Below, one piece after another: positions 1 through 64,000 of a stretch of 64,000 nucleotides of DNA. How positions within the stretch are numbered: the stretch's first letter is position 1; each line of letters begins with the position of its first letter. The stretch covers positions 1 through 64,000 of IMG/VR virus record IMGVR_UViG_3300025133_000030, one strand, 5' to 3'. Source of the DNA: a virus. A program made the translations under genes and the position numbers. Below the pieces are notes generated by a model. That model saw only the letters and a list, made by a program, of their open reading frames with translations. It had not been told where the DNA came from and did not search any database.

Positions 1-2
1 TT

Positions 3-3000
3 CGTCCTGTCGAAGTTCAGAGTTTTCAAGAGTTTGTCCAATTGTTTGGCGAACCAATTCCCGGTGATGGCAGCGGAGATGTCTGGCGTGACGGCAATTA
101 TACCTCTCCAACATATGCCGCTTATGCAGCAAAGGCTTTCCTTCGTAATGGTGGGCCTTTGACGTTTATGCGCCTCCTTGGCGATGCTAATTCTTCTGCA
201 AACACCGCTGGTCTCGCTGGTTGGACAATGGGGTCTGTTGGCAGAGGGGCAAGCCACGGCGGAGCATACGCTCTTATTGTGGCCCCAAGTGGCAGCGAGG
301 CAGATGCAACCCATACATTCGCACACGGATATAACACAGGATCAGTGGCAGCAATATTCTATGCTCGACCCGGCAGCGACACAGCTTTCAAGCTCTCTGG
401 TTCTTATATTGGTTATGACGGTTCTCTTGCTGGTCAATTTGCACATGGTACTTCCTCTGCTGGCGCATTTTTGAAGACCAATTCGAGCAACAACTTTGTA
501 ATGGAGATTGCAACCACCGCGGATCTTAGTTCCGGCACCGCAGCAACTGCAACAATAACTTTCTCTGATACCGATGGCGGCAGTATCGACAATAATCAAG
601 ACATAACAATCACATCTGCAGCTGGGACTACTATAACCTATACCACCAAGGCCGTCACCACCGTTGCAAACAACGAATTTGCTAGCGGCGGCGGTTTTGA
701 TGATAAGGCTGAGCAGTTGAGGTTGTGTATTATTAATGCATCCGGTCACGATGGCGAGATTCTAGTCACGCGAGCCGACAATGTTTTAACACTGACTCAG
801 CGAGATGTCGGCACCGATGGTAATACCACTATAACAGAAGACATCACAGATTGCGCTGCAAGCGCCGCCTTCACTGGCGGAGCCGACGGCGTATATAAGA
901 AAGTTGAGTTCAACTTTGACAAAAATTCAGAAAAGTTCATTCGCAAGGTGTTTAACACCGATCCTACAAAGACCAACAGCAGCCTAGAATCAACAGTTGA
1001 GCCATATTTCTTGGGTCAAACAAATGAGCGTCTTCTCGCTCAGCCTGAATCGGGTTCGACAGTGTCCTCCATGGCCTCTAGTAACGCTATGTACGGAGCG
1101 ATTATTCCAATAAGAACCAATTCCGGCGATTATGAAGGCGGAGTCAATCAACAGGCTTACTCTGCGGCATCCTCTGGTTGGATTCTCAGTCAGGCTACAG
1201 AGCAATTCTCTGATTACGACTATACACGATCGACAAAGCAGCTTTTTAAGGTACATGCCCTAGAAGAGGGCGAGTGGCCGATGAGAAATGTAAAGATCTC
1301 AATTGAAAGCATTAGACCACCTTCAAACCAGTCGGCCGACCCATACGGCTCGTTCTCTCTTCTTGTGCGCCAAGCATCAGATAGTGACCACCGACCTCAG
1401 GTTCTTGAGAGGTTTGATAACTTAAACTTGAATCCAGACTCAGCAAATTATATTCTCCGAAGGATCGGGGATCAGTATGCTCAATGGGACTCTACAGAGA
1501 GAAAGCTTATACTTGTCGGCGAATATGATAATATTTCACGATACATAAGAATAGAAGCTAGTTCTGATCTTTCTGCTGGCTCACTTGATGCCTCATTGCT
1601 TCCATTTGGATTCGTTGGCCCACATCAGCCTCTACCAATGCATTTTGTTAGTGGCACCACTAATGCCGCAGCAAATAGTATTTCAAAAGTTCATACCGGC
1701 AGTGTGGCATATGCGACTGCAAATTCACATACAGCATATACCATACATAACGGTGCCACCGGCATCGGTGCCGCACCAAAGCGCTTTGGCGACGGCAACG
1801 GGAACCATGTTGTACTGTACAGCGCACAAGCATACAACGTCAACATTCAGGAATCCGACACTGCCGGAAACGGTGGCGGAGGCCTCACTAATACTGACCC
1901 TCAAGGGAGAGTAAAGTTCATTTGGCCAACAATGCCGCTGAGAATAAGTTCATCAGTAGGTAATTTTGCCTCATCTGACTCTAATTACTTCGGCATAGAT
2001 ACAGCAGCATCAGCTGGCTCTAGAGATCACGATGTTGCCTATGCTGATTATTTGAGAAAGCTACCCGGAGCCATGTCGGACAGTACAACTGTTGTTGCGG
2101 CACCAACTTTCCACTTTTCGATTGATGAAATCGGACCAGACCATGCACATTATGGAACTCACCTAACTTGGAGATCCGGCTCTGCTCAATATCCCGATGA
2201 AGACGATATTCGCTCATATTCTGCAGCAAGTGGTTCTTTTTATCTGCTTACTGGTTCCGGGCCAAGGGTTAAGGGTTTCACCCTGCCTCTTGCTGGCGGT
2301 AACAGTGGTTGGAATATTCTCGAAAGAGATCCGCTTCGCCAAGGAGACGAACCTACAGGCGCTTTTCAAGGCGCTCAGGGCGGAACAACAACAAATGCAG
2401 AACTAGACAACTCAGTATACCACACCCTCAGACGCGCTGTGGACACAGTGGCAGACCCAGAATATGTAGATTATAACGTATTGACTGCCCCGGGCATCAT
2501 TAACACGACTATTACGGATAGGATGCTTGACATATGCGACTCAAGGGCCGACGCTTTGGCTCTTATCGATCTGCCAAGCGTTTACACCCCCAAGTACTGG
2601 GCAAATAGTGACACGACATATGCAAGCCGCAGAAAGAGTGTAGACACCATGGTTGAAACACACCGTGCTAGAGGGTTGAACTCAAGTTACGGCGCTGCAT
2701 ACGCACCTTGGGTCAATATAGTCGAAGGATCAAAGACCTTGTGGGTACCGCCTTCAGTGGTAGCTCTTGGCACCTTCGCTAGCAGCGACGCACAATCGGC
2801 ACCATGGTTCGCCCCTGCAGGCTTCACTAGGGGTGGCCTATCAGAAGGTTCTTCGGGCCTTAGTGTTGTCGGCGTCACACATAAATTTACAAGCAGAGAT
2901 AGAGACGACCTTTACGATGTGGATGTAAACCCCATTGCGTCTTTCCCTGCTGAAGGCATCGTAATCTTCGGACAGAAGACGCTTCAAGCCTTCGATTCAG

Positions 3001-3323
3001 CAGTTGACAGAATCAATGTTAGAAGATTGATGATCTTCGTGAAGAAGAGGGTATCATTCATTGCATCAAGGTTATTGTTTGACAACAACGTAGAAGCAAC
3101 TTGGAACAGATTCAAGAGTCAGGTTGAGCCTCTTCTCGGTTCGATTAGATCCGGCGGCGGCCTTAGCGACTTCAGAGTTGTGTTGGATGAAACAACGACA
3201 ACACCTGATCTGGTAGACAGAAACATCATGTACGCAAAGATTTTCTTGAAGCCAGCACGTGCTATTGAGTTTATTGCAATTGACTTTGTTATCACAAGGT
3301 CAGGCGCATCTTTTGACGATTAA
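3..3323 (+). CDS. Contractile tail sheath protein (5' end outside window)
   Basis: Outer sheath of the contractile tail, which shortens to drive the tube through the cell envelope. The reading frame is open from base 3, and its first residues (RPVEVQSFQEFVQLFGEP) match the conserved sheath N-terminus, so the true start lies a little upstream and the gene is cut by the window. The last 150 residues have the classic sheath C-terminal domain (NVRRLMIFVKK, FDNNVEATW, SGGGLSDFRV, then an aromatic/hydrophobic strand before the stop). In between are Thr/Ser/Gly-rich surface domains, which explains a length near 1,100 aa against 659 aa for T4 gp18. It is followed by the tube gene, the normal sheath-tube order. 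Confidence 0.93.
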   Translation, partial: RPVEVQSFQEFVQLFGEPIPGDGSGDVWRDGNYTSPTYAAYAAKAFLRNGGPLTFMRLLGDANSSANTAGLAGWTMGSVGRGASHGGAYALIVAPSGSEADATHTFAHGYNTGSVAAIFYARPGSDTAFKLSGSYIGYDGSLAGQFAHGTSSAGAFLKTNSSNNFVMEIATTADLSSGTAATATITFSDTDGGSIDNNQDITITSAAGTTITYTTKAVTTVANNEFASGGGFDDKAEQLRLCIINASGHDGEILVTRADNVLTLTQRDVGTDGNTTITEDITDCAASAAFTGGADGVYKKVEFNFDKNSEKFIRKVFNTDPTKTNSSLESTVEPYFLGQTNERLLAQPESGSTVSSMASSNAMYGAIIPIRTNSGDYEGGVNQQAYSAASSGWILSQATEQFSDYDYTRSTKQLFKVHALEEGEWPMRNVKISIESIRPPSNQSADPYGSFSLLVRQASDSDHRPQVLERFDNLNLNPDSANYILRRIGDQYAQWDSTERKLILVGEYDNISRYIRIEASSDLSAGSLDASLLPFGFVGPHQPLPMHFVSGTTNAAANSISKVHTGSVAYATANSHTAYTIHNGATGIGAAPKRFGDGNGNHVVLYSAQAYNVNIQESDTAGNGGGGLTNTDPQGRVKFIWPTMPLRISSSVGNFASSDSNYFGIDTAASAGSRDHDVAYADYLRKLPGAMSDSTTVVAAPTFHFSIDEIGPDHAHYGTHLTWRSGSAQYPDEDDIRSYSAASGSFYLLTGSGPRVKGFTLPLAGGNSGWNILERDPLRQGDEPTGAFQGAQGGTTTNAELDNSVYHTLRRAVDTVADPEYVDYNVLTAPGIINTTITDRMLDICDSRADALALIDLPSVYTPKYWANSDTTYASRRKSVDTMVETHRARGLNSSYGAAYAPWVNIVEGSKTLWVPPSVVALGTFASSDAQSAPWFAPAGFTRGGLSEGSSGLSVVGVTHKFTSRDRDDLYDVDVNPIASFPAEGIVIFGQKTLQAFDSAVDRINVRRLMIFVKKRVSFIASRLLFDNNVEATWNRFKSQVEPLLGSIRSGGGLSDFRVVLDETTTTPDLVDRNIMYAKIFLKPARAIEFIAIDFVITRSGASFDD

Positions 3324-3394
3324 ACAAAAATAAAAAAGATTTCTTCTACTAATTACAAGAGAAGACATCCGATTATAACAGGAGAACATAAAAA

Positions 3395-3967
3395 ATGGCA
3401 TTTTGGAGCGACCCGGGGATTGAACCAAAAAGAGCGTACCGCTGGAAGGTACAGGCAGATGGCCTTATCGGTGGTAACTACTGGATTGCTACCAAGGTCG
3501 ATAAGCCTTCTTTTAAGGTTGGAGAATATTCACACAAACTCTTGAATCACACTTTCTATTACCCCGGTAGAGTTGAGTGGGATCAGTTAACAATGACGAT
3601 CGTAGATCCGGGTGGCCTTGGCCGCACAGCTGGCGTCGATGAGGCCGATCTTGACATGGCTAAGCAACTGATGAAAAACCTTTACGGCTCAGGATATAGA
3701 GATCCTGATTCCGCAGGGGTAGCAGATTCAACGGTTTCCAAAATCAGCGCAGTGGGTTCGTTGGGTAACTTAATTATTACACAGCTTATTCCTAGTAACG
3801 ATGTTAATCGCGTCAACATGAGAACGGGCGACAAGTTTACTCTTAATAACGCTTGGATCTTGGACGCTAAGTTTGGTAGCCTTGATTACTCTTCTGAGGA
3901 AGCTGTAACAATTGACTTGACAATCCGTTACGATTGGGCTAAACTAGAAGGTGTGAATGAGCCTTAA
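3395..3967 (+). CDS. Tail tube protein (T4 gp19-like)
   Basis: 190 aa, the usual size for the inner tube subunit of a contractile tail. The N-terminus (MAFWSDPGIEPKRAYRW) and the segments around KPSFKVGEYSHKLLNHTFYYPGR and WDQLTMTIVDP match the gp19 family, in which a beta-barrel hexamer stacks into the tube. It lies 71 nt after the sheath stop with an AGGAG ribosome-binding site before the ATG. The C-terminal part (NNAWILDAKFGSLDYSSEE) is the typical closing strand of this fold. Confidence 0.88.
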   Translation: MAFWSDPGIEPKRAYRWKVQADGLIGGNYWIATKVDKPSFKVGEYSHKLLNHTFYYPGRVEWDQLTMTIVDPGGLGRTAGVDEADLDMAKQLMKNLYGSGYRDPDSAGVADSTVSKISAVGSLGNLIITQLIPSNDVNRVNMRTGDKFTLNNAWILDAKFGSLDYSSEEAVTIDLTIRYDWAKLEGVNEP

Positions 3968-3996
3968 TTTAATTAGGCTTAAGAAAGCGAGGAATA

Positions 3997-4845
3997 ATGA
4001 GAAACAATAAAGAGCGCATGGGCGCACCATCGAGTGCCCCAGCGCCTACTTCCGCTGTCTTAGAGGAAGCAAATCAAGAAACAAAGCAGTTTTCTTTTGT
4101 TAATCCCACAGAATTTGTAGAAATACCATCGTCTGGAAGGTTTTATCCTGAAGGTCATGCTCTACATAACTGTGAGACAATCGAAATCCGCCACATGACA
4201 GCAAAAGATGAAGACATCCTTACTTCACAATCTTTGATTAAAAAGGGCGTAGCAGTAGACAGGATGCTTTCGAACATAATTGTCGATAAAAATATAAATA
4301 TAAAGGATTTATACCTTGGAGACAAGAATGCACTCTTGGTCGCAGCAAGGATCACTGGCTATGGAGCAGAATATTCTGCAACAATTTCTTGCCCAGCTTG
4401 CGGAGCGTCAACTAAGAATGCATTTGATCTACAGGAGGTTCTAGATTCTGGAACTTCCCATGACTTAGATACAATATCATCAGATGGTACCTTTACAATA
4501 AACCTTCCAAAGCTTGATGTTGGAGTGCAGGTCAGAGTTCTGACCGCTGCCGACGAGCAGAGGATGTTGAGCCTATCAAAGAGAAAGAAGAAAGATGGAC
4601 TTGGCGAGACGCCATGGACGGACCAATTGAGAAACATAATCGTCTCAGTCGAGGGGGTAGACGACCCCAAGGTACTTTCAGCTTTGATTGAGAACATGCC
4701 AGCGTTTGATTCACGCCACTTAAGAAACGAATACCAGAGAAACTGTCCAAATATAGACATGTCGCAAAACTTCAACTGCCAAGAATGCGGGGCGGTAGAG
4801 GAGGTATCGGTGCCACTAACGGCAGAGTTCTTTTGGCCTAGGTAG
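3997..4845 (+). CDS. Baseplate hub-type protein with zinc ribbon (T4 gp26-like)
   Basis: 282 aa. After a low-complexity start, the segment VEIPSSGRFYPEGHAL followed by TIEIRHMTAKDEDIL is typical of the T4 gp26 / T4-baseplate family. Two Cys pairs (CPAC near residue 130 and CQEC near residue 267) probably form a zinc ribbon. It sits between the tube and tape-measure genes, where hub assembly factors or tail chaperones are expected, and is followed after 7 nt by a 54-aa companion gene. Family assignment is from sequence pattern only; a tail assembly chaperone role is the alternative. Confidence 0.6.
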   Translation: MRNNKERMGAPSSAPAPTSAVLEEANQETKQFSFVNPTEFVEIPSSGRFYPEGHALHNCETIEIRHMTAKDEDILTSQSLIKKGVAVDRMLSNIIVDKNINIKDLYLGDKNALLVAARITGYGAEYSATISCPACGASTKNAFDLQEVLDSGTSHDLDTISSDGTFTINLPKLDVGVQVRVLTAADEQRMLSLSKRKKKDGLGETPWTDQLRNIIVSVEGVDDPKVLSALIENMPAFDSRHLRNEYQRNCPNIDMSQNFNCQECGAVEEVSVPLTAEFFWPR

Positions 4846-4852
4846 CAAATAT

Positions 4853-5017
4853 ATGGAATCTGTCTATGAACAGTTTTTCTATTTGAAGTATTACGGTAGT
4901 TGGAGCTTCTTAGAAGCGTACAATTTGCCAGTGGGTCTTCGTAGATGGTTTGTGGAGAGGTTGTCAAAACAACTCACCGATGAAGCAGAAATGCATAAGA
5001 AAGCTTCCAAGTCATAA
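4853..5017 (+). CDS. Small tail/baseplate assembly companion protein
   Basis: 54 aa, beginning MESVYEQFFYLKYYGSW and containing a LPVGLRRWFVERL segment followed by a charged tail. Short proteins of this type follow the gp26-like gene in other T4-like phages and are thought to act with it in hub or tail assembly. It starts 7 nt after the upstream stop, with only a weak ribosome-binding site (AGGTAG), so translation is probably coupled. I looked for a slippery heptamer before the upstream stop and saw none. Confidence 0.6.
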   Translation: MESVYEQFFYLKYYGSWSFLEAYNLPVGLRRWFVERLSKQLTDEAEMHKKASKS

Positions 5018-5047
5018 TTGACTGGATCAGTTAACAGTGTGTATTTT
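5018..5047 (+). promoter_or_regulatory. Putative sigma-70 promoter before the tape-measure operon
   Basis: TTGACT at 5018-5023 and TATTTT at 5042-5047 with an 18-bp spacer, in the 82-nt gap before the 5100 gene. It is a weaker match than the other promoters of the window. Confidence 0.35.
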
Positions 5048-5099
5048 CTTTCCTATATCCTAATTATTAGAAGAAGTCTTTTATTGAGAGGTACACCAT

Positions 5100-5441
5100 T
5101 TGGAAGATCTAAAGGAAGATAAGATATCTGAGATAGTTCTAGATCTAAACATGGGGCACTCTGGTCGTGTTGACGAGAGCGTCTTAGCTTGGTTTGGAGG
5201 TATTGTCAAGACCATTTTGGGCAGAGCACTTGGTATGCCTGAAGACTTACCGATAAAGATTAGAGGAAGCCAATCACAGGTGGATAGTTTCACCAAGGCT
5301 TTAGCCGCAGAAAAGCGATATCTTGAGGCATATAGAGATTACGGCCTCGATAGTGCAGCGACTTACAAGACCCGACACACACTTGATGCTGCTGTCAAGG
5401 GATTCGAGCGTAAAACCGGCTTAAAGTGGCCTTTCACATAG
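5100..5441 (+). CDS. Conserved phage tail-region protein, function unknown
   Basis: 113 aa with a TTG start preceded by GAGAGG (5086-5091) at good spacing. The sequence is mostly helical and charged, with a central hydrophobic stretch (LAWFGGIVKTILGRAL) and a C-terminal KGFERKTGLKW motif. Its position directly before the tape-measure gene suggests a tail-assembly role. I do not recognise a named family. Confidence 0.6.
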   Translation: MEDLKEDKISEIVLDLNMGHSGRVDESVLAWFGGIVKTILGRALGMPEDLPIKIRGSQSQVDSFTKALAAEKRYLEAYRDYGLDSAATYKTRHTLDAAVKGFERKTGLKWPFT

Positions 5442-5452
5442 GAGGTCATTAA

Positions 5453-7876
5453 GTGTCTGTAAAAATCCTAAAAGACATTCTAAGCAGAATGAGAAACTCA
5501 GGCTCTGATGCGAATACAGTGCAAGCTTTCGCAGACGCTTTGAAGAATGTTAGTGACTCTGGAGACTCCCATCTCTCAGGCACTGACTTGGCGGCAAGAA
5601 AGGCTGAACAAGACCTTCTTATCGAACAGATCCGATTGGAAAAAAAGCTAGCTGAGGAAAAGAATAACCTCAATGCTGCAACTCGGCAAAATAGGCTGCT
5701 CCTACAAGAGATGCAGACCGCAGGCAAGTTGGGCCTTCGACAACTCCAAGAAGAAATTGATGCTTTAAATCAAAAATTGATTCTCAAGATTCGATCGGGC
5801 GAAGCATCAGAAGAGGAGCTTACCACTGATAAAGAGTTGATGGCGACAAAACAAGAAAAAATAGAACTCCTAAGAGAGGAGATTGAACTCCTAGCCGAAC
5901 AAAGAAGAGCGCTCGATGACACTCGCGACGGAATGTCCAACCTCTTAAATACTTTGACATTCGGGTTGACTAATTCTAAAAACTGGAAAAGGTCTCTAAT
6001 GGGGTCAATTTCCGTCACAAAAGACCTCGCAGCATCTACAAATGAAGTTGTTTCAGCGATTAAGACGGGGGTTACGTTCCAGAACATATCCGCAAATGCA
6101 TTAATGGCCATTCAAGAGGCTACAATTGCATATGCTGTGGCCACTGAACGCTCCTTGAGTCGACTAGAGGCTGCAACTGGTGCAACAGGGGTCTACAGGG
6201 AGATGTTGTTGGATACAGCAGCAACACAAAGATCTTTTGGTCTGGTGGTCTCAGAAGTAGGGGAAGCTGTAGGGCAGCTTTTTAACACATTTAAGGGCTT
6301 TTCCGATCTTATTGAGGCAGACAGAATAAAAATAACAGAGACCGCAACCTCTCTCATGGGTCTCGGGATCAGTTCGGCCACAAGCAGTAAGCTCGTAGCT
6401 GGTCTGGGTGATACTATGGGTATGTCCGCACTCGACATCGAATCAGCAAGTCATAGAATTATTGCCGCGTCAAACCAGATAGGTGAAAGCTTTCAGTACA
6501 TGGCTGATTCTTTTGTTAGCGCTATGGATCACCTTGCTGTCTTTGGAGATGAAGCTGTACCAATCTTTTTAGATATGGCTGCAGCCGCAAAGGTGGCAGG
6601 AGTAGGGGTCAGTGATCTTCATAGCGCCTTTGGGGAAACTTTAGATACCTTCGCAGGAGCATCTAAGATAACTGCTGGACTTAATGCAGTTCTTGAGACG
6701 TCATTTTTTGATGAAACAACAATGGTTAACCTACAGAACCCTGCTGAGAGGTATATGTATGTTCTCAAGGGCTTACAACAATCTACTATTGATTTCGCTA
6801 ATGCAGATGTTAACACAAAGAGGATGATTTCGAATGCAGCAGGATTTAGGAATGCCTCTGTTGGTGTTCGGCTCCTTGAAACTAGTTTAAGTGACGTTCA
6901 AGCTAAGATGGACCAATTGAGGACCCCGTCAGGTCAACTAAAAGACCTTGCGGAACAAGCTATGAAGACAAAGAGCGTTTTTGAGTTATTCAAGGTTGCA
7001 TTCGAAAGTTTAGCTATCGTCGCCCAGCCTCTTATTGACAATGTCTTAAGGCCATTGGTCGTGTGGTTTATAGGTTTTACCGATTCCTTGGCAGGAGCTA
7101 TAACAGCAGGTATTCTCATAGCCATCCCGGTTATAAAACTCCTCGCCGTCACATTCAGTGTACTTAAGAGTCCTGTTTTGTGGCTCGCTACCGGCCTACG
7201 TACTTTAATTGCACCACTTGCTGGTGTGGCCGCTACAGGGCCCACTTTTGCGACATGGATTTCGACTATTGGAGCTGCAGCGCGCTCTGGCGCTGTTGGT
7301 TTGCTCATTCTTTCTGGTGTTATGTTGGCTATTTCTGCATCAGTTAGTGCAATCATTTTGAGTATGGCTGTTTATGAAAGGGCGCAAGCAAAAACCATAT
7401 CCGCTACTGCAAAACTAGCAACAGCACTCAAGGATGTCGCCAAATCCGACTTCGCAGTTCTCCAGTTACAGCTTGAGCGAATGGTCGAAACAATGAACAA
7501 GTTGCCGCAAGATAAGATAATGACGTTTAAGATGTTAACTGATTCAGTGACTCGGATGTCAACGGCAACGGCCGCAATCGATGCAACTCAAGCAGAAGCT
7601 GCAACTGGGCTGGTAGAGGCCGGAACAAAGTACGTAGTAGCGCAAGCAGCATCAGGAAACAACAACAATATGTTGGCTGCAGTGCTTAAAGAATTGACAA
7701 ATCTAGCCAAGGCATCTGCCGGCCCGGGACAACCAGCCGGAAATACAACGGCTGCAGCCCAGAATCTTGTAGTAGAGAAGCTCCATATTCAGTTGGGTAC
7801 AGAATCTCTAGCAACTTTGGAAAATGTGGTTGCAAATGTGATCAACAACAACGGCATACATATGGGGACAGGATAA
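5453..7876 (+). CDS. Tail tape-measure protein
   Basis: 807 aa with a GTG start and a perfect AGGAGG site 6 nt upstream. The first 170 residues are a long heptad-rich coiled coil (Glu/Leu/Gln-rich). Residues about 180-530 are Ala/Ser/Thr-rich helices, and residues about 535-640 hold several hydrophobic segments of membrane-spanning length. This coiled coil plus hydrophobic core is the usual tape-measure layout, setting tail length and later helping DNA pass the inner membrane. It is shorter than many because the family scales with tail length. The stop overlaps the next ATG by 1 nt (TAATG). Confidence 0.72.
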   Translation: MSVKILKDILSRMRNSGSDANTVQAFADALKNVSDSGDSHLSGTDLAARKAEQDLLIEQIRLEKKLAEEKNNLNAATRQNRLLLQEMQTAGKLGLRQLQEEIDALNQKLILKIRSGEASEEELTTDKELMATKQEKIELLREEIELLAEQRRALDDTRDGMSNLLNTLTFGLTNSKNWKRSLMGSISVTKDLAASTNEVVSAIKTGVTFQNISANALMAIQEATIAYAVATERSLSRLEAATGATGVYREMLLDTAATQRSFGLVVSEVGEAVGQLFNTFKGFSDLIEADRIKITETATSLMGLGISSATSSKLVAGLGDTMGMSALDIESASHRIIAASNQIGESFQYMADSFVSAMDHLAVFGDEAVPIFLDMAAAAKVAGVGVSDLHSAFGETLDTFAGASKITAGLNAVLETSFFDETTMVNLQNPAERYMYVLKGLQQSTIDFANADVNTKRMISNAAGFRNASVGVRLLETSLSDVQAKMDQLRTPSGQLKDLAEQAMKTKSVFELFKVAFESLAIVAQPLIDNVLRPLVVWFIGFTDSLAGAITAGILIAIPVIKLLAVTFSVLKSPVLWLATGLRTLIAPLAGVAATGPTFATWISTIGAAARSGAVGLLILSGVMLAISASVSAIILSMAVYERAQAKTISATAKLATALKDVAKSDFAVLQLQLERMVETMNKLPQDKIMTFKMLTDSVTRMSTATAAIDATQAEAATGLVEAGTKYVVAQAASGNNNNMLAAVLKELTNLAKASAGPGQPAGNTTAAAQNLVVEKLHIQLGTESLATLENVVANVINNNGIHMGTG

Positions 7877-8637
7877 TGACATTTAACACCTTTTCAAAAG
7901 ATAGTTACAATGATGCAACTATTACCTTGGGAAACAAAAACATCTCTTTGGAATTTACTCATATCCCGACAGGTATGAAGTGCAAGTTTAAAGCTTTTCT
8001 CGAATCCTATTCTGAAAATTATGAATCTAATTGGAATCATGAATATGTCTACGGTCGAATGGATCCATTGTCAACCTTTAATGGAACATCGAGAAAGATA
8101 ACCATGTCGTGGGCCCTGCCAGCCGCGGGATTAAAAGAGGCAAAAGCCAACCACAGAGAAGTAAGCAAATTTTTAATGATGTTATATCCTTCTTATGAGG
8201 AGAGGTTCCTTCTCGATGACGAAGGAAAGCAAACAGATAAATTTCTGGGTATGAGCGATATAGCCGCAGCACCACTGTTAAGAATGAAGTTAGCAAATTG
8301 GGCCGCGAGAGCCGACGATCAAGGCAAGGGCTTGCTGGTGGCTCCTACAGGTTGCCAATTCGAGCCAATGATTGAGCATGGTACTTTTATAAATGGCGGG
8401 AAGCTTTATCCAAAATCTATAATCCTTAGTTCAGATTTTGTAGTTTTCCACGAGCATGAATTGGGATTTACCACCCGTGCCGGGGAAAGTGGTCCTAGTC
8501 CTGCTAGGCCCGGGTTTGGGACTTTTCCGTTCGGCCAAATCAATGAACGTCTCGTGACTGGCAATGCTTACAAAAGGAAAGCATTAGATGATAATCGAAC
8601 AGCCCAAGCAGACAAAGACATACTACTAGGTAAGTAA
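7876..8637 (+). CDS. Baseplate / tail-tube initiator-type structural protein
   Basis: 253 aa. The central pattern YGRMDPLSTFNGTSRKI, followed by a strand with PAAGLKEAKANHREVSKFLMMLYPSYE, recurs in phage baseplate proteins that cap or start the tail tube. The C-terminal third contains the FEPMIEHGTF and LYPKSIILSSDF strands seen in the same group. It lies between the tape measure and a LysM-type wedge gene and is translationally coupled to the former. The exact T4 counterpart is not clear to me. Confidence 0.5.
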   Translation: MTFNTFSKDSYNDATITLGNKNISLEFTHIPTGMKCKFKAFLESYSENYESNWNHEYVYGRMDPLSTFNGTSRKITMSWALPAAGLKEAKANHREVSKFLMMLYPSYEERFLLDDEGKQTDKFLGMSDIAAAPLLRMKLANWAARADDQGKGLLVAPTGCQFEPMIEHGTFINGGKLYPKSIILSSDFVVFHEHELGFTTRAGESGPSPARPGFGTFPFGQINERLVTGNAYKRKALDDNRTAQADKDILLGK

Positions 8638-8655
8638 CAAAGGGGATATCAAAAG

Positions 8656-9012
8656 ATGTCGAGATCAGGAATAAGAAAAACATTAAAGAACGATTTGCCT
8701 TTTTATAAAAACCTTTTAGATAAAAGAAACAAAAGGTTTATAAGAATGCTCGAAACTGCGGATTTTGCGAGAATTGAATCCGCGGATCTTAGAGGTATAA
8801 CTTTTATCGATCATATTGTAACCATTGGAGATAGAATGAACAAGTTGTCTCACAAATTCTACGGCGATACTCAATATTGGTGGGTGATTGCGACATTTAA
8901 TAATACGCCTACCGACGGCCACTTGGAGCTTGGTCAGATGATATCTATACCCCTACCGCTAAGTGATGCTTTGGCCTTGCTAGACCCGGATCTAAGCCCG
9001 AGAACATACTAA
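8656..9012 (+). CDS. LysM-like baseplate wedge protein (gp53-type)
   Basis: 118 aa. The segment GDRMNKLSHKFYGDTQYWW, followed by VIATFNN and a short proline-rich end (MISIPLPL), is the LysM-like signature of T4 gp53 and related baseplate proteins. The N-terminal half is basic and helical. It is next to other baseplate genes and ends 1 nt before the next ATG. Confidence 0.68.
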   Translation: MSRSGIRKTLKNDLPFYKNLLDKRNKRFIRMLETADFARIESADLRGITFIDHIVTIGDRMNKLSHKFYGDTQYWWVIATFNNTPTDGHLELGQMISIPLPLSDALALLDPDLSPRTY

Positions 9013-9013
9013 A

Positions 9014-11950
9014 ATGACAAACCCGGTCACCAACAAAGAAATTCTCGAAGCTGCCATGAGAGACGCGAAGGCTGGCAAGGACCGGTTGACACGCGCTCAA
9101 GTCGCTGAAAGCAAATTCACATTGGATCTTACAGCTGAAGCAACAAAAGCAAAATCAGTCAGGGACCTCTCTGGTATTAAAGATACCTTCAAAAGAAAAG
9201 AAGCAATACAAGCAGAACGGACAAGACTGTTAGAAACCGAGCCATGGAAGTCCGAAAACGCGGAGATACAGGCCGAACTCACCGCGGCCAAAGCTGCTCA
9301 CAAGCCAATGGATAGCGAGGTTGCAAAGAAGCTAGCAAGGCAGAAATCAGAACAATCAGGCGTCGCACCACCAGAACCAGACAAGCTTTTAAGTGAAAAG
9401 AAGCTTTTTCAAGAGCAGTGCTTTTTGATAAACAATGCCGAACCCATAGCAGCATACCATAACATGAGAATGAGAAATGACACCGCGGAACAGCATCACA
9501 CCGCGGTGATGGCCAAAAACCCGTACGAAATATTGGGTGTCTGGGATCGTGTCGAGAATGTTCATCTATTATCAAAATTAACACCAGCACAAAAAGCTGT
9601 TTTGGTGCCAAAAATAAAGGTTTACAAAGTCTTCTTTAATGTGGGACCGGCTCAAGGTGCCGGAACCCGACTGCAACACGCCCGCGGTAGAGCAATCAGA
9701 GAGATTCCGATAGTGTTCGACGATCACACTAAGGATTCTGATATAAAAAGAATAACTGAATCACACAAAGGTAGGATGAGTGGCATTGGTATAACCTATT
9801 TCAGGCTAAAAGAAAGGGCATTAAATGAAGCAGAAATAGACAAGAACATGAAATGCAAGATTGGAATAAGAGCCCAAAGTATGGACGAATTCTTACCATC
9901 AACCCCCGCCGATAAAAAGGCTCTCGGCTCTAGAGCAAAGTTTGCAGATTTTTGGTACAAAAACCCAGATTCCCAAATAAAGGTAGCGTTGGGGTGGCAA
10001 ATACCAGCATCTGTTCCGGAAGATTTAATAAGCAAAGAGTTGAGAAATGCAATTCTTTCGTGCACTAGGGTTATATATCTTAACTTGGAGACTTATGATC
10101 TCACATTTAATGAAGATGGTACTGTCTTATTTGAAGGGTCATACAGGTCAAACTCTGAAGCCTTTTTGGATGACCCGGGTTTCAATGTATTTTATTTAGA
10201 TCCCTATACCTATTCTGATGGTTCGTGCAAGGACTCCAGAGATATTGCAACTCAGATAGATGGATATGAAACGAGAATCGAGATCCTTAGAAAAACAATA
10301 AGTCTTAGGGCCGCGGCCCAAAAAAGCCTCGGCAACAGTGACGCCGTATTCAATACTGGCATTAGTTTGGAGGGCGGCGAAGATCCGACAGAGAAGATCA
10401 CCGATGACGCCGACCGGGCCAAACTCAAAGATATCGGATTCAGCGAGAAGGCGTTAAACATGATGACCTATCTCGACCTAAGGAGGATACAGAGTAAAGA
10501 AAATCTTGAGAAAATAGAAGAAGAACTCTCAAGCCTAGTGGCTGAAAAGAACTTATTTGTGAATCAGTATAAATACCATAGATGGTCACACCTATTAACC
10601 TACCTTCGAAAAGAGAGCAAGGTCTATACTGTCGGCGCAGACATAAACACGAGCGCCAAAGCAGGAAAGACGGAGCCTCATTTTAAGTTGGTTATGGGCC
10701 GCGGCACGCCTTCGCCTGCAGGCGCCCGGGCAAGTCAATCTTTTGACTCTCTCAAGGAGAGCATAAGAAAATACATAACAGAGAAAGAACAAGATAATTT
10801 TCAAGCAGCGCTGGAAGGCATCGTGGTTAACAACACCAGATATACTAGAAGCGACCCCAAGTGGGCAGCCCCCCACAAGACGATAGCATTTATTTATTTC
10901 GGCGATCTGGTCGATGCTGCAGTAAAAACGGTAAAACAAAACCCTAAATACAATGAGACTAGAACAGAGGTAGATATAGTTTTGGGCCCCGCTATTGTAT
11001 ATGATGAGCGAGGACAAAGAACAATAGTCAACCTGTCGGATATACCAATATCTCTAACGTTATTTCAGAGTTTTATGTTAAAAAGGTATATTTCTCTAGA
11101 CAGAGGTATTGATGAGAACGTCACCTTGCATCAATTCATATCAGATTGCATGCAGTATTTGTTAAGGGACTCTATCGAAGGGTGTATAAGTTCTCTTCAG
11201 TCGGCTATGAATCGAAAACAATACTTGGCTTTCGGCAATACTATGATCAGGGGATATGAGACAGGCAGAAAGACACTAATAACAAAAGAGGCACTAGCTT
11301 TGCCACATGGTTATTTAAACTTTGACCATCCAGATTTGTATTTTGGTGACACGCCGATTAAAGATCATATCCGAAAATCGTTTGCAGGAAACAAGACGCC
11401 CTTGGAAGAAGTTCCGATATCCAGCGTCAGGTTTCATATGCTCTATCACATGGTTGATGCAATTTTTGCAGGAAGCTCAAAAGAACAAGTATCTCAAGAC
11501 AAAGCTCTTGGGGTATATAGGTTCTTGTTGGGTTCTGACAAAGGGTTGATGAAGAAGGTGACATTTACTCCAACCGACATACAGTATCAAGCAGAGAGTA
11601 ACCAACTTGAAAAGAATGTAAGCGCTAACAAGAGATATAAAAGGCTATACCGGGCAAATATATCATCAATAGGGAACACCATCTTTAGGCCTTCTTCTAA
11701 GGTGTTCATAGATCCAAGTTTTGTGGGGTCTAGTCGGAATGCGAGTGGCGATTTTGGCCTTGATGGGTATTACTTCATAGAAGAAGTAGATCACATATAC
11801 GGAAGAGACACGTATGAGACCAACATACATTGCAATTGGTCAGCGCCAAGTAGGCCACCGTCTAGAGATAGAAAAAACCCAATAATTTCAAAACCAGTCT
11901 TTCCGTCTTTTTATGAGTGCAACGGTTCGACCAACGCTCGCGAATGTTAG
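9014..11950 (+). CDS. Large baseplate or tail structural protein
   Basis: 978 aa, beginning 1 nt after the previous stop. The N-terminal 150 residues are Ala/Lys/Glu-rich and probably coiled coil. The middle contains a long charged helix (around residues 410-530). The C-terminal part (SLTLFQSFMLKRYI, TLHQFISDCMQYLL, and a final GYYFIEEVDHIYG...YETNIHCNW) resembles the strand pattern at the end of baseplate hub proteins. I cannot assign a named T4 homologue; its place in the cluster is the main evidence for a virion role. Confidence 0.5.
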   Translation: MTNPVTNKEILEAAMRDAKAGKDRLTRAQVAESKFTLDLTAEATKAKSVRDLSGIKDTFKRKEAIQAERTRLLETEPWKSENAEIQAELTAAKAAHKPMDSEVAKKLARQKSEQSGVAPPEPDKLLSEKKLFQEQCFLINNAEPIAAYHNMRMRNDTAEQHHTAVMAKNPYEILGVWDRVENVHLLSKLTPAQKAVLVPKIKVYKVFFNVGPAQGAGTRLQHARGRAIREIPIVFDDHTKDSDIKRITESHKGRMSGIGITYFRLKERALNEAEIDKNMKCKIGIRAQSMDEFLPSTPADKKALGSRAKFADFWYKNPDSQIKVALGWQIPASVPEDLISKELRNAILSCTRVIYLNLETYDLTFNEDGTVLFEGSYRSNSEAFLDDPGFNVFYLDPYTYSDGSCKDSRDIATQIDGYETRIEILRKTISLRAAAQKSLGNSDAVFNTGISLEGGEDPTEKITDDADRAKLKDIGFSEKALNMMTYLDLRRIQSKENLEKIEEELSSLVAEKNLFVNQYKYHRWSHLLTYLRKESKVYTVGADINTSAKAGKTEPHFKLVMGRGTPSPAGARASQSFDSLKESIRKYITEKEQDNFQAALEGIVVNNTRYTRSDPKWAAPHKTIAFIYFGDLVDAAVKTVKQNPKYNETRTEVDIVLGPAIVYDERGQRTIVNLSDIPISLTLFQSFMLKRYISLDRGIDENVTLHQFISDCMQYLLRDSIEGCISSLQSAMNRKQYLAFGNTMIRGYETGRKTLITKEALALPHGYLNFDHPDLYFGDTPIKDHIRKSFAGNKTPLEEVPISSVRFHMLYHMVDAIFAGSSKEQVSQDKALGVYRFLLGSDKGLMKKVTFTPTDIQYQAESNQLEKNVSANKRYKRLYRANISSIGNTIFRPSSKVFIDPSFVGSSRNASGDFGLDGYYFIEEVDHIYGRDTYETNIHCNWSAPSRPPSRDRKNPIISKPVFPSFYECNGSTNAREC

Positions 11951-11981
11951 AGTATAGTATATCGAACCGTAGAAGGAAAAA

Positions 11982-13097
11982 GTGAAAATGCCTTTAAAAA
12001 GGAGATTTACAGCAAAGAATGGAGACAGAATTAAAGATCTCCACAAAGGAAGACACCTTTATAGGGCACTCTCTATGCAGGGCATCCCGCCGGATAGGTA
12101 TATTGACCTTTGGGGCCACAAGAGACTGTACGGGAAGATAGATTCAGACAGAAATCCCGTTTCTCTGGCTACAGCAGACGTTTTAGGTACGGTTAGGCAA
12201 GATGAGGAGAACTTTGTACAAGCAGTTGATTTTGTCGCAGATGCTTTTTCTGACCTCAAGGCAGCCTATGAGGAAAAGTCATTAAAGACCGGAGAACTTG
12301 CCTATCTTGAGCCCGTTGTGGGTTACGATAACCCAAGCATAAAATACGATAGCTATATAAGTGCGCTCTTAGACGTTTTTATAACATCTTTGTATTCATC
12401 GGCCGAAGATTCGAAAGTGCATAACTTTGATGATTTTCTAGTGTCGTTTATGGGGTATGTTTCGAAGATAGCGCCAATAACCCCAATATCCAAGGCCCAA
12501 TTTTTAAAATCGTCACACTGTTCTGTCATGACAACAGGCCTTGCGATAGAGTTGTCGACCCTCCCACACGATTCGGACAATGCAAAGGCAGAGAAGTTTC
12601 TGTATGACTCTAATTTCAATCTCTATTCTTCAGCCCTTAAGCAGTTTGGGTTTATTTTCGATAAGAATGCCCCTTGGAGAATCGTTGCGGATATAAGTTC
12701 ATCGAAAATGCAAGAATACATGGAGTTCTATGGCTTGGTATATCGGCCCGGAACAAGCTCAGATTTATTTTCTAAATATTATTTTAAAGCTGGCAACCAA
12801 GATCCTTTCCTTCTCCGGGAGAATCTCTTCTCTGCTTACCGTAGAGTGTTGGCCGAAAAGCCACAATATAAAAAGAATCTATACTGCAAAAACACCATCC
12901 AGAGAGAATCTCTGCTTACGTCCAACTATAATGATATATATTGGATGTATAAATACATTCAAATACGAATGATAGAAACTAACAAAACTATAAGCGAAGC
13001 CAGAATTAAGACGATTTTAAAAAAAGCAGAACAAAAGTATTTTTATATTGACTTAGAAACAGCTTTGGGGTATATTAGTAATCAGTTTCCGAAGTAG
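11982..13097 (+). CDS. Phage structural protein, probably baseplate
   Basis: 371 aa. GTG 11982 is preferred over ATG 11988 because AGAAGG lies at the better distance. The sequence is globular, with a segment QFGFIFDKNAPWRIVADISS near residue 220 that recurs in structural proteins of other marine phages. No catalytic motif is visible. It closes the tail cluster and is 3 nt upstream of the DNA polymerase gene, so late and replication genes meet here without a clear terminator. Confidence 0.45.
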   Translation: MKMPLKRRFTAKNGDRIKDLHKGRHLYRALSMQGIPPDRYIDLWGHKRLYGKIDSDRNPVSLATADVLGTVRQDEENFVQAVDFVADAFSDLKAAYEEKSLKTGELAYLEPVVGYDNPSIKYDSYISALLDVFITSLYSSAEDSKVHNFDDFLVSFMGYVSKIAPITPISKAQFLKSSHCSVMTTGLAIELSTLPHDSDNAKAEKFLYDSNFNLYSSALKQFGFIFDKNAPWRIVADISSSKMQEYMEFYGLVYRPGTSSDLFSKYYFKAGNQDPFLLRENLFSAYRRVLAEKPQYKKNLYCKNTIQRESLLTSNYNDIYWMYKYIQIRMIETNKTISEARIKTILKKAEQKYFYIDLETALGYISNQFPK

Positions 13098-13100
13098 AGT

Positions 13101-14297
13101 ATGATATTTCAAATTATTGACGAAAAAAGCACCTGCCCCAGCGTGTATTCTGGTGGCGAGCTTTTATTAAAAGAACAATTCAACGAAAATATGACAAGCA
13201 CATGGAAGTATAGCCCCTTCTTAGAAGGCGGACAATACGACTGTGCCAGTCTGTATTGTAACGGGGAAAATCTTGATCAGGTGTGCCCACCGGGATTAAG
13301 AGAATCTTGGTCTCAAGCATCTGGGAAGATGGCAGCTTTTCTAAGAGCGTTCAACACGGTAGGTGTGGAATTATCTGAAGCCTGTCTTGTAGATCTTGTT
13401 CCGGATAAGGTTATAAAAAATTACTGCCTTGAGAAGGAGAGAATTATAGAGCATGTTCTTGATAGCCACAAAAAGCCCGAAAATTATGAATTTTTGTATA
13501 ACTCTAGTCAAATTATAGAGGACGTGAAAAGAAGAGAGCTAAAAATAGACCTAGCCGAACTGAACAACACGAGCGCTTCTCCCCGGGCTTTAGCTTTTCG
13601 TAAGAAAATCAATCAATCATCTAGAAAAATCGACTACAACTTGTTTGGATCGAGGACAGGTAGGCTCTCAACGAACAAGGGCTCGTTCCCTATTATGACA
13701 CTAGACAAGGAATTCAGAAAAATAATTAAACCTACTAACGATTTATTTATAGAGTTGGACTTTAATGGCGCAGAGATCAGAACACTCCTTGCTCTCTCTG
13801 GTCAAGGCCAGCCTGACCTAGACATTCATGTTTGGAATTTGGAAAATGCATCGACCGATCTTTCGACGCGTCAAGAGATGAAGGAGAGGTTTTTTGCTTG
13901 GTTATATAATCCGACAGCAAAAGATCAACTTTTGGAAAAGTTCTACAATAGAGACAGAGTAAAGGATGAGTTCTGGGACAAAGAAACTTCTACTATTTCT
14001 ACTATTTTTGGTAGAAAGATCAAGGTAGATGACCGGAGAGCGTTAAACTACATTATACAGTCAACAACAAGTGATATATTGCTTGAACAGGCTTCGCAAA
14101 TAAGGGACATGCTCAAAGGCACAAGCAGCGAGATAGCGTTTTTGATGCACGACTCTATAATTTTAGATTTTTGCTCTGGGGATTCCGGGGTTTTGAAAAA
14201 GATAGTAAATGCTTTCTCAACAACGCGACTGGGAAGATATAAAGCAAACGTTAAGTTAGGTAAAAACTATAAAGACATGAAGGATCTGGAGTTATAA
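13101..14297 (+). CDS. Short family A DNA polymerase
   Basis: 398 aa. The family A palm and fingers motifs are present: TGRLS near residue 187; motif A DFNGAEIR with D220, E225 and R227; motif B with R257, K261, F265 and Y269; an NYIIQSTTSDIL helix; and motif C with H350-D351 (HDS rather than HDE). The N-terminal 150 residues do not show the DEDD residues of a 3'-5' exonuclease, so it should copy DNA without proofreading. At 398 aa it is much shorter than Pol I (928 aa) or T7 polymerase (704 aa). A separate full DnaE is encoded at 26.8 kb, so the role of this enzyme (primer removal, repair or lagging strand) is open. Confidence 0.82.
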   Translation: MIFQIIDEKSTCPSVYSGGELLLKEQFNENMTSTWKYSPFLEGGQYDCASLYCNGENLDQVCPPGLRESWSQASGKMAAFLRAFNTVGVELSEACLVDLVPDKVIKNYCLEKERIIEHVLDSHKKPENYEFLYNSSQIIEDVKRRELKIDLAELNNTSASPRALAFRKKINQSSRKIDYNLFGSRTGRLSTNKGSFPIMTLDKEFRKIIKPTNDLFIELDFNGAEIRTLLALSGQGQPDLDIHVWNLENASTDLSTRQEMKERFFAWLYNPTAKDQLLEKFYNRDRVKDEFWDKETSTISTIFGRKIKVDDRRALNYIIQSTTSDILLEQASQIRDMLKGTSSEIAFLMHDSIILDFCSGDSGVLKKIVNAFSTTRLGRYKANVKLGKNYKDMKDLEL

Positions 14298-14299
14298 CT

Positions 14300-15136
14300 T
14301 TGAAAAACATAATAGGAATAGGAACGGTGGGGTGCTCAGTAGCAAAGGCCTTCTCGGCATATCCGCAGTATAAAATTTACACAATAGACAATGATGGCGA
14401 ACCAGAGAAAGGCTTTTATAAATTGCCTAAACTCAAAACACCAGAGGAGTATGAAAACACGCCAATAAAGCTTGGTAGCTTTTTCAAGGGACTAAAAGGC
14501 GAGTCTTTGGTGGTCTTATCTGGTGCCAGTATTGTCTCCGGTGCAGCCTTGGTTATAATGGAGCAAGTCGCAAGAAAAACTCCTATAAAGGTTTTGTATA
14601 TACAGCCGGAAATGGAGCTTTTGGGAGAAATAAAAACAAAACAAGAAAGAGTGGTGTATAACGTCTTACAACAATATGCACGATCAGCATTGCTTGAAAG
14701 GATGTACCTAGTTTCGAATCCGAGTATTGAATTTGCTGCAGAATCAGCTGGAATATATGATTATCACAGGTTTCTCAATGATTTCATCGCCTCGACAATT
14801 AATATGATTAATATCTTCGACAGGCAACAACCAATATCCTCCACAATGTCACCGCCAGCTAGTGTATCGAGGATTTGTACCCTTAGTGTGGTGTCTCCAG
14901 AAGATAATGAAGAAAAAGTGTTTTTTCCTCTTGACAACACCAGAGAGATACGGTACTATTATTGTATACCTGAGGAAAAACTAAGGACTGATCCTCGATT
15001 ATACAGAAAAGTGGTTGAAGCAGTTAAGCAAAAAATGACAGATTCCACAAAAGTTAGTTATGGTATTTATTCTACCAATTATGAATTTGATTTAATATAC
15101 GGAATCCATTACTCTTCTCGAATCCAATCATCTTAA
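14300..15136 (+). CDS. Possible FtsZ/tubulin-like nucleotide-binding protein
   Basis: 278 aa, TTG start 2 nt after the polymerase stop. The N-terminus KNIIGIGTVGCSVAKAF, then YTIDND, has the form of the FtsZ/tubulin first glycine loop and following acidic strand. Further on, VVLSGASIVSGAALVIMEQVA takes the place of the GAGTGTG tubulin loop and is followed by a strand ending in QPE, as in FtsZ. The tubulin glycine motif is clearly altered, so GTP binding is uncertain. Related proteins occur beside replication genes in other T4-like marine phages as far as I recall. A Rossmann-type dehydrogenase fold is the main alternative. Confidence 0.4.
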   Translation: MKNIIGIGTVGCSVAKAFSAYPQYKIYTIDNDGEPEKGFYKLPKLKTPEEYENTPIKLGSFFKGLKGESLVVLSGASIVSGAALVIMEQVARKTPIKVLYIQPEMELLGEIKTKQERVVYNVLQQYARSALLERMYLVSNPSIEFAAESAGIYDYHRFLNDFIASTINMINIFDRQQPISSTMSPPASVSRICTLSVVSPEDNEEKVFFPLDNTREIRYYYCIPEEKLRTDPRLYRKVVEAVKQKMTDSTKVSYGIYSTNYEFDLIYGIHYSSRIQSS

Positions 15137-15154
15137 AAAAACAAAAGAAAAGTC

Positions 15155-15183
15155 TTTACAAACACATGTTAATGTGTGATAAT
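15155..15183 (+). promoter_or_regulatory. Promoter with spacer inverted repeat before ssb
   Basis: TTTACA (15155-15160) and GATAAT (15178-15183) with a 17-bp spacer. The spacer holds ACACAT-GTTA-ATGTGT (15162-15177), a perfect 6-bp inverted repeat that could be an operator. A TGT precedes the -10. Confidence 0.5.
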
Positions 15184-15191
15184 AAATTTAG

Positions 15192-15215
15192 CAAGTCGGG
15201 ATATTAGCCGACTTG
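15192..15215 (+). promoter_or_regulatory. Stem-loop in the ssb mRNA leader
   Basis: CAAGTCGG (15192-15199) is the exact reverse complement of CCGACTTG (15208-15215), giving an 8-bp stem with an 8-nt loop between the promoter and the ssb ribosome-binding site. T4 gp32 represses its own translation by binding a structured leader; the same could happen here. Confidence 0.45.
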
Positions 15216-15252
15216 ACTTTAGCCAATGAGCACAAAAAACAAGGAGATTATC

Positions 15253-16020
15253 ATGGCACTTAATTTAGATCGCATGCGCGAAAAATTGAACTCTGTTACC
15301 GGCAAGGGTGGCAACAAGAATGAGTTCTGGAAGCCGAACGACGGCGAAAACAATATTAGAATTGTTCCGACTCCCGATGGAGATCCATTTAAGGAGAAGT
15401 TCTTTCACTATAACGTAACACAGGGTGGGTTCCTTTGCCCTAAGCGAAACTTCGGGGACAATTGCCCTGTCTGTAATTTTGCTAACAAGCTTTGGAATGA
15501 AGGTACAGAAGATAGTAAGAAGATGGCAAAAGACCTCTTCGCCAAACAACGCTTCTTTTCCCCTGTCCTCGTACGAGGCGAAGAGGATCAGGGAGTTCGA
15601 ATTTGGGGCTACGGAAAGATGGCATATGAAAAGTTGCTGACAATTGTTCTAGATCCGGATTACGGAGATATTACTGATCCTGACGACGGCAACGACCTTA
15701 AAATCATGTATGGCAAGCCAGCAGGCGCTAGTTTTCCTCGTACTGACATTCGACCACGACCTCGCAAGACGGTACTTTGTGACGATGCAGTGGGTGGCGA
15801 AGAGAGATGCGCTGAGTTACTTGAGACGGTGCCAGAGGTTGACAAACTGTTTGAGAGAAAGACCCCTGAAGAGGTAAAGACCATGCTCGACCAACATCTC
15901 GCAGATGGAACAGGCAACGACGAAGTCGAGCGCTACGGTGCAACCCGATCGGACACATCGACACCCGCCGGAACATCAGATGCGGTTGAAGCAGCATTTA
16001 ATGACCTGTTGAACAACTAA
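15253..16020 (+). CDS. Single-stranded DNA-binding protein (T4 gp32-like)
   Basis: 255 aa. ATG 15253 is chosen over ATG 15226 because AAGGAG (15241-15246) lies 6 nt before it. The protein starts MALNLDRMREKLNSV, has NIRIVPTPDGDPFKEKFFHYNV, then a zinc site FLCPKRNFGDNCPVCNFA, as in gp32, where a zinc subdomain sits in the OB-fold. The C-terminal 40 residues are acidic and end in AFNDLLNN, the tail used to recruit replication partners. The next gene is UvsX, 10 nt downstream, a functional pairing as in T4. Confidence 0.85.
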   Translation: MALNLDRMREKLNSVTGKGGNKNEFWKPNDGENNIRIVPTPDGDPFKEKFFHYNVTQGGFLCPKRNFGDNCPVCNFANKLWNEGTEDSKKMAKDLFAKQRFFSPVLVRGEEDQGVRIWGYGKMAYEKLLTIVLDPDYGDITDPDDGNDLKIMYGKPAGASFPRTDIRPRPRKTVLCDDAVGGEERCAELLETVPEVDKLFERKTPEEVKTMLDQHLADGTGNDEVERYGATRSDTSTPAGTSDAVEAAFNDLLNN

Positions 16021-16030
16021 GGAGTGAATT

Positions 16031-17152
16031 ATGCCAAAGGTAAGTAGAATCAAAACGGGCAAAATCTCTATGGAAGAGATGCGCAGACTGATAAACAAGA
16101 AGGCAGGCCATGAGGTTGCGCATAGTTTGGCAAAAGATAATCCAACAGAGGTCAAGGAGTGGATTCCAACCGGCTCGCGCTGGTTGGATTCCATAATCTG
16201 TAAGGGAAGCCAAGCAGGCATTCCGGTAGGTAAAATCTCCGAAATAGCTGGACTCGAAGCAACTGGCAAGTCATACATGGCAACTCAGATTGCCGCAAAC
16301 GCTCAGAAGATGGGAATCGATGTCGTATACTTCGACTCGGAGTCAGCCATTGACCCGGGCTTTTTGCAAAGAGCAGGATGCAATTTGGATACTATGATGT
16401 ACGTCCAAGCAGAGAGTGTAGAGTTTGTACTTGAGACTATCGAAGAATTATTAGCCACAGATAATAAGTGGCTGTTCATTTGGGATTCTCTAGCTCTAAC
16501 TCCTGCAATCTCTGATATCGAGGGCGACTTTAATCCACAATCATCGATGGCAGTCAAGGCAAGAATCCTCGCAAAGGGCATGTCCAAGTTGACTGTTCCG
16601 ATTGCCAACAAGCAGGCTACCTTCTTAGTGCTTAATCAACTTAAGACTAATATCACCCGCTCTCCATCCGAGGCTATGACAACACCTTATGTCACCCCCG
16701 GCGGAAAGGCGATGCATTATGCCTATTCCTTGAGGGTGTGGCTTACCGGCCGCAAGGCGAAGGCTAGCTTCGTGGTTGATGAGAACGGTTTCCGAGTTGG
16801 TTCTGAGGTTAAAGCAAAATTAGAAAAATCTAGATTTGGTACTGCGGGTCGACATTGTAATTTTAAGATCTTGTGGGGCGACTCTGAGAATATTGGGGTT
16901 CAAGACGAGGAGAGTTGGTTCGACGCAATTCAAATATCTGACAGTATTAAGAATTCAGGAGCATGGTTCTCTCTAACTCTAGGGGATGGAACAGAAAAGA
17001 AATTTCAGCGTAAAAACTGGCTAACAATGTTGCAGGACGAGCAATTTAGAGGCAGAGTATTGCAGATCATCGATGAAGATGTTATAATGAAATTTGATAA
17101 CAGGACAGGCAAAGCTACAGATTACTATGATGAAGAAGAGAAGAATGAGTAA
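16031..17152 (+). CDS. uvsX: UvsX/RecA-like recombinase
   Basis: 373 aa. Walker A GLEATGKS at residues 74-81, a YFDSESAIDP strand, WLFIWDSLAL (Walker B-like) and LVLNQLKTNI all fit RecA/UvsX. It forms a filament on single-stranded DNA and carries out ATP-dependent strand exchange in recombination-dependent replication. GGKAMHYAYSLRVWL corresponds to loop 2 and the following strand. The C-terminus ends in an acidic stretch. The stop overlaps the next start by 8 nt, and the gene follows the gp32-like gene. Confidence 0.92.
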   Translation: MPKVSRIKTGKISMEEMRRLINKKAGHEVAHSLAKDNPTEVKEWIPTGSRWLDSIICKGSQAGIPVGKISEIAGLEATGKSYMATQIAANAQKMGIDVVYFDSESAIDPGFLQRAGCNLDTMMYVQAESVEFVLETIEELLATDNKWLFIWDSLALTPAISDIEGDFNPQSSMAVKARILAKGMSKLTVPIANKQATFLVLNQLKTNITRSPSEAMTTPYVTPGGKAMHYAYSLRVWLTGRKAKASFVVDENGFRVGSEVKAKLEKSRFGTAGRHCNFKILWGDSENIGVQDEESWFDAIQISDSIKNSGAWFSLTLGDGTEKKFQRKNWLTMLQDEQFRGRVLQIIDEDVIMKFDNRTGKATDYYDEEEKNE

Positions 17153-18149
17153 CAAAAGACTAATGATTGTTGATGCCAACAACCAATTTTTGAGATCTTA
17201 TATTGTGGACCCCAGCATTTCAAGTCACGGTGAGCCTATTGGTGGCTCGAAGGGATTTCTGAAGATACTTAACAAGTTGACAAGAATTATTAACCCATAC
17301 ATGACAGTTGTTGTTTGGGACGGTCAAGGTGGGTCACAAAAAAGAAGAGCAGTCAACAAGAATTATAAGGCAGGTCGAAAGCCGGTAACCATCAACCCCA
17401 AGGTTAAGACGTATCGCCTGAATCGAGGCCACGGCTCAGAGATGACACCAGAACAGGAAGCTGAAAACCGAGCTTGGCAGCAATTCAGAGTTGTGGAGTA
17501 TATTAATCAGACCCCAATGGTCCAATTCATGGAGCCCAATGTCGAAGCGGACGATGTAATTTCTTATGTATCTCAGATGTCGTCTTTTAAAGATTGGCAA
17601 AAGGTCATAGTCTCTAGTGATAAAGACTTTATCCAACTGCTTGATTCCAACACTATATTGTATAGGCCAACTCAGAAGGAAGTTCTAAACAAGAATAAGA
17701 TTATTGAACGGTTTGGGATACACCCAAATAATTTTGCCATATCTAGGGCTATGGCAGGTGATGCGAGCGACAAACTCCCGGGTGTCCCCGGGGTAGGGTT
17801 AGCAACGGTAGCAAAGAGGTTCAAACAATTAATAAAGCCAGAAGAAGTACTTCTTGATGAACTAGAGGCGTATTGCAGGCAGGTAGATTCAGACGAATCT
17901 AACAATGTAGGAATCTATGCCAAGATTCTAGACCACTTTGACACGGTCAAGGAGAACTATAAAATCATGCAACTCTCCTCGCCGATGTTATCCATACAGG
18001 GGAAGACTAGAATCAATGAAACCTTCAGAGATTACCAGCCAGCCTTCAATAAAACTGGCCTCAGGACAGAGATGTTCAAAGATGGCACTGGTGAGATCTC
18101 CTTGAATGATATGTTTGAGAATTTTAATCGATTAATTTCTGCTTTTTAG
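17145..18149 (+). CDS. 5'-3' exonuclease / RNase H (FEN-like)
   Basis: 334 aa. ATG 17145, overlapping the uvsX stop, is preferred because the conserved N-terminal strand (LMIVDANNQFLRS) follows at once. The acidic metal sites are visible: MIVDANN, VVVWDGQGG, PNVEADDVISYV, VIVSSDKDFIQLL and AGDASDKLPGVPGVGLATV (the helix-three-turn segment). This is the T4 rnh / T5 exonuclease family, which removes RNA primers and flaps. It lies between uvsX and the helicase, and completes a lagging-strand set. Confidence 0.9.
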   Translation: MSNKRLMIVDANNQFLRSYIVDPSISSHGEPIGGSKGFLKILNKLTRIINPYMTVVVWDGQGGSQKRRAVNKNYKAGRKPVTINPKVKTYRLNRGHGSEMTPEQEAENRAWQQFRVVEYINQTPMVQFMEPNVEADDVISYVSQMSSFKDWQKVIVSSDKDFIQLLDSNTILYRPTQKEVLNKNKIIERFGIHPNNFAISRAMAGDASDKLPGVPGVGLATVAKRFKQLIKPEEVLLDELEAYCRQVDSDESNNVGIYAKILDHFDTVKENYKIMQLSSPMLSIQGKTRINETFRDYQPAFNKTGLRTEMFKDGTGEISLNDMFENFNRLISAF

Positions 18150-18151
18150 TC

Positions 18152-18180
18152 TTGCCAAACCGATCCAACTGTGCTATTAT
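18152..18180 (+). promoter_or_regulatory. Promoter before the helicase gene
   Basis: TTGCCA (18152-18157) and TATTAT (18175-18180) with a 17-bp spacer and TGC before the -10. The helicase ATG follows 35 nt later. Confidence 0.5.
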
Positions 18181-18215
18181 TATAAGAGATCAAAAAAGAA
18201 AAAAAGGTATAACCC

Positions 18216-19604
18216 ATGGGTCAACCCAGAGAAGACTTTTCTAAATTCGGAAAAGCTTTCCAAGAGGATTTGTGTAATCTAATTTTGGTGGATAGGCCCT
18301 TCGCGGACCAGATATTTGAAGTATTAGATGTTAATTTTCTGGAACTTAAATATTTGAGAGCATTTGTTGAGAGGATTTCCTCCTATAGACAGAAGTACAG
18401 CATACACCCCACAGAAAAAATCATGCGGTCCTTGATTCGTACCGAGTTGGATGACGAGTCCGAGTCCATCAAAATAAGGATAAGAGACTACTATGCCAGA
18501 GTGTTGTCAACGGGAATTCAGCCCGAAGGTGCAGACTATATTAAGGATGTCGCCCTTGATTTTTGCAAAAAACAAAAACTCAAAGAAGCGCTTATCAAAT
18601 CAGTTGATTTAATTAAGAAATCATCATTTGATGAGGTAGCGAACGTGATAAACGAAGCAATCAAACTTGGAAGTGATAATAATTTTGGTTACGACTACCT
18701 CAAAGACTTCGAGAGAAGGTTTGAAAAGAAGGAGCGCGGTCCCGTTACTACTGGGTGGCCACTAGTAGACGAAATTTCAAAGGGGGGCTTGGGCAAGGGC
18801 GAGCTAGGGGTTGTTATCGCGCCAACCGGAGCAGGCAAATCGATGGTTTTGGTGCATCTGGGTGCACAGGCTCTAAAAGAGGGCAAGAATGTTATCCATT
18901 ACACTCTAGAACTTGCCGATACGGTTGTAGCATCTAGATATGATAGTGCCATCACTGGTGTAGAATTGAAAAATCTATCCGTCTTTAAAGAGAAGGTGTA
19001 TGAAGAAATCAAAGATGTCCCCGGTAGGCTAATTGTAAAGGAATATCCAACCAGATCCGCATCTATACAAACTATCAAAAGTCACATAGAAAAGATGAAA
19101 AGTCACGAATTCACACCAGATATGATAATAGTGGATTACGGGGATCTAATAAAGCCAGCAAATGCTGGAAAAGAAGAGAAAAGACACCAGCTAGAAACTA
19201 TTTACGAAGAGCTTAGGGGGATGGCGCAGATTTGCGAGTGCCCTCTTTGGACTGCATCGCAAACTAATCGATCGGGGTTGAATGCTGAAGTTATAACAAT
19301 GGAATCAATCTCGGAAGCCTTTAATAAATGCTTCGTCGCAGACTTTATCTTCTCGGTTTCAAGAACTATCAAAGATAAGGGAACAAACGGCGGAAGGATA
19401 TTTATAGCAAAAAACAGAAATGGTCCGGACGGTATAGTTTACCCAATTTTCATGGATACCAGCTGTGTTAGCATTAAAGCGCTTCCGCCAACAGGGGAGA
19501 CGCCAGAGGATATAGTGCAAAATGCGTCAAAACAACAATTTGAAAGTTTAAAAGAGAAATACAGAAATTATAAGAAGGAGAATGGGAATGGAGCTATCAA
19601 ATAA
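18216..19604 (+). CDS. DnaB-family replicative helicase
   Basis: 462 aa, the size of T4 gp41 and DnaB. The RecA-type C-terminal domain has Walker A (APTGAGKS, around residue 205), HYTLELADTVVASRYDS with the DnaB catalytic Glu, MIIVDYGDLIKP (Walker B) and WTASQTNRSG with the arginine-finger region. The N-terminal 170 residues are helical, as in the primase-interacting domain. It should unwind the fork as a hexamer. The last bases overlap the RNR start, so the two genes are coupled. Confidence 0.9.
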   Translation: MGQPREDFSKFGKAFQEDLCNLILVDRPFADQIFEVLDVNFLELKYLRAFVERISSYRQKYSIHPTEKIMRSLIRTELDDESESIKIRIRDYYARVLSTGIQPEGADYIKDVALDFCKKQKLKEALIKSVDLIKKSSFDEVANVINEAIKLGSDNNFGYDYLKDFERRFEKKERGPVTTGWPLVDEISKGGLGKGELGVVIAPTGAGKSMVLVHLGAQALKEGKNVIHYTLELADTVVASRYDSAITGVELKNLSVFKEKVYEEIKDVPGRLIVKEYPTRSASIQTIKSHIEKMKSHEFTPDMIIVDYGDLIKPANAGKEEKRHQLETIYEELRGMAQICECPLWTASQTNRSGLNAEVITMESISEAFNKCFVADFIFSVSRTIKDKGTNGGRIFIAKNRNGPDGIVYPIFMDTSCVSIKALPPTGETPEDIVQNASKQQFESLKEKYRNYKKENGNGAIK

Positions 19605-21450
19605 AATCTTGTCAGACATAACGGTTTACATGAAGTATGCCAGATACTTACCAGAATATAACCGCCGAGAAACGTGGGACGAACTGGTAACTAGAAACAT
19701 GAATATGCATTTAAAGAAGTTTCCTGATATGGAGATTCATATAAGACGGGCATATAAGATGGTTTATGACAAGAAAGTGCTCCCATCCATGAGGTCTATG
19801 CAGTTCGGCGGAAAGTCGATTGAGGTAGCTCCAAATCGAGTATTCAATTGTGCATATGCTCCAGTTGACGACCAGCGTGTATTCGGAGAAATTATGTTCC
19901 TTCTCTTGGGGGGAACAGGCGTAGGGTATAGTGTGCAACACCACCATGTGGAGAGCCTCCCGGAAATACACAAGCCAAACACCAATCGGACTCGGCGCTT
20001 TCTTGTCAATGATAGTATCGAGGGCTGGGCAGACGCTGTCAAAGCCCTTATAAGGAATTATTTTAATGGCGGGTCTTTAATAAGGTTCGATTATTCCGAC
20101 ATCAGACCAAAGGGGTCAAGACTTATAACTTCCGGAGGAAAAGCTCCCGGCCCTCAACCTTTGAAGGAGTGTATCGTCAAGATCGGCGGCATGCTTTCTG
20201 AAAAACAAGACGGTGATAAATTGAACACCATCGAAGTGCATGACATTATTTGTCACATAGCAGATGCAGTCCTCGCTGGCGGTATCAGAAGAGCCGCTCT
20301 TATTTCCTTGTTTAGTGCAGATGACGGTGAGATGCTGTCTGCCAAAACAGGCAACTGGTGGGAAGAAAACCCACAGCGCGGCAGAGCGAACAATTCAGTT
20401 GTTTTGTTGAGGCACAAGATAACCAAGGATTATTTCATGGGCCTTTGGGAAAGAGTACGCGCCTCCGGCGCCGGTGAGCCCGGGTTTTATTTCTCTAATG
20501 ACAAGGACTGGGGCACAAACCCTTGCTGCGAAATAGGACTGAGACCGTTCCAGTTCTGTAATTTGACAGAAGTAAACGTTAGTAACATCGAAAGCCAAGA
20601 GGACTTCAACGAGCGAGTCCGTGCCGCTGCCTTCATTGGAACGCTTCAGGCTAGTTATACCGATTTCCACTATCTTAGAGATGTGTGGAGGCGAAACACA
20701 GAGAAAGATGCTTTGATCGGCGTATCCATGACGGGGATAGCATCAGGCAAGGTTTTGGAACTGGACATGTCAGCAGCTGCAGCTGTTGTGAAAGAAGAAA
20801 ATGCCAAGACAGCAGAACTTATTGGTATTCGACCCGCAGCCAGAACTACGTGTGTAAAGCCTGCAGGTACAACATCACTAACACTCGGAACATCTAGTGG
20901 CATCCATGCATGGCACAACGATTTCTATATACGCAGGATTAGGGTCGGCAAGTCCGAGCCGATCTACAATTACTTGGCACAGAACCACCCAGAACTCGTT
21001 GAGGATGAGTACTTTCGACCGCACGATACTGCTATAATTTCGGTACCACAAGCATCCCCTGAAAATGCAGTAACTAGAACAGAGTCCGCCCTTCAACTGC
21101 TCAAGAGGGTGAAGAATATAACAGATAATTGGGTAAAGCCCGGATTTATCAAGGGGCAAAACACGCACAACGTCTCCGCTACCATTTCTATTAAGGATGC
21201 TGAATGGCCAGACGTTGGAGAGTGGATGTGGGAAAACAGAAATTGCTATAATGGACTTTCAGTCTTGCCTTTCGACGGCGGCTCCTATATTCAGGCTCCA
21301 TTCGAAGATTGCTCAAAGGAGACTTATGAGGCTATGATGTTAGCATTGTTTGATGTTGATTTGTCGAAGATCAAGGAAGAGGAAGACAACACTGATCTTA
21401 AGGGCGAGGTAGCATGTTCTGGTGGAGCTTGTGAAGTTAAATTTTTGTAA
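19588..21450 (+). CDS. nrdJ: Adenosylcobalamin-dependent ribonucleotide reductase (class II)
   Basis: 620 aa. ATG 19588 is preferred over ATG 19582 because AAGGAG (19575-19580) is 7 nt away from the former and only 1 nt from the latter. Active-site elements of the monomeric class II reductase are present: RVFNCAY (first redox Cys), LLLGGTGVGYSVQ, TNPCCEIGLRPFQFCNLTEVN (radical Cys and second redox Cys), and the C-terminal CSGGACE pair that re-reduces the site. It makes deoxyribonucleotides without oxygen and needs vitamin B12. No separate small subunit is seen. The glutaredoxin at 39.6 kb could supply electrons. Confidence 0.88.
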   Translation: MELSNKILSDITVYMKYARYLPEYNRRETWDELVTRNMNMHLKKFPDMEIHIRRAYKMVYDKKVLPSMRSMQFGGKSIEVAPNRVFNCAYAPVDDQRVFGEIMFLLLGGTGVGYSVQHHHVESLPEIHKPNTNRTRRFLVNDSIEGWADAVKALIRNYFNGGSLIRFDYSDIRPKGSRLITSGGKAPGPQPLKECIVKIGGMLSEKQDGDKLNTIEVHDIICHIADAVLAGGIRRAALISLFSADDGEMLSAKTGNWWEENPQRGRANNSVVLLRHKITKDYFMGLWERVRASGAGEPGFYFSNDKDWGTNPCCEIGLRPFQFCNLTEVNVSNIESQEDFNERVRAAAFIGTLQASYTDFHYLRDVWRRNTEKDALIGVSMTGIASGKVLELDMSAAAAVVKEENAKTAELIGIRPAARTTCVKPAGTTSLTLGTSSGIHAWHNDFYIRRIRVGKSEPIYNYLAQNHPELVEDEYFRPHDTAIISVPQASPENAVTRTESALQLLKRVKNITDNWVKPGFIKGQNTHNVSATISIKDAEWPDVGEWMWENRNCYNGLSVLPFDGGSYIQAPFEDCSKETYEAMMLALFDVDLSKIKEEEDNTDLKGEVACSGGACEVKFL

Positions 21451-21457
21451 AAAAGTC

Positions 21458-21486
21458 TTGACTTTATGATCAAACGTGTCTATAAT
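21458..21486 (+). promoter_or_regulatory. Near-consensus sigma-70 promoter
   Basis: TTGACT (21458-21463) and TATAAT (21481-21486) with a 17-bp spacer, 32 nt before the ATG of the 89-aa gene. It is one of the best matches in the window. Confidence 0.65.
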
Positions 21487-21517
21487 CATATTATAACAAT
21501 CAAAAAAAGGAGGACGC

Positions 21518-21787
21518 ATGTCCAAGACAGTGAGTGAGTTGGCCAAAGAGAAGCAGAGCCACATTATTAATTTTGTTAAATCGTTTGTTGCACTCGAAGA
21601 GGCCATGGAGCCATTCAAGGACCAGAAACGAGACTTACGAGCAAGCTATCACGAAAATGATTGGCTCTCAAAAGATGAGATGCGCACTGCGATCAGGGCC
21701 TATAGGTTGATGAAGGCCGATACGGACATTGAAGAGTTGGTAGATATGTTTTCTGAGATTAAAAGAGGGGTGGGTACAAATGTCTAG
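21518..21787 (+). CDS. Small conserved phage protein, function unknown
   Basis: 89 aa, AGGAGG-type ribosome-binding site, strong promoter just upstream. The sequence is helical and charged, with FVALEEAMEPFKDQKRDLR followed by DEMRTAIRAYRLMK. The spacing of the helices recalls the GapR/DUF2312 DNA-binding family and also UvsY-like mediators, but neither match is secure. It overlaps the GroES gene by 8 nt. Confidence 0.6.
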   Translation: MSKTVSELAKEKQSHIINFVKSFVALEEAMEPFKDQKRDLRASYHENDWLSKDEMRTAIRAYRLMKADTDIEELVDMFSEIKRGVGTNV

Positions 21788-22103
21788 TATTCCCCCTCGG
21801 CTAGTTCCCGTTAATCGTCACGTGTTAATTGTACCGCACACGACTAAAAAGGAAAAGAATAAATCGCAGTCCGGGGTACTTCTCCCTGACGACTACAAGC
21901 CGAAAGAATCTAGATATGTAACAGCAACAGTTCTTGATGTATCCGATGACTGCAACGCTGCCCTTAAGACATTAAACAGGGCATCGTTACAATCAGAGCG
22001 TGACGTTATCATTGAGAGGTCGATGATAGAGGAAGTATCCCATAGAGATAAAAGCTATTATCTGATACTTGAGAACTATGTTGTGGGAATGTTAAGAGGG
22101 TAG
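21780..22103 (+). CDS. groES: GroES-like co-chaperonin
   Basis: 107 aa. VPVNRHVLIVP, then a mobile-loop segment KKEKNKSQSGVLLPDD, corresponds to GroES strands and the flexible loop that docks on GroEL. The C-terminal YYLILENYVVGMLRG matches the closing strand. It caps the chaperonin ring during folding, as T4 gp31 does for the host GroEL during capsid folding. Here the phage also carries its own GroEL at 36.8 kb, so a matched pair is likely. It overlaps the upstream gene and is 1 nt from thyX. Confidence 0.75.
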   Translation: MSSIPPRLVPVNRHVLIVPHTTKKEKNKSQSGVLLPDDYKPKESRYVTATVLDVSDDCNAALKTLNRASLQSERDVIIERSMIEEVSHRDKSYYLILENYVVGMLRG

Positions 22104-22104
22104 C

Positions 22105-22815
22105 GTGAGTCAGGTTATTAAGTTGTTTGGAGACAAGGTCGGTAAAGTAGAGTACATCGATCACATGGGTTCGGATATTACTACAGTTAATGCTGCTAGG
22201 GTTTCTTTCGGTAGGACCCGCACCCAGATCGACGAAAAAGATGAAAAACTGATAAAGTATCTGATTAAGAATAATCACACATCTCCGTTTGAACATTGCT
22301 CCCTAACATTTAGGTTCACTGTCCCTTTATTCATAAGGTCTCAGCACCATAGGCATAGGACGTGGGCGTATAATGAGATAAGCAGAAGATACACATCTAT
22401 AGATATGGAATTCTACGAGCCTTCAAAATTCAGAACGCAGCACGAATCTAATAGGCAGGCCAGCAAAGACGAGGATATCGATCCGCTCTCCTGCTATCGG
22501 TTTGCAGATTTTTCGTGTTTTAACAAAGCCAGCAAGCTGGTGAAGATGCACAATAAATGCTCTCTAGAGCTTTACAATTCACTAGTTAAAGAGGGGGTTT
22601 GCAGAGAGCAGGCCCGCGGTGTCCTCCCGCAGAACTTATATACCTCTTATTATGGAACATGCAATTTACATAATTTAATAAAGTTCATCAATCTAAGATC
22701 ACATTCTGGCGCACAGTGGGAGATACAACAAGTTGCAAAAGCTTGTCAGACAATTGCTGAAAAGCACTTTCCGATAACTATGGCAGCCTTCAAAGAAACA
22801 AGAAACATGGACTAA
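22105..22815 (+). CDS. thyX: Flavin-dependent thymidylate synthase
   Basis: 236 aa, GTG start. The ThyX motif RHR-x7-S is present (residues 83-93, within RHRTWAYNEISRRY), along with HTSPFEH, which helps bind FAD, and a C-terminal LRSHSGAQWEIQ substrate-binding helix. It methylates dUMP to dTMP using methylene-tetrahydrofolate, FAD and NADPH. With RNR, dUTPase and thymidine kinase it completes a dTTP supply route. The next gene begins 3 nt after the stop. Confidence 0.92.
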   Translation: MSQVIKLFGDKVGKVEYIDHMGSDITTVNAARVSFGRTRTQIDEKDEKLIKYLIKNNHTSPFEHCSLTFRFTVPLFIRSQHHRHRTWAYNEISRRYTSIDMEFYEPSKFRTQHESNRQASKDEDIDPLSCYRFADFSCFNKASKLVKMHNKCSLELYNSLVKEGVCREQARGVLPQNLYTSYYGTCNLHNLIKFINLRSHSGAQWEIQQVAKACQTIAEKHFPITMAAFKETRNMD

Positions 22816-22818
22816 AAA

Positions 22819-24930
22819 ATGAGATGGGCTAAACCACTAATATTATTGATAATTTTTATTATCTTTGGCTGCGAGGATGCAGCCACTAATCAAACTACAA
22901 CTACACCTCCAACTGACATTCTTCTTTTAGCTAGGGATGTGTCTCCCGACCCTGACGCAGAAGCCGATGGGCATATACTAGAGTGGGACGCCTCCGTCGA
23001 CGCTGCAGTTGACGCTTTCGCCGACGCTGAACCACCAGTCGTGTGCACGCCCGCCGGATCCACCGACCCATGCGAGATCGAAGGCCTGTTAGGTCCTTGT
23101 GCATATGGGCAAAGGACGTGTATGATAACTGAGTGGTCCGACTGTCGGCAGGTGGTCAACTCTAGGGTGGAAATATGTAATCGATTCGACGACGATTGCG
23201 ACGGTAGTGTAAATGAAGCTCCAAACACAAGTCAAAACAATACCTTGTCGCAACCATGTTACGATGCTCCGCTAGAAACAATAAAAGTGGGCATATGTCA
23301 TGGCGGTGTCGCACAGTGTGAAGATGACACTGATTTTGGCTGGGGATATCACTCTTGCCGTGAGCAAAGAACTCCAATGGAGGAGACTTGCAATAATCTA
23401 GATGACGACTGTGACGCAACCGTCGACGAAGGCGTGACTAATGTTTGCGGTGAGTGTGGTGACGTCCCTGTAGAAGTGTGTGACTCTCTAGACAACGACT
23501 GCGATGGTCAAACCGATGAAGGGCTTCTAAACGCATGTTTCCGATGCGGGCCACTTCCAGACGAAACTTGCGACAACATTGATAACGATTGCGACGGACA
23601 AACCGATGAGGGGCTTTTAAATGCATGTGGACAATGTGGAGATCTACCGGACGAACTGTGCGACTACATTGATAATGATTGCGACGGCCTCACAGACGAA
23701 GGCTTAGGTAATTGTGAGTGTGGAAACCCGACATATGTCCCGCAGCCAGAAATTTGCAACGGCATCGATGAAGATTGTGATGAATTAATAGACGAAGGTC
23801 CCAATGGTGGACCCTTGACTATGCTCTGTGCCACGGATGTCTTAACGAGCGAAATTAACACGTTTGACAGAAGAGAAGACGGACCACAATATGTTGCTGG
23901 AAGTGCATGCAGGGTCGGGTTGGCATTCTGTGAAGAGCGAGAAGATGACCTAGGCGCGCCTGCGTGGGACTATTTTGAGTGTTTGCAAGAAATTTTACCT
24001 AGCAATGAACGCTGCAACGAGATGGACGATGATTGCGACGGTATACCAGATGAGGGATTTAATCAGGGCACTGTCGCAGTTATGATAGTCATGGATATAT
24101 CGGGATCAATGCAGGCACACGAGCTTAATGAGGCTTTTACATCGATCACCAATACTATACAAAATTTGTTTGACGAAGGTGCAGTGGATATATGTTACTT
24201 GCTTGCGGTCGTGGGCAACGACCATCAATTTGACCCATATTTGTCTGTCCCGGCCCATACTTGCGTCCCCGGTTTCGATGCGTTTTCAAACGATGACATG
24301 TCTAACGCAGTGTCAATTTTAATGACTAATCTTCGAAACGGAACGATAAATCAAGGAGGAAGTTCTGAGAATACTTTCGATGCAATGGGTGACTTTTTCA
24401 CAGATGATTTAATTGACTGGGACCAAGACGGCACGCCAGATGATATAGTATGGAATACCAACGATCCCAATAATCCAGTACACTCTATTGATCTGTCTGC
24501 AATGAACCACAGAATAGTTGTGGTCATGGGTGATGAGCCGGGACAGGGAGACTTTTGGGATGAAGCTCAAGTTGTCGATGCCATGAGGAGATCGCAAGGG
24601 ATGGCGTTCATAATAGGTACACCAGATCAGTGGGTACGAGATAGTTATCAGAGTCTCGTTGCAGCAGGTGCTGAGTACTATTCAGCAATTACTCGCAGAG
24701 CCGGTGCTCGAAACGAGAGAACCATTTCAGAAGCTGTGCAGACTGCAATAGATGAAGCCGCCTGCCTCCAAGAAGATGAAGAAGAGGAGGAAGAAGAGGA
24801 AGAACTGCCAGAAGAAGAGATGGCATGTATTCAGGGCCCCAAGTATGCTAGGCCTAGTTCCTTGTATGCACTAGCAGCTTATGACGCATTTTACTCTAGG
24901 TATGATTTTGTCGACAAAATATGCCTTTAA
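22819..24930 (+). CDS. Lipoprotein with MopE-like Asp/Cys repeats and a von Willebrand A domain
   Basis: 703 aa. A signal peptide ending in IIFGC (Cys18) marks it as a lipoprotein. Residues about 110-410 contain seven units of the form C-(N/D)-x-(I/L/M)-D-(D/N/E)-(D/N)-C-D-(G/A/E)-x-x-(D/N)-E, as in the metal-binding MopE-type proteins common in Myxococcota and relatives. A VWA domain begins near residue 415 with the metal-ion site DISGSM and includes VVVMGDEPGQG. A run of about ten Glu residues precedes the C-terminus. It lies between thyX and a phage gene, 3 nt after one and overlapping the other, so it belongs to the phage operon. A role in surface adhesion, metal binding or superinfection exclusion is guesswork. 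Confidence 0.82.
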   Translation: MRWAKPLILLIIFIIFGCEDAATNQTTTTPPTDILLLARDVSPDPDAEADGHILEWDASVDAAVDAFADAEPPVVCTPAGSTDPCEIEGLLGPCAYGQRTCMITEWSDCRQVVNSRVEICNRFDDDCDGSVNEAPNTSQNNTLSQPCYDAPLETIKVGICHGGVAQCEDDTDFGWGYHSCREQRTPMEETCNNLDDDCDATVDEGVTNVCGECGDVPVEVCDSLDNDCDGQTDEGLLNACFRCGPLPDETCDNIDNDCDGQTDEGLLNACGQCGDLPDELCDYIDNDCDGLTDEGLGNCECGNPTYVPQPEICNGIDEDCDELIDEGPNGGPLTMLCATDVLTSEINTFDRREDGPQYVAGSACRVGLAFCEEREDDLGAPAWDYFECLQEILPSNERCNEMDDDCDGIPDEGFNQGTVAVMIVMDISGSMQAHELNEAFTSITNTIQNLFDEGAVDICYLLAVVGNDHQFDPYLSVPAHTCVPGFDAFSNDDMSNAVSILMTNLRNGTINQGGSSENTFDAMGDFFTDDLIDWDQDGTPDDIVWNTNDPNNPVHSIDLSAMNHRIVVVMGDEPGQGDFWDEAQVVDAMRRSQGMAFIIGTPDQWVRDSYQSLVAAGAEYYSAITRRAGARNERTISEAVQTAIDEAACLQEDEEEEEEEEELPEEEMACIQGPKYARPSSLYALAAYDAFYSRYDFVDKICL

Positions 24931-25724
24931 AGAACAAAGAAAAAACGAGTTATGTGATAGGAAACTGTCTTGCTGCAGCATTATATGCACACTATAATAA
25001 TTATAACTTAATCTTAACATCTGTCCGCGGCCCTTTTGAGTACGATTTGTTAAAATGTGAAGTTCCGACCTTTTCTGGTAAAAACGAGAACGATGTCTGG
25101 AGCGTTTTAGTTTTTGAATTGGCCATGGCTGGTCAGGTTCCCCATGGAAAGCGCGTCGAATCGGTGAGGGTCACCAATGATGAAATTGTCGTATCAATGG
25201 GTAATATAAATGTAAAGTGTGAGTATGATAAGTGTTTTATATTTGATTGCGAAAAAGTATCATTTCCAAACGAAGTGAAAAAGATCCGCAAATCAAAATA
25301 TAGGGTTCTTGACTGGTTCAGTGTTCGTTCTGGCATGCTGCACGACAAAGGCAAGTTAGAAACAGAAGAGCAGTTTGTTAAAGATTTGATATTCTACATT
25401 TCCAAGAGAATCCCCGGTAATAAAACAAAAAAAGATGCAGTGGCTGTCTCTTATATGACGGAAGAACAATTGAGGGATTTCGACTATTCAGACACAATGG
25501 CAAAATTCAAGGTGGAAGACCTGATGAGGCGGTCGGGAATCAAAGGTTCAGTCTGCAGCAAGAATATAGGGAGCAAACCAAAGCACTACAGTATTAAAGT
25601 TGAACACAGCCACAGAGAGGTACTTAAGATAGAGGGAAATGAATTTATCGACACAGGCAAGGTGGTATTCTTGAAGTTGACACCGGAAAAGATTGTAGAG
25701 GAACATGCTAGAGAGCGGTCATGA
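24921..25724 (+). CDS. Phage protein of unknown function
   Basis: 267 aa; the start overlaps the end of the lipoprotein gene by 10 nt. I recognise no domain. The middle (KYRVLDWFSVRSGMLHDKGK) and the Lys-rich segment SKRIPGNKTKKDAVAVSYM stand out, and the C-terminal strands look like a small beta domain. It is coupled by a 20-nt overlap to a nucleotidyltransferase-like gene, which suggests a shared role. Confidence 0.55.
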   Translation: MPLKNKEKTSYVIGNCLAAALYAHYNNYNLILTSVRGPFEYDLLKCEVPTFSGKNENDVWSVLVFELAMAGQVPHGKRVESVRVTNDEIVVSMGNINVKCEYDKCFIFDCEKVSFPNEVKKIRKSKYRVLDWFSVRSGMLHDKGKLETEEQFVKDLIFYISKRIPGNKTKKDAVAVSYMTEEQLRDFDYSDTMAKFKVEDLMRRSGIKGSVCSKNIGSKPKHYSIKVEHSHREVLKIEGNEFIDTGKVVFLKLTPEKIVEEHARERS

Positions 25725-26595
25725 GAACCCAAGTGGGTTCCATCTTGCAGGAATCGTCCCGGTAGCCTGTCCTCCGTCCGATTTTGGATTTCCGTGGCAT
25801 GACACTATGCAGCCAATTAACTCAAATTATCTAGCCATCGAACGTGCCGTGGTTGAGTGTGCTTATGCTGGTTGTGAGACGATTTGGGTTGTCTGCAATG
25901 ATGACATGCAGCCTTTAATTAAGGAGAGGATGGGAGATTTTATAGAAGACCCATACAATCTTGCAAAGGCCGCGTTTGTCAGGTTTCCCACTGATCATAG
26001 GAGGAGGATCCCAATATTTTATACACCCATTCACCCAAAAGATCGAGACAGGAGAGATAGCTTGGGCTGGTCTGCGCTGCATGGTGCACTCACAGCATTC
26101 ATAATCAGTGGCAAGATAAGTAAATGGCTGATTCCAAGCAGATATTACGTAGCGTTCCCTCAGGGGGTGTATAATCCGGCATCCATAGAGAAGGACAGAA
26201 AGGCTATATCTAGCAGTAAGGCATTTTTTATTTCGCACAACGGAAAGACGGTTCGAGATGGAGAGTATTTGGGATTCACCATGAATGCAAAAGAATACAA
26301 AAATTATGTGTACCAGTTGAAGGCATCGTGCACCGGCGGAGATAAGAATATTCCACTCAAAGAAAGATGGTCTTCTCGTCATTTTAAGCTTGACAAAATT
26401 TTTAAATCTGCTATGATAGAAGAATCAAAAGTTAAAGAAATCGATTGGTATTACAATATTGACTGTTGGGGGAATTACTGCAACTATATGCAGTCTCCTC
26501 ATTGCGGAGTACTAAAAAGGCCAAGCGATAAGATGTTCAAGAGATCTAAATATTACGGAGTAAATACAGAAGATGAAAACAGCCAAATTATATAA
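25705..26595 (+). CDS. Nucleotidyltransferase-like phage protein
   Basis: 296 aa. The N-terminal half (HLAGIVPVACPPSDFGFPW, DTMQPINSNYLAIERAV, AGCETIWVVCNDDM) has the Rossmann-like layout of sugar-phosphate nucleotidyltransferases: an opening strand, a loop, then a helix and a strand ending in acidic residues. Similar proteins occur in marine T4-like phages. ATG 25705 has AGAGG 5 nt before it. The substrate is unknown, and the canonical G-x-G-T-R loop is not visible, so activity is uncertain. Confidence 0.5.
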   Translation: MLESGHENPSGFHLAGIVPVACPPSDFGFPWHDTMQPINSNYLAIERAVVECAYAGCETIWVVCNDDMQPLIKERMGDFIEDPYNLAKAAFVRFPTDHRRRIPIFYTPIHPKDRDRRDSLGWSALHGALTAFIISGKISKWLIPSRYYVAFPQGVYNPASIEKDRKAISSSKAFFISHNGKTVRDGEYLGFTMNAKEYKNYVYQLKASCTGGDKNIPLKERWSSRHFKLDKIFKSAMIEESKVKEIDWYYNIDCWGNYCNYMQSPHCGVLKRPSDKMFKRSKYYGVNTEDENSQII

Positions 26596-26815
26596 TGATT
26601 TGTCGTACACGATAAAAGAAGAAGCTGGATTTCCAATGAACTACATGCAGTTGAGCAGGGTTCAACAGGAATTTGTAGAAAGTTTGACAGAAGCACTCTC
26701 AACAGAGAGTGTTAATCCAGACTTGGCCGAAGTTAGGGAATCTTTACAGGACTTAAACGAGGATCTGCTCACAATCAATGAAGAGCTTGTTAGGTTGATG
26801 AATGAACTCCGCTAA
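26573..26815 (+). CDS. Small coiled-coil protein
   Basis: 80 aa. The second half (from about residue 45) has heptad spacing of Leu/Ile with acidic residues (ESLQDLNEDLLTINEELVRLM), a likely coiled coil. It overlaps both neighbours (23 nt with the upstream gene, 14 nt with dnaE), so its translation is tied to them. No family recognised. Confidence 0.5.
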   Translation: MKTAKLYNDLSYTIKEEAGFPMNYMQLSRVQQEFVESLTEALSTESVNPDLAEVRESLQDLNEDLLTINEELVRLMNELR

Positions 26816-29800
26816 AGAAGCACAGAAATCTCCAGAGATTCCTTTTGTTGGGTTGCATGCCCACTCAGTTGCAGGTAGTATATTTGATGCACTGGGCTAC
26901 CCCAGTGAGCATATGGATTTTGCATATCAAAACGGCATGAATGCACTCGCACTCACAGATCACGGAAATGCCAACGGCCTCGCACATCAGGTACTGCACG
27001 CCCAAAAGATGCGCGCAGATGGTAAAGAGTTCAAGCCTATTTTTGGAGTGGAGGCTTACTTCATTCCATCTATTTCCAACTGGAGAAGCGAGTACGACAA
27101 AATCAGACAGGAGACCAAGAACAAGTCTCAGCTCGTGGGTACGCAGTCCGGTGCAACGGTTGAAGACGAAGAATCCTCGAAGAAGAGGATCAAAAGCATC
27201 TTAAATCGCCGTCGCCATCTTATTCTTTTGGCTCAAAACCCCACAGGATTAAAGAATATATTTAAGCTGATCTCTGATAGTTATCGAGCAGAGAATTATT
27301 ACCGATTTCCGAGGGTTGATTATGCAGCTTTAAAGCGTCATAGTGAGGGTGTAATAGCTGCCTCTGCTTGTTTGGGTGGCGTATATGCAGGCTGCCTTTG
27401 GGAAAACAGAGAAGAAGGCCCAGACGCAGTTCTAGAGTCTTTTAGAAAGGTAACACAGAAGATGCAATCCATCTTTGGAGACAGGTGGCACGGCGAATTG
27501 CAGTGGAATAATGTCCCAGAGCAGCATGAGTTAAACAACTATATTATTCAGATGCACCACGAGTTTGGAGTTCCTCTGATTTCCACGGCTGATAGTCACT
27601 ACTATAATCCAGAGGCTTGGAAGGACAGAGAGTTGTACAAGCGACTTGGCTGGCTGGGAAAGCGCCCAGAATGGATGAGCGACGAGTTGCCAGTCGACGT
27701 TGAAGAGATTGGCTACGAATTGTATCCCAAAAATGGCGATCAAATGTGGGAGTCTTACAAGAAATATTCAAAGGAGTGCGGAGTTGAGTATGACGACAAT
27801 CTAGTTATGGACTCTATCACCAGAACCCACGACATTGCGTATAACAAAATTGAGGAGTTCTCTCCAGATAACGAGGTTCGGCTACCCGGTTTCATAGTGC
27901 CTCCCGGTGCAACAGCTGTGCAGACCTTGGCTAAGCTTTGCTTGGAGGGAACTAGACAACTTGGTCTGTCTGGAAACAAAGAATACGCAGATAGGTTAAA
28001 GCATGAGGTGTCAGTCATTGAGTCTCGCGGCTTTAGTAAATACTTTTTGACAATGAAGGCTATATCAGACCGCGCTGCAGCCAAGCAGTTAACTGGAGCT
28101 GGCCGCGGCTCTGCAGCGGGCTCTTTGGTGGCCTACGTTTTGGGTATAACACAAGTAGATCCTATAAAGTATGGACTTCAGTTCGAAAGATTCCTGACAA
28201 AGGGTGGCTCAGGATATCCAGACATTGACTACGATGTTGCCGACCCAATGACCCTGAAAGAATCATTGATTGAAGAGTGGGGTGACAACACGGTGGTTCC
28301 AATTACTAACTGGAACACTTTACAGTTGCGATCTCTGATAAAGGATATTTCAAAATTCTATGGCATACCGTTCACAGAAGTAAACGAAGTCACAGGAAAA
28401 ATGATATATGAGGCCACACCACTGGCCAAACAAGAACATGGCATAACGTCGGGCGTCTATAACCCCACATTCGAAGAGTTAATGAAATATTCAGAAACAC
28501 TAAAAATTTTCCTCAGAAAATATCCAGATATTAAGACCCATGTGGAAACTTTGTATGGCCAAGTTAGGTCTGCGAGTAGGCACGCCGGCGGCGTTGTTAT
28601 AGGGGAGAATCTAGATGAGTGGATGCCGCTAATTAATAGCGGTGGTGTGCGCCAGACGCCATGGTCTGAAGGTCAGAACGTCAGACACCTAGAACCAATG
28701 GGTTTTATCAAATTTGATATTTTGGGTCTGGCTTCTTTAAGGATGTTGGAGGGAGCTATTCGACATATCCTCAAAAGGCATCACAACATTAATGATCCTA
28801 CCTTTGATGATGTAAAAAAATACTATGAAGAAAACCTGCACCCTGAAGTGATGGATCTGGAGGACGAGGCTGTGTGGAAGAATGTCTTTCACAAAGGTAA
28901 GTGGGCAGGTATTTTCCAGTTTACAGAAGCTGGAGCACAACAGTTCTGCAAGAGAGCTAAACCTAATAACATTATTGAGTTGGCGGCTATCACAAGCATT
29001 TACCGACCGGGCCCTCTTGGGGCTGGAGTTGACAAGCAGTTTGTTGCGGCCAAGCGAAGGCCTCGCGATGTAGATTATTTAAATGATGTAGTGAAAGAAG
29101 TAACAGAAGAGACCTTTGGTTTTTTGATTTTCCAAGAGCAGATTGCTATGTTGGCACACAAGTTGGGCAAAGATCTTTCTCTTGATGAGGGTAATAAGTT
29201 AAGAAAGCTACTAACTAAGAAAGGTACAGGCGCGGTCCAAGAAGCAAAGGATAAGATCTTTTCAAAGTTTCTTGCTGGTTGCCTTGAAAAGGGAGTTAAG
29301 AAATATGAAGCCAAGGAATTATGGGAGAAGTTCGAGTATTTTTCTGGCTACGGCTTTAATAAGTCTCACGCTGTATCATATTGTATGTTATCTTATCAAT
29401 GCGCTTGGTTGATGCATTATTACACCCCAGAGTGGGTAGCGGCTTTTTTGGATAAGGAGCCGGATACAAGAAAAGAACGAGCAATTAATGTAGCTAAGAG
29501 CAATGGCTTCGGAATTGAGGCTTTGGATTTGAACACCTCTGGAGTCGTCTGGGAAATTTCCGAAGATGGGAAAACTCTAATACAACCCTTAACGTCAGTG
29601 AAAGGCTTAGGGGATAAGGCCATAGAGCAGATTATAGATAATAGACCCTTTCAGACCGCGGAGGAGTTTCTCTTTAACGAGAATATTATATATAGCAAGT
29701 TAAACAAAAAGGCCATCGACGTTCTGGTGCGCAGCCAGACCATGAATTGTCTAATGGATGAGAGATTCTCAGGACTTAAGCATTTTTGGTCTGCAGTTGC

Positions 29801-30245
29801 AGTCGATAGACCTAGGAAAGAAAAGAACTTACTTGAAAACATCGAGAAGTATCAAGATGAGGGAGACTTCTTAGAAGAGGAAAAGATTCAGTACTTGGTA
29901 GATTTAACTGGCGTCTTTCCATTAAATTTGGTTATGAATGAACACATCAGAAGACGCTTGGACGAGTTGCGAGTCCCGCCTATCAGCGAATTTGATACTG
30001 ACTTGCAGCTTGCTTGGTTTGTGCCAAGGGAGATAATCAAAAAGAAAACCAAGAACAACAAAGATTACTACATTGTTAAGGTTATAGATAGCAACAGTGA
30101 GGTAAATTCTATTAAATGTTGGGGAGTTCGACCCGGTCAAGATAGAATACATATCAATAGGCCGTATATGGCAAGATTAGACTATGACCCCCAGTGGGGT
30201 TTTAGTACTAGACGATTACGATCAGACTTTAGACTATTAGGATAG
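26802..30245 (+). CDS. dnaE: DNA polymerase III alpha subunit (DnaE)
   Basis: 1,147 aa, close to the 1,160 aa of the E. coli enzyme. A PHP domain opens the protein (GLHAHSVAGSIFDALG, LTDHGN, FGVEAYF). The C-family polymerase core has GRGSAAGSLVAYVLGIT (about residue 433), the catalytic PDIDYD (about 472) and the third carboxylate in KFDILGL (about 636). Helix-hairpin-helix and OB-fold segments follow, the latter near residues 1080-1140. It is the likely replicative polymerase of the phage. No epsilon-type proofreading gene or sliding clamp is visible in the window. The start overlaps the small coiled-coil gene. Confidence 0.93.
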   Translation: MNSAKEAQKSPEIPFVGLHAHSVAGSIFDALGYPSEHMDFAYQNGMNALALTDHGNANGLAHQVLHAQKMRADGKEFKPIFGVEAYFIPSISNWRSEYDKIRQETKNKSQLVGTQSGATVEDEESSKKRIKSILNRRRHLILLAQNPTGLKNIFKLISDSYRAENYYRFPRVDYAALKRHSEGVIAASACLGGVYAGCLWENREEGPDAVLESFRKVTQKMQSIFGDRWHGELQWNNVPEQHELNNYIIQMHHEFGVPLISTADSHYYNPEAWKDRELYKRLGWLGKRPEWMSDELPVDVEEIGYELYPKNGDQMWESYKKYSKECGVEYDDNLVMDSITRTHDIAYNKIEEFSPDNEVRLPGFIVPPGATAVQTLAKLCLEGTRQLGLSGNKEYADRLKHEVSVIESRGFSKYFLTMKAISDRAAAKQLTGAGRGSAAGSLVAYVLGITQVDPIKYGLQFERFLTKGGSGYPDIDYDVADPMTLKESLIEEWGDNTVVPITNWNTLQLRSLIKDISKFYGIPFTEVNEVTGKMIYEATPLAKQEHGITSGVYNPTFEELMKYSETLKIFLRKYPDIKTHVETLYGQVRSASRHAGGVVIGENLDEWMPLINSGGVRQTPWSEGQNVRHLEPMGFIKFDILGLASLRMLEGAIRHILKRHHNINDPTFDDVKKYYEENLHPEVMDLEDEAVWKNVFHKGKWAGIFQFTEAGAQQFCKRAKPNNIIELAAITSIYRPGPLGAGVDKQFVAAKRRPRDVDYLNDVVKEVTEETFGFLIFQEQIAMLAHKLGKDLSLDEGNKLRKLLTKKGTGAVQEAKDKIFSKFLAGCLEKGVKKYEAKELWEKFEYFSGYGFNKSHAVSYCMLSYQCAWLMHYYTPEWVAAFLDKEPDTRKERAINVAKSNGFGIEALDLNTSGVVWEISEDGKTLIQPLTSVKGLGDKAIEQIIDNRPFQTAEEFLFNENIIYSKLNKKAIDVLVRSQTMNCLMDERFSGLKHFWSAVAVDRPRKEKNLLENIEKYQDEGDFLEEEKIQYLVDLTGVFPLNLVMNEHIRRRLDELRVPPISEFDTDLQLAWFVPREIIKKKTKNNKDYYIVKVIDSNSEVNSIKCWGVRPGQDRIHINRPYMARLDYDPQWGFSTRRLRSDFRLLG

Positions 30246-30248
30246 AAA

Positions 30249-30719
30249 ATGAAATTAAAAGTTTACAAAATAAGAGAAAATGCAAAATTGCCAGTCCGGG
30301 CACACCCCACTGATGCCGGAATGGATTTATTTTATTGCCCGCCAGAGAAGGAAATGCCCTTTAATAAAGAGGCAACAATAACAATCCCTCGTCATGCTGG
30401 CGCTTTGATTCCAACCGGCCTTAAAATAGAAGTACCAGAAGGGTACATGCTAGAAATAAAGAACAAGTCCGGCGTTGCAACAAAGAAGAGCCTTGTCACT
30501 GGTGCTTGTGTTGTCGACAATGGATATGATGGAGAAATCTTCGTAAACCTGAATAACATAGGCGGCCAAGTCCAAAGGATCGCAGCAGGACAAAAGATCG
30601 CACAAGCAGTGCTGGTTCCAATTGTTACTTGCGACATCGAAGAAATAGACAACGACGCGATATACAGTGAAGTCACTTCTCGTGGTTCGGGTGGCTTCGG
30701 CTCATCTGGTGATTTCTAA
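30249..30719 (+). CDS. dut: dUTPase
   Basis: 156 aa. All five trimeric dUTPase motifs can be seen: TDAGMDLF, the KNKSGVA segment, VVDNGYDGEIFVNL with the uracil-binding hairpin, GQKIAQAVLVPI and the C-terminal RGSGGFGSSGDF. It hydrolyses dUTP to dUMP, which ThyX then methylates. It starts 3 nt after dnaE and overlaps the next gene by 1 nt. Confidence 0.94.
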   Translation: MKLKVYKIRENAKLPVRAHPTDAGMDLFYCPPEKEMPFNKEATITIPRHAGALIPTGLKIEVPEGYMLEIKNKSGVATKKSLVTGACVVDNGYDGEIFVNLNNIGGQVQRIAAGQKIAQAVLVPIVTCDIEEIDNDAIYSEVTSRGSGGFGSSGDF

Positions 30720-30979
30720 TGGCTTCCATGGAAAGAAAACTGCGAAGAAAGAAAAAGAAGGCAGCCGAAAAGGATATGGCAGAAAAAATTGGCCTATTTG
30801 ACAAGATACCTCAAGAGTGTAACGCCTGTGAGACGCCCTTTGATAAAACAAGTAAAGAAATGGTCTCAACTTGGAGAGTCGTAGTCAGAGAAAAAGAAGA
30901 AATTGTGCGGCTATATTGCCCAAGTTGTTGGGATACTGCAACGAAAATATTAAAAGACGTGGAGCAGAATGATGTTTAA
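30719..30979 (+). CDS. Zinc-ribbon phage protein
   Basis: 86 aa. A very basic N-terminus (MERKLRRKKKKAAEKD) is followed by CNAC near residue 35 and CPSC near residue 70, a probable zinc ribbon. It is conserved in T4-like marine phages in my memory, without known function. Nucleic-acid binding is plausible from charge and zinc site. Confidence 0.6.
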   Translation: MASMERKLRRKKKKAAEKDMAEKIGLFDKIPQECNACETPFDKTSKEMVSTWRVVVREKEEIVRLYCPSCWDTATKILKDVEQNDV

Positions 30980-31982
30980 TAATACATATTGTTTCGACGA
31001 CGTATTGTTGGTACCAAGAGATAGTGATATTGAATCTAGATCAAGTATTGACATCGGCGCAACCATCGGCCCACATAATTTTTCGTTACCTATTATTTCC
31101 AGCCCTATGGATACCGTTACTGAGTCTGATATGGTGAAGGCAATGCACGCCCATGGCGGCCTAGGTATTATTCATCGATATAACACCATAGAGGAGCAGT
31201 GCAAGCTGGTGAGATCATCAGCGAATGCAACGGTTGCAGCTGCGATAGGGGTTTCATCCGATTTTCTCGACCGGGCCCGAGCCATTCGAGATGCCGGAGC
31301 AGATATCGTCTGCATTGATGTTGCTCATGGTCATCACACCTTAACAGAGAAGGCCATAAAGTCTATCAAAGATGCTTTTGGGGAATCTGTGACCGTGATA
31401 GCTGGTAACGTAGCTACGCCCGAGGCATTTAGGGATTTGTCTGATTGGGGTGCTGACGCAATCCGGGTTGGCATTGGAGGAGGTTCTATATGTTCAACGA
31501 GAATTCAGACCGGCCATGGGGTCCCGACATTTCATTCGGTACTTTCATGTGCATATTCCGAAGGCTCAGCGAAGCTGATAGCTGACGGAGGAATTAAGAC
31601 TGCCGGAGATATAGTAAAAGCCATCGCCGCCGGCGCAGACTTTGTGATGTTGGGCTCAATGTTGGCTGGAACTGACGAAACGCCTGCAGAGATGTATACA
31701 TCTTCAGAGGGTAAAAGGTACAAGGTATATCGCGGCATGGCCAGTCAAGAGGCACAAGTAGCTTGGAGGGGCGAATCAAGATCCTTAGAAGGGGTATCGA
31801 CCACTATCCCCTACAAAGGTCCAGTCTCAATTATAATCGACAAGCTTGAAAGAAACATAAAGAGCGGTTTCTCGTACTCCGGCGCTAAAACCCAAGATGA
31901 GCTAAGAGCCCGGGCTAAGTTTATAGTTCAGTCCTCTTCTGCACAGTCTGAGAGCGGGACTCATATTCTAAATGTCAGATAA
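30969..31982 (+). CDS. IMP dehydrogenase / GMP reductase family protein
   Basis: 337 aa. [37 protein letters not shown] and the catalytic Cys loop [15 protein letters not shown] define the TIM-barrel family, as does [31 protein letters not shown]. There are no CBS domains, so the length is that of GMP reductase. The loop reads GGGS instead of the usual GPGS. I cannot decide from sequence whether it makes XMP from IMP or IMP from GMP. Either would adjust the purine pool for DNA synthesis. It overlaps the neighbours at both ends. Confidence 0.82.
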
Positions 31983-32319
31983 AAAACAAATATACTCGTA
32001 TGGGTCAGAAGGAAAAAGCATAATGTTTCAAGACTCTGACAAGCGCCACGCAGACTTGAGAATAAGGTTGAGACACGACGGCTTGACTCAAGTGCAGTTT
32101 TTTCGAGGCATGGTCAGCGGGTACCTAGAGAGTGATCCAAGAATAATTGATTTTATCACTGGACTCAAAATAGAGCTGGCCAAGCAGGGCAAAAATAAGA
32201 TTAAAAAGACATCAAACTTGATAAAGTCTGGAGAAGAAAACAAAAGACTATTTTCGTTTTCCAAGGAAGAGGAAGAAGACTTGTTTGACATGATAGCAAA
32301 GGAATTTCCAGATTTATGA
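31972..32319 (+). CDS. Small conserved phage protein, function unknown
   Basis: 115 aa. The N-terminal half (ADLRIRLRHDGLTQVQFFRGMVSGYLESD) has the strand-helix-helix order of a ribbon-helix-helix DNA-binding protein. The C-terminal half is Lys/Glu-rich. It lies directly before a sigma-region-4-like gene, which makes a regulatory role reasonable, but I cannot show it. Confidence 0.5.
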   Translation: MSDKKQIYSYGSEGKSIMFQDSDKRHADLRIRLRHDGLTQVQFFRGMVSGYLESDPRIIDFITGLKIELAKQGKNKIKKTSNLIKSGEENKRLFSFSKEEEEDLFDMIAKEFPDL

Positions 32320-32546
32320 AAAAATGTTGTAGTGAATGCGTACTATCTAACTCTGCTTGCGAACAGAGAGAGTGCAGAATGTGGATAGACTTCGCAGAAG
32401 ATAATAATTGTAGTTTGATTTCCATAGAGAAACATGGTCCAATGACATTGATGCAGATTGGAGAAAGATTAAACTTAAGTTTTGTGAGAATAAAACAGAT
32501 CGAGGATGGACTGATATCAAAGTTGTCTAGGAACTTTGCTAAATAA
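32316..32546 (+). CDS. Sigma-70 region-4-like helix-turn-helix regulator
   Basis: 76 aa. A Cys-rich start (CCSECVLSNSACEQRECRMW) is followed by MTLMQIGERLNLSFVRIKQI, the helix-turn-helix of sigma-70 region 4, which contacts the -35 box. Similar short proteins are frequent in marine phages. It may redirect host RNA polymerase or act as an appropriator for late genes. It overlaps the upstream gene by 4 nt. Confidence 0.7.
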   Translation: MKKCCSECVLSNSACEQRECRMWIDFAEDNNCSLISIEKHGPMTLMQIGERLNLSFVRIKQIEDGLISKLSRNFAK

Positions 32547-32603
32547 TGTCCTTTTTAGTGATAAACCGACTATTTATCTAAGAACTGGTATGAAATTTAT
32601 TAG

Positions 32604-32632
32604 TTCAAGTTTTTCGAAAAACTTGTTATAAT
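32604..32632 (+). promoter_or_regulatory. Promoter with a 20-bp perfect palindrome in its core
   Basis: TATAAT at 32627-32632 with a poor -35 (TTCAAG, 32604-32609) at 17 bp. A perfect 20-bp palindrome (32606-32625; half-site CAAGTTTTTC) fills the spacer and overlaps the -35, the ideal place for a dimeric repressor or activator. Confidence 0.5.
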
Positions 32633-32658
32633 TTTAGGAAACGTTAGGAGAAACCAAA

Positions 32659-33324
32659 ATGAGCAAGAAGGATAACCAGAAGGCCCTATTAAACGAGGCC
32701 ACAATTCGCAGATTTTTGAAGCTAGCCGCAGTGGACTGCATCAATTCTGATCGAATCAATGAAATATCAACCGTGGAGGAAGACGCAGACACCACCGAAG
32801 TTAACGAAGAAGAGATCGAAGAGGGCATGGGAATGCACGATCCGGTTTATGATCGCGACGACGACATGTCTGAAGAAGAACCCGCCATGGACGCTGCACC
32901 AGAAGGCGACATGGACATGGATATGGACGCAGAGCCTGAACCCGAGATTGATCTCGATATGGATGCCGCTCCGGAAGCTGAAGCTTCTCCTGAGTTGGAG
33001 AATGCTGCAGAAGAGCTTCTCGGCATGATTGTCGATTTCTTTAAAGAGCGAGGCGTACAGGCCTCAATGGAATCTGAAGATGCACCGGCACCTGATGATA
33101 CACCTGCTCCAGATCTTGATTCTGATGAAGAAGTCCCCGTCGCAGACGAAGAAGACGTCATGGAGTCCGTCGTCGACGAAGAAATTGAAGAGTCCACAGA
33201 TAATGAGGAGACTATTCAAGAAGACGAAGCAGACGTCAACGAAGACACGAGAGAAGAAATTGTCGCAGAAGTTGCCAGAAGAGTGACAAAGCGCCTCTTA
33301 AATCTTGCTAGTATTAAAAAGTAA
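32659..33324 (+). CDS. Highly acidic protein, scaffold/prohead-core-like
   Basis: 221 aa. The N-terminus (LLNEATIRRFLKLAAVDC) resembles the opening helix of phage scaffold and head-core proteins. Residues about 35-190 are dominated by Asp, Glu, Ala, Met and Pro with repeats such as MDMDMDAEP. The C-terminus is a basic amphipathic helix (EVARRVTKRLLNLASIKK), as in scaffolds that bind capsid subunits. The ribosome-binding site is TAGGAG. It is followed 19 kb before any capsid gene could appear, so the role rests on composition only. Confidence 0.5.
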   Translation: MSKKDNQKALLNEATIRRFLKLAAVDCINSDRINEISTVEEDADTTEVNEEEIEEGMGMHDPVYDRDDDMSEEEPAMDAAPEGDMDMDMDAEPEPEIDLDMDAAPEAEASPELENAAEELLGMIVDFFKERGVQASMESEDAPAPDDTPAPDLDSDEEVPVADEEDVMESVVDEEIEESTDNEETIQEDEADVNEDTREEIVAEVARRVTKRLLNLASIKK

Positions 33325-33326
33325 AA

Positions 33327-33371
33327 AATCTGATTAAAATACTTGCCATTTTAATCAGATTAGGGTAACAT
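33327..33371 (+). promoter_or_regulatory. Long inverted repeat combined with a promoter
   Basis: AATCTGATTAAAAT (33327-33340) and its exact reverse complement (33348-33361) form a 14-bp stem with a 7-nt loop. TTGCCA (33343-33348) begins in the loop, and TAACAT (33366-33371) lies 17 bp on. No U-run follows, so it is not a standard terminator. It could act as an operator or as an RNA processing hairpin. Confidence 0.45.
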
Positions 33372-33378
33372 ATTTATT

Positions 33379-33747
33379 ATGTTTGAAAATGGTTTATGGT
33401 TTTTCCTAGGCGCCGTCGTCTATGCTCTCTCTTCACGAGTCCTGAACATAGGCCACGGCGTTTACATCTTTATGGAGCTTGAGAGAGCTATCTTAGGAAT
33501 TCTTTTGGCACTGGATACAGACATGGCGCAAGCCATTCGGATTAAGCAACGCGCTTATCGGGAATCCGACTTACCAGAAGAGATAATAAAGAAGATGGAA
33601 GCTCTTGATGAAGCGGTAGTTAAGAACTGGAGAGACTTAGTAATATCTAAGATGATCTTGACTTCTCCTAAATCATTTTTGAGATTTTATCGGTACGAAA
33701 ATTGGTCTCAAGCGCTTGAGGTCTTAAAAAGAAGGGAGAAAAGATGA
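33379..33747 (+). CDS. Membrane-anchored phage protein, function unknown
   Basis: 122 aa. An N-terminal hydrophobic segment (LWFFLGAVVYALSSRVL) is followed by an amphipathic helix and a charged C-terminal domain. There is no ribosome-binding site, and the ATG lies where the transcript from the 33366 promoter should begin, so the mRNA may be leaderless. It overlaps the next gene by 4 nt (ATGA). Confidence 0.55.
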   Translation: MFENGLWFFLGAVVYALSSRVLNIGHGVYIFMELERAILGILLALDTDMAQAIRIKQRAYRESDLPEEIIKKMEALDEAVVKNWRDLVISKMILTSPKSFLRFYRYENWSQALEVLKRREKR

Positions 33748-34040
33748 AGGGCTTCGCGTGGTTTAGAAAACTAAATGTTGGGGACGACAAAGATCCCCTT
33801 ATGTATACCGTGCAGATAGCTGGTATAAGTAAATCTTCCTTGAGGAGATTGAAGAAAGAATTTAAAGGGTGGAAGCAGATCGGCGAAGGAGTAGACACGA
33901 GTAGTAACGAGTTTATAACTTTGTGGACAAGATCATTTGAAGATAAGTCTTCGTGGGTCTCATTTGCTAAGGGATTGCAATTCGAAGTTGTTGAGTTAAC
34001 CCCCAAAGGAAATAAGGTAACGATATCAAATGGAAAATAA
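33744..34040 (+). CDS. Small phage protein, function unknown
   Basis: 98 aa, rich in Lys, Ser and Trp. Starts inside the upstream stop (ATGA) and overlaps the clpP start by 11 nt. No motif recognised; the lack of hydrophobic segments points to a cytoplasmic protein. Confidence 0.5.
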   Translation: MKGFAWFRKLNVGDDKDPLMYTVQIAGISKSSLRRLKKEFKGWKQIGEGVDTSSNEFITLWTRSFEDKSSWVSFAKGLQFEVVELTPKGNKVTISNGK

Positions 34041-34758
34041 TAACGGGACTCCCGATCCAAAAGAGCCTGAACTAGACCAAGAGAGCGAGGAATCAGAAGA
34101 ATCCCTAGATCAAAAAGATGATGGGCTCTTTATGGCAGAGGATGATAACCGCATCCTTATAATCAACAATATCGAGCCACCACGGGATGAGAAATTTTCA
34201 TTTCGAGTCATAAATCTTTATGGAGATGTAACAGAGCATACCAGTGCCGACGTTGTGAGCGCATTGATGTATTTTAAAGAAACGGGCAAAAAGCAAGTTT
34301 ACGTTGATCCTGAAGACCCGGAGTCAGAAATAGTCACCGTACACGATCCAATTGAAATGATAGTGTCCACACACGGCGGTCATGCCGCTGATATGTTCTC
34401 TATCTACGATACAATGAGGATGGTGAGACAAGAATATGACATTTCCACAGTAGGTTTGGGAAAGGTTATGTCTGCAGGTGTCCTTCTCCTCGCAGCCGGA
34501 ACAAAAGGGAAAAGAAAGATAGGCAGAAATTGCAGAGTAATGATCCACAGTGTTATGGGTGGCTACCATGGCTCCCTTCCACACATGGAAAATGAAATCG
34601 CAGAAGTCCGATGGATCCAGAGTCAATACGTCAAAAATTTGGCACAAGAGACAAACATGGACGAGAAAAAGATAAAAAGCCTACTAAAGAAAAAAGTAGA
34701 TGTTTATTTGTCAGCTGAAGAAGCCGTAGATCTTGGTCTGGCTGATGAGATAATTTGA
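34030..34758 (+). CDS. clpP: ClpP-family serine protease
   Basis: 242 aa. After an acidic 40-residue N-terminal extension, the ClpP fold is clear, and the triad is complete: Ser148 in GKVMSAGVLLLAAG, His173 in VMIHSVMGG and Asp224 in KVDVYLSAEEA. In phages such enzymes process the prohead or act with host ATPases on host proteins. The acidic scaffold-like gene 0.7 kb upstream would fit the former. It is followed by a 635-aa gene 18 nt later. Confidence 0.85.
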   Translation: MENNNGTPDPKEPELDQESEESEESLDQKDDGLFMAEDDNRILIINNIEPPRDEKFSFRVINLYGDVTEHTSADVVSALMYFKETGKKQVYVDPEDPESEIVTVHDPIEMIVSTHGGHAADMFSIYDTMRMVRQEYDISTVGLGKVMSAGVLLLAAGTKGKRKIGRNCRVMIHSVMGGYHGSLPHMENEIAEVRWIQSQYVKNLAQETNMDEKKIKSLLKKKVDVYLSAEEAVDLGLADEII

Positions 34759-34776
34759 TAGCAAGGAAAGACAGTT

Positions 34777-36684
34777 ATGTTTGATAAGATGGTAGAGAAT
34801 TTTTTAAGAAAGGATAGCGAGGAAAACATACTCAGCCTTGATGGCTTATATCGGGCTATAAGTGAGGCCTTGGAGACAGACATCTTCAAGACTGTTGATT
34901 CTAAGCTACTAAAAGAGAGAAGGTTGTTTGTCGAAGATAAGCAGAACTACACCTTCACCTTGCAGGCCATACCAGAAATATCAGTGACAGAACTTGGATG
35001 GACCAATATCGTTGGATCGGAAGGCGGTGAGCAAATCGCAGGACCTGAAAGACAGAGGCTGATGCAGTTCCTTCAGAATATTAAGGGCGGCGACTTTGTA
35101 GCAAAGATTCAATCTCTTTCTCAGTTTTATGAAGATCCGGATGCTGCCATGGCACAAATGTTTCAAGATAACCCAAACGCGTCAACGGCAGAAAGAATTG
35201 CCGTCGCGCTGTCGTATTTGGTTTTCTTCAAGACACTGACAAAAGTAATATCAAACTTTAATGCCGCCTCAGCGGGCTTTAACTTTGAGTCATTTCTGGC
35301 TGTTCTGGTAAACGGTGAACAAGTAAAAGCAAACACAGGTACCATCGCAGACTTTATCAGCCGCGCCGATGGCACTAATATGCCTGTCAGTCTTAAATTG
35401 TATCAGGAAAAGAAGCTGCACGTCGGTGGCAGCTTTACTGACTTGGTAGGAGACCTAGTCAATCCTCAGTTCGACCATGCTTTGATGCGATATTTGGCTG
35501 TGACAAAAGAATTCGAAGGGGGAAAGAAAGAAGGCCTAGATATCAATGGTGTACTCAGGTGGTACAGGTTTGACTTCACTCTTGATAATGTGTTCGACAT
35601 CCTTGCAAGATCATCCTTAAAGTCTAAGAAGTGTGTCATGCTCCCAGTCGATTATATCTCGGGAAGAGTGGAAGATTTCGAAGCTACCCTGCCCGGATCG
35701 GCAATACCATCTCCAGAGAAGATGGAGCAAGTTTTCATTAATGCATTCCGAGCCGAACTTGAAGCAATGAATGATCGCCATCGAAATCGACCCGATATGC
35801 AAATTGATGAAGAGGGTATGGATGTCATAACAAAGAATTTGAATTGGTCAAAAAATGATGATATATTTCTCCTATATGATCCGAATCCAGCGTTGAAAAA
35901 AGGTGAAGAACGCGACGAAGATTTTGACCTGCAGCCTCTTTATGTCTCTAGAGGTAATTCAAAGATGCCCGGATCCGGAGCAAAACTAAAGAAAATAGCA
36001 GAAATAGTCCTCACAAGCCTGTCACAACTTAAGGCTGACGACGGATCCCCCAGATATGATATGGATGCCCCAGAGATAAATAAAATCGTCACAGGCTCAA
36101 ACGCAGGCCTCGCAATGAGGATTGCATATGCTATTGTTAGGGCCAACAACGGAACAACAGTGGCAGGTCAACCCCCTGCAGCGGGCAAATCCAGTGTTAT
36201 GAGTATGTACTCTAGATCAGTGTTAAAGGACGAGAGAACCCAGAAGCTCAATCAACCCGGCGTGTTTGCGTCAGTAGAAGATTCTGTTAGTTTTTACAAC
36301 CAACTTGATGAAGACGGCAAAAAAAGAGCACTTGTGCAGTCCTATGGTTATCTGACTACAGAGCAGTTCAACCTAAATCAGTCCGCTGTTGCACAGGTGC
36401 ATGCTTTTTCTGATAAGAGGATCCTACCAAAGGGCCAATCAGAGGCACTGTTTGGTAGAATTTTGGTCGGTGCAGACAACACTCAAAACATGTTGAATAA
36501 AATGACTTCTATCTTGAATGAGTCAATTTTTGACATATTCATGAATGTAAAAAACGTCCAAGATAACACATACGCCTATATTGCAGGTGGTATGAAAGAG
36601 GATTCAAAGGCTGACGAGGCCATTACTGCCTCAAGTTCTATCATTTCCAAGACAATGGAATTAAAAACTTCAAAATCTAAATAA
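34777..36684 (+). CDS. Large phage protein of unknown function
   Basis: 635 aa. The N-terminal part is helical (MFDKMVENFLRKDSEENILS). A central segment MPVSLKLYQEKKLHVGGSF is followed by FTDLVGDLV and recurs in large proteins of other T4-like marine phages. PPAAGKSS near residue 472 looks like a nucleotide loop but lacks the correct spacing for Walker A. GSNAGLAMRIAYAIVRANN is another recognisable block. Neither a virion nor an enzymatic role can be shown. It has a good ribosome-binding site and lies between clpP and groEL. Confidence 0.5.
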   Translation: MFDKMVENFLRKDSEENILSLDGLYRAISEALETDIFKTVDSKLLKERRLFVEDKQNYTFTLQAIPEISVTELGWTNIVGSEGGEQIAGPERQRLMQFLQNIKGGDFVAKIQSLSQFYEDPDAAMAQMFQDNPNASTAERIAVALSYLVFFKTLTKVISNFNAASAGFNFESFLAVLVNGEQVKANTGTIADFISRADGTNMPVSLKLYQEKKLHVGGSFTDLVGDLVNPQFDHALMRYLAVTKEFEGGKKEGLDINGVLRWYRFDFTLDNVFDILARSSLKSKKCVMLPVDYISGRVEDFEATLPGSAIPSPEKMEQVFINAFRAELEAMNDRHRNRPDMQIDEEGMDVITKNLNWSKNDDIFLLYDPNPALKKGEERDEDFDLQPLYVSRGNSKMPGSGAKLKKIAEIVLTSLSQLKADDGSPRYDMDAPEINKIVTGSNAGLAMRIAYAIVRANNGTTVAGQPPAAGKSSVMSMYSRSVLKDERTQKLNQPGVFASVEDSVSFYNQLDEDGKKRALVQSYGYLTTEQFNLNQSAVAQVHAFSDKRILPKGQSEALFGRILVGADNTQNMLNKMTSILNESIFDIFMNVKNVQDNTYAYIAGGMKEDSKADEAITASSSIISKTMELKTSKSK

Positions 36685-36689
36685 ACTAC

Positions 36690-36717
36690 TTGACATTTGG
36701 TCAAAATGTCTTATAAT
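36690..36717 (+). promoter_or_regulatory. groEL promoter with spacer inverted repeat
   Basis: TTGACA (36690-36695) and TATAAT (36712-36717) with a 16-bp spacer, both perfect consensus hexamers. GACATTT-GGTCA-AAATGTC (36692-36710) is a 7-bp inverted repeat covering the -35 and spacer, a possible operator. Confidence 0.65.
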
Positions 36718-36750
36718 ATATAATATACACTTGAAAAAGAGAGGGTCTTC

Positions 36751-38322
36751 ATGACTAAGGAACTTAACTCTGGCGCAGACCTGCGTCAATTAATTGTCGA
36801 TGGCGTCAATATTTTGGCGGACAATGTCGCTACAACTCTCGGCCCAAAGGGTCGTAATGTCATTATTCAAACCACTAATGGCAACCCAATCATTACCAAG
36901 GACGGAGTAACTGTTGCTCAGTTTTTGGACTTGGAAAACCCGTTCAAGAACGCGGCGGTGCAAGTAGTAAAGCAAGCTTCGGCACAGACAAATTCTGATG
37001 CAGGCGATGGCACTACAACTTCTACAGTTTTGTCTCGTGCACTGCTCTTAGAGGCCCAAGAACACCTCTCTAACGGAGCCTGCCCTGTAGATCTGAAGCG
37101 AGGCATGGATTTGGTTACATCTGCTGTTGTGGAGGATTTAAAGTCTAATTCTCGCCCGGTCATGAGCGAAGAAGATGTACGCCATATTGCAACAATTTCT
37201 GCAAATGGAGACGAAACCATAGGGACTTTAGTTTCGACAGCCGCAGACCGCGTCGGAAAGAACGGCTCAATTACAATTGAGGAGGCTAGATCTAATGACA
37301 CTACACTGGATTTAGTTGAGGGTTTTCGTCTAGACTCCGGGTATGCTGCTAACGCATTTATTACCGACGAGAGAAGAGGTGTGGTCAAATATGAGGATCC
37401 TATGTTCTTGATTACTGATAGTAAGATTGAAACAGTTGATCAGATTCTACCATCTCTTGAGATCGCAGCAAGAGAATCCAGACCGTTTATCATAGTTGCA
37501 GACGAAATCGAAGGCCAAGCCTTGGCTGCGCTAATTATGAACGCAGTACGGGGCACTATGAAAGTTGCAGCAGTCAAGTCTCCTCGTTATGGAGAGGAGA
37601 GGCGCGGTATCATGAGTGACCTAGCGTTGGCAACCGGGGCATCTTATATTACAAAAGAATCAGACCTAGACCTAAAGACAGTCAAAATGTCAGATTTTGG
37701 ATCTGCAAAATCAATTGAGATTGGCAAGAGAATGACAACAATTGTCGATGGTTCCTCGAACTCTGATCAACTTGACGAAAGAATTCAAACAATCAAAGCC
37801 CAGATCGAGCAAACTGAATCAATCCATGAGTGTGAGAGAATGCAGGAGCGAATCACTCGGTTAGCTTCAGGCGTCGCGGTGATCCGCGTCGGTGCCCCAA
37901 CCGAGATTGAAATGATCGAGAAGAAACACAGGATCGAAGACGCCCTAGAGGCAGTGAGGTCCGCTCAGATGGAGGGTATTGTCCCCGGAGGTGGTCTAGC
38001 TCTTTATAGAACAAGAGACCAGCTAAAAGTCTCAACTAAGAATGAGGATCAAGATAGGGGCGTCGAGATTGTCTTAAATTCTTTGAGCGCACCCATCGAA
38101 CAGATGGCAAAGAACGCTGGATTTGATGTGGCATCGACCTTGAGCCAAATCGATACAAGTGCAGATGATTTTGGGTTAGATTTTTCCACAGGAGATATTG
38201 TAAATATGCATGAAGCAGGCATCATAGATCCGGTGAAGGTAACCCGTTGCGCACTTCAGAATGCGGTGTCCGTAGTCGGAACTCTGATTACAACTGATTA
38301 TGCCATTATTCAAACGGAATGA
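36751..38322 (+). CDS. groEL: GroEL chaperonin
   Basis: 523 aa, against 548 in E. coli. Nucleotide-site motifs are conserved: TTLGPKGRNV, TKDGVTV (Asp51, equal to Asp52 of E. coli), DAGDGTTTSTV and EKKHRIEDALEAVRSA with the catalytic Asp equivalent to Asp398, then GIVPGGGLAL. The Gly/Met-rich C-terminal tail of bacterial GroEL is missing. It should form an ATP-driven folding chamber with the GroES-like protein at 21.8 kb, presumably for capsid or other difficult phage proteins. Confidence 0.95.
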   Translation: MTKELNSGADLRQLIVDGVNILADNVATTLGPKGRNVIIQTTNGNPIITKDGVTVAQFLDLENPFKNAAVQVVKQASAQTNSDAGDGTTTSTVLSRALLLEAQEHLSNGACPVDLKRGMDLVTSAVVEDLKSNSRPVMSEEDVRHIATISANGDETIGTLVSTAADRVGKNGSITIEEARSNDTTLDLVEGFRLDSGYAANAFITDERRGVVKYEDPMFLITDSKIETVDQILPSLEIAARESRPFIIVADEIEGQALAALIMNAVRGTMKVAAVKSPRYGEERRGIMSDLALATGASYITKESDLDLKTVKMSDFGSAKSIEIGKRMTTIVDGSSNSDQLDERIQTIKAQIEQTESIHECERMQERITRLASGVAVIRVGAPTEIEMIEKKHRIEDALEAVRSAQMEGIVPGGGLALYRTRDQLKVSTKNEDQDRGVEIVLNSLSAPIEQMAKNAGFDVASTLSQIDTSADDFGLDFSTGDIVNMHEAGIIDPVKVTRCALQNAVSVVGTLITTDYAIIQTE

Positions 38323-38371
38323 ATTGTTGGACACTATTTATAATTATTCCATAGAATAGGAGATAATCCGA

Positions 38372-38641
38372 ATGAGTGATAATAGGCCAGATCCGATAAT
38401 GTCACTAGACGTTAAGCTTGATAAACTATGCAACGGCGTCGACCTAGTCAAAGATAGCCAAAAACTTATGGCTGATGACATAGCAAAAATAAAAGAAGCA
38501 GTGTATAATCCAGACGAAGGTTTGTATGCACGTATTCGGGCTCTTGAAGCTTGGAAAGCAACCTCTTCAAAGATGATATGGACGCTGTTTACTGCTCTTA
38601 TTGGCCTAGCCATGGCTTTCATTTTGAAGCTTTTTCCTTGA
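38372..38641 (+). CDS. Small protein with C-terminal membrane segment
   Basis: 89 aa. A charged helical region of about 60 residues containing YNPDEGLYARIRALEAWK is followed by one hydrophobic segment (MIWTLFTALIGLAMAFIL) and a short basic end. The layout is like XhlA-type lysis accessory proteins, but no direct match can be shown. It has an AGGAG ribosome-binding site. The promoter for the next gene overlaps its stop. Confidence 0.5.
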   Translation: MSDNRPDPIMSLDVKLDKLCNGVDLVKDSQKLMADDIAKIKEAVYNPDEGLYARIRALEAWKATSSKMIWTLFTALIGLAMAFILKLFP

Positions 38642-38666
38642 CATTTTATACATTATTTGGTATATT
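38638..38666 (+). promoter_or_regulatory. Promoter before the metallopeptidase-like gene
   Basis: TTGACA (38638-38643), a 17-bp spacer ending in TGG, and TATATT (38661-38666). The -35 overlaps the stop codon of the upstream gene. Confidence 0.55.
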
Positions 38667-38686
38667 TAATTATAAGGTAGGCGAAT

Positions 38687-39115
38687 TTGGAAAAAGAATG
38701 GGCTAAAAATTGCATGAAAAAGATAGAGAATTATCTCTTTCATCAACATAATGTAGAAGTTGAATATGGGAGAGGCTTTAGCGATTGTTATTTTCAGGGC
38801 CTTTCTCTAATAGAAATAAACTCCTGTCAAAACTTAACAAGCCGACTTCATTCCTTGTTACATGAAGCTGGTCATGTGCTCATTAGAGACACTGAAATAA
38901 TTGGAGTACCGTTTCACAAGTCATTTCCTTCAATGAAATTACAGGGTAGTTTCGTGAGAGGCAACGAGAAACATCGAGTAGATGTTCTTCGGGAAGAGGT
39001 GCTGGCTTGGGAACAAGGCAGGAATCTAGCTACATGCTTGGATATAAATATAGATGAAAAGATTTGGGCTCGACACCGACACGATAGCCTCTTGTCTTAC
39101 GCTCGGTGGGTTTAA
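38687..39115 (+). CDS. Zinc metallopeptidase-like protein (HEAGH)
   Basis: 142 aa, TTG start with TAAGGTAGG upstream. SLLHEAGHVLI holds an HExxH zinc motif (near residue 63), and a later REEVLAWEQGRNL could give the third ligand. The size and motif recall ImmA/IrrE-type peptidases, which cleave repressors, but the DNA-binding partner is absent. It begins a run of small genes. Confidence 0.6.
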   Translation: MEKEWAKNCMKKIENYLFHQHNVEVEYGRGFSDCYFQGLSLIEINSCQNLTSRLHSLLHEAGHVLIRDTEIIGVPFHKSFPSMKLQGSFVRGNEKHRVDVLREEVLAWEQGRNLATCLDINIDEKIWARHRHDSLLSYARWV

Positions 39116-39118
39116 GTT

Positions 39119-39346
39119 ATGGGAAGTAACCTAGTTTATATACCTTCGTCTGTATTGCTTAAGAACGGATATAGTGAATCTAATATAACCAATGTTCAAA
39201 TTCTACCAAAGCCCGGAGTTTTTCTGGTGGTCGGGGAAAACAAAGAGAAAAACAGTTATAGGATATTTTACAAAGGAAAAAAGTGGTACGTGGCAAAAAA
39301 AGACACGTTCAGTGTAGAAAAAGGAACAAAAGAAAATGATAGTTAA
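39119..39346 (+). CDS. Small basic protein, function unknown
   Basis: 75 aa with a probable small beta fold (alternating Val/Ile and Tyr/Lys). It starts 3 nt after the upstream stop and overlaps the next gene by 11 nt. No family recognised. Confidence 0.45.
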   Translation: MGSNLVYIPSSVLLKNGYSESNITNVQILPKPGVFLVVGENKEKNSYRIFYKGKKWYVAKKDTFSVEKGTKENDS

Positions 39347-39614
39347 ACTAAAAGAAATCTTCAGGAACGCCACGACTACAGGCAAGAGATATAGAACAAG
39401 GGATATATTTATTAATCCCGAACACGTTGTCTATGTTAGGAGCAACGACGACATGGTAAGGAGACTCAACGAGGGCCTCATCGAAGGTGCAACAGGAGAT
39501 AACTTTTGCACGATTTCTCTTTCTCGTGGAGCAGGAGGAACTGATATCATTGTCCTTGGCTCGCTAGAAGAGATAAACAGAACGATATCAAAGAGGGAAA
39601 TTCTCCATGGATAG
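39336..39614 (+). CDS. Small phage protein, function unknown
   Basis: 92 aa with FINPEHVVYVRSNDD and a C-terminal IIVLGSLEEINRTI. Proteins of this type are frequent in phage small-gene clusters. It overlaps the genes on both sides. Confidence 0.45.
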   Translation: MIVKLKEIFRNATTTGKRYRTRDIFINPEHVVYVRSNDDMVRRLNEGLIEGATGDNFCTISLSRGAGGTDIIVLGSLEEINRTISKREILHG

Positions 39615-39858
39615 CCGTTTTATTATCTATGGACGTACAAATTGCTCATTCTGCATCGATGCAGTTAATCTATTAAAAGAGAAAGGCTACAATTATTGTT
39701 TTTTTGACTTCACAGAGGATCCAGAAGCTATTGCTGATGCAAAGTCTTTTTACAAGTGGGAAACAGTTCCTATGATTTTAAAAAATGACACCACCACAGG
39801 AGTCACAAATTTTGTTGGCGGTCTAGATAGTTTAAAAACGCAATTAAGCGAGTCGTAA
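39607..39858 (+). CDS. Glutaredoxin
   Basis: 83 aa. The redox site C13-S-F-C16 follows the first beta strand (FIIYGRTN), ETVPMI supplies the conserved cis-Pro, and VGGLDSL is the glutathione-binding loop. It can reduce the class II ribonucleotide reductase at 19.6 kb, as T4 NrdC does for its own reductase. It overlaps the upstream gene by 8 nt. Confidence 0.88.
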   Translation: MDSRFIIYGRTNCSFCIDAVNLLKEKGYNYCFFDFTEDPEAIADAKSFYKWETVPMILKNDTTTGVTNFVGGLDSLKTQLSES

Positions 39859-39861
39859 GTA

Positions 39862-40221
39862 GTGTCAAAAGAGCAAGATCCAAAAAGAGTACAAGTAACC
39901 TCTGAAGAAGTAGTTTCTATCTACGAAAAGTCATTAGGACTTCATAGTCGAGCGAAGTATATTTTGTCTGACCATTTCACGGAAGCAAAAGTGCTACCGG
40001 AAATTACTTTCGAGTTGGTTTGCGAAATGTTATCCAGCACTCTTTTCCTTAGAAACTTTATTAAAAAGTCTTTTCCTAATATTGACGACCCTCATAAAAC
40101 AAAGAACAAGGCATACAGCCTTTCAGTCGCAGCAGTGGGCCAGCTAGCTAAGGCGACCTTGATCTTAGAAGATATAAATAAAGATTTAATAAAACAAAAC
40201 ATACACATGGAACTGCAGTGA
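39862..40221 (+). CDS. Small helical protein, function unknown
   Basis: 119 aa, GTG start 3 nt after the glutaredoxin stop. All-helical by composition, with no Cys pair zinc site or membrane segment. Overlaps the next start by 4 nt (GTGA). Confidence 0.45.
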   Translation: MSKEQDPKRVQVTSEEVVSIYEKSLGLHSRAKYILSDHFTEAKVLPEITFELVCEMLSSTLFLRNFIKKSFPNIDDPHKTKNKAYSLSVAAVGQLAKATLILEDINKDLIKQNIHMELQ

Positions 40222-40571
40222 TAGATTACAAGAAGCTCGCACTAGCATGCACGATCTTTTTCGCAGCTCAAATTTTAAGCTGGTTTCAGTTAAACTCACA
40301 ATTTGTATGGGACTTCTGGAAAGGACGCCCAGTCTTGTCTGTTCTTTTATATGGCATACCTTGTGGTTTGTCGTTTTGGTACGGCTGGAGACTCTGCAAT
40401 GAAGCACTAGGGAACACTCTTTGGGGCACTCGTTTTGTCGGGTATTGTGTGTCTTATATGGTGTTTCCATTTTTGACTTATTACTATATGGGTGAGAGTA
40501 TGTTGACTTTCAAGACTCTATCGTGTATAGCTCTCTCGGTCTGTATACTTTTGATACAGGTTTTTGCCTGA
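40218..40571 (+). CDS. Four-helix membrane protein conserved in phages
   Basis: 117 aa, GTG start. Four hydrophobic segments are visible (near residues 6-24, 40-58, 70-90 and 98-116). The pattern VLLYGIPCGLSFWYGW followed by LWGTRFVGYCVSYMVFP recurs in T4-like phages. The topology would fit a holin or other inner-membrane protein, but the role is unknown. Confidence 0.55.
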   Translation: MIDYKKLALACTIFFAAQILSWFQLNSQFVWDFWKGRPVLSVLLYGIPCGLSFWYGWRLCNEALGNTLWGTRFVGYCVSYMVFPFLTYYYMGESMLTFKTLSCIALSVCILLIQVFA

Positions 40572-40589
40572 CATTTCAAAGCGGAGAGT

Positions 40590-40642
40590 ACCCTTTTGGG
40601 GCGACTTTTTGTTTATTGTGTGACTAATTACCATAAAAGGGT
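40590..40642 (+). promoter_or_regulatory. Possible ribosome-site-masking leader
   Basis: ACCCTTTT (40590-40597) is complementary to AAAAGGGT (40635-40642), which contains the ribosome-binding site of the 829-aa gene. The same CCC can instead pair with GGG at 40598-40600 in a local hairpin, giving two exclusive folds. Confidence 0.3.
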
Positions 40643-40653
40643 GCTATATCTAT

Positions 40654-43143
40654 ATGAACTTCAATTCAATCTGGAAATCTTACCTCAACGAAGAAAGAGA
40701 CTTAGAGCTTCTTATTGAAGGTAAGCTTTCTGATGCCAAAAAGAAATTTAACGACTTAAACGAGAGAGGGTTTATAGATCTATTGCGCGGCCTGATCGAA
40801 GAGAGACTAGGCCCTAGAGCAGTGCCGAAATATATTATGTGGGCCGCGAAACATTTGGACTTTCAGAGAGTCCACGAGAATAGCGCAGAACAATTTCTAA
40901 GAAACCAATCCCTTGTGATTGCAGACTCTCTAGCCTTTTTTGAGAACAATCAAGATAGAATGCCAGAGAAAGACATCAACAAATATAAGAGCTTGGCCAG
41001 TCTGGTGGCAGATGTAAGACAGACCGGCGCATCGCAGACGCAATTGAGAAAGCAAGAGAAAGAGACAGCAAGGGAAGGTTCAGAGATTGTGTATGATGAT
41101 AACGATATCTTCGCAGTGAGGCCATACACAGAAGACGCTTCCTGTTATTACGGCAAAAACACTAGATGGTGCATCTCTGCTACTGACAGTAAAAACTATT
41201 TCGATCAGTACACTTCCGACCGCAAAGGTTTTGTCATGGTCAGGTTTAATAATATAGCAGAGGATGACCCGCTCAGGCGATTGGCAATGGTTTTTGATGC
41301 TGAAGGCTATCTCGAAGAGGTCTTCGATGCCCAAGACGAGGGCCACGACGGCCGCATCGTTGAAGAAGCTATCAGTAAGAACAATCCAAGCTTAGAAGAT
41401 GAAGAGGTATCAGAACTATATGAGGATCTTGAAGCGGCCGGGTCTGACAACATTGCCACCACCCCACCAGATCCGTCTGCTGGTTTCGAGGCTCAAGCAG
41501 ATAAGCTGGAAGAAGAATATAGAGACTCTATAAAACATGCTTTCTATCATTACGATATCGATGAGTACATGTATTTTGGTGGCGGTTTCGAATTCGAATT
41601 CGATTTAGGTCGCTTCGAAGGTGCAGAGTACCAATTACCAAACTACTTCAGTGACCGCGAATTGGAAGATACACTGAGGGAGGAAGGAAACCTCTATGGC
41701 ATTGATGATATAGATATTAGCGAGACTGGCGGCACAGTAGACATAAGAGTGATGCTTAATGCACAAGACTACGAACCCAACCCCGATGGTTATGATTCAT
41801 TCTTGTCTGAACTCTCAACAATGGATGATAACTATGTTGACCTGAAACGAATAGTCGAAAAGTATCTTGTCAAAGAGGGGTATATGATGCCCTCAGCATT
41901 TGATGCTGCCAATGAAGAGTTGGCCGATTTCGCGTCAACTTTAAAGAATTTTGAGCTGTCTAGCTCTTCTGACGAAGATCAGATGGTCTTTACCAATAGC
42001 AATGCCATTCCTCTTGATTTACCAGAAGGTAGAGATAGAATGGGCACCCTCGGCCATGGAGGAATGCTTAACAAACTGGATATTAAAATAGGCGGAAACC
42101 CCAATCGCCGGCCTGCATATCCCGGCAACAATGAGTTTCTCAAGAGACTCATGAAAGAATTGCAGGGTTTGAATAGGCAGTTTATAATATTGATGCAAAA
42201 ACAATTGCAGCTTCCGATTGCCGACCTGCCCCCGAGAGTCATCGAGGAATTATCAATACCAGACAATCTGGTGGTTACTTTTCACGGCGACCACACCGGC
42301 ATGAATCGTAGCGTTACCGCGAGAGTTGCGTTCTCTTTGGACACAGAAGTGACGCGAGAGGTCATTGATGCATCGATGGCAGCGATAAAATTTATGGACC
42401 AAAGCTATAAAGGGATTGAAAAAACTATTAGCAATGTGTTGACGGAAATGTGGAGGGAAATTCAAGACGAAGCATTGGATAAGTTCAAGGCAATGCCAGA
42501 GCAGTGGCAACAAGTGCTCACAATTGCGAAAACGAAGCATACTATGAATGCCAATGTTAGAGCAATAATTAAGGATTTGCGCTCGTGGCTCTTGGAAAAG
42601 GGTACCGGCATCGCCCCCGGAATAGAAGATCATTTTAAGCAGCTTGCAAATTTGTTAAAATCAAAAGGGGATCTACCAGAGGATTTTGAACTTCCCAAGG
42701 TTGGGTTCAATTTGAAAGATCAATCAGTAAAACAGAAGACAATAGCTACACAATTTAATCCTCCAACAATCGCAGAAGAGGTTGAAAGATATCTTTCTGG
42801 CATCTCCGAAGAGAAAGGCCGCAGCCGACAAAGGGGTATATACAAGTTTTATTGTATGATAGGTTACACAGTCACGGGAGGAGATAGCCAGCGAGGTTTG
42901 GATGACATACTAGCTGATATGAGAGCCCTGCCGAATGTGACTATCGTAACTGTTGTGGTGGCAAACCAAAGACTGTCAGAAGAGCAGTACATTGCAGGTC
43001 TAAGTATCAAGTTTATACCAACTGTTCCCGGTTCAATCCAAGCACCGGAGAATGTAAAGTCCAGAATAGTGAGGGACATTCGTCGCATAGGGAATGTCTC
43101 TAAGGTTTTTAAGATTTCTACCTCTCTCGAAAGAATAGAATAA
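40654..43143 (+). CDS. Very large phage protein with a TRWCIS motif
   Basis: 829 aa. A block around residues 160-200 (YGKNTRWCISATDSKNYF followed by an aromatic strand) recurs in many phage proteins of unknown function. Residues about 280-400 are acidic with repeated YDIDEYMYFGGGFEFEF-like strands. The remainder is helical, with the end (SLERIE) overlapping the next start. No catalytic motif is certain. The leader contains an anti-ribosome-binding-site sequence (see regulatory entry). Confidence 0.5.
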   Translation: MNFNSIWKSYLNEERDLELLIEGKLSDAKKKFNDLNERGFIDLLRGLIEERLGPRAVPKYIMWAAKHLDFQRVHENSAEQFLRNQSLVIADSLAFFENNQDRMPEKDINKYKSLASLVADVRQTGASQTQLRKQEKETAREGSEIVYDDNDIFAVRPYTEDASCYYGKNTRWCISATDSKNYFDQYTSDRKGFVMVRFNNIAEDDPLRRLAMVFDAEGYLEEVFDAQDEGHDGRIVEEAISKNNPSLEDEEVSELYEDLEAAGSDNIATTPPDPSAGFEAQADKLEEEYRDSIKHAFYHYDIDEYMYFGGGFEFEFDLGRFEGAEYQLPNYFSDRELEDTLREEGNLYGIDDIDISETGGTVDIRVMLNAQDYEPNPDGYDSFLSELSTMDDNYVDLKRIVEKYLVKEGYMMPSAFDAANEELADFASTLKNFELSSSSDEDQMVFTNSNAIPLDLPEGRDRMGTLGHGGMLNKLDIKIGGNPNRRPAYPGNNEFLKRLMKELQGLNRQFIILMQKQLQLPIADLPPRVIEELSIPDNLVVTFHGDHTGMNRSVTARVAFSLDTEVTREVIDASMAAIKFMDQSYKGIEKTISNVLTEMWREIQDEALDKFKAMPEQWQQVLTIAKTKHTMNANVRAIIKDLRSWLLEKGTGIAPGIEDHFKQLANLLKSKGDLPEDFELPKVGFNLKDQSVKQKTIATQFNPPTIAEEVERYLSGISEEKGRSRQRGIYKFYCMIGYTVTGGDSQRGLDDILADMRALPNVTIVTVVVANQRLSEEQYIAGLSIKFIPTVPGSIQAPENVKSRIVRDIRRIGNVSKVFKISTSLERIE

Positions 43144-43745
43144 TGCCATCTCCAACTCCGGAAGAAAACAATCGTATAAAAATTCAAGATATTGTAGATG
43201 AGATGCTCGGAGATGATAAGATCGTTTTGGGCCTGTCTAGGTTTGCCTATTGTTTTGACGAAGAAAAGCAAGAAAACTTCATAAAAATGTTCTGGCAGCA
43301 GAGTACTGTCTCCGGAGAAGGTAGAGTGAGTCACGAAATTGAAAGTCATGGCAACGGAGCAGTCGATGCCTTGTTTTCATACCTTACAAGCCATTATTCT
43401 CCAGAATTTAAAACGATAAAGGGCATAAAATTTGAAAACTTCTATGTAAGACCATTCTTTAAAAAATCAGGATCAGGCTCGAATGCGGAAGTGGAAGTTG
43501 TCATGGAGTTTAACACAAAAAGAAAAAAAATAGTAACATTCAGGCATACTAGCAAATCGTTTGTGCTGTCCGCAGCAAAAGTGATATTCTCGGCTGTTGA
43601 GTTTTATATTAATGCAGAAAAGGCCTTCAAGAAATTAAGATTTTTAATAAAGGACGCTAAAAATAGAAGCCGCGGCGACCTATTTAGTGAATATAGTTAT
43701 AAGTTGTCTATAGTGGTGGATGCCACATCTTATATAGGGGTTTAG
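43143..43745 (+). CDS. LeuA allosteric-domain-like phage protein
   Basis: 200 aa. ESHGNGAVDALFSYLTSHY, then FENFYVRP, AEVEVVMEF and a helix VLSAAKVIFSAVEFYINAEKAF follow the order of the regulatory C-terminal domain of 2-isopropylmalate synthase, without the catalytic barrel. The match is by pattern only. It starts in the overlap with the 829-aa gene (TAATG), which suggests the two work together. Confidence 0.45.
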   Translation: MPSPTPEENNRIKIQDIVDEMLGDDKIVLGLSRFAYCFDEEKQENFIKMFWQQSTVSGEGRVSHEIESHGNGAVDALFSYLTSHYSPEFKTIKGIKFENFYVRPFFKKSGSGSNAEVEVVMEFNTKRKKIVTFRHTSKSFVLSAAKVIFSAVEFYINAEKAFKKLRFLIKDAKNRSRGDLFSEYSYKLSIVVDATSYIGV

Positions 43746-43749
43746 TACG

Positions 43750-43884
43750 GTGAAGTTTGATTTTCGCGTTCATTTGATGGCAATAATCTTAACAGCAATG
43801 ATTTTTACGGCAGCAAAGAGAGCAAAGCAAGAAAATATGAAAAAAAACATGACAATACCGGAGAAAACAGTAGGTGAGCGATAA
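43750..43884 (+). CDS. Single-membrane-segment microprotein
   Basis: 44 aa with a GTG start, hydrophobic segment LMAIILTAMIFTAA and a basic C-terminal half. Its last 11 nt overlap the next small gene. No recognisable ribosome-binding site except the coupling to the upstream stop 4 nt away. Confidence 0.45.
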   Translation: MKFDFRVHLMAIILTAMIFTAAKRAKQENMKKNMTIPEKTVGER

Positions 43885-44017
43885 GTTCTTTCAATACTGT
43901 CTTGTTGCTTGGATCCTCGCGTTGGTTTCTCTCGGAGTTGTTGTGACCATTGCCTCTGATCGAATCGAGGAGCAAAAGAAACAAGTTGAAAGGGTACCGA
44001 CAGGAAGAGGAAATTAA
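43874..44017 (+). CDS. Single-membrane-segment microprotein
   Basis: 47 aa, GTG start inside the upstream gene. Segment VAWILALVSLGVVVTIA spans a membrane; the rest is charged. Its stop (TAA, 44015-44017) shares bases with the probable ATT start of the next gene. The overlapping pair recalls spanin gene pairs, but no lipobox is present in either. Confidence 0.45.
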   Translation: MSDKFFQYCLVAWILALVSLGVVVTIASDRIEEQKKQVERVPTGRGN

Positions 44018-44267
44018 GATAGGCGACCTAGTGAACCACGTTCTTTACGATAAATCGTGGATTGGTTTGGTGTTGGACATAGATATGGAACTAGACGCTT
44101 TAAAGAAAGAAGGCAGGGCGTTGGTGAAGATGGTCCCCGGAACTTGCTATGAATTTCACTTTGGCTTAAAGTGGCTTAAGAAGAGAGCAGGCCAGACAAA
44201 GGGGTGGATTTCTCTGAGGTGGGTCAGGAAAGTGAAATATCCATCAAATGTTGAAAAAAAAACTTGA
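44013..44267 (+). CDS. GDLV-family mini-protein, probable ATT start
   Basis: 84 aa if started at ATT 44013, where AGGAAGAGG lies at ideal distance and the product begins (M)KIGDLVNHV, the family N-terminus. In-frame TTG 43986 would add nine residues but has a poorly placed ribosome-binding site. The body (WIGLVLDIDMELDA, then LVKMVPG and WISLRWVRKV) follows the SH3-like barrel pattern of the mini-gene family at 59-64 kb. It is one of six scattered members. Confidence 0.6.
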   Translation: MKIGDLVNHVLYDKSWIGLVLDIDMELDALKKEGRALVKMVPGTCYEFHFGLKWLKKRAGQTKGWISLRWVRKVKYPSNVEKKT

Positions 44268-44292
44268 CACTTGATCAAAAATATGCCATTAT
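44264..44292 (+). promoter_or_regulatory. tRNA-Arg promoter
   Basis: TTGACA (44264-44269), a 17-bp spacer ending in TGC and CATTAT (44287-44292), 12 nt before tRNA-Arg. The -35 overlaps the stop of the upstream gene. Confidence 0.6.
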
Positions 44293-44303
44293 ATAAAAAC
44301 TAA

Positions 44304-44377
<74 letters not shown>

Positions 44378-44385
44378 CTAACAAA

Positions 44386-44568
44386 ATGCTAGAACAAGAA
44401 AGGGTACTGCTGGGAGATCTCGTTGAGCATCGCGATTACGTCACAGTCCTTATAGGGGTTGTGACTGAGGTACACCCAAAGATAAGCAAGGCCACAGTTT
44501 ATTGGAGGAACTTCGACGAGCACACCACCTTAGATATTAAAAAATTGATTGTCTTAGCAAGAAAATGA
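44386..44568 (+). CDS. GDLV-family mini-protein
   Basis: 60 aa. After MLEQERV, the family core LLGDLVEHRDYVTVLIGVVTEV is followed by ATVYWRNFDEH and a closing strand. It lies 8 nt after tRNA-Arg, and its stop overlaps the next start by 4 nt (ATGA). A scattered relative of the array at 59-64 kb, without the LEVISESR end. Confidence 0.6.
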   Translation: MLEQERVLLGDLVEHRDYVTVLIGVVTEVHPKISKATVYWRNFDEHTTLDIKKLIVLARK

Positions 44569-44783
44569 AATCACTAGATTTACATAATTATAGTCATGAC
44601 GAAGCTGAAGATATGGTAATGACGTTCCTTAATTGGACTGAGGTACCTTGCAAGATAATCACAGGTAACTCAAAAAAGATGAAAACAATAGTAAGAAGTG
44701 TGGTATACTATTATGGTCTACATTGCTATGACGAGAGTGCTTTTAATTGTGGCGCTTTAATCGTTGTGGAGGGTGAGTGGTAG
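44565..44783 (+). CDS. Smr-domain-like small protein
   Basis: 72 aa. LDLHNYSHDEAEDMVMTFL and then CKIITGNSKKMKTIVRSVV follow the Smr (MutS2 C-terminal) nuclease-fold pattern of an opening LDLH motif and a later I-x-T/H-G-x-x strand-loop. It is shorter than most Smr domains (about 80 aa). Binding to branched DNA or RNA is possible. Confidence 0.55.
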   Translation: MKSLDLHNYSHDEAEDMVMTFLNWTEVPCKIITGNSKKMKTIVRSVVYYYGLHCYDESAFNCGALIVVEGEW

Positions 44784-44786
44784 CAG

Positions 44787-44855
44787 ATGAGTCATTTGAT
44801 TTCGATAGTGATATTGTCCATGTTGGTAGCAATAATTGTTTATACCAATACGTGA
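44787..44855 (+). CDS. Putative 22-aa membrane microprotein
   Basis: ATG 3 nt after the upstream stop; the whole product is one hydrophobic helix (LISIVILSMLVAIIVY). No clear ribosome-binding site. Listed because several such microproteins occur in this region; it could be noise. Confidence 0.3.
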   Translation: MSHLISIVILSMLVAIIVYTNT

Positions 44856-44862
44856 GGCCTAG

Positions 44863-44936
44863 GCCCGAATAGCTCAGTTGGCCAGAGCGCCGCTCTTGTA
44901 AAGCGGACGTCGTCGGTTCGAATCCGACTTCGGGCT
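44863..44936 (+). tRNA. tRNA-Thr (TGT)
   Basis: Acceptor GCCCGAA/TTCGGGC, D-arm GCTC/GAGC, loop CTTGTAA giving anticodon TGT, T-arm GTCGG/CCGAC. No encoded CCA. Reads ACA. Confidence 0.95.
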
Positions 44937-44954
44937 CTTATTTTAAGGTTGTTT

Positions 44955-45497
44955 ATGTTTCATATGATTATAACTGTGTTGATTCTCTTGATGAGCCCCT
45001 TGGGTTTGGAGTGGTATGACACACACGTCAAGGCCCCAAAGATAGATAGTTATACTCGTATGACAGGAACCCCGCTCGCAGGCCTGATTGTTTATTTGGG
45101 CGATGATCTCGACGAGATGGAAGCGGAACTACAGCTAGAATATCAATCAGGCAAGCTCTCAACTGCGCTTCTAATTTTGGGACCAGCAGGTATAGATCGC
45201 TTTAATTGTGCAATAAAATATAAGAAGGTCGTCTCATCTCTAAGTGAGAAATATGGGATGTACTCTCGACGTGAGACGATTAGGGATCCTATCATAAATG
45301 ATCTGGTATCGGATGGTGGCTTTTGTAAGCAGGTGTCCATTGGACTTTATGAAGCTAGGACTTTCTGGCGAATAAAACAATTTAGAATTGTTGCGGATCT
45401 GGTTGGAGATAATTCTGAATTTTACATACATGTGTACTATTCTTTGATCTCGACAGGCGAAAAAATAAGAAAAAAGAAAATCTTAAAGAGATTATAG
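44955..45497 (+). CDS. Secreted or membrane-anchored protein, function unknown
   Basis: 180 aa from ATG 44955, which has TAAGG 6 nt upstream (TTG 44949 is less well placed). An N-terminal hydrophobic segment (MIITVLILLMSPLGLEW) could be a signal anchor. The remainder is charged, with DDLDEMEAELQLEYQSG and three Cys. It precedes the endolysin-like gene and may belong to a lysis cassette. Confidence 0.5.
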   Translation: MFHMIITVLILLMSPLGLEWYDTHVKAPKIDSYTRMTGTPLAGLIVYLGDDLDEMEAELQLEYQSGKLSTALLILGPAGIDRFNCAIKYKKVVSSLSEKYGMYSRRETIRDPIINDLVSDGGFCKQVSIGLYEARTFWRIKQFRIVADLVGDNSEFYIHVYYSLISTGEKIRKKKILKRL

Positions 45498-45510
45498 CAG
45501 AGGTAAAATA

Positions 45511-45909
45511 ATGAAACTAGAGAATAATTTTAGCTTATCAGAGTTTAGATGTAAAGACGGCACAGACGTCCCAGAAGAGTATATGGATAATGTTATAAAG
45601 CTGGCCAAGAATCTACAAGCTTTGAGAGAGCACTTGAACCGTCCAATAAAGGTTATTAGTGGTTATCGTTCTCCGAGATACAATAGCCGCATCGGTGGAG
45701 CAAGAAAGAGCCAACACATGACAGCTTCAGCCGCAGACATTCAAGTACCCGGCCTGATGCCCTCTTATGTAAAGAAGGCAATAGTAGAGCTAATCAAGTC
45801 TGGAAAGATGGACTCAGGCGGCCTCGGCTTATATACAAGTTTTACTCATTACGATATTCGAGGCCGAAACGCACGATGGTTCGGCAGGGGAACCAAAGAC
45901 GATAACTAG
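45511..45909 (+). CDS. M15-family peptidase, endolysin-like
   Basis: 132 aa. SGYRSPRYNSRIGGARKSQH, AADIQVPG and SFTHYDIRG give the zinc ligands His69, Asp76 and His113 of the M15 peptidase family. Such enzymes cut peptide stems in peptidoglycan, and the short single-domain form is typical of phage endolysins. No signal peptide is present, so a holin would be needed for export. Confidence 0.82.
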   Translation: MKLENNFSLSEFRCKDGTDVPEEYMDNVIKLAKNLQALREHLNRPIKVISGYRSPRYNSRIGGARKSQHMTASAADIQVPGLMPSYVKKAIVELIKSGKMDSGGLGLYTSFTHYDIRGRNARWFGRGTKDDN

Positions 45910-45917
45910 ACTGCAAA

Positions 45918-46005
45918 GGAGAGGTGGTCGAGCTGGTTTAAGGCACCGGTCTTGAAAACCGGCGTGGAGGTAACTTCACCGTGGGTTCGAATCCCACCCT
46001 CTCCG
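45918..46005 (+). tRNA. tRNA-Ser (TGA)
   Basis: Class II tRNA: acceptor GGAGAGG/CCTCTCC, anticodon stem CCGGT/ACCGG with loop CTTGAAA, long variable arm, T-arm GTGGG/CCCAC. No encoded CCA. Reads TCA. Confidence 0.95.
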
Positions 46006-46028
46006 CAATTTAATTTATCATTTTATTC

Positions 46029-46057
46029 TTGACAATCGCATAAAAATATGAGACTAT
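46029..46057 (+). promoter_or_regulatory. tRNA-Ile promoter
   Basis: TTGACA (46029-46034), a 17-bp spacer ending in TGA and GACTAT (46052-46057), 11 nt before tRNA-Ile. Confidence 0.55.
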
Positions 46058-46068
46058 AAGGAACATAA

Positions 46069-46142
46069 CCGCTACGGCTGGCTGGTAGTCAGGAGGCGTC
46101 TTATAAGCGTCTTAAAGCAAGGTTCAATTCCTTGGTAGCGGA
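46069..46142 (+). tRNA. tRNA-Ile (TAT), atypical
   Basis: Acceptor CCGCTAC/GTAGCGG, so the first pair is C1-G72. The anticodon loop CTTATAA gives TAT, T-arm CAAGG/CCTTG. The D-arm (CTG/CAG) and the anticodon stem with G-T pairs are weak. It would read ATA, which most bacteria decode with a lysidine-modified CAT tRNA. Confidence 0.8.
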
Positions 46143-46158
46143 CTAAAAAAGGAGATAA

Positions 46159-46491
46159 ATGAAAGCATTAGTTCTAACATTAGCGATTGCACTTGGCGGC
46201 TGTTCTTATGCGACAGTCAACACATACAAGACGCACAAGAGAAAGTGTACGACGCATTATGTCGCGCCTGCTGTCGACACATTGTTGGTAGTACCCCCCC
46301 TTTTTGTTTTGGGAGTTTTACCAGCGGCCATGGCCGGATGTTGCGGTGGGGGGAATGGTTCACCGTCAGCAACATCCGGCGATATTATACCCATCGCGCT
46401 CGGCGCAGCTGCCATGGCAATCGTCTCCGGATATTCAGCTACTCACGGATACAGGGAAGTTGCTGAATGCCGGGAGAGAAAAGGAAAATGA
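46159..46491 (+). CDS. Small lipoprotein A (tandem pair)
   Basis: 110 aa. The signal peptide ends in ALGGC, a lipobox. After SYATVNTYKTHKRKC comes a hydrophobic middle with two possible membrane segments and a CCGGGNG insert. It is paralogous to the following gene over the first 45 residues. The role is unknown; host-type small lipoproteins with this start occur in Gram-negative bacteria, so an envelope location is likely. Confidence 0.65.
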   Translation: MKALVLTLAIALGGCSYATVNTYKTHKRKCTTHYVAPAVDTLLVVPPLFVLGVLPAAMAGCCGGGNGSPSATSGDIIPIALGAAAMAIVSGYSATHGYREVAECRERKGK

Positions 46492-46820
46492 AAACATTAA
46501 TTTTAACACTAGCAATTATACTTGGGTGTGGTTGTTCACTGGCAACAGTCAATACACACAAGACGCACAAGAGAAAATGTACCGAAAGTGAAGTAGCTCC
46601 GGTGATTGACTTCGCCCTGATGGTCACAGCGATAGGTTTGAGATTGCACTATAATCACGAGAACAAAATCGAAGAAGGATCACTCTTCGACCCATTCGCA
46701 GCCACTCGCCATGTAATGATGAACGGCGCATTTTATAGTGCTGCTGTCATAGCAGGAGGTTCAGGTGTTTATGGAGTATATCACACTGGAAACTGCCAAA
46801 GTAAGTTGGATAGAAGATAA
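46488..46820 (+). CDS. Small lipoprotein B (tandem pair)
   Basis: 110 aa, ATG 46488 with AAGGAA upstream and a 4-nt overlap (ATGA) with gene A. It shares TLAI-LG-C, ATVNT-KTHKRKC and a following VAPVID segment with gene A, so the two arose by tandem duplication and then diverged in the second half. The signal peptide ends in GCGC. Confidence 0.62.
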   Translation: MKTLILTLAIILGCGCSLATVNTHKTHKRKCTESEVAPVIDFALMVTAIGLRLHYNHENKIEEGSLFDPFAATRHVMMNGAFYSAAVIAGGSGVYGVYHTGNCQSKLDRR

Positions 46821-46846
46821 GATTATTCCCATTGAAGAATTATTAG

Positions 46847-47023
46847 ATGAATAACGTATATAAAATTATAGAAGAAGTGCTGTCAGAACAATCAAGTTTA
46901 AACGCAAACTTATCGTCATCGGCAGCGAGAAAACAAATAGCAGAACAAGTTTGCCTAAGGATAATAGGAAAGTTTTATGTTTTGCCATATTCTGACTGTA
47001 AGGAGAGTCAATCAGATGAGTAA
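46847..47023 (+). CDS. Small protein, function unknown
   Basis: 58 aa. Helical, ending with a Cys-containing segment. It overlaps the next start by 8 nt. A 27-codon frame (46771-46854) between this gene and lipoprotein B is possible but weak. Confidence 0.4.
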   Translation: MNNVYKIIEEVLSEQSSLNANLSSSAARKQIAEQVCLRIIGKFYVLPYSDCKESQSDE

Positions 47024-47279
47024 ACACTTTAATGAAAAGGACCTAGTCAACTCAATAGCTATTGCCATGCTGCTTGCGTTAGTCGGTATTGGTTTGTTTG
47101 TTGCGTCGGCAACGGTGGAATCCAATGCACTGACCACTAATGTCGCAAAATTAGATGCTTCACATAGAGGCAAATTACTCAGAGAAGTTAGGCTTTTAAC
47201 TCTAGAACTTAAGATGGTCAAGAGCGATGTGGACGAAGTCAGAGAAGCTCTAAAAGAGATGGAAAAAAAAGAGAAGTGA
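47016..47279 (+). CDS. Small membrane-anchored coiled-coil protein
   Basis: 87 aa from ATG 47016, chosen because AAGGAGAG lies at the right distance. A hydrophobic segment (IAIAMLLALVGIGLFVASATV) is followed by a coiled-coil (LLREVRLLTLELKMVKSDVD). It overlaps the next gene by 4 nt. A spanin-like or phage anchor role is possible. Confidence 0.55.
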   Translation: MSKHFNEKDLVNSIAIAMLLALVGIGLFVASATVESNALTTNVAKLDASHRGKLLREVRLLTLELKMVKSDVDEVREALKEMEKKEK

Positions 47280-47713
47280 GCTACAGAGACTCATCAAACC
47301 AATCCGGCGATATGTCTCAACTAGCAGCGGCAATGGAAATCGCTCGCCATGGCTGGGTTGTCAACACGCCTCTCAGCAGAGATTCGATATATGATCTGGT
47401 AGTTGAATTGGGCCACCGAAACTTTCAAACCGTACAAGTCAAGACAATGTGCGGCAACAGCATTGCTAGGGTTGTTGATAGGTCGGGAGAGGTAGTGAGC
47501 AAGAACGGGAAGACGAGAAACTCTCTTGACTATGCGGAGCACGGCATCGACTGGCTGGTTGGGGTTCACAAAGAGACTGGTGAATGTTATTTTTACGATT
47601 TAGAAAACTATTCTCAAATACCCTCTAAGAGTTTTAGCGTGAGAAAGTATCCACCAAGTGAGTTTCCCTTCAACGAAGTGTCGAATCGGCATAGCAAAAA
47701 GGGAAATACGTGA
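47276..47713 (+). CDS. PD-(D/E)XK nuclease-like protein
   Basis: 145 aa, GTG start. GDMSQLAAAMEIARHGW, then DSIYDLVVELG and TVQVKT give the order E/Q-x-x-A, D, then Q-V-K of PD-(D/E)XK enzymes such as Holliday-junction resolvases and intron-type nucleases. The first acidic residue is replaced by Gln, so activity is uncertain. It overlaps both neighbours by 4 nt. Confidence 0.6.
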   Translation: MSYRDSSNQSGDMSQLAAAMEIARHGWVVNTPLSRDSIYDLVVELGHRNFQTVQVKTMCGNSIARVVDRSGEVVSKNGKTRNSLDYAEHGIDWLVGVHKETGECYFYDLENYSQIPSKSFSVRKYPPSEFPFNEVSNRHSKKGNT

Positions 47714-48267
47714 AAAACCCTGAGCTTAAGATTTTCACCGGACCCATGTTTGGAGGCAAGACAACAAAATTGTTGGCAGCTCTTGAACGTTATCACTATC
47801 AGCATGAAGAGGTAAAGTTATTTAAGCCACGTATGGATGGTCGCTACTCCACAGAAAAGGTCATGACCCACAGCGGACTCAAACAGGATGCAATCTTGGT
47901 TAGTTCTGGCGATGAGATAATAGAGCACACCGGCAACACAAGAATAGTCGCAGTTGACGAGGTCTTTATGATAGAAGGAGCAGCAAGCGCGTTGCTGAAA
48001 TTGTTTTCAGAGGGTAAGACAGTGCTGGTCTCAACTTTGCAGCTATCATCGGAACCGAAGCCTCTACCAGAGATTAGAGACTTGTTGCCTTACGCGACAC
48101 AGATAGAGATATGTCCGGCGGTATGTTCGATGTGTAGCGAGGATGCACATTACACCAGAAGAAAAACAGATAGTTCGACCCAGATTGAGGTCGGCGGCAA
48201 AGAAGAATATGAGCCCCTATGCTATGCTCATTACAATAAGATTGTGGGGATATGGCGGAACAGGTAG
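47710..48267 (+). CDS. tdk: Thymidine kinase
   Basis: 185 aa, GTG start. Walker A GPMFGGKTT near residue 11, the VAVDEVFM Walker B, and a C-terminal zinc site with CSMCSEDAHYTRR and a later Cys match the TK1 family. It phosphorylates thymidine to dTMP. The last 22 nt, including the stop, lie inside the tRNA-Leu gene. Confidence 0.92.
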   Translation: MKNPELKIFTGPMFGGKTTKLLAALERYHYQHEEVKLFKPRMDGRYSTEKVMTHSGLKQDAILVSSGDEIIEHTGNTRIVAVDEVFMIEGAASALLKLFSEGKTVLVSTLQLSSEPKPLPEIRDLLPYATQIEICPAVCSMCSEDAHYTRRKTDSSTQIEVGGKEEYEPLCYAHYNKIVGIWRNR

Positions 48268-48330
48268 ACGCAGGAGACTTAAAATCTCCCGACTTCGGTC
48301 GTGTGGGTTCGATTCCCTCTATCCCTACCA
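48246..48330 (+). tRNA. tRNA-Leu (TAA), overlapping the thymidine kinase gene
   Basis: Acceptor GGGGATA/TATCCCT, D-arm GCG/CGC, anticodon stem GGAGA/TCTCC with loop CTTAAAA, a variable arm CGACTTCGGTCG and a T-arm with one mismatch. CCA is encoded (48328-48330), unlike the other tRNAs here. Bases 48246-48267 also code for the end of thymidine kinase. Confidence 0.93.
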
Positions 48331-48351
48331 AAGAGAAGCAAGGAATGAAAT

Positions 48352-48984
48352 ATGTGTAGAATAACTGGATTACAAGCTAGGACCATCGCATCGCAACTCA
48401 AACAGGCACTAGAGAAAAAAGGATACGCCTTCTTTGAGAATGGCGACCTCAACTTGAATATAGTCGGAGTTAGAAACGATTCAGCCCGCGCTGATGTTTT
48501 TGATGATTTTATGAATGTTATATATAAAATTGATGGCGAATGGGTTGTGGACTCCTATGTCATTACGACAGAACCCGGTCCAAACATTTTGAGAAAACCA
48601 CTTGCAGCAGTTAGGGATAAGGGTACTGCAATATTGGTACCCGACCAGTACAGATCCACTTATCGAATCGGCACTCACGGAGGGAAAAGAAAGTATACAG
48701 CTCTTGTGCAGAGGGGATCCAAAGTAAAGGTGTGGAGAGACAACAACCGAGACACCAAGCCTGATTATGTTGGCCCGGAAGACGAGGGTTGGTATGGGAT
48801 AAACATTCATAGGCAGTGGGGTTCGGACGAAAGAGAGTACACTGGAGGCATCAGTGCTGGTTGTCAAGTGTTTCAGAACAGTAAGAATTTTTATGAGTTC
48901 ATGGACACTTGCAATAGGGCCGCAGACAAGTGGGGTAACAATTTTACTTACACTTTGATTTGCGAAGAAGATTTAAAGTTTTAA
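48352..48984 (+). CDS. L,D-transpeptidase-like protein
   Basis: 210 aa. INIHRQ followed by GGISAGCQVF puts His153, Ser168 and Cys171 in the order H...S-x-G-C of the YkuD active site. The N-terminal half is a small beta domain. There is no signal peptide. It could act on peptidoglycan during lysis or entry. The lack of the usual Arg after the Cys is a deviation, as in some phage proteins. Confidence 0.6.
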   Translation: MCRITGLQARTIASQLKQALEKKGYAFFENGDLNLNIVGVRNDSARADVFDDFMNVIYKIDGEWVVDSYVITTEPGPNILRKPLAAVRDKGTAILVPDQYRSTYRIGTHGGKRKYTALVQRGSKVKVWRDNNRDTKPDYVGPEDEGWYGINIHRQWGSDEREYTGGISAGCQVFQNSKNFYEFMDTCNRAADKWGNNFTYTLICEEDLKF

Positions 48985-48996
48985 AAAGGAAATAAA

Positions 48997-49209
48997 ATGG
49001 AAAAGTTTAAAAATATTACAGTGGTGGTCATCTCTTCTATCCTTCTGAGCGCCAGTGGGTATTACGCAGGCCGTAAAGTTGCTTATGCGGAGTTTGAAAA
49101 GCCGTGGGAAACTATCGTGAATACAATAGGTTTTTGTGAGCGAGAAAACGCAATGTTAAGAAGTGCATTGGAACGCGCGTATGTTGGTCAGAAAAAAGAA
49201 AGTGAATAG
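48997..49209 (+). CDS. Small membrane-anchored protein
   Basis: 70 aa. Hydrophobic segment ITVVVISSILLSASGYYAG near the N-terminus, then a charged helix. Good AAGGA ribosome-binding site 7 nt before ATG. Function unknown. Confidence 0.55.
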   Translation: MEKFKNITVVVISSILLSASGYYAGRKVAYAEFEKPWETIVNTIGFCERENAMLRSALERAYVGQKKESE

Positions 49210-49229
49210 CAGAAATTCAAATTAAAAGA

Positions 49230-49258
49230 TTGACTTTGATTTGAAAAAATGCTATAGT
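49230..49258 (+). promoter_or_regulatory. Promoter with extended -10
   Basis: TTGACT (49230-49235), a 17-bp A-rich spacer ending in TGC, and TATAGT (49253-49258), 35 nt before the next start. Confidence 0.6.
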
Positions 49259-49293
49259 GTATATACTAACAAAATGAAAGGAAGTTAACTAAA

Positions 49294-49497
49294 TTGTTAG
49301 AAAATGAAAAATCGCTATATGTTACCGATTCTTCCGGAGACTCTTTTCTGGTAGAAATCAGAGAGGAGTATGGCTATGTCTCTTTAAACATAGGTGATAG
49401 CTTTAGGATTGATATGAACCCTGATGAGGCTTTCGACATCGTCGATGCCCTCACCATGGTGGCCAATGATGTAACCAGCCATACTGGTGAGTCCTGA
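49294..49497 (+). CDS. Small protein, function unknown
   Basis: 67 aa from TTG 49294; ATG 49303 is an alternative. AAGGAAG lies 10 nt before the TTG. Acidic beta-rich sequence. The stop overlaps the next start by 1 nt. Confidence 0.5.
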   Translation: MLENEKSLYVTDSSGDSFLVEIREEYGYVSLNIGDSFRIDMNPDEAFDIVDALTMVANDVTSHTGES

Positions 49498-49802
49498 TGT
49501 CGAAAGATGATGATAGAGATACTAATAATTCTGACCCTGACAACGGACGCTGGAAGTTTACTTTTGCCGGTACTGGAAACCCTCACCGCGACAAAGGCCG
49601 AGGCCGTGAAATCTCGGGATATACACCAAGCAGAGAAAAAGAAACAAAACAAAAAGATATGGAAATGACAAAAAAAGAACTTGATGTTTTTAACAATATT
49701 TACGCACTCTTGGAGCAGAATGAAAGCCTCGCCCTCGACGACGACGATGACAAGAAGATTCTGTGCCACAAGCTTGTGAAATGGTTTGTTTCTTCAAAAT
49801 AG
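49497..49802 (+). CDS. Small charged protein, function unknown
   Basis: 101 aa. A polar N-terminal half (rich in Asp, Asn, Gly, Lys) is followed by a helical C-terminal half. The run LDDDDDKK near residue 80 stands out. No recognised domain. Confidence 0.5.
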   Translation: MSKDDDRDTNNSDPDNGRWKFTFAGTGNPHRDKGRGREISGYTPSREKETKQKDMEMTKKELDVFNNIYALLEQNESLALDDDDDKKILCHKLVKWFVSSK

Positions 49803-49834
49803 AGAAAATAATACAATTATAACATAATTACTAT

Positions 49835-50047
49835 GTGCTACCAAGGACTTTCCTACGTGACGATGAGGTCTCTATTTTAGATCGACCCATGGGCCACAAA
49901 ACTCGTATTCACGGAAGAATCGTTGGAGTCGTTTCCGAAGGTTGTTACAACGTGTTAATGTTGAATGGCCTCCAAGAGGGTAACATAGTAAGTTATAAAT
50001 CTTGGCTTCTAGAAAAAAGTTCTCTTAAAGCAGACCTCGCAGAATAA
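49835..50047 (+). CDS. Small SH3-like protein
   Basis: 70 aa from GTG 49835. DDEVSILDRP, then HGRIVGVVSEGCYNVLML and IVSYKSWLLEKS resemble the strand order of the GDLV mini-genes, though the GDLV start is missing. No ribosome-binding site is visible, so the start is uncertain; a distant family member at best. Confidence 0.4.
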   Translation: MLPRTFLRDDEVSILDRPMGHKTRIHGRIVGVVSEGCYNVLMLNGLQEGNIVSYKSWLLEKSSLKADLAE

Positions 50048-50080
50048 AGAATAAATCTCAGCAAACTCGCGATTTTTTTC

Positions 50081-50109
50081 TTGACAGATTTTTTTTTCTG
50101 GGATATAAT
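50081..50109 (+). promoter_or_regulatory. Consensus sigma-70 promoter
   Basis: TTGACA (50081-50086), a 17-bp spacer with a T-run, and TATAAT (50104-50109). Transcription should begin close to 50117, only a few bases before the TTG start. Confidence 0.65.
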
Positions 50110-50120
50110 AATACATAAGA

Positions 50121-50774
50121 TTGAAAAGTAAAGACAACCAATTGACTGAAGTAAATACAGACATCGATGTCATTTCTCGCATCGACTCCGCAGAAAAGTA
50201 TCTCAACCTGTTTAGTGCAGAGGGGCTTATAACGTCGTACACATACGAGAAGCATGCTTCTTTTTTTGAATCGATACGAACGCAATTTAAAGTGAAGGGG
50301 TCGCTGTCTGTCGGACAAAAGGATTGGCTCTCAAGTCTTTGCGTTAGATATAACGAGGAGCAACTAAACGAAGGAAGAGAGTGGCTTGCAAACTATGACG
50401 ATCAAATGGCACTCAACACACAAAGGGTGGCTCAATATTACTTAAGCAACCCCCCATACTTCGGTGTTCTTGCTAGGCGAGTCATGGATGGCCATATTCT
50501 CTCCAAGGCAGAATATCATAAGATGTGCTTAAATAAATACGCACAAAAGATCCTGATGGAGTATGATAAAGAGCCCCGGTTTAACAAAGGTCAGATGGTG
50601 CAATTTAGAGCAATTAGCAATAGGGCAGGACAACATGCGGTCGTGTTGAGTTCGGAGGGCCGGCCAATTACTAAAGCAGTAAAAGGAGCAAGAGAGTATA
50701 AACTTCTGCCAGTTGGTTCGACATCGCCTATTTATTCCATGGAAAAGAACCTCAAGAGGGCGAAAAAGGCATGA
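50121..50774 (+). CDS. Phage protein of unknown function
   Basis: 217 aa from TTG 50121; the transcript start predicted from the promoter would make this nearly leaderless, so TTG 50142 is an alternative. The sequence is helical in the first 150 residues and ends with a small beta segment (NKGQMVQFRAI, HAVVLSSEGRPI). No family recognised. Confidence 0.5.
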   Translation: MKSKDNQLTEVNTDIDVISRIDSAEKYLNLFSAEGLITSYTYEKHASFFESIRTQFKVKGSLSVGQKDWLSSLCVRYNEEQLNEGREWLANYDDQMALNTQRVAQYYLSNPPYFGVLARRVMDGHILSKAEYHKMCLNKYAQKILMEYDKEPRFNKGQMVQFRAISNRAGQHAVVLSSEGRPITKAVKGAREYKLLPVGSTSPIYSMEKNLKRAKKA

Positions 50775-51202
50775 AGATAGCATCTATATCGTATTTAGCA
50801 GGGGATGTCCGCACATTCGTGAAAGCCTCGCGTACAGGGCGATTCTCGCTAATTGTCCCAACCGGCACTCGTAGAGAGTTTAGGGGATCTAGGATTGTTT
50901 TATTGAAAGCAAAATCTTTCATCACCCACGAGTTGATCAAGGATAACGACCCAGTGTTGACTCTCTCAACTGGAGAAAAGCTAAGGGTATACCTAAGCGG
51001 CGATTCTACAGCAGGGGTTGTTCGGGCACTTGGAGTAGCAGAGCTTCACGATGAAGAGAATGACAACACAGGCACCGATGCCGATGATCGATACAAACCA
51101 AAACCCAAAGGTCAAGAAAATTCGGATAACTTTTCTAAGATTTTAGATGATTATGATTTTCCGTTCACTCCAGACTTTGATTTTGGAGACGGAAGCAACT
51201 AG
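50771..51202 (+). CDS. Small protein, function unknown
   Basis: 143 aa, ATGA overlap with the upstream gene. A beta-rich N-terminal half is followed by an acidic and Pro/Lys-rich tail (residues about 90-143) that is probably disordered. Confidence 0.5.
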   Translation: MKIASISYLAGDVRTFVKASRTGRFSLIVPTGTRREFRGSRIVLLKAKSFITHELIKDNDPVLTLSTGEKLRVYLSGDSTAGVVRALGVAELHDEENDNTGTDADDRYKPKPKGQENSDNFSKILDDYDFPFTPDFDFGDGSN

Positions 51203-51212
51203 AGAGGAAAAT

Positions 51213-51332
51213 ATGTCTCAATTTTATTACAACATCGTAGAAGCGGGAAAAGTTAGCTTTAGTACATGGCTTGGACTGGCTGGGCTCTTCGGCCTGACCG
51301 GTCTGCTTGCCTGCTGCAAGAGGAAAAAATGA
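51213..51332 (+). CDS. Single-membrane-segment microprotein
   Basis: 39 aa from ATG 51213, with AGAGAGG upstream. Segment WLGLAGLFGLTGLLACC ends in Cys-Cys-Lys-Arg. Overlaps the next gene by 4 nt (ATGA). Confidence 0.55.
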   Translation: MSQFYYNIVEAGKVSFSTWLGLAGLFGLTGLLACCKRKK

Positions 51333-51502
51333 TTACTTGTGAAATAGTTCTCGTCAACAGCGAATCAAAAGAAGAAACAAAAGATTTGGTTGAAGTGGTC
51401 AGCTTCCCAGAGGCTGTCAGGGAAGCGTACCATATAAGGACAACAAAGGGTCATGATTGGAAAATTAAATCAGTGATCGACATCTCTCCAAAAAAGAAGT
51501 AG
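51329..51502 (+). CDS. Small protein, function unknown
   Basis: 57 aa from ATG 51329 with AGAGG upstream. Soluble, probably alpha-beta (EIVLVNSESKEETKDL, then a helix and IKSVIDI). Ends 2 nt before the next gene. Confidence 0.5.
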   Translation: MITCEIVLVNSESKEETKDLVEVVSFPEAVREAYHIRTTKGHDWKIKSVIDISPKKK

Positions 51503-51504
51503 CA

Positions 51505-51801
51505 ATGACTCAGGGTTTCAATGTTGGAGATCTAGTCGAAATAAGGATGCTTGGCTCGAACTATTATGGCGCGAAGGGTCTGGTGGTGAGCAGAATACAC
51601 TACCAACATGGACACAGCGACGACTGGATTGTATACCAGTCGTCTTCATTGGTAGTTTCTGGTGGGTCTAGACCAGCACCAGATGAGTATAGTTGTAAGG
51701 TTAAGTTGGTTTCGCGAGACGAGACGCAAAATGAATTTGTTATGATAAGAGCCAAGTGGCTCAGGATAATATCGAAAGTAGAAAAAAGAAATGATAAGTA
51801 A
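51505..51801 (+). CDS. GDLV-family mini-protein, long form
   Basis: 98 aa. FNVGDLVEIRMLGSNYYGAK and LVVSRIHYQ, then VKLVSRDETQ and a final strand LRIISKVEK match the family order, with an insert near the middle. Overlaps the next microgene by 11 nt. A scattered member of the family at 59-64 kb. Confidence 0.58.
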   Translation: MTQGFNVGDLVEIRMLGSNYYGAKGLVVSRIHYQHGHSDDWIVYQSSSLVVSGGSRPAPDEYSCKVKLVSRDETQNEFVMIRAKWLRIISKVEKRNDK

Positions 51802-51877
51802 TATTCTTGGAAGCATTGTTGCCATCGCAGCAGGTCTAATCATCAGCCAGTTGTTTTTAGATCACATCAGAAAATAA
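51791..51877 (+). CDS. Putative 28-aa membrane microprotein
   Basis: Almost entirely hydrophobic (ILGSIVAIAAGLIISQLF), overlapping the upstream gene. Small size makes it tentative. Confidence 0.35.
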   Translation: MISNILGSIVAIAAGLIISQLFLDHIRK

Positions 51878-51889
51878 TTAATTTTTTTC

Positions 51890-51918
51890 TTGACAAGTGA
51901 TTGAAAATATCGTATTCT
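51890..51918 (+). promoter_or_regulatory. Promoter before the zinc-knuckle gene
   Basis: TTGACA (51890-51895), a 17-bp A-rich spacer and TATTCT (51913-51918), followed by AGGAAG and the ATG at 51949. Confidence 0.6.
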
Positions 51919-51948
51919 ATATATACGATAAAAATCTAGGAAGACAAA

Positions 51949-52788
51949 ATGTCTTACACAGGGACAGTGCGTTGTGGCTGGTGTCACCAACAAGGCCACA
52001 ACAGAACAGGATGCCCTTCGAGAAAGGAGCAAGCCAAACGATCACCCCATGGTTTTTTGGCCCGAACGATTAGAGAGGAAGAGCGCGCTCGCGCCGAGCG
52101 TGTTGCAAGCCGCAGGTGCACATATTGCAACGAAAAAGGCCACAACCGCAGAGGCTGCAAGGTTAAAAAGCAAGATACAGCCAGAATCGAGGATAGGCAA
52201 GCTGAATATGTTGACAACTATACCGAGAATTCGGCTAAAGCTGGCCTCGGCCTCGGCGCTTTGGTGCGAGTACGAGCAATGCAAGACCCAGATGTATATG
52301 CGACGGGCTTGGTTCAGCAAATTCACTGGAATAATCTCTGGTTCTTCGCCGGAGACGAAGACTTAACTAGGCTCTGGAAACCACGCAGCCGAAAGGTGTT
52401 ATCAGTCAGGATAACTTCAATCGACAGCGACCCAGCAACTGACAAAGTCGGTTCCGACTCATGGCGATTCACCAGATATAAGATTAATGATATGTTCCCG
52501 CTCGACCATGGTGATTTAGTCTCTTTTGTCAAAAAATCTTATCACAAGGACTTTGTAAAGAATGTAAAAGATGGCATACACGTTGGCAAAGCAGATTTGC
52601 AGATCATTGGACCTTCAAAGAGGCCCTACGTAAAGCCAAAAGACCTTGATAGGATGCCATTAGACCTGAGACACAGATTCAATTTAGAAAAAAGAGCAAG
52701 CCATTACGATTATGCGAGACTACACCCAGCCAATGAAATTTGGAAATGCTTGTATCCCGAGAAAACAGAGAAGGAAAACAATGATTGA
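51949..52788 (+). CDS. Double zinc-knuckle protein
   Basis: 279 aa. Two CCHC knuckles (C9-x2-C12-x4-H17-x4-C22 and C57-x2-C60-x4-H65-x4-C70) are joined by a basic linker. They are followed by GLGALVRVRAMQDPDV and TGLVQQI, which resembles the GDLV core. Zinc knuckles bind single-stranded RNA or DNA; they are frequent in eukaryotes and retroviruses and rare in bacteria. The fusion to a family-like domain suggests the mini-gene fold is used as a binding module. Confidence 0.68.
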   Translation: MSYTGTVRCGWCHQQGHNRTGCPSRKEQAKRSPHGFLARTIREEERARAERVASRRCTYCNEKGHNRRGCKVKKQDTARIEDRQAEYVDNYTENSAKAGLGLGALVRVRAMQDPDVYATGLVQQIHWNNLWFFAGDEDLTRLWKPRSRKVLSVRITSIDSDPATDKVGSDSWRFTRYKINDMFPLDHGDLVSFVKKSYHKDFVKNVKDGIHVGKADLQIIGPSKRPYVKPKDLDRMPLDLRHRFNLEKRASHYDYARLHPANEIWKCLYPEKTEKENND

Positions 52789-53041
52789 CCCATATAATAT
52801 TCACCCGAATGCCGAAAAAAACACAGAAAAGAATTCAACGAGAGAAGTGCTTGACAATATTTCTCACTTTATGGAATCACTGAACACGGAAATGAGACTA
52901 AACGACCACCTTCACCGAGCTGACGAGAGATCTGGAGCAGAGTGGCGAGCGGTGAAGGACTCTCTGGAGAAAATCCACAGGAAATGGAGTACTCAAAAAA
53001 GCTTAACGGAAGCGAGATTGTCTACGGAGTACCATCAATGA
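52781..53041 (+). CDS. Small helical protein
   Basis: 86 aa from ATG 52781, with AAGGA upstream and an 8-nt overlap with the zinc-knuckle gene. Charged helices, no motif. Ends in an overlap with the next gene. Confidence 0.5.
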   Translation: MIDPYNIHPNAEKNTEKNSTREVLDNISHFMESLNTEMRLNDHLHRADERSGAEWRAVKDSLEKIHRKWSTQKSLTEARLSTEYHQ

Positions 53042-53622
53042 GTTTGGCCGAATATATTCCGATGATGACGAACAGGGAAGTTTCTGCTCTTGCAAGAAAT
53101 AGATTCATCGACTCTCCAACACAGTTTGCCATAGCGGAGCATGGTACTTTGTCGAGCCGACGACACTTAGCTAGGAACCCATCCCTTGATACAGGTGTTC
53201 GAGACGTTCTGGTAGACGACCGCGCAAACAGTGTCAAGTGGGTCTTGGTGGAGTACCAAGCCCTTGACGACAAGCCAGACTTAATTAGGGAAGTCTATAG
53301 GGGGACTCCACGAAGGTATTGGAACCCTTGGAGGCTTGGTTCTACTTTTGTGGGATATCAAAATACCGCACCAAACACTCCCTCTGATGTTTTAAAGGAT
53401 ATCTATATGAACTATTATCGACCGGCAGAGGAGGGAGACGAGTCATCACACTTCTATTCTTCGGGTTTCCGTTTCGGCAGCGACGGATATTGGTCCGAAA
53501 AGATGATGAAACATAAAAACGTCAACGAGGAGTTGGCAGTGATTGTATCTACCTCCCCCGCAGAGAGAGCCAAGAAAGCTGCGTTTGCTAAACTGGTTGT
53601 TCTTCGCAACGAAAAAAAATAA
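53038..53622 (+). CDS. Leucine-rich-variant/HEAT-like repeat protein
   Basis: 194 aa from ATG 53038 (GGAG 8 nt upstream, ATGA overlap); ATG 52984 would add 18 residues. NREVSALARNRFIDSPTQF, RRHLARNPSLDTGVRDVLV and a following SVKWVLVEYQAL unit look like helical repeats of about 24 residues, as in leucine-rich-repeat variants. A protein-binding role is likely but unproved. Confidence 0.5.
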   Translation: MSLAEYIPMMTNREVSALARNRFIDSPTQFAIAEHGTLSSRRHLARNPSLDTGVRDVLVDDRANSVKWVLVEYQALDDKPDLIREVYRGTPRRYWNPWRLGSTFVGYQNTAPNTPSDVLKDIYMNYYRPAEEGDESSHFYSSGFRFGSDGYWSEKMMKHKNVNEELAVIVSTSPAERAKKAAFAKLVVLRNEKK

Positions 53623-53642
53623 TATTATTTTAAAGAAAGTTC

Positions 53643-53671
53643 TTGCATTTTACCTCAACCTGTGAGATACT
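53643..53671 (+). promoter_or_regulatory. Promoter before the MoxR gene
   Basis: TTGCAT (53643-53648), a 17-bp spacer ending in TGA and GATACT (53666-53671), with a 50-nt leader before the GTG start. Confidence 0.45.
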
Positions 53672-53721
53672 TATTAAAGATAGAGAAATGGCCAAAACCA
53701 CATTCCAAGGAGAAATTTTAA

Positions 53722-54801
53722 GTGGCTATCGATTTTAAGACCTTTGTAGAAGTTGTCAAGTATGTTACCGACGTGCATAAGCCCGTCATTATTCGAGGAC
53801 GCCACGGCGTTGGTAAGTCAACTGTTGTTTATCAATACGCTGACAAGATTGGTCTTCCAGTTGTAGAACGCAGGGCTTCCCAGATGACTGAAGGCGACCT
53901 TGTTGGTCTTCCGATTATTGAAGCGGAAAGCACTAGGTTCAATCCGCCAGACTGGTTCAAGCGCGCCTGCGACGAGCCTGTTATCTTGTTTCTCGACGAA
54001 GTTGATCGTGCGACTCTTGAGGTTCGCCAAGGTATCTTCGAGTTGACTGACAGTCGCAAGCTGAACGGACATGTCCTCCACCCTGACACATTGATTTTTG
54101 CGGCAGTTAATGGTGGCGAACATGGTGAGCAGTACCAAGTCGGAGAGATGGACCCAGCAGAATTGGATCGCTGGACTGTGTTTGATATTGAGCCATCCGT
54201 TGAGGATTGGCTGAACTGGGCTTCCGACAACGAGATCAGCACAGAAGTTTGGGACTTTATCAATCAAAATCGCAATCATCTTGAGCATAACGACGACTTC
54301 GAGCCTAACAAGGTATACCCATCTCGCCGTTCATGGGAGAGATTGAATCAGTGTTTGGCCAGTGCTTCTCTCTTGGATGAGGGCAGTCCTACTTTGTTCA
54401 ACCTCACCGCTGCATTTTGTGGTTTCGAGGCTGCCGTCGCGTTCAATGATTTTGTCACAAACTACGACAGGCAAGTAACCCCAGAGGACATCCTTTTGGA
54501 TGGTGACTTTAGTAAGGTTGGTGACTTCAAGATTAACGACCACACTGCAATGATTGATAAGTTTGAGGCCGCGAATTCCTTCAAGGATGCTTTGGACCAA
54601 GACCAGATTGACAACCTTGCAAAGTATTTCTTGATGCTTCCTAGTGAAGTGGCAATGAAGCTCTGGACAGTGCTTGGTTCTGGCGCTCTAGACAACACAA
54701 TCAAGCTTCATCAGTCGGTCGTCAAGGTCGATGGCAAGAAGCGATCAGTAGCAGACTACCTAGTGCAAATCCTTTCATCTGACGAAGGCTCTGAAAACTA
54801 A
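53722..54801 (+). CDS. MoxR-type AAA+ ATPase
   Basis: 359 aa, GTG start with AAGGAG upstream. Walker A GRHGVGKS (residues 26-33), ILFLDEVDR (Walker B, Asp92-Glu93), FAAVNGG with sensor 1 and AELDRW match the MoxR family. These ATPases work as chaperones that insert cofactors or remodel a VWA-domain partner. The partner is the next gene, 11 nt downstream. In phages the role is unknown. Confidence 0.85.
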   Translation: MAIDFKTFVEVVKYVTDVHKPVIIRGRHGVGKSTVVYQYADKIGLPVVERRASQMTEGDLVGLPIIEAESTRFNPPDWFKRACDEPVILFLDEVDRATLEVRQGIFELTDSRKLNGHVLHPDTLIFAAVNGGEHGEQYQVGEMDPAELDRWTVFDIEPSVEDWLNWASDNEISTEVWDFINQNRNHLEHNDDFEPNKVYPSRRSWERLNQCLASASLLDEGSPTLFNLTAAFCGFEAAVAFNDFVTNYDRQVTPEDILLDGDFSKVGDFKINDHTAMIDKFEAANSFKDALDQDQIDNLAKYFLMLPSEVAMKLWTVLGSGALDNTIKLHQSVVKVDGKKRSVADYLVQILSSDEGSEN

Positions 54802-54812
54802 AGGTGCTTACA

Positions 54813-56081
54813 ATGTCCGATTCAGCGAATCAGAAACGGCCTTTCGATCTCAATATTCACATGGCTCGACTACTAATGGACGAGCCATTCTTTGCAGCTA
54901 TCAGCCGCAGGATCGATAAGAACTCAAGCAACGCCATTCCTACTGCTGGTGTAAGAGTTAATCCTCACACTGCTCAGTTTGAAATGTTGTATAATCCGAG
55001 CTTTTTTGAGAAGTTGACAGATGCCGAACGCCGCGACGTTCTTAAGCATGAATTTTATCATGTTGTGTTTATGCACGTGACAGACCGTATGCCTAATGGC
55101 GCTATGACGCGCCAGTGGAACATCGCAACTGACCTCGCCATCAATAGTCATCTTCATAATCTACCTGAAGGTGGTTTAATTCCGGGCAAGGAGGGTACTC
55201 CTTTCGAGGACTTGCCTCGTGGTATGTCTGCTGAGTGGTATTTGGCAAACCTGCCCGATTTGAGCAAGAACAAGGGAGACGACAAGGATGAAAATAAGAA
55301 CGAAGGTGAATCTTCCGATGGCCCCGGAAGTGGAACTGGAGGCGAAGGTCAGTCTCAACCGCAAAGCGGTGAAGGCGATGGCTATGGCGACATTGAAACT
55401 CTTGACGATCACAGCGGTTGGGGCGATGTATCGGATGAGGTCAAAGAGATCGCAAAAGAGCGACTGAAGGAAATTGTCAAGCAGGCGTCTGAAGACTGCG
55501 CTCGTGGGAATTCATGGGGCAGCGTACCTCAGCAATGTCGTGAAAAGATTATGAAGGGGTTGCAGTCAAAGATTGACTGGCGTAGTGTGCTGCGGTATTT
55601 CATTAAGACATCCCAGAGGGCAAACAAGTCAAGCTCCATCAAGAGAATCAATCGTAGGTATGCCTACATCCATCCCGGCAGAAAGACCAATCGAGTCGCG
55701 AAGGTTGCAATCAGTATTGATCAGTCAGGTTCTGTTGACAATGGAATGCTTGCTCAATTCTTTGCTGAGTTGAATAAGCTTTCTGAGTTGGCCGAGTTTA
55801 CTGTGATTCCTTTTGACACCGAAGTTGCAGAGGATAAGGTATATGTATGGAAGAAGGGCGAAAAGCGCGTATGGGAGAGAGTGCTTTGCGGAGGCACTGA
55901 CTTCGACGCTCCCACTGAGTATGTTAATAAGCAAGGTGACTTTGATGGTCATATTATTTTGACTGATCTTTGTGCGCCGAAGCCAAAGTCGAGTAAGTGT
56001 CAGCGCATGTGGATGACTACTCCACAGTATGCCTCTCGTCCTTACTTTGCGACAAAAGAAAAGATCGTGGCCATCGAGTAG
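54813..56081 (+). CDS. Metallopeptidase-like VWA protein, MoxR partner
   Basis: 422 aa from ATG 54813 (AAAGG 8 nt upstream). Residues 79-83 are HEFYH, a zinc-peptidase motif. After an acidic linker (about 150-200) there is a helical region, and a VWA domain begins with ISIDQSGSVDNG and has VIPFDTEV and HIILTDLCAPK. This matches DUF2201-type proteins with a putative peptidase and a VWA domain. The MoxR-VWA pair forms a two-gene module, complete here. Confidence 0.8.
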   Translation: MSDSANQKRPFDLNIHMARLLMDEPFFAAISRRIDKNSSNAIPTAGVRVNPHTAQFEMLYNPSFFEKLTDAERRDVLKHEFYHVVFMHVTDRMPNGAMTRQWNIATDLAINSHLHNLPEGGLIPGKEGTPFEDLPRGMSAEWYLANLPDLSKNKGDDKDENKNEGESSDGPGSGTGGEGQSQPQSGEGDGYGDIETLDDHSGWGDVSDEVKEIAKERLKEIVKQASEDCARGNSWGSVPQQCREKIMKGLQSKIDWRSVLRYFIKTSQRANKSSSIKRINRRYAYIHPGRKTNRVAKVAISIDQSGSVDNGMLAQFFAELNKLSELAEFTVIPFDTEVAEDKVYVWKKGEKRVWERVLCGGTDFDAPTEYVNKQGDFDGHIILTDLCAPKPKSSKCQRMWMTTPQYASRPYFATKEKIVAIE

Positions 56082-56200
56082 TGCCTACGGGCATCGAAAG
56101 TACAACTCAATGGTCATTGTGGGCAGCTGTAAACTATATAATAGAAAATGGGGAGCGAATATCTATTACCGCGCCCTTGGTAGACTCCTTGTATCCATAG
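56081..56200 (+). CDS. Putative small protein
   Basis: 39 aa, GTG start overlapping the upstream stop by 1 nt (TAGTG). No independent ribosome-binding site; translation coupling would be required. Confidence 0.35.
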   Translation: MPTGIESTTQWSLWAAVNYIIENGERISITAPLVDSLYP

Positions 56201-56308
56201 GTTGATACAGGATAAAATCGAAAGTAAATTAGAGTAGGTTAGCGTTTCCCGTGAGTGAAGCAAGAGGTGACTCGCCTGCCCACATTATTTATTAGGAGAT
56301 ATGCGAAA

Positions 56309-56497
56309 ATGTATAACATCGGAGATCTAGTAGTTACGAATTCATGTAGCGAACTAGGAGTCGTGACCGCCCACGTTGAAGGCTTGAAAAGGTATGTAGT
56401 ATACTGGTTCATAAGCAAGAACTATAACTCTGTGAACGAAAAGCACCTAAAATTTTACAAAGCTGAGTATAATTACTCATGTGTTAAACATAGGTGA
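56309..56497 (+). CDS. GDLV-family mini-protein
   Basis: 62 aa from ATG 56309, AGGAG upstream. MYNIGDLVVTNSCSELGVV followed by RYVVYWFISKN matches the family. The tail is KHR, and its last 17 nt carry the GTG start and NIGD codons of the next gene, the same arrangement as in the 59-64 kb array. Confidence 0.68.
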   Translation: MYNIGDLVVTNSCSELGVVTAHVEGLKRYVVYWFISKNYNSVNEKHLKFYKAEYNYSCVKHR

Positions 56498-56684
56498 CCT
56501 AGTAGCGTGTTATGTACTTAATTCGTCCCTTGAGGATGAAGCAATGCTTCAGTACGGCCTAGTACTGGAGCGCAATGAGCATCTTGAAGATGTTTTAGTG
56601 TTGGATAATTACGGGGAGATAAGATGGTGGCCAAACAAGAGGTGGAGACTTCTAAAGAAGAAGCCGAATCACCGCTGGTTCTAG
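56481..56684 (+). CDS. GDLV-family mini-protein
   Basis: 67 aa, GTG start. MLNIGDLVACYVLNSSLED, then QYGLVLERNE and a final RWRLLKKK. The GGTGA of its NIGD codons supplies the TGA stop of the upstream gene. Confidence 0.68.
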   Translation: MLNIGDLVACYVLNSSLEDEAMLQYGLVLERNEHLEDVLVLDNYGEIRWWPNKRWRLLKKKPNHRWF

Positions 56685-56923
56685 GAGATGTAATCAGGAT
56701 AATCGAAACATATGACGTGTTTGGATTCGATGTGGATGGCATGATAGCAATGGTGTTGAAGCCAACGAGCAGTATGGACCCGCTCAGGCACATGGTGTAT
56801 GTCCCAGAGATAGATGACTATTGCGAACCGAAAGAGAGTATGATCGAGCGACTCATTGGAGAGACAATGACGCACCCACACGGAAGAGTAGCTGTGATGG
56901 GCAACTTCGCTGATCAAGAATAA
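56624..56923 (+). CDS. GDLV-family-like protein, divergent
   Basis: 99 aa, ATG with GGGGAG upstream; overlaps the preceding gene by 61 nt. LVLGDVIRIIETYDVFG begins at about residue 19 after a charged leader. The remainder (MIAMVLKPTSS, HMVYVPEIDD) keeps the strand order, but the C-terminal motif is absent. Confidence 0.55.
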   Translation: MVAKQEVETSKEEAESPLVLGDVIRIIETYDVFGFDVDGMIAMVLKPTSSMDPLRHMVYVPEIDDYCEPKESMIERLIGETMTHPHGRVAVMGNFADQE

Positions 56924-56933
56924 TATTATTTAC

Positions 56934-56962
56934 TTGCAATTTTAGTGTGACCGTGGTACAGT
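56934..56962 (+). promoter_or_regulatory. Putative promoter
   Basis: TTGCAA (56934-56939), a 17-bp spacer ending in TGG and TACAGT (56957-56962), then AAAGGAG and a GTG start. Confidence 0.4.
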
Positions 56963-56993
56963 TATATGCAACGTATACTTAAAGGAGTATCTA

Positions 56994-57158
56994 GTGGTCA
57001 TATATCACCTAGCATATAGAATTAATAACGGAGATAGGCAACATATCTACGCGATTAAGAAGATTTGCGAAAAGAAAAAGAAAAAACTTACTGAAGAACA
57101 CGGTGAAAACATCAAATTTTATCGTATGAATGCCTGCCATAGCGGGTACAGAGCTTAA
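56994..57158 (+). CDS. Small basic protein
   Basis: 54 aa, GTG start with AAAGGAG 6 nt upstream and a promoter 32 nt before. Lys/Tyr-rich (KKICEKKKKKLTEEHG), two Cys. Unknown role. Confidence 0.6.
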   Translation: MVIYHLAYRINNGDRQHIYAIKKICEKKKKKLTEEHGENIKFYRMNACHSGYRA

Positions 57159-57172
57159 AAGAAGGAGAAAAA

Positions 57173-57469
57173 ATGTCAATTTTTGAAGAATATGACGGCG
57201 ACATCAGAGAAAACCTAAGATCCAGAGCGGAAGTCATCATTGAGAGTATCGCTGAGTCTTATGAAAATGGATCCATTGATGATCCCAAAGCAAATCACAC
57301 CATGATGAGTTTGTTTGCATTAGCGTGTGAGAATAAGATCGAAGGAGAGATGGCCGAACCCGGTGTCAAGTGGACTCTAACAGCAGCATACTCAAAGAAG
57401 TTAGAAGAAGAGCTTATGAATTGGTCCGCAATTGATGGATCATCCAAGGTGGTAAAAGGCCCGTGGTAA
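57173..57469 (+). CDS. Small helical acidic protein
   Basis: 98 aa with GAAGGAG upstream. Acidic and helical, with no motif. Overlaps the next gene by 7 nt. Confidence 0.5.
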   Translation: MSIFEEYDGDIRENLRSRAEVIIESIAESYENGSIDDPKANHTMMSLFALACENKIEGEMAEPGVKWTLTAAYSKKLEEELMNWSAIDGSSKVVKGPW

Positions 57470-57756
57470 CAATTACCACATCGAGTTCATTTGCACTGGC
57501 GAACATCGGTGGTAAGAGATATGTTGTTCCGCAATGGATAGAAGTACCGCTAGGTACGACTCTTGCAGACGTGAAGGTGGTTCGTCCAGATCCACCAGTT
57601 AATGCTGTGACCATTGTAAAAGAAGAGTATATAACAGGGTCGAAGGGTGATGAATACCTAGTGAAGGTTCTTAGTGACGGCTCTGGTACGTGCGAATGTT
57701 GGGGATACCGACGACGAAAAGACTGCAAGCATCTAAAAGCCTTGCGAAATACATAA
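57463..57756 (+). CDS. SWIM-type zinc-finger protein
   Basis: 97 aa, GTG start. The C-terminal CECWGYRRRKDCKHL fits the SWIM pattern C-x-C-x(n)-C-x-H, a zinc-binding module used for DNA or protein binding. The N-terminal half is beta-rich (KRYVVPQWIEVPLGTTL). Ends 14 nt before the next gene. Confidence 0.65.
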   Translation: MVTITTSSSFALANIGGKRYVVPQWIEVPLGTTLADVKVVRPDPPVNAVTIVKEEYITGSKGDEYLVKVLSDGSGTCECWGYRRRKDCKHLKALRNT

Positions 57757-57770
57757 ATAAAGGAAAAGAA

Positions 57771-59081
57771 ATGTTAAAGAATATCATTATTGTCTTGATA
57801 ACAACAGTTACGTATGCTATGGCAGAAGCGCCATTTGAATGCGACGATAACTTTGGTGAGTGCGGCACACCGGAGATGTCTGGCGGAGGAAACGCCGGCG
57901 GTGGGTCTATGCTCATCAATAATTCAGATTTAGGCGATACATATCAACGCGCCGACGATTATGACGACGACGGAGTTGAAGATCCGCATGACAACTGTCC
58001 GCGTCTGCGAAATCTTGATCAGTTTGATACAGACGGTGACGGAGTAGGAGATGCTTGCGATAATTGTATGCACTTGGCGAATGATGATCAATTTGATTCA
58101 GATTCAGACGACTTCGGAGATGCCTGTGATGTGGACATTGACGGCGACGGAAACAACAACGACGTAGACAGTTGCCCTCTTGTTCCAAATGGCTCTGATC
58201 CTGATTTAGACTCGGATGGGATCGGTGATGCCTGCGATGAAGACATCGACGGCGACGGCATTAACAACCTCGACGATAATTGCCCTATGATTCCCGGCGA
58301 AATCGTAGAGGCTCCGGATGATTCGACGGAGTGTTTTCCTGATGTCGACCGCGACGGATCACCGGACCCAACGGTGGATAACTGCATTGGAATTTACAAC
58401 CCTTTACAGTACGACGCTGACGCCGACGGACTGGGCACTCCATGCGATCCAGACGATGATGCAGACATGGTACCGGATAACATCGACAATTGCACAGGTG
58501 TATTTAATCCTCACCAGAGAGACCTCGACCGCGATGGTTTAGGAGACGACGGCTGTGATGATATATATTGCTTTGTGGTGTACGGCGATAAAGCAAACTG
58601 TCTAGACCCGGCAGCTCCGCTTCAGGCTTATTCGCCCTCGCTGATCGCATCAGTAGGTGAGCCTGTCCCTCTTCGTCTGTTCATGAATAGGACAAATCAG
58701 TCAACCAGATATCAGTGGACCTTGGTTTCTCGACCGCGCACTTCCGCTGCTGTAATAAGAAGCGGATCTGGTCACGTTAACACATCAGATCCTTATGAAT
58801 ATCAATACGACAACTCTCGTCCGATGATCACCCCTGACGTTAGTGGGGAGTATGTTATTAGGGTTGATGTCGTCACTGTCTTCGAGGACTCGGTCTCTCG
58901 CGAAATTCAAACCCGCGCTACTTTCACTAGCCGAGTGGAGGTTGCAGGATATCACATTCCGAAATTGCGTCACCAATCCGGATGTAATGTTAACGTCGCG
59001 ACCACTGACCACCCATGGGTTTTCTATTGTTTTATTTTGGTGGCTCTATTCAGAAAAAGATTGACACGAACAGGGAAATAG
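57771..59081 (+). CDS. Secreted thrombospondin type-3 repeat protein with MYXO-CTERM-like tail
   Basis: 436 aa from ATG 57771 (AAGGA upstream). A signal peptide ends in TYAMA. Residues about 60-265 hold calcium-binding type-3 repeats such as DTDGDGVGDACDNC and DIDGDGINNLDDNC. A beta-sandwich of PKD type follows (VGEPVPLRL, YQWTLVSRP, SGEYVIRVDV). The end has SGC, then a hydrophobic WVFYCFILVALF segment and a basic RKRLTR tail, the tripartite form of MYXO-CTERM sorting signals of Myxococcota. It may be displayed on the host surface during infection. Confidence 0.8.
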   Translation: MLKNIIIVLITTVTYAMAEAPFECDDNFGECGTPEMSGGGNAGGGSMLINNSDLGDTYQRADDYDDDGVEDPHDNCPRLRNLDQFDTDGDGVGDACDNCMHLANDDQFDSDSDDFGDACDVDIDGDGNNNDVDSCPLVPNGSDPDLDSDGIGDACDEDIDGDGINNLDDNCPMIPGEIVEAPDDSTECFPDVDRDGSPDPTVDNCIGIYNPLQYDADADGLGTPCDPDDDADMVPDNIDNCTGVFNPHQRDLDRDGLGDDGCDDIYCFVVYGDKANCLDPAAPLQAYSPSLIASVGEPVPLRLFMNRTNQSTRYQWTLVSRPRTSAAVIRSGSGHVNTSDPYEYQYDNSRPMITPDVSGEYVIRVDVVTVFEDSVSREIQTRATFTSRVEVAGYHIPKLRHQSGCNVNVATTDHPWVFYCFILVALFRKRLTRTGK

Positions 59082-59089
59082 TGTAATAT
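59061..59089 (+). promoter_or_regulatory. Promoter at the head of mini-gene array A
   Basis: TTGACA (59061-59066) and TAATAT (59084-59089) with a 17-bp spacer, overlapping the stop of the upstream gene. It could drive the whole first array block. Confidence 0.55.
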
Positions 59090-59131
59090 GTAAGAACAGT
59101 GGGAGCTTTTTGAAAGAACAGATGAAAATTG

Positions 59132-59347
59132 GTGATTAAAGTAGGAGATCTGGTTAGGTATACCAACCTTGCCTACCCGGATGAAGGTATCGGCCTCGTT
59201 TTGGAATACGAGAAGATCCCCAACAAACTTGAGTTTGAGTTTAAGGTCCGCTGGACAGATCATTCCAGTTCAAACCGAGACTGGTACAGGGAAGGTGAAC
59301 TGGAGTTGATCGTTGAACGTCGGAGATTTAGTAAGCTATCTGGATAG
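59132..59347 (+). CDS. GDLV mini-gene A1
   Basis: 71 aa from GTG 59132 (M)IKVGDLVRYTNLAYPDEG. The preceding ATG 59122 reads MKIGD then stops, as if a former start had been cut off. At the other end the next gene has GGAGAT instead of GGTGAT, so the stop is lost and the frame reads on to VERRRFSKLSG, making a 35-nt overlap. Otherwise the strands GIGLVLEYEK and FKVRWTDH follow the family. Confidence 0.7.
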   Translation: MIKVGDLVRYTNLAYPDEGIGLVLEYEKIPNKLEFEFKVRWTDHSSSNRDWYREGELELIVERRRFSKLSG

Positions 59348-59498
59348 GTATTGCGGTATTGTGGTGGCTATCGATGAGCCCAACCCACACCACGCCTCCG
59401 CCGCCACAGGAGTTGTTGTCATTTGGGTAGATACCGGCTTCAGATCGTGGGAGTTCACGAATCAGTTGGAGGTAGTTAGTGAATATAAAAAAGGGTGA
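59313..59498 (+). CDS. GDLV mini-gene A2
   Basis: 61 aa, TTG start, NVGDLVSYLDRYCGIVV, then VVVIWVDTGFRSWEF and LEVVSEYKKG at the end. Closely related to the gene at 63413 in the second block. GGAGG lies 6 nt before the following GTG. Confidence 0.75.
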   Translation: MNVGDLVSYLDRYCGIVVAIDEPNPHHASAATGVVVIWVDTGFRSWEFTNQLEVVSEYKKG

Positions 59499-59670
59499 TC
59501 TAGTCACCAACAAGCTCCACATAGGCCTGCCGAAAACGCATGGCATCGTGACAAGAACTCCTGAGGAAACAAACAATGGAGACTACGAAGTATGGTATAC
59601 TACAGGCGTATATACAAGAAAAATATTTTGTGCACCGAGACAATTGGTGTTAATAAGTGAAAGTCGGTGA
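59479..59670 (+). CDS. GDLV mini-gene A3
   Basis: 63 aa, GTG start. MNIKKGDLVTNKLHIG, then HGIVTRTPEE, YEVWYTTG and a LVLISESR end. It overlaps A2 by 20 nt because of two extra Lys codons in the junction. Confidence 0.75.
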   Translation: MNIKKGDLVTNKLHIGLPKTHGIVTRTPEETNNGDYEVWYTTGVYTRKIFCAPRQLVLISESR

Positions 59671-59836
59671 TCTGATTGAGTGGAATCTTCATACGCTACG
59701 CCCACGCGGTATCATAATCGGCCTTAATGGGGATTTCGCGGAGCTTTTTTGGTTTCAAAACACGCGACTTTCCCTATCTGGTAAAATTTCATATGTTGGA
59801 AAACGAGAATTGAAGGTAATCAGTGAAAGTCGGTGA
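59657..59836 (+). CDS. GDLV mini-gene A4
   Basis: 59 aa, GTG start, 14-nt overlaps on both sides. MKVGDLIEWNLHTLRPRG, then IIIGLNGDFAELFWF and ELKVISESR. The ribosome-binding site within A3 is weak (GGTG). Confidence 0.78.
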   Translation: MKVGDLIEWNLHTLRPRGIIIGLNGDFAELFWFQNTRLSLSGKISYVGKRELKVISESR

Positions 59837-60020
59837 CTTGATAGTGTATCGTAATGTTATGTACCCTTCCCGGCAACACTTAGAGCGTCCCGCAATCGTG
59901 GTCAAGCAGCGGGTCTCTCACATAAAGGGCAAGAAAAACTTCCGCATTTACTATCCATGCCACAATGAATGGTTAAATTGTTGGGAAGATGAATTTGAGG
60001 TCGTCAGTGAAAGTCGGTGA
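59823..60020 (+). CDS. GDLV mini-gene A5
   Basis: 65 aa, GTG start, 14-nt overlaps on both sides. MKVGDLIVYRNVMYPS, RPAIVVKQRV, FRIYYPCHNEW and FEVVSESR. GAAGG within A4 serves as its ribosome-binding site. Confidence 0.8.
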   Translation: MKVGDLIVYRNVMYPSRQHLERPAIVVKQRVSHIKGKKNFRIYYPCHNEWLNCWEDEFEVVSESR

Positions 60021-60231
60021 TTTGGTGAAGTACACTCCGTTTCCGCACGAAGAGCTTCATAAATCTGGAATGACAGGTCTGGTTACATCTGAGCCTTATG
60101 TTGACAGAGGCATTGGGGACATGCATTTAATTGACATCATGTGGACAAGGGATCGAGGTACGGGATATCCCGCAGGATGCATATGTCAGGAATACGTGGA
60201 TGAGCTGGAGGTAGTAAATGAGTCTAAATAG
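60007..60231 (+). CDS. GDLV mini-gene A6
   Basis: 74 aa, GTG start, 14-nt overlaps. MKVGDLVKYTPFPHEELH, GLVTSEPYVD, IDIMWTRDRG and ELEVVNESK, the tail being slightly diverged with TAG instead of TGA as the stop. Confidence 0.8.
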   Translation: MKVGDLVKYTPFPHEELHKSGMTGLVTSEPYVDRGIGDMHLIDIMWTRDRGTGYPAGCICQEYVDELEVVNESK

Positions 60232-60394
60232 AGGTGATCGAGTAGTGATCACAAATAAGAACAACATCGAAGCGGAAGTCATTGGCTTTTATACTCATTC
60301 ACAGGATGCAAGAGTAAGAACAATTGCTGGCCATGAGTGGATTATTAGTCCCATTTTTCTTGAAAAAGTTGTTGACAGCAGCAAGAAAAAGTGA
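60218..60394 (+). CDS. GDLV mini-gene A7
   Basis: 58 aa, ATG start, 14-nt overlap with A6. MSLNRGDRVVITNKNN, EVIGFYTHSQ, RTIAGHEW and a Lys-rich end instead of LEVISESR. Its last codons contain the -35 of the next promoter, which closes the block. Confidence 0.75.
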   Translation: MSLNRGDRVVITNKNNIEAEVIGFYTHSQDARVRTIAGHEWIISPIFLEKVVDSSKKK

Positions 60395-60400
60395 TAATAT
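60372..60400 (+). promoter_or_regulatory. Promoter before the 253-aa gene
   Basis: TTGACA (60372-60377), a 17-bp spacer ending in TGA and TAATAT (60395-60400), then GAGGA and the ATG at 60430. The -35 lies inside mini-gene A7. Confidence 0.55.
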
Positions 60401-60429
60401 ATAAATATACAGAATGAGGAAAACTCAGA

Positions 60430-61191
60430 ATGGATATTGGCAGACACTTTGACACAAAAGCTACTTGGAAAGGTTACCAGAATGTTAAGGGTAAGAAAAC
60501 TCGCGTCCAATACTTGGGCAACGTAGCCAAGGTTGGCAATGATATTGTTGATAATAGAGATGGCAACTTGTTCAGAGACTACAGTGTTCAATTCGGCGGT
60601 CACTTCAATGACAAGTCTGGTTCAAGACTAATAACTATTGAAGAGGCGGTAGAGGCAGTTTGTTTTGGCATTGAGCTACGCTCAGATAGATACGGAAAGG
60701 AAAGATATCAGTATCTTCGCAATGATTTATTGGTAGCAGGAAAGAAGCTAAGCTCGAAAGATTTTGAGATTATCTCAGCTTATAATATTAAGCCAGCTTT
60801 TAAACGTGACTTTCTTGGGAACCTGCGTTATCTTAAGGAAGAAATGTTAGCCGCTGGTGCTTACGGGTTCAATGCTTGCGTCATGGACTACAATATGGCA
60901 ACGGCAAGATTGATTCTCAAAGAGGGTGACATCGATGATGCGGTTGTTTGGCGTCTTGGAGATGATCCCACCCGCCGCCGTTCAAGCTTGAGACAATACC
61001 TTATGAGCATTGCGGTGACTAACAAGGGCAAGATCAGCTTAGAACAATTCAAAGTTCTTGAGAATTGGGGATTGGTTGTAGCTGATGGTGTTCACACAAC
61101 CAAATACAAAGATGGAGAAAAACATCTCATAACTTATAATATGTCGAGGTTTTCAGGCAACGCACACGAGTGGGCAAAAGAGAGAACGTAA
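60430..61191 (+). CDS. Phage protein between the array blocks, function unknown
   Basis: 253 aa. First 75 residues beta-rich (KTRVQYLGNVAKV), then a helical region with FGIELRSDRYGKERYQYLR and KRDFLGNLRYLKEEMLAAGA. The tail (THHTTKYKDGEKHLI-like, ending in AKERT) is basic. It has its own promoter and is not related to the mini-genes. No family recognised. Confidence 0.55.
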   Translation: MDIGRHFDTKATWKGYQNVKGKKTRVQYLGNVAKVGNDIVDNRDGNLFRDYSVQFGGHFNDKSGSRLITIEEAVEAVCFGIELRSDRYGKERYQYLRNDLLVAGKKLSSKDFEIISAYNIKPAFKRDFLGNLRYLKEEMLAAGAYGFNACVMDYNMATARLILKEGDIDDAVVWRLGDDPTRRRSSLRQYLMSIAVTNKGKISLEQFKVLENWGLVVADGVHTTKYKDGEKHLITYNMSRFSGNAHEWAKERT

Positions 61192-61193
61192 CT

Positions 61194-61240
61194 CTTTCAG
61201 TTATAGAAAGTAGTCTGGCACATGCCGGGACTGAAAGGAG
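61194..61240 (+). promoter_or_regulatory. Leader with two exclusive hairpins at a ribosome-binding site
   Basis: CTTTCAG (61194-61200) can pair with CTGAAAG (61231-61237), which would hide the AAAGGAG ribosome-binding site. Alternatively CTTTC pairs with GAAAG (61206-61210). CTGGC and GCCGG form an inner stem between them. The layout allows an on/off switch. Confidence 0.4.
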
Positions 61241-61246
61241 TTAAAA

Positions 61247-61354
61247 ATGGTTCACATCGAAGTTTATTGCATGAGCAATGGCAATGGTGGTTGGCCTTCC
61301 ACAACTGGTAACCCCAGTGGTGGCGGACGTGACAACAATCCACCAAATAAATAA
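61247..61354 (+). CDS. 35-aa Gly/Pro/Asn-rich peptide
   Basis: ATG 61247 with AAAGGAG 6 nt upstream. The product starts MVHIEVYCMSNGNGGWPS and ends SGGGRDNNPPNK. The good ribosome-binding site and structured leader support it. It is not related to the mini-genes. A small secreted peptide or unstructured effector is possible. Confidence 0.5.
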   Translation: MVHIEVYCMSNGNGGWPSTTGNPSGGGRDNNPPNK

Positions 61355-61362
61355 AAAACTAT

Positions 61363-61491
61363 AGGCATGTGCAATGCCTTCCCGTGCACAGGGAGAATCA
61401 AGGGGCTACGTAGCTTTGGAAGCACTGGTGAGTTTACCCCGTCACTTCGGTGACGGGCAGGGGTTCTCACTGAAACAAAAAAAACCCCTTG
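61363..61491 (+). ncRNA. Candidate structured RNA upstream of tRNA-Lys
   Basis: A closing helix CAAGGGG/CCCCTTG (61399-61405 with 61485-61491, 7 bp) encloses a GGTGAG/CTCACT helix (61427-61432 with 61466-61471) and a very stable hairpin CCCGTCAC-TTCG-GTGACGGG (61438-61457). A hairpin AGGCAT/ATGCCT (61363-61379) precedes it. No reading frame or ribosome-binding site is visible. It ends 3 nt before tRNA-Lys, so a joint transcript processed at both ends is possible. I cannot match it to a known RNA family. Confidence 0.5.
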
Positions 61492-61494
61492 TAT

Positions 61495-61567
61495 GGAGCA
61501 TTGGCGCAATTGGTAGCGCATCGGACTTTTAATCCGCTGGTTCCGAGTTCGAGTCTCGGATGCTCCA
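61495..61567 (+). tRNA. tRNA-Lys (TTT)
   Basis: Acceptor GGAGCAT/ATGCTCC, D-arm GCGC/GCGC, anticodon arm TCGGA/TCCGC with loop CTTTTAA (one mismatched pair), T-arm CCGAG/CTCGG. No encoded CCA. Separate from the five tRNAs at 44-48 kb. Confidence 0.95.
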
Positions 61568-61586
61568 CTAAGATTGGATGGGAGAT

Positions 61587-61922
61587 ATGGGATACAGATC
61601 AGAAGTAGCTATAGCCTTGACGGATCATGCAGTGAGGTTGCTTAACGCAATCATGGAACATGAGCCTGAAGTTCGTAAACTTGTTGGTGATGGCCAACAA
61701 ACTATCAACACGAGCGAAGAAGACAGAGGTGGTAAACTCTACTGGGATTATATCAAATGGTACGATGATTTCCAAGAGATCTCAATGGTCGAACGACTAT
61801 TGGAGCACATCCCAGATGAAGACTTCCACTTTATCAGAATTGGTGAGGATTCGACTGATATCGAGGAGCGTGGTGGCTTCTACGCCAGCGACATGCATGT
61901 GCAGAGGTCAATATCGTGGTAG
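61587..61922 (+). CDS. Small phage protein of MGYRS type
   Basis: 111 aa from ATG 61587 (ATG 61578 adds three residues). MGYRSEVAIAL and IKWYDDFQEISMVERLL recur in small phage proteins of unknown role. Its stop overlaps the first gene of array block B by 7 nt. Confidence 0.6.
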   Translation: MGYRSEVAIALTDHAVRLLNAIMEHEPEVRKLVGDGQQTINTSEEDRGGKLYWDYIKWYDDFQEISMVERLLEHIPDEDFHFIRIGEDSTDIEERGGFYASDMHVQRSISW

Positions 61923-62191
61923 CAATAACATTGGGTGCTCTTGTCAAGTCCGGTAAAGATGGCGCACTGGGCACAGTCACAAAGGTGACTAGGTTGGAGA
62001 TTCCAGACGAAGGTGGCCAAGAGCTTATGCCCCATCAGGATGCATACCGAATCCGCACCGGTGATGTAGTCTCTGTCAGGTGGCAGAGCGACCCGACTAA
62101 GCAGACCACACACGTATTCTACGATGGTCAGGCCGAATCCTTCGTTGATATGTCAGACACTCACATGAACATCACGATTGTAGAACGGTGA
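61916..62191 (+). CDS. GDLV-like gene B1, divergent
   Basis: 91 aa, GTG start. AITLGALVKSGKDGALGTV, then a longer middle with VVSVRWQSDP and a final NITIVER. It has no GDLV motif but the same strand order. Overlap with the next gene is 4 nt (GTGA). Confidence 0.6.
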   Translation: MVAITLGALVKSGKDGALGTVTKVTRLEIPDEGGQELMPHQDAYRIRTGDVVSVRWQSDPTKQTTHVFYDGQAESFVDMSDTHMNITIVER

Positions 62192-62358
62192 AGCCCGGTG
62201 ATTTAGTGAGGTATAAGCCTAGCTTATTTAGCTCAAACCCAACTAAAATCTATATAGTGCGAAGAGTCGAGCCATCCAACGATTGGACTTTTGTTCACGG
62301 TTCCTCGCCTGTACCGATCCAAATGAGCCTTTTAGAAGTGGTTAGTGAGAAACCCTAA
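62188..62358 (+). CDS. GDLV mini-gene B2
   Basis: 56 aa, GTG start. MKPGDLVRYKPSLFSS, KIYIVRRVEPS and LLEVVSEKP. 1-nt overlap with the next ATG (TAATG). Confidence 0.72.
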   Translation: MKPGDLVRYKPSLFSSNPTKIYIVRRVEPSNDWTFVHGSSPVPIQMSLLEVVSEKP

Positions 62359-62594
62359 TGTGGTCAAATAACAGTACAAACTATCAAGACCCGCCTATAC
62401 CTAAAATTGGAGAAGCAGTCCACCACATTGGATATAACCCTGAATTTTATTATGGTCTTGGCCTTGTTCAATCAGTAACTAGGAGAGACGCATTCGGACG
62501 CCCGTCTCGCGTCAAGGTTTTGTGGTCAAAATGTAAAACCAACGGTGACATTGACATCCGACAACTTAGACTTGCACATTCAGAAAATACTTGA
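62358..62594 (+). CDS. GDLV-like gene B3
   Basis: 78 aa, ATG start. A polar leader precedes PKIGEAVHHIGYNPEFYYG, then GLVQSVTRRD, VKVLWSK and a final strand. The following promoter overlaps its stop. Confidence 0.6.
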   Translation: MWSNNSTNYQDPPIPKIGEAVHHIGYNPEFYYGLGLVQSVTRRDAFGRPSRVKVLWSKCKTNGDIDIRQLRLAHSENT

Positions 62595-62619
62595 CTTTTG
62601 TTAAGTTATTTGATATTAT
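62591..62619 (+). promoter_or_regulatory. Promoter inside array block B
   Basis: TTGACT (62591-62596), a 17-bp spacer ending in TGA and TATTAT (62614-62619), 24 nt before the next start. It gives the second half of block B its own transcription unit. Confidence 0.55.
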
Positions 62620-62643
62620 ATAAGAACAATAAAGGTAAAGAGT

Positions 62644-62862
62644 TTGCAAGTGGAATTGAAAGCTGGAGATATGGTGTACTTCGAGCCACACCTTGCACTT
62701 GGCGTCTTGATAGAGAAAAGAGGCGACGACTGGGTTTACTCTCTGAGGTCTCCTCCGCGCAACGATGTTGAGCATTTTATGATTAAGACTGACCAGCATG
62801 CTGAAACAGCGTTCATCGCGGATATAGAAAGTGGAAGACTCAAATACTATGCGAGTCGGTGA
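62644..62862 (+). CDS. GDLV mini-gene B4
   Basis: 72 aa from TTG 62644 (AAAGG upstream); the family core LKAGDMVYFEPHLALGVLI begins at residue 5. The end YASR is carried by the junction with B5 (14-nt overlap). Confidence 0.7.
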   Translation: MQVELKAGDMVYFEPHLALGVLIEKRGDDWVYSLRSPPRNDVEHFMIKTDQHAETAFIADIESGRLKYYASR

Positions 62863-63061
62863 TCTGATTGAGTGCAACAACGACCATCGAGCAATAATCA
62901 TGGGCATGCAGATGCTTTATCCGGGCCACCCTCAGTCTCCGGTGCGGAATTATGAGGTATTGTGGCTTAATGAAGCGCCAAAGCACTCGCGAAAGTTTGG
63001 ACAATTTTACATTCTTAGTGCTTTTGCAGTAAAGAGAGTTATTAGTCGTGCAAGTCGGTGA
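62849..63061 (+). CDS. GDLV mini-gene B5
   Basis: 70 aa, ATG start, 14-nt overlaps. MRVGDLIECNNDHRAII, YEVLWLNEAP and a RVISRASR end. Confidence 0.8.
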   Translation: MRVGDLIECNNDHRAIIMGMQMLYPGHPQSPVRNYEVLWLNEAPKHSRKFGQFYILSAFAVKRVISRASR

Positions 63062-63260
63062 TTTAGTGAGGAAGCGTTTCGGGCGCATCGACCCATACCA
63101 ACAGAGTACAGCAGGCGTCATCGTCGGCAAGGAAGTCGAAACTCGGGGTTCAAACCCCATGCTCTGTGGTCAATGGCTTGTCGTTTATTATCCCGGCTCT
63201 GGCCATCGAGCCTATAGATACAGGCCATCGGAATTTGAGGTAATCAGTGAAAGTCGGTGA
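63048..63260 (+). CDS. GDLV mini-gene B6
   Basis: 70 aa, GTG start, 14-nt overlaps. MQVGDLVRKRFGRIDP, AGVIVGKEVETRG, WLVVYYPGSG and FEVISESR. Confidence 0.82.
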   Translation: MQVGDLVRKRFGRIDPYQQSTAGVIVGKEVETRGSNPMLCGQWLVVYYPGSGHRAYRYRPSEFEVISESR

Positions 63261-63426
63261 TTTGGTTCAGTGGTACACTGAGTACGCAGACACCACCGTG
63301 GTAGATGTTGGTTTCGTCACGCTCAGCGCGATTAATCATGTCTTTATCGTGTGGCAAACTGGTGATGGAAACGGCTGGTTCTGCCCGGGCCATCCAAGCA
63401 TAGGAGTTATCAGTGAAAGTCGGTGA
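63247..63426 (+). CDS. GDLV mini-gene B7
   Basis: 59 aa, GTG start, 14-nt overlaps. MKVGDLVQWYTEYADT, VGFVTLSAIN, VFIVWQTGDGNGW and GVISESR. Confidence 0.82.
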   Translation: MKVGDLVQWYTEYADTTVVDVGFVTLSAINHVFIVWQTGDGNGWFCPGHPSIGVISESR

Positions 63427-63589
63427 CTTGGTGTGTTATCTGGATAGGTACTACGGTATCGTCACAGAGTGTGGCATGTACTTTGAATACGGTGATAACG
63501 TCGCAGGTGTCGAAGTTGTCTGGATGGATTCTGGATTCAAATCGTGGGAGTTTGGGAGCTTGCTGGAGGTCATCAGTGAAAATCGGTGA
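63413..63589 (+). CDS. GDLV mini-gene B8, paralogue of A2
   Basis: 58 aa, GTG start, 14-nt overlaps. MKVGDLVCYLDRYYGIV, VEVVWMDSGFKSWEFG and LLEVISENR. YLDRY-GIV and the D-GF-SWEF segment are shared with the gene at 59313, 4.1 kb away. Confidence 0.82.
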   Translation: MKVGDLVCYLDRYYGIVTECGMYFEYGDNVAGVEVVWMDSGFKSWEFGSLLEVISENR

Positions 63590-63797
63590 CTTAATTAAGT
63601 ATCGAGGACTGGAAGAGGATGGACATTACCCATACAAAGCAATTGGCCTCTGTCTAAGGAAGCAGACCGATCCACACTACCCTGATCACGGCATGAGAAT
63701 GTTAGTTATGTGGTTTGATGACATGGAATCCACCCACGAAGACCTCGATGTTTGTGAAAAAGACGACTGGATGGAAGTAATCAGTGAAAGTCGGTGA
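63576..63797 (+). CDS. GDLV mini-gene B9
   Basis: 73 aa, GTG start, 14-nt overlaps. MKIGDLIKYRGLEEDG, KAIGLCLRKQTD, MLVMWFDDMES and WMEVISESR. Confidence 0.82.
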   Translation: MKIGDLIKYRGLEEDGHYPYKAIGLCLRKQTDPHYPDHGMRMLVMWFDDMESTHEDLDVCEKDDWMEVISESR

Positions 63798-63984
63798 TTT
63801 GGTGAGGTTTAGATTCTCTTCTGATGAAGCGGGAAATCCGTCTTTGGTGGGTTTAATTGTAGATGTAGATACATTTCTTTATTTGGACAAAGCATATGTC
63901 AAGTGGAATCCGACACAGTTGGGTACGAACAAACTTCTGTGGGAAAACGTCGAAGAATTGGAGGTTATCAGTGAAAGTCGGTGA
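63784..63984 (+). CDS. GDLV mini-gene B10
   Basis: 66 aa, GTG start, 14-nt overlaps. MKVGDLVRFRFSSDEAG, SLVGLIVDVD, AYVKWNPTQL and ELEVISESR. Confidence 0.83.
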   Translation: MKVGDLVRFRFSSDEAGNPSLVGLIVDVDTFLYLDKAYVKWNPTQLGTNKLLWENVEELEVISESR

Positions 63985-64000
63985 TTTGGTTGAAACATAC
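63971..64000 (+). CDS. GDLV mini-gene B11 (cut by window end)
   Basis: GTG start with GGAGG 6 nt upstream and the standard 14-nt overlap. Only MKVGDLVETY is in the window. It shows that the array continues downstream. Confidence 0.75.
   Translation, partial: MKVGDLVETY

Follow-up and report, generated by a model that had tools for sequence, protein, structure and literature searches.

An MtsC homologue encoded by a myovirus-like phage and a family of shortened phage forms

MYXO-CTERM proteins carry a C-terminal tail with an invariant cysteine, a helix and a basic end; in TraA this tail is cut by the myxosortase MrtX, and type II secretion then delivers TraA to the cell surface (PMC11980579). 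Sorting by MYXO-CTERM and myxosortase has been described only in Myxococcota (PMC11980579). Among the proteins named after this tail is MtsC, defined by the NCBIfam model NF047638 as "cell-cell cohesion MYXO-CTERM protein MtsC", a label from which its putative role in cohesion is taken. Our literature search found no paper joining the name MtsC with Myxococcus or myxobacteria, and none joining Myxococcota, phage, surface protein and superinfection exclusion. From other phages, a small surface protein is familiar in the form of T5 Llp, a phage-encoded superinfection-exclusion lipoprotein with an N-terminal lipobox. Here we describe a phage-encoded MtsC together with a family of shortened forms, termed mini-MtsC.

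The phage mtsC gene and its surroundings

The window analysed (64,000 nt) comprises bases 1–64000 of a 153,803-bp IMG/VR virus record. Since this record encodes a tail sheath, DNA polymerase, UvsX, DnaB, GroEL and a baseplate wedge protein, we regard it as a myovirus-like phage. Its GroEL (523 aa) lies at window positions 36751–38322, and six tRNA genes (Arg, Thr, Ser, Ile, Leu, Lys) are located at 44304–48330 and 61495–61568, with a tRNA-Met beyond the window (in L048). The mtsC reading frame occupies 57771–59081 on the plus strand, which also holds the parts of the protein and the two upstream genes given below, and encodes 436 aa plus stop. NF047638 matches residues 6–429 with 444.8 bits, compared to a curated equivalog cut-off of 350, and the match spans profile positions 8–427 of 428. 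Another phage contig (L045), nearly identical to this one, encodes the same protein; it is a separate record because one neighbour gene is 99% identical.

The protein begins with a signal peptide recognized by inspection (residues 1–18, MLKNIIIVLITTVTYAMA, followed by E; 57771–57824), which aligns with the hydrophobic N-termini of its homologues. A conserved Gly-rich motif, FECDDNFGECGTPEMSGGG...DLGDTYQRADDYDDDG..., follows at residues 22–78 (57834–58004), with a mean column identity of 83% across 18 phage and cellular sequences. Calcium-binding thrombospondin type 3 (TSP3) repeats extend over about residues 63–265 (57957–58565; Pfam PF02412, 96.7 bits compared to a gathering score of 25, five stretches, E 5.7e-28), and COMP and thrombospondins are among the PDB profile matches of these repeats. 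In the AlphaFold model, an Ig-like beta-sandwich domain covers about residues 268–393 (58572–58949; block pLDDT mostly 80–96); its Foldseek matches to Ig-like folds are non-specific and include phage head proteins. The MYXO-CTERM-like tail SGCNVNVATTDHPWVFYCFILVALFRKRLTRTGK (58983–59078) comprises Cys405, a predicted helix at residues 415–434 and the basic end RKRLTR. Thus, the signal peptide, the calcium-binding repeats and the Cys-hydrophobic-basic tail that the initial annotation had read from a phage-encoded protein were all borne out, and their order would fit a displayed surface protein. Given the full-length NF047638 match and a tail cysteine that is invariant in the alignment of phage and cellular homologues, the feature goes beyond chance.

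Upstream of mtsC lie genes for a MoxR-like AAA ATPase (53722–54801; phrog_1297, ATPase) and a VWA/metallopeptidase-like protein (54804–56081; phrog_1314), for which the PHROG label "HNH endonuclease" looks doubtful. The ATPase gene was found near most viral mtsC genes by tblastn, and the VWA-like gene is likewise present in most viral mtsC loci. A functional link of this pair to mtsC is weakened, however, because the VWA-like gene also occurs in 101 other phage records and because mtsC sits on its opposite side in two loci (L162 and L164). Several small ORFs of 61–80 aa at 56255–60231 start with an N[IV]GDLV-like motif and resemble tandem paralogues flanking mtsC.

The putative sorting tail, cellular relatives and putative host group

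The designation MYXO-CTERM-like, which the initial annotation had given to the tail, holds by one measure and fails by another. Neither the phage record nor six other virus records matched the TIGR03901 profile (at least 20 bits needed) at E ≤ 1, an outcome that the initial annotation had set against its reading, whereas the MtsC profile, which reaches almost to the C-terminus, does match. As all seven virus records lack a TIGR03901 match, we call the tail MYXO-CTERM-like by its layout (invariant cysteine, then a hydrophobic helix, then basic residues) and by MtsC homology, and not by profile. The nearest cellular MtsC tail (G164) scores 18.7 bits with TIGR03901 and is thus below the 20-bit cut-off too, and the genomes of the two closest cellular relatives contain 15 and 42 MYXO-CTERM matches at E ≤ 1. 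Compared to the described system of TraA and MrtX (PMC11980579), phage MtsC shares the N-terminal signal peptide and the C-terminal arrangement of cysteine, helix and basic end; it differs in that the described system belongs to Myxococcota, whereas the phage tails lack a TIGR03901 match and their processing is putative. Filtering the phage genome crudely for further tails of the Cys-helix-basic type returned three short ORFs, none of them convincing. A small ORF at about 51147–51332 of the window (L045:1377–1562) ends in GLAGLFGLTGLLACCKRKK, a hydrophobic stretch with CC followed by a basic end.

Full-length cellular homologues share 41–56% identity with phage MtsC (blastp). Those identified in a genome scan are MAGs, and all of those with a named phylum are assigned to Myxococcota. 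The MtsC cut-off was passed in 16 of 189 genomes of the phylum that holds a Sandaracinus MAG. A 57-column profile of the N-terminal motif matched 22 of 379 genomes in this phylum and 31 of 195 in the phylum of genome G245. The same profile found the motif in none of 249 Pseudomonadota genomes (Alcanivorax phylum) and none of 248 Bacteroidota genomes (Flavilitoribacter phylum), its matches in the Sandaracinus and G245 phyla serving as the positive control for this 497-genome negative.

The initial annotation had pointed to Myxococcota and relatives as the host group, and homologues in Myxococcota genomes were indeed found, the nearest ones within the Sandaracinus phylum. This attribution stands only in part, as a second phylum, that of G245, contains full-length homologues as well, and its assignment is uncertain: at NCBI, the G245 record is listed as Bdellovibrionota and the G005 record of the same set as Myxococcota. 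We also count the GC content of the phage contigs (26–45%) against a Myxococcota host. The phage carries a tmRNA (L048:640–946, record 84640–84946; Rfam RF00023, 119 bits), and the start of its tag peptide ANDNIEIFEDFALAA resembles ANDNVELALAA and ANDDVELALAA of several MtsC-bearing genomes, a likeness that may lend weak support to an MtsC-bearing host group. Overall, judged by the cellular relatives of its MtsC, the phage has Myxococcota or a closely related group as putative host. The initial annotation had recognized neither the protein as an MtsC homologue that nests among cellular MtsC sequences nor the wide occurrence of a shortened family in phages.

Shortened forms and the origin of the phage gene

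A scan with the VWA-like neighbour protein identified 80 viral loci, among which a profile built from the MtsC alignment revealed full-length copies in two further phages. When 49 records sharing this neighbour were searched whole, an MtsC match was present in only these 2 and absent in 47. A second scan, using an alignment of the phage copies, yielded 33 viral loci. Full-length copies account for the near-twin of the window phage and for two additional types, one of which was seen in two contigs; the remaining 29 loci encode a short form. This mini-MtsC measures roughly 205–233 aa, or about 194–233 aa with the starts as picked (one is cut by a contig end), and the 22 distinct sequences left after merging identical N-terminal parts form one clade (100/100). 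It keeps the signal peptide, the N-terminal motif, a few TSP3 repeats and the tail cysteine, which is invariant among 15 aligned short forms within an unconserved linker; in some of them the C-terminal end is poor in basic residues or lacks them. The score of a short form with NF047638 is 162.5 bits, below the cut-off of 350, and AlphaFold produced a poor model (mean pLDDT 44.4). Across seven short-form pairs, dN/dS ranged from 0.07 to 0.38 (Nei-Gojobori), and the short forms are under purifying selection. Neither the full nor the short form has a match in INPHARED, and PHROGs gave none; the mini-MtsC group is widespread in phages and present in neither of the phage reference collections searched (PHROGs, INPHARED).

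Relative to cellular MtsC (NF047638), the full-length phage protein agrees in length, domain order and tail and passes the equivalog cut-off, but it is phage-encoded, sits on a long branch and has a tail below the MYXO-CTERM profile cut-off; the mini forms additionally lack the Ig-like domain and half of the repeats. A tree built from 41 full-length proteins groups the three phage copies in a single clade (99/96) that falls within cellular MtsC, with the cellular proteins L073 and L206, both from the phylum holding Sandaracinus, as sisters (96/92). The branch of the window copy amounts to 0.99 changes per column, which argues for a capture long ago rather than a recent acquisition. In a tree of the N-terminal parts, a single clade of full and short phage forms is neither rejected nor shown (p-AU 0.26). 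We consider it probable that the phage gene is an old capture of mtsC retained in one phage lineage, with the shortened form in a second, AT-rich phage group.

Proposed display on the infected cell and its possible purposes

The occurrence of an own MtsC copy in a large phage and of a shortened form in many phages suggests that these phages redecorate the surface of the infected cell. Since the Ig-like domain is gone from the short forms but their anchor and N-terminal motif remain, the displayed N-terminal part appears to be what selection keeps. Our preferred reading, to which we assign a probability of roughly 60%, is that the phage protein is a mimic derived from a captured mtsC, sorted onto the infected cell by the MYXO-CTERM system of the host, most likely for receptor masking or superinfection exclusion. 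For phage MtsC, we infer export, sorting, surface display and function as follows: the protein would probably be exported by Sec during infection, its tail cysteine may be lipidated and the tail cut by a host myxosortase, and type II secretion would move the product to the outer surface. There, the N-terminal motif on a calcium-stiffened TSP3 stalk could mimic host MtsC and occupy MtsC partners. The gain would most likely be receptor masking or superinfection exclusion; a change in cell-cell cohesion comes a close second. By its features alone, such a protein resembles T5 Llp, which is also phage-encoded, small and probably lipid-anchored at the outer membrane, and for which receptor masking has been proposed; it differs from Llp, with its N-terminal lipobox, in its C-terminal cysteine tail and its origin from a host protein.

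The same display could instead serve a change in cohesion: full-length copies would hold infected cells to their neighbours, or short forms would compete with host MtsC and loosen cells so that progeny reach new hosts. The family name speaks for this purpose, as does the retention of the N-terminal motif with loss of the Ig-like domain in the short forms, as might be seen in a competitor; yet the cohesion role is a database label, and the binding region and partner are putative. We regard this as a possible but less likely purpose than masking or exclusion. That the protein belongs to the virion, for instance as a fibre that binds calcium or as a decoration of the head, and adheres to host MtsC partners, appears improbable. 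Phage particles often carry Ig-like domains, and head proteins appear among the fold matches, but a signal peptide and a hydrophobic Cys tail suit a membrane-anchored protein; moreover, the short forms keep just these parts while dropping the Ig-like domain, and mtsC lies outside the tail-gene block. Host DNA caught in assembly or a recent, functionless pick-up is the least credible explanation: the gene does resemble a cellular one, and 47 of 49 records with the VWA-like neighbour have no MtsC match, but several separate viral contigs carry mtsC beside phage neighbours, the phage copies group by themselves on a long branch and short-form dN/dS is low.

If host-sorted display of a captured MtsC is correct, these phages would have taken over and shortened a surface protein of social bacteria, and they would rely on a sorting route for which only Myxococcota have been described (PMC11980579). 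The gene would then provide a sequence marker for phages of Myxococcota, the N-terminal motif would be singled out as the working part of MtsC, and bacterial cohesion under phage control would become directly testable. A broader proposal, to which we give slightly less than even odds, is that widespread phages use a miniaturised, host-derived and MYXO-CTERM-sorted cohesion protein to govern the contacts of infected Myxococcota-like cells or the access to their receptors; within reach of the searches made here, this would be the first use of MYXO-CTERM sorting by a phage.

Elsewhere in the record, glycosyltransferases, a UDP-GlcNAc 2-epimerase and four NAD-dependent epimerases/dehydratases are clustered at about 94.1–110.7 kb (L048, L049), an arrangement compatible with surface modification without being proof of it. 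A PurZ/PurA-like protein (L047:14354–15352, record 78354–79352; phrog_1211, "2-aminooxy adenylosuccinate synthetase") raises the possibility of DNA with a modified adenine. Finally, two giant ORFs lie in the tail region, one encoding 3836 aa (record 114969–126479) and the other 3350 aa (record 131048–141100).
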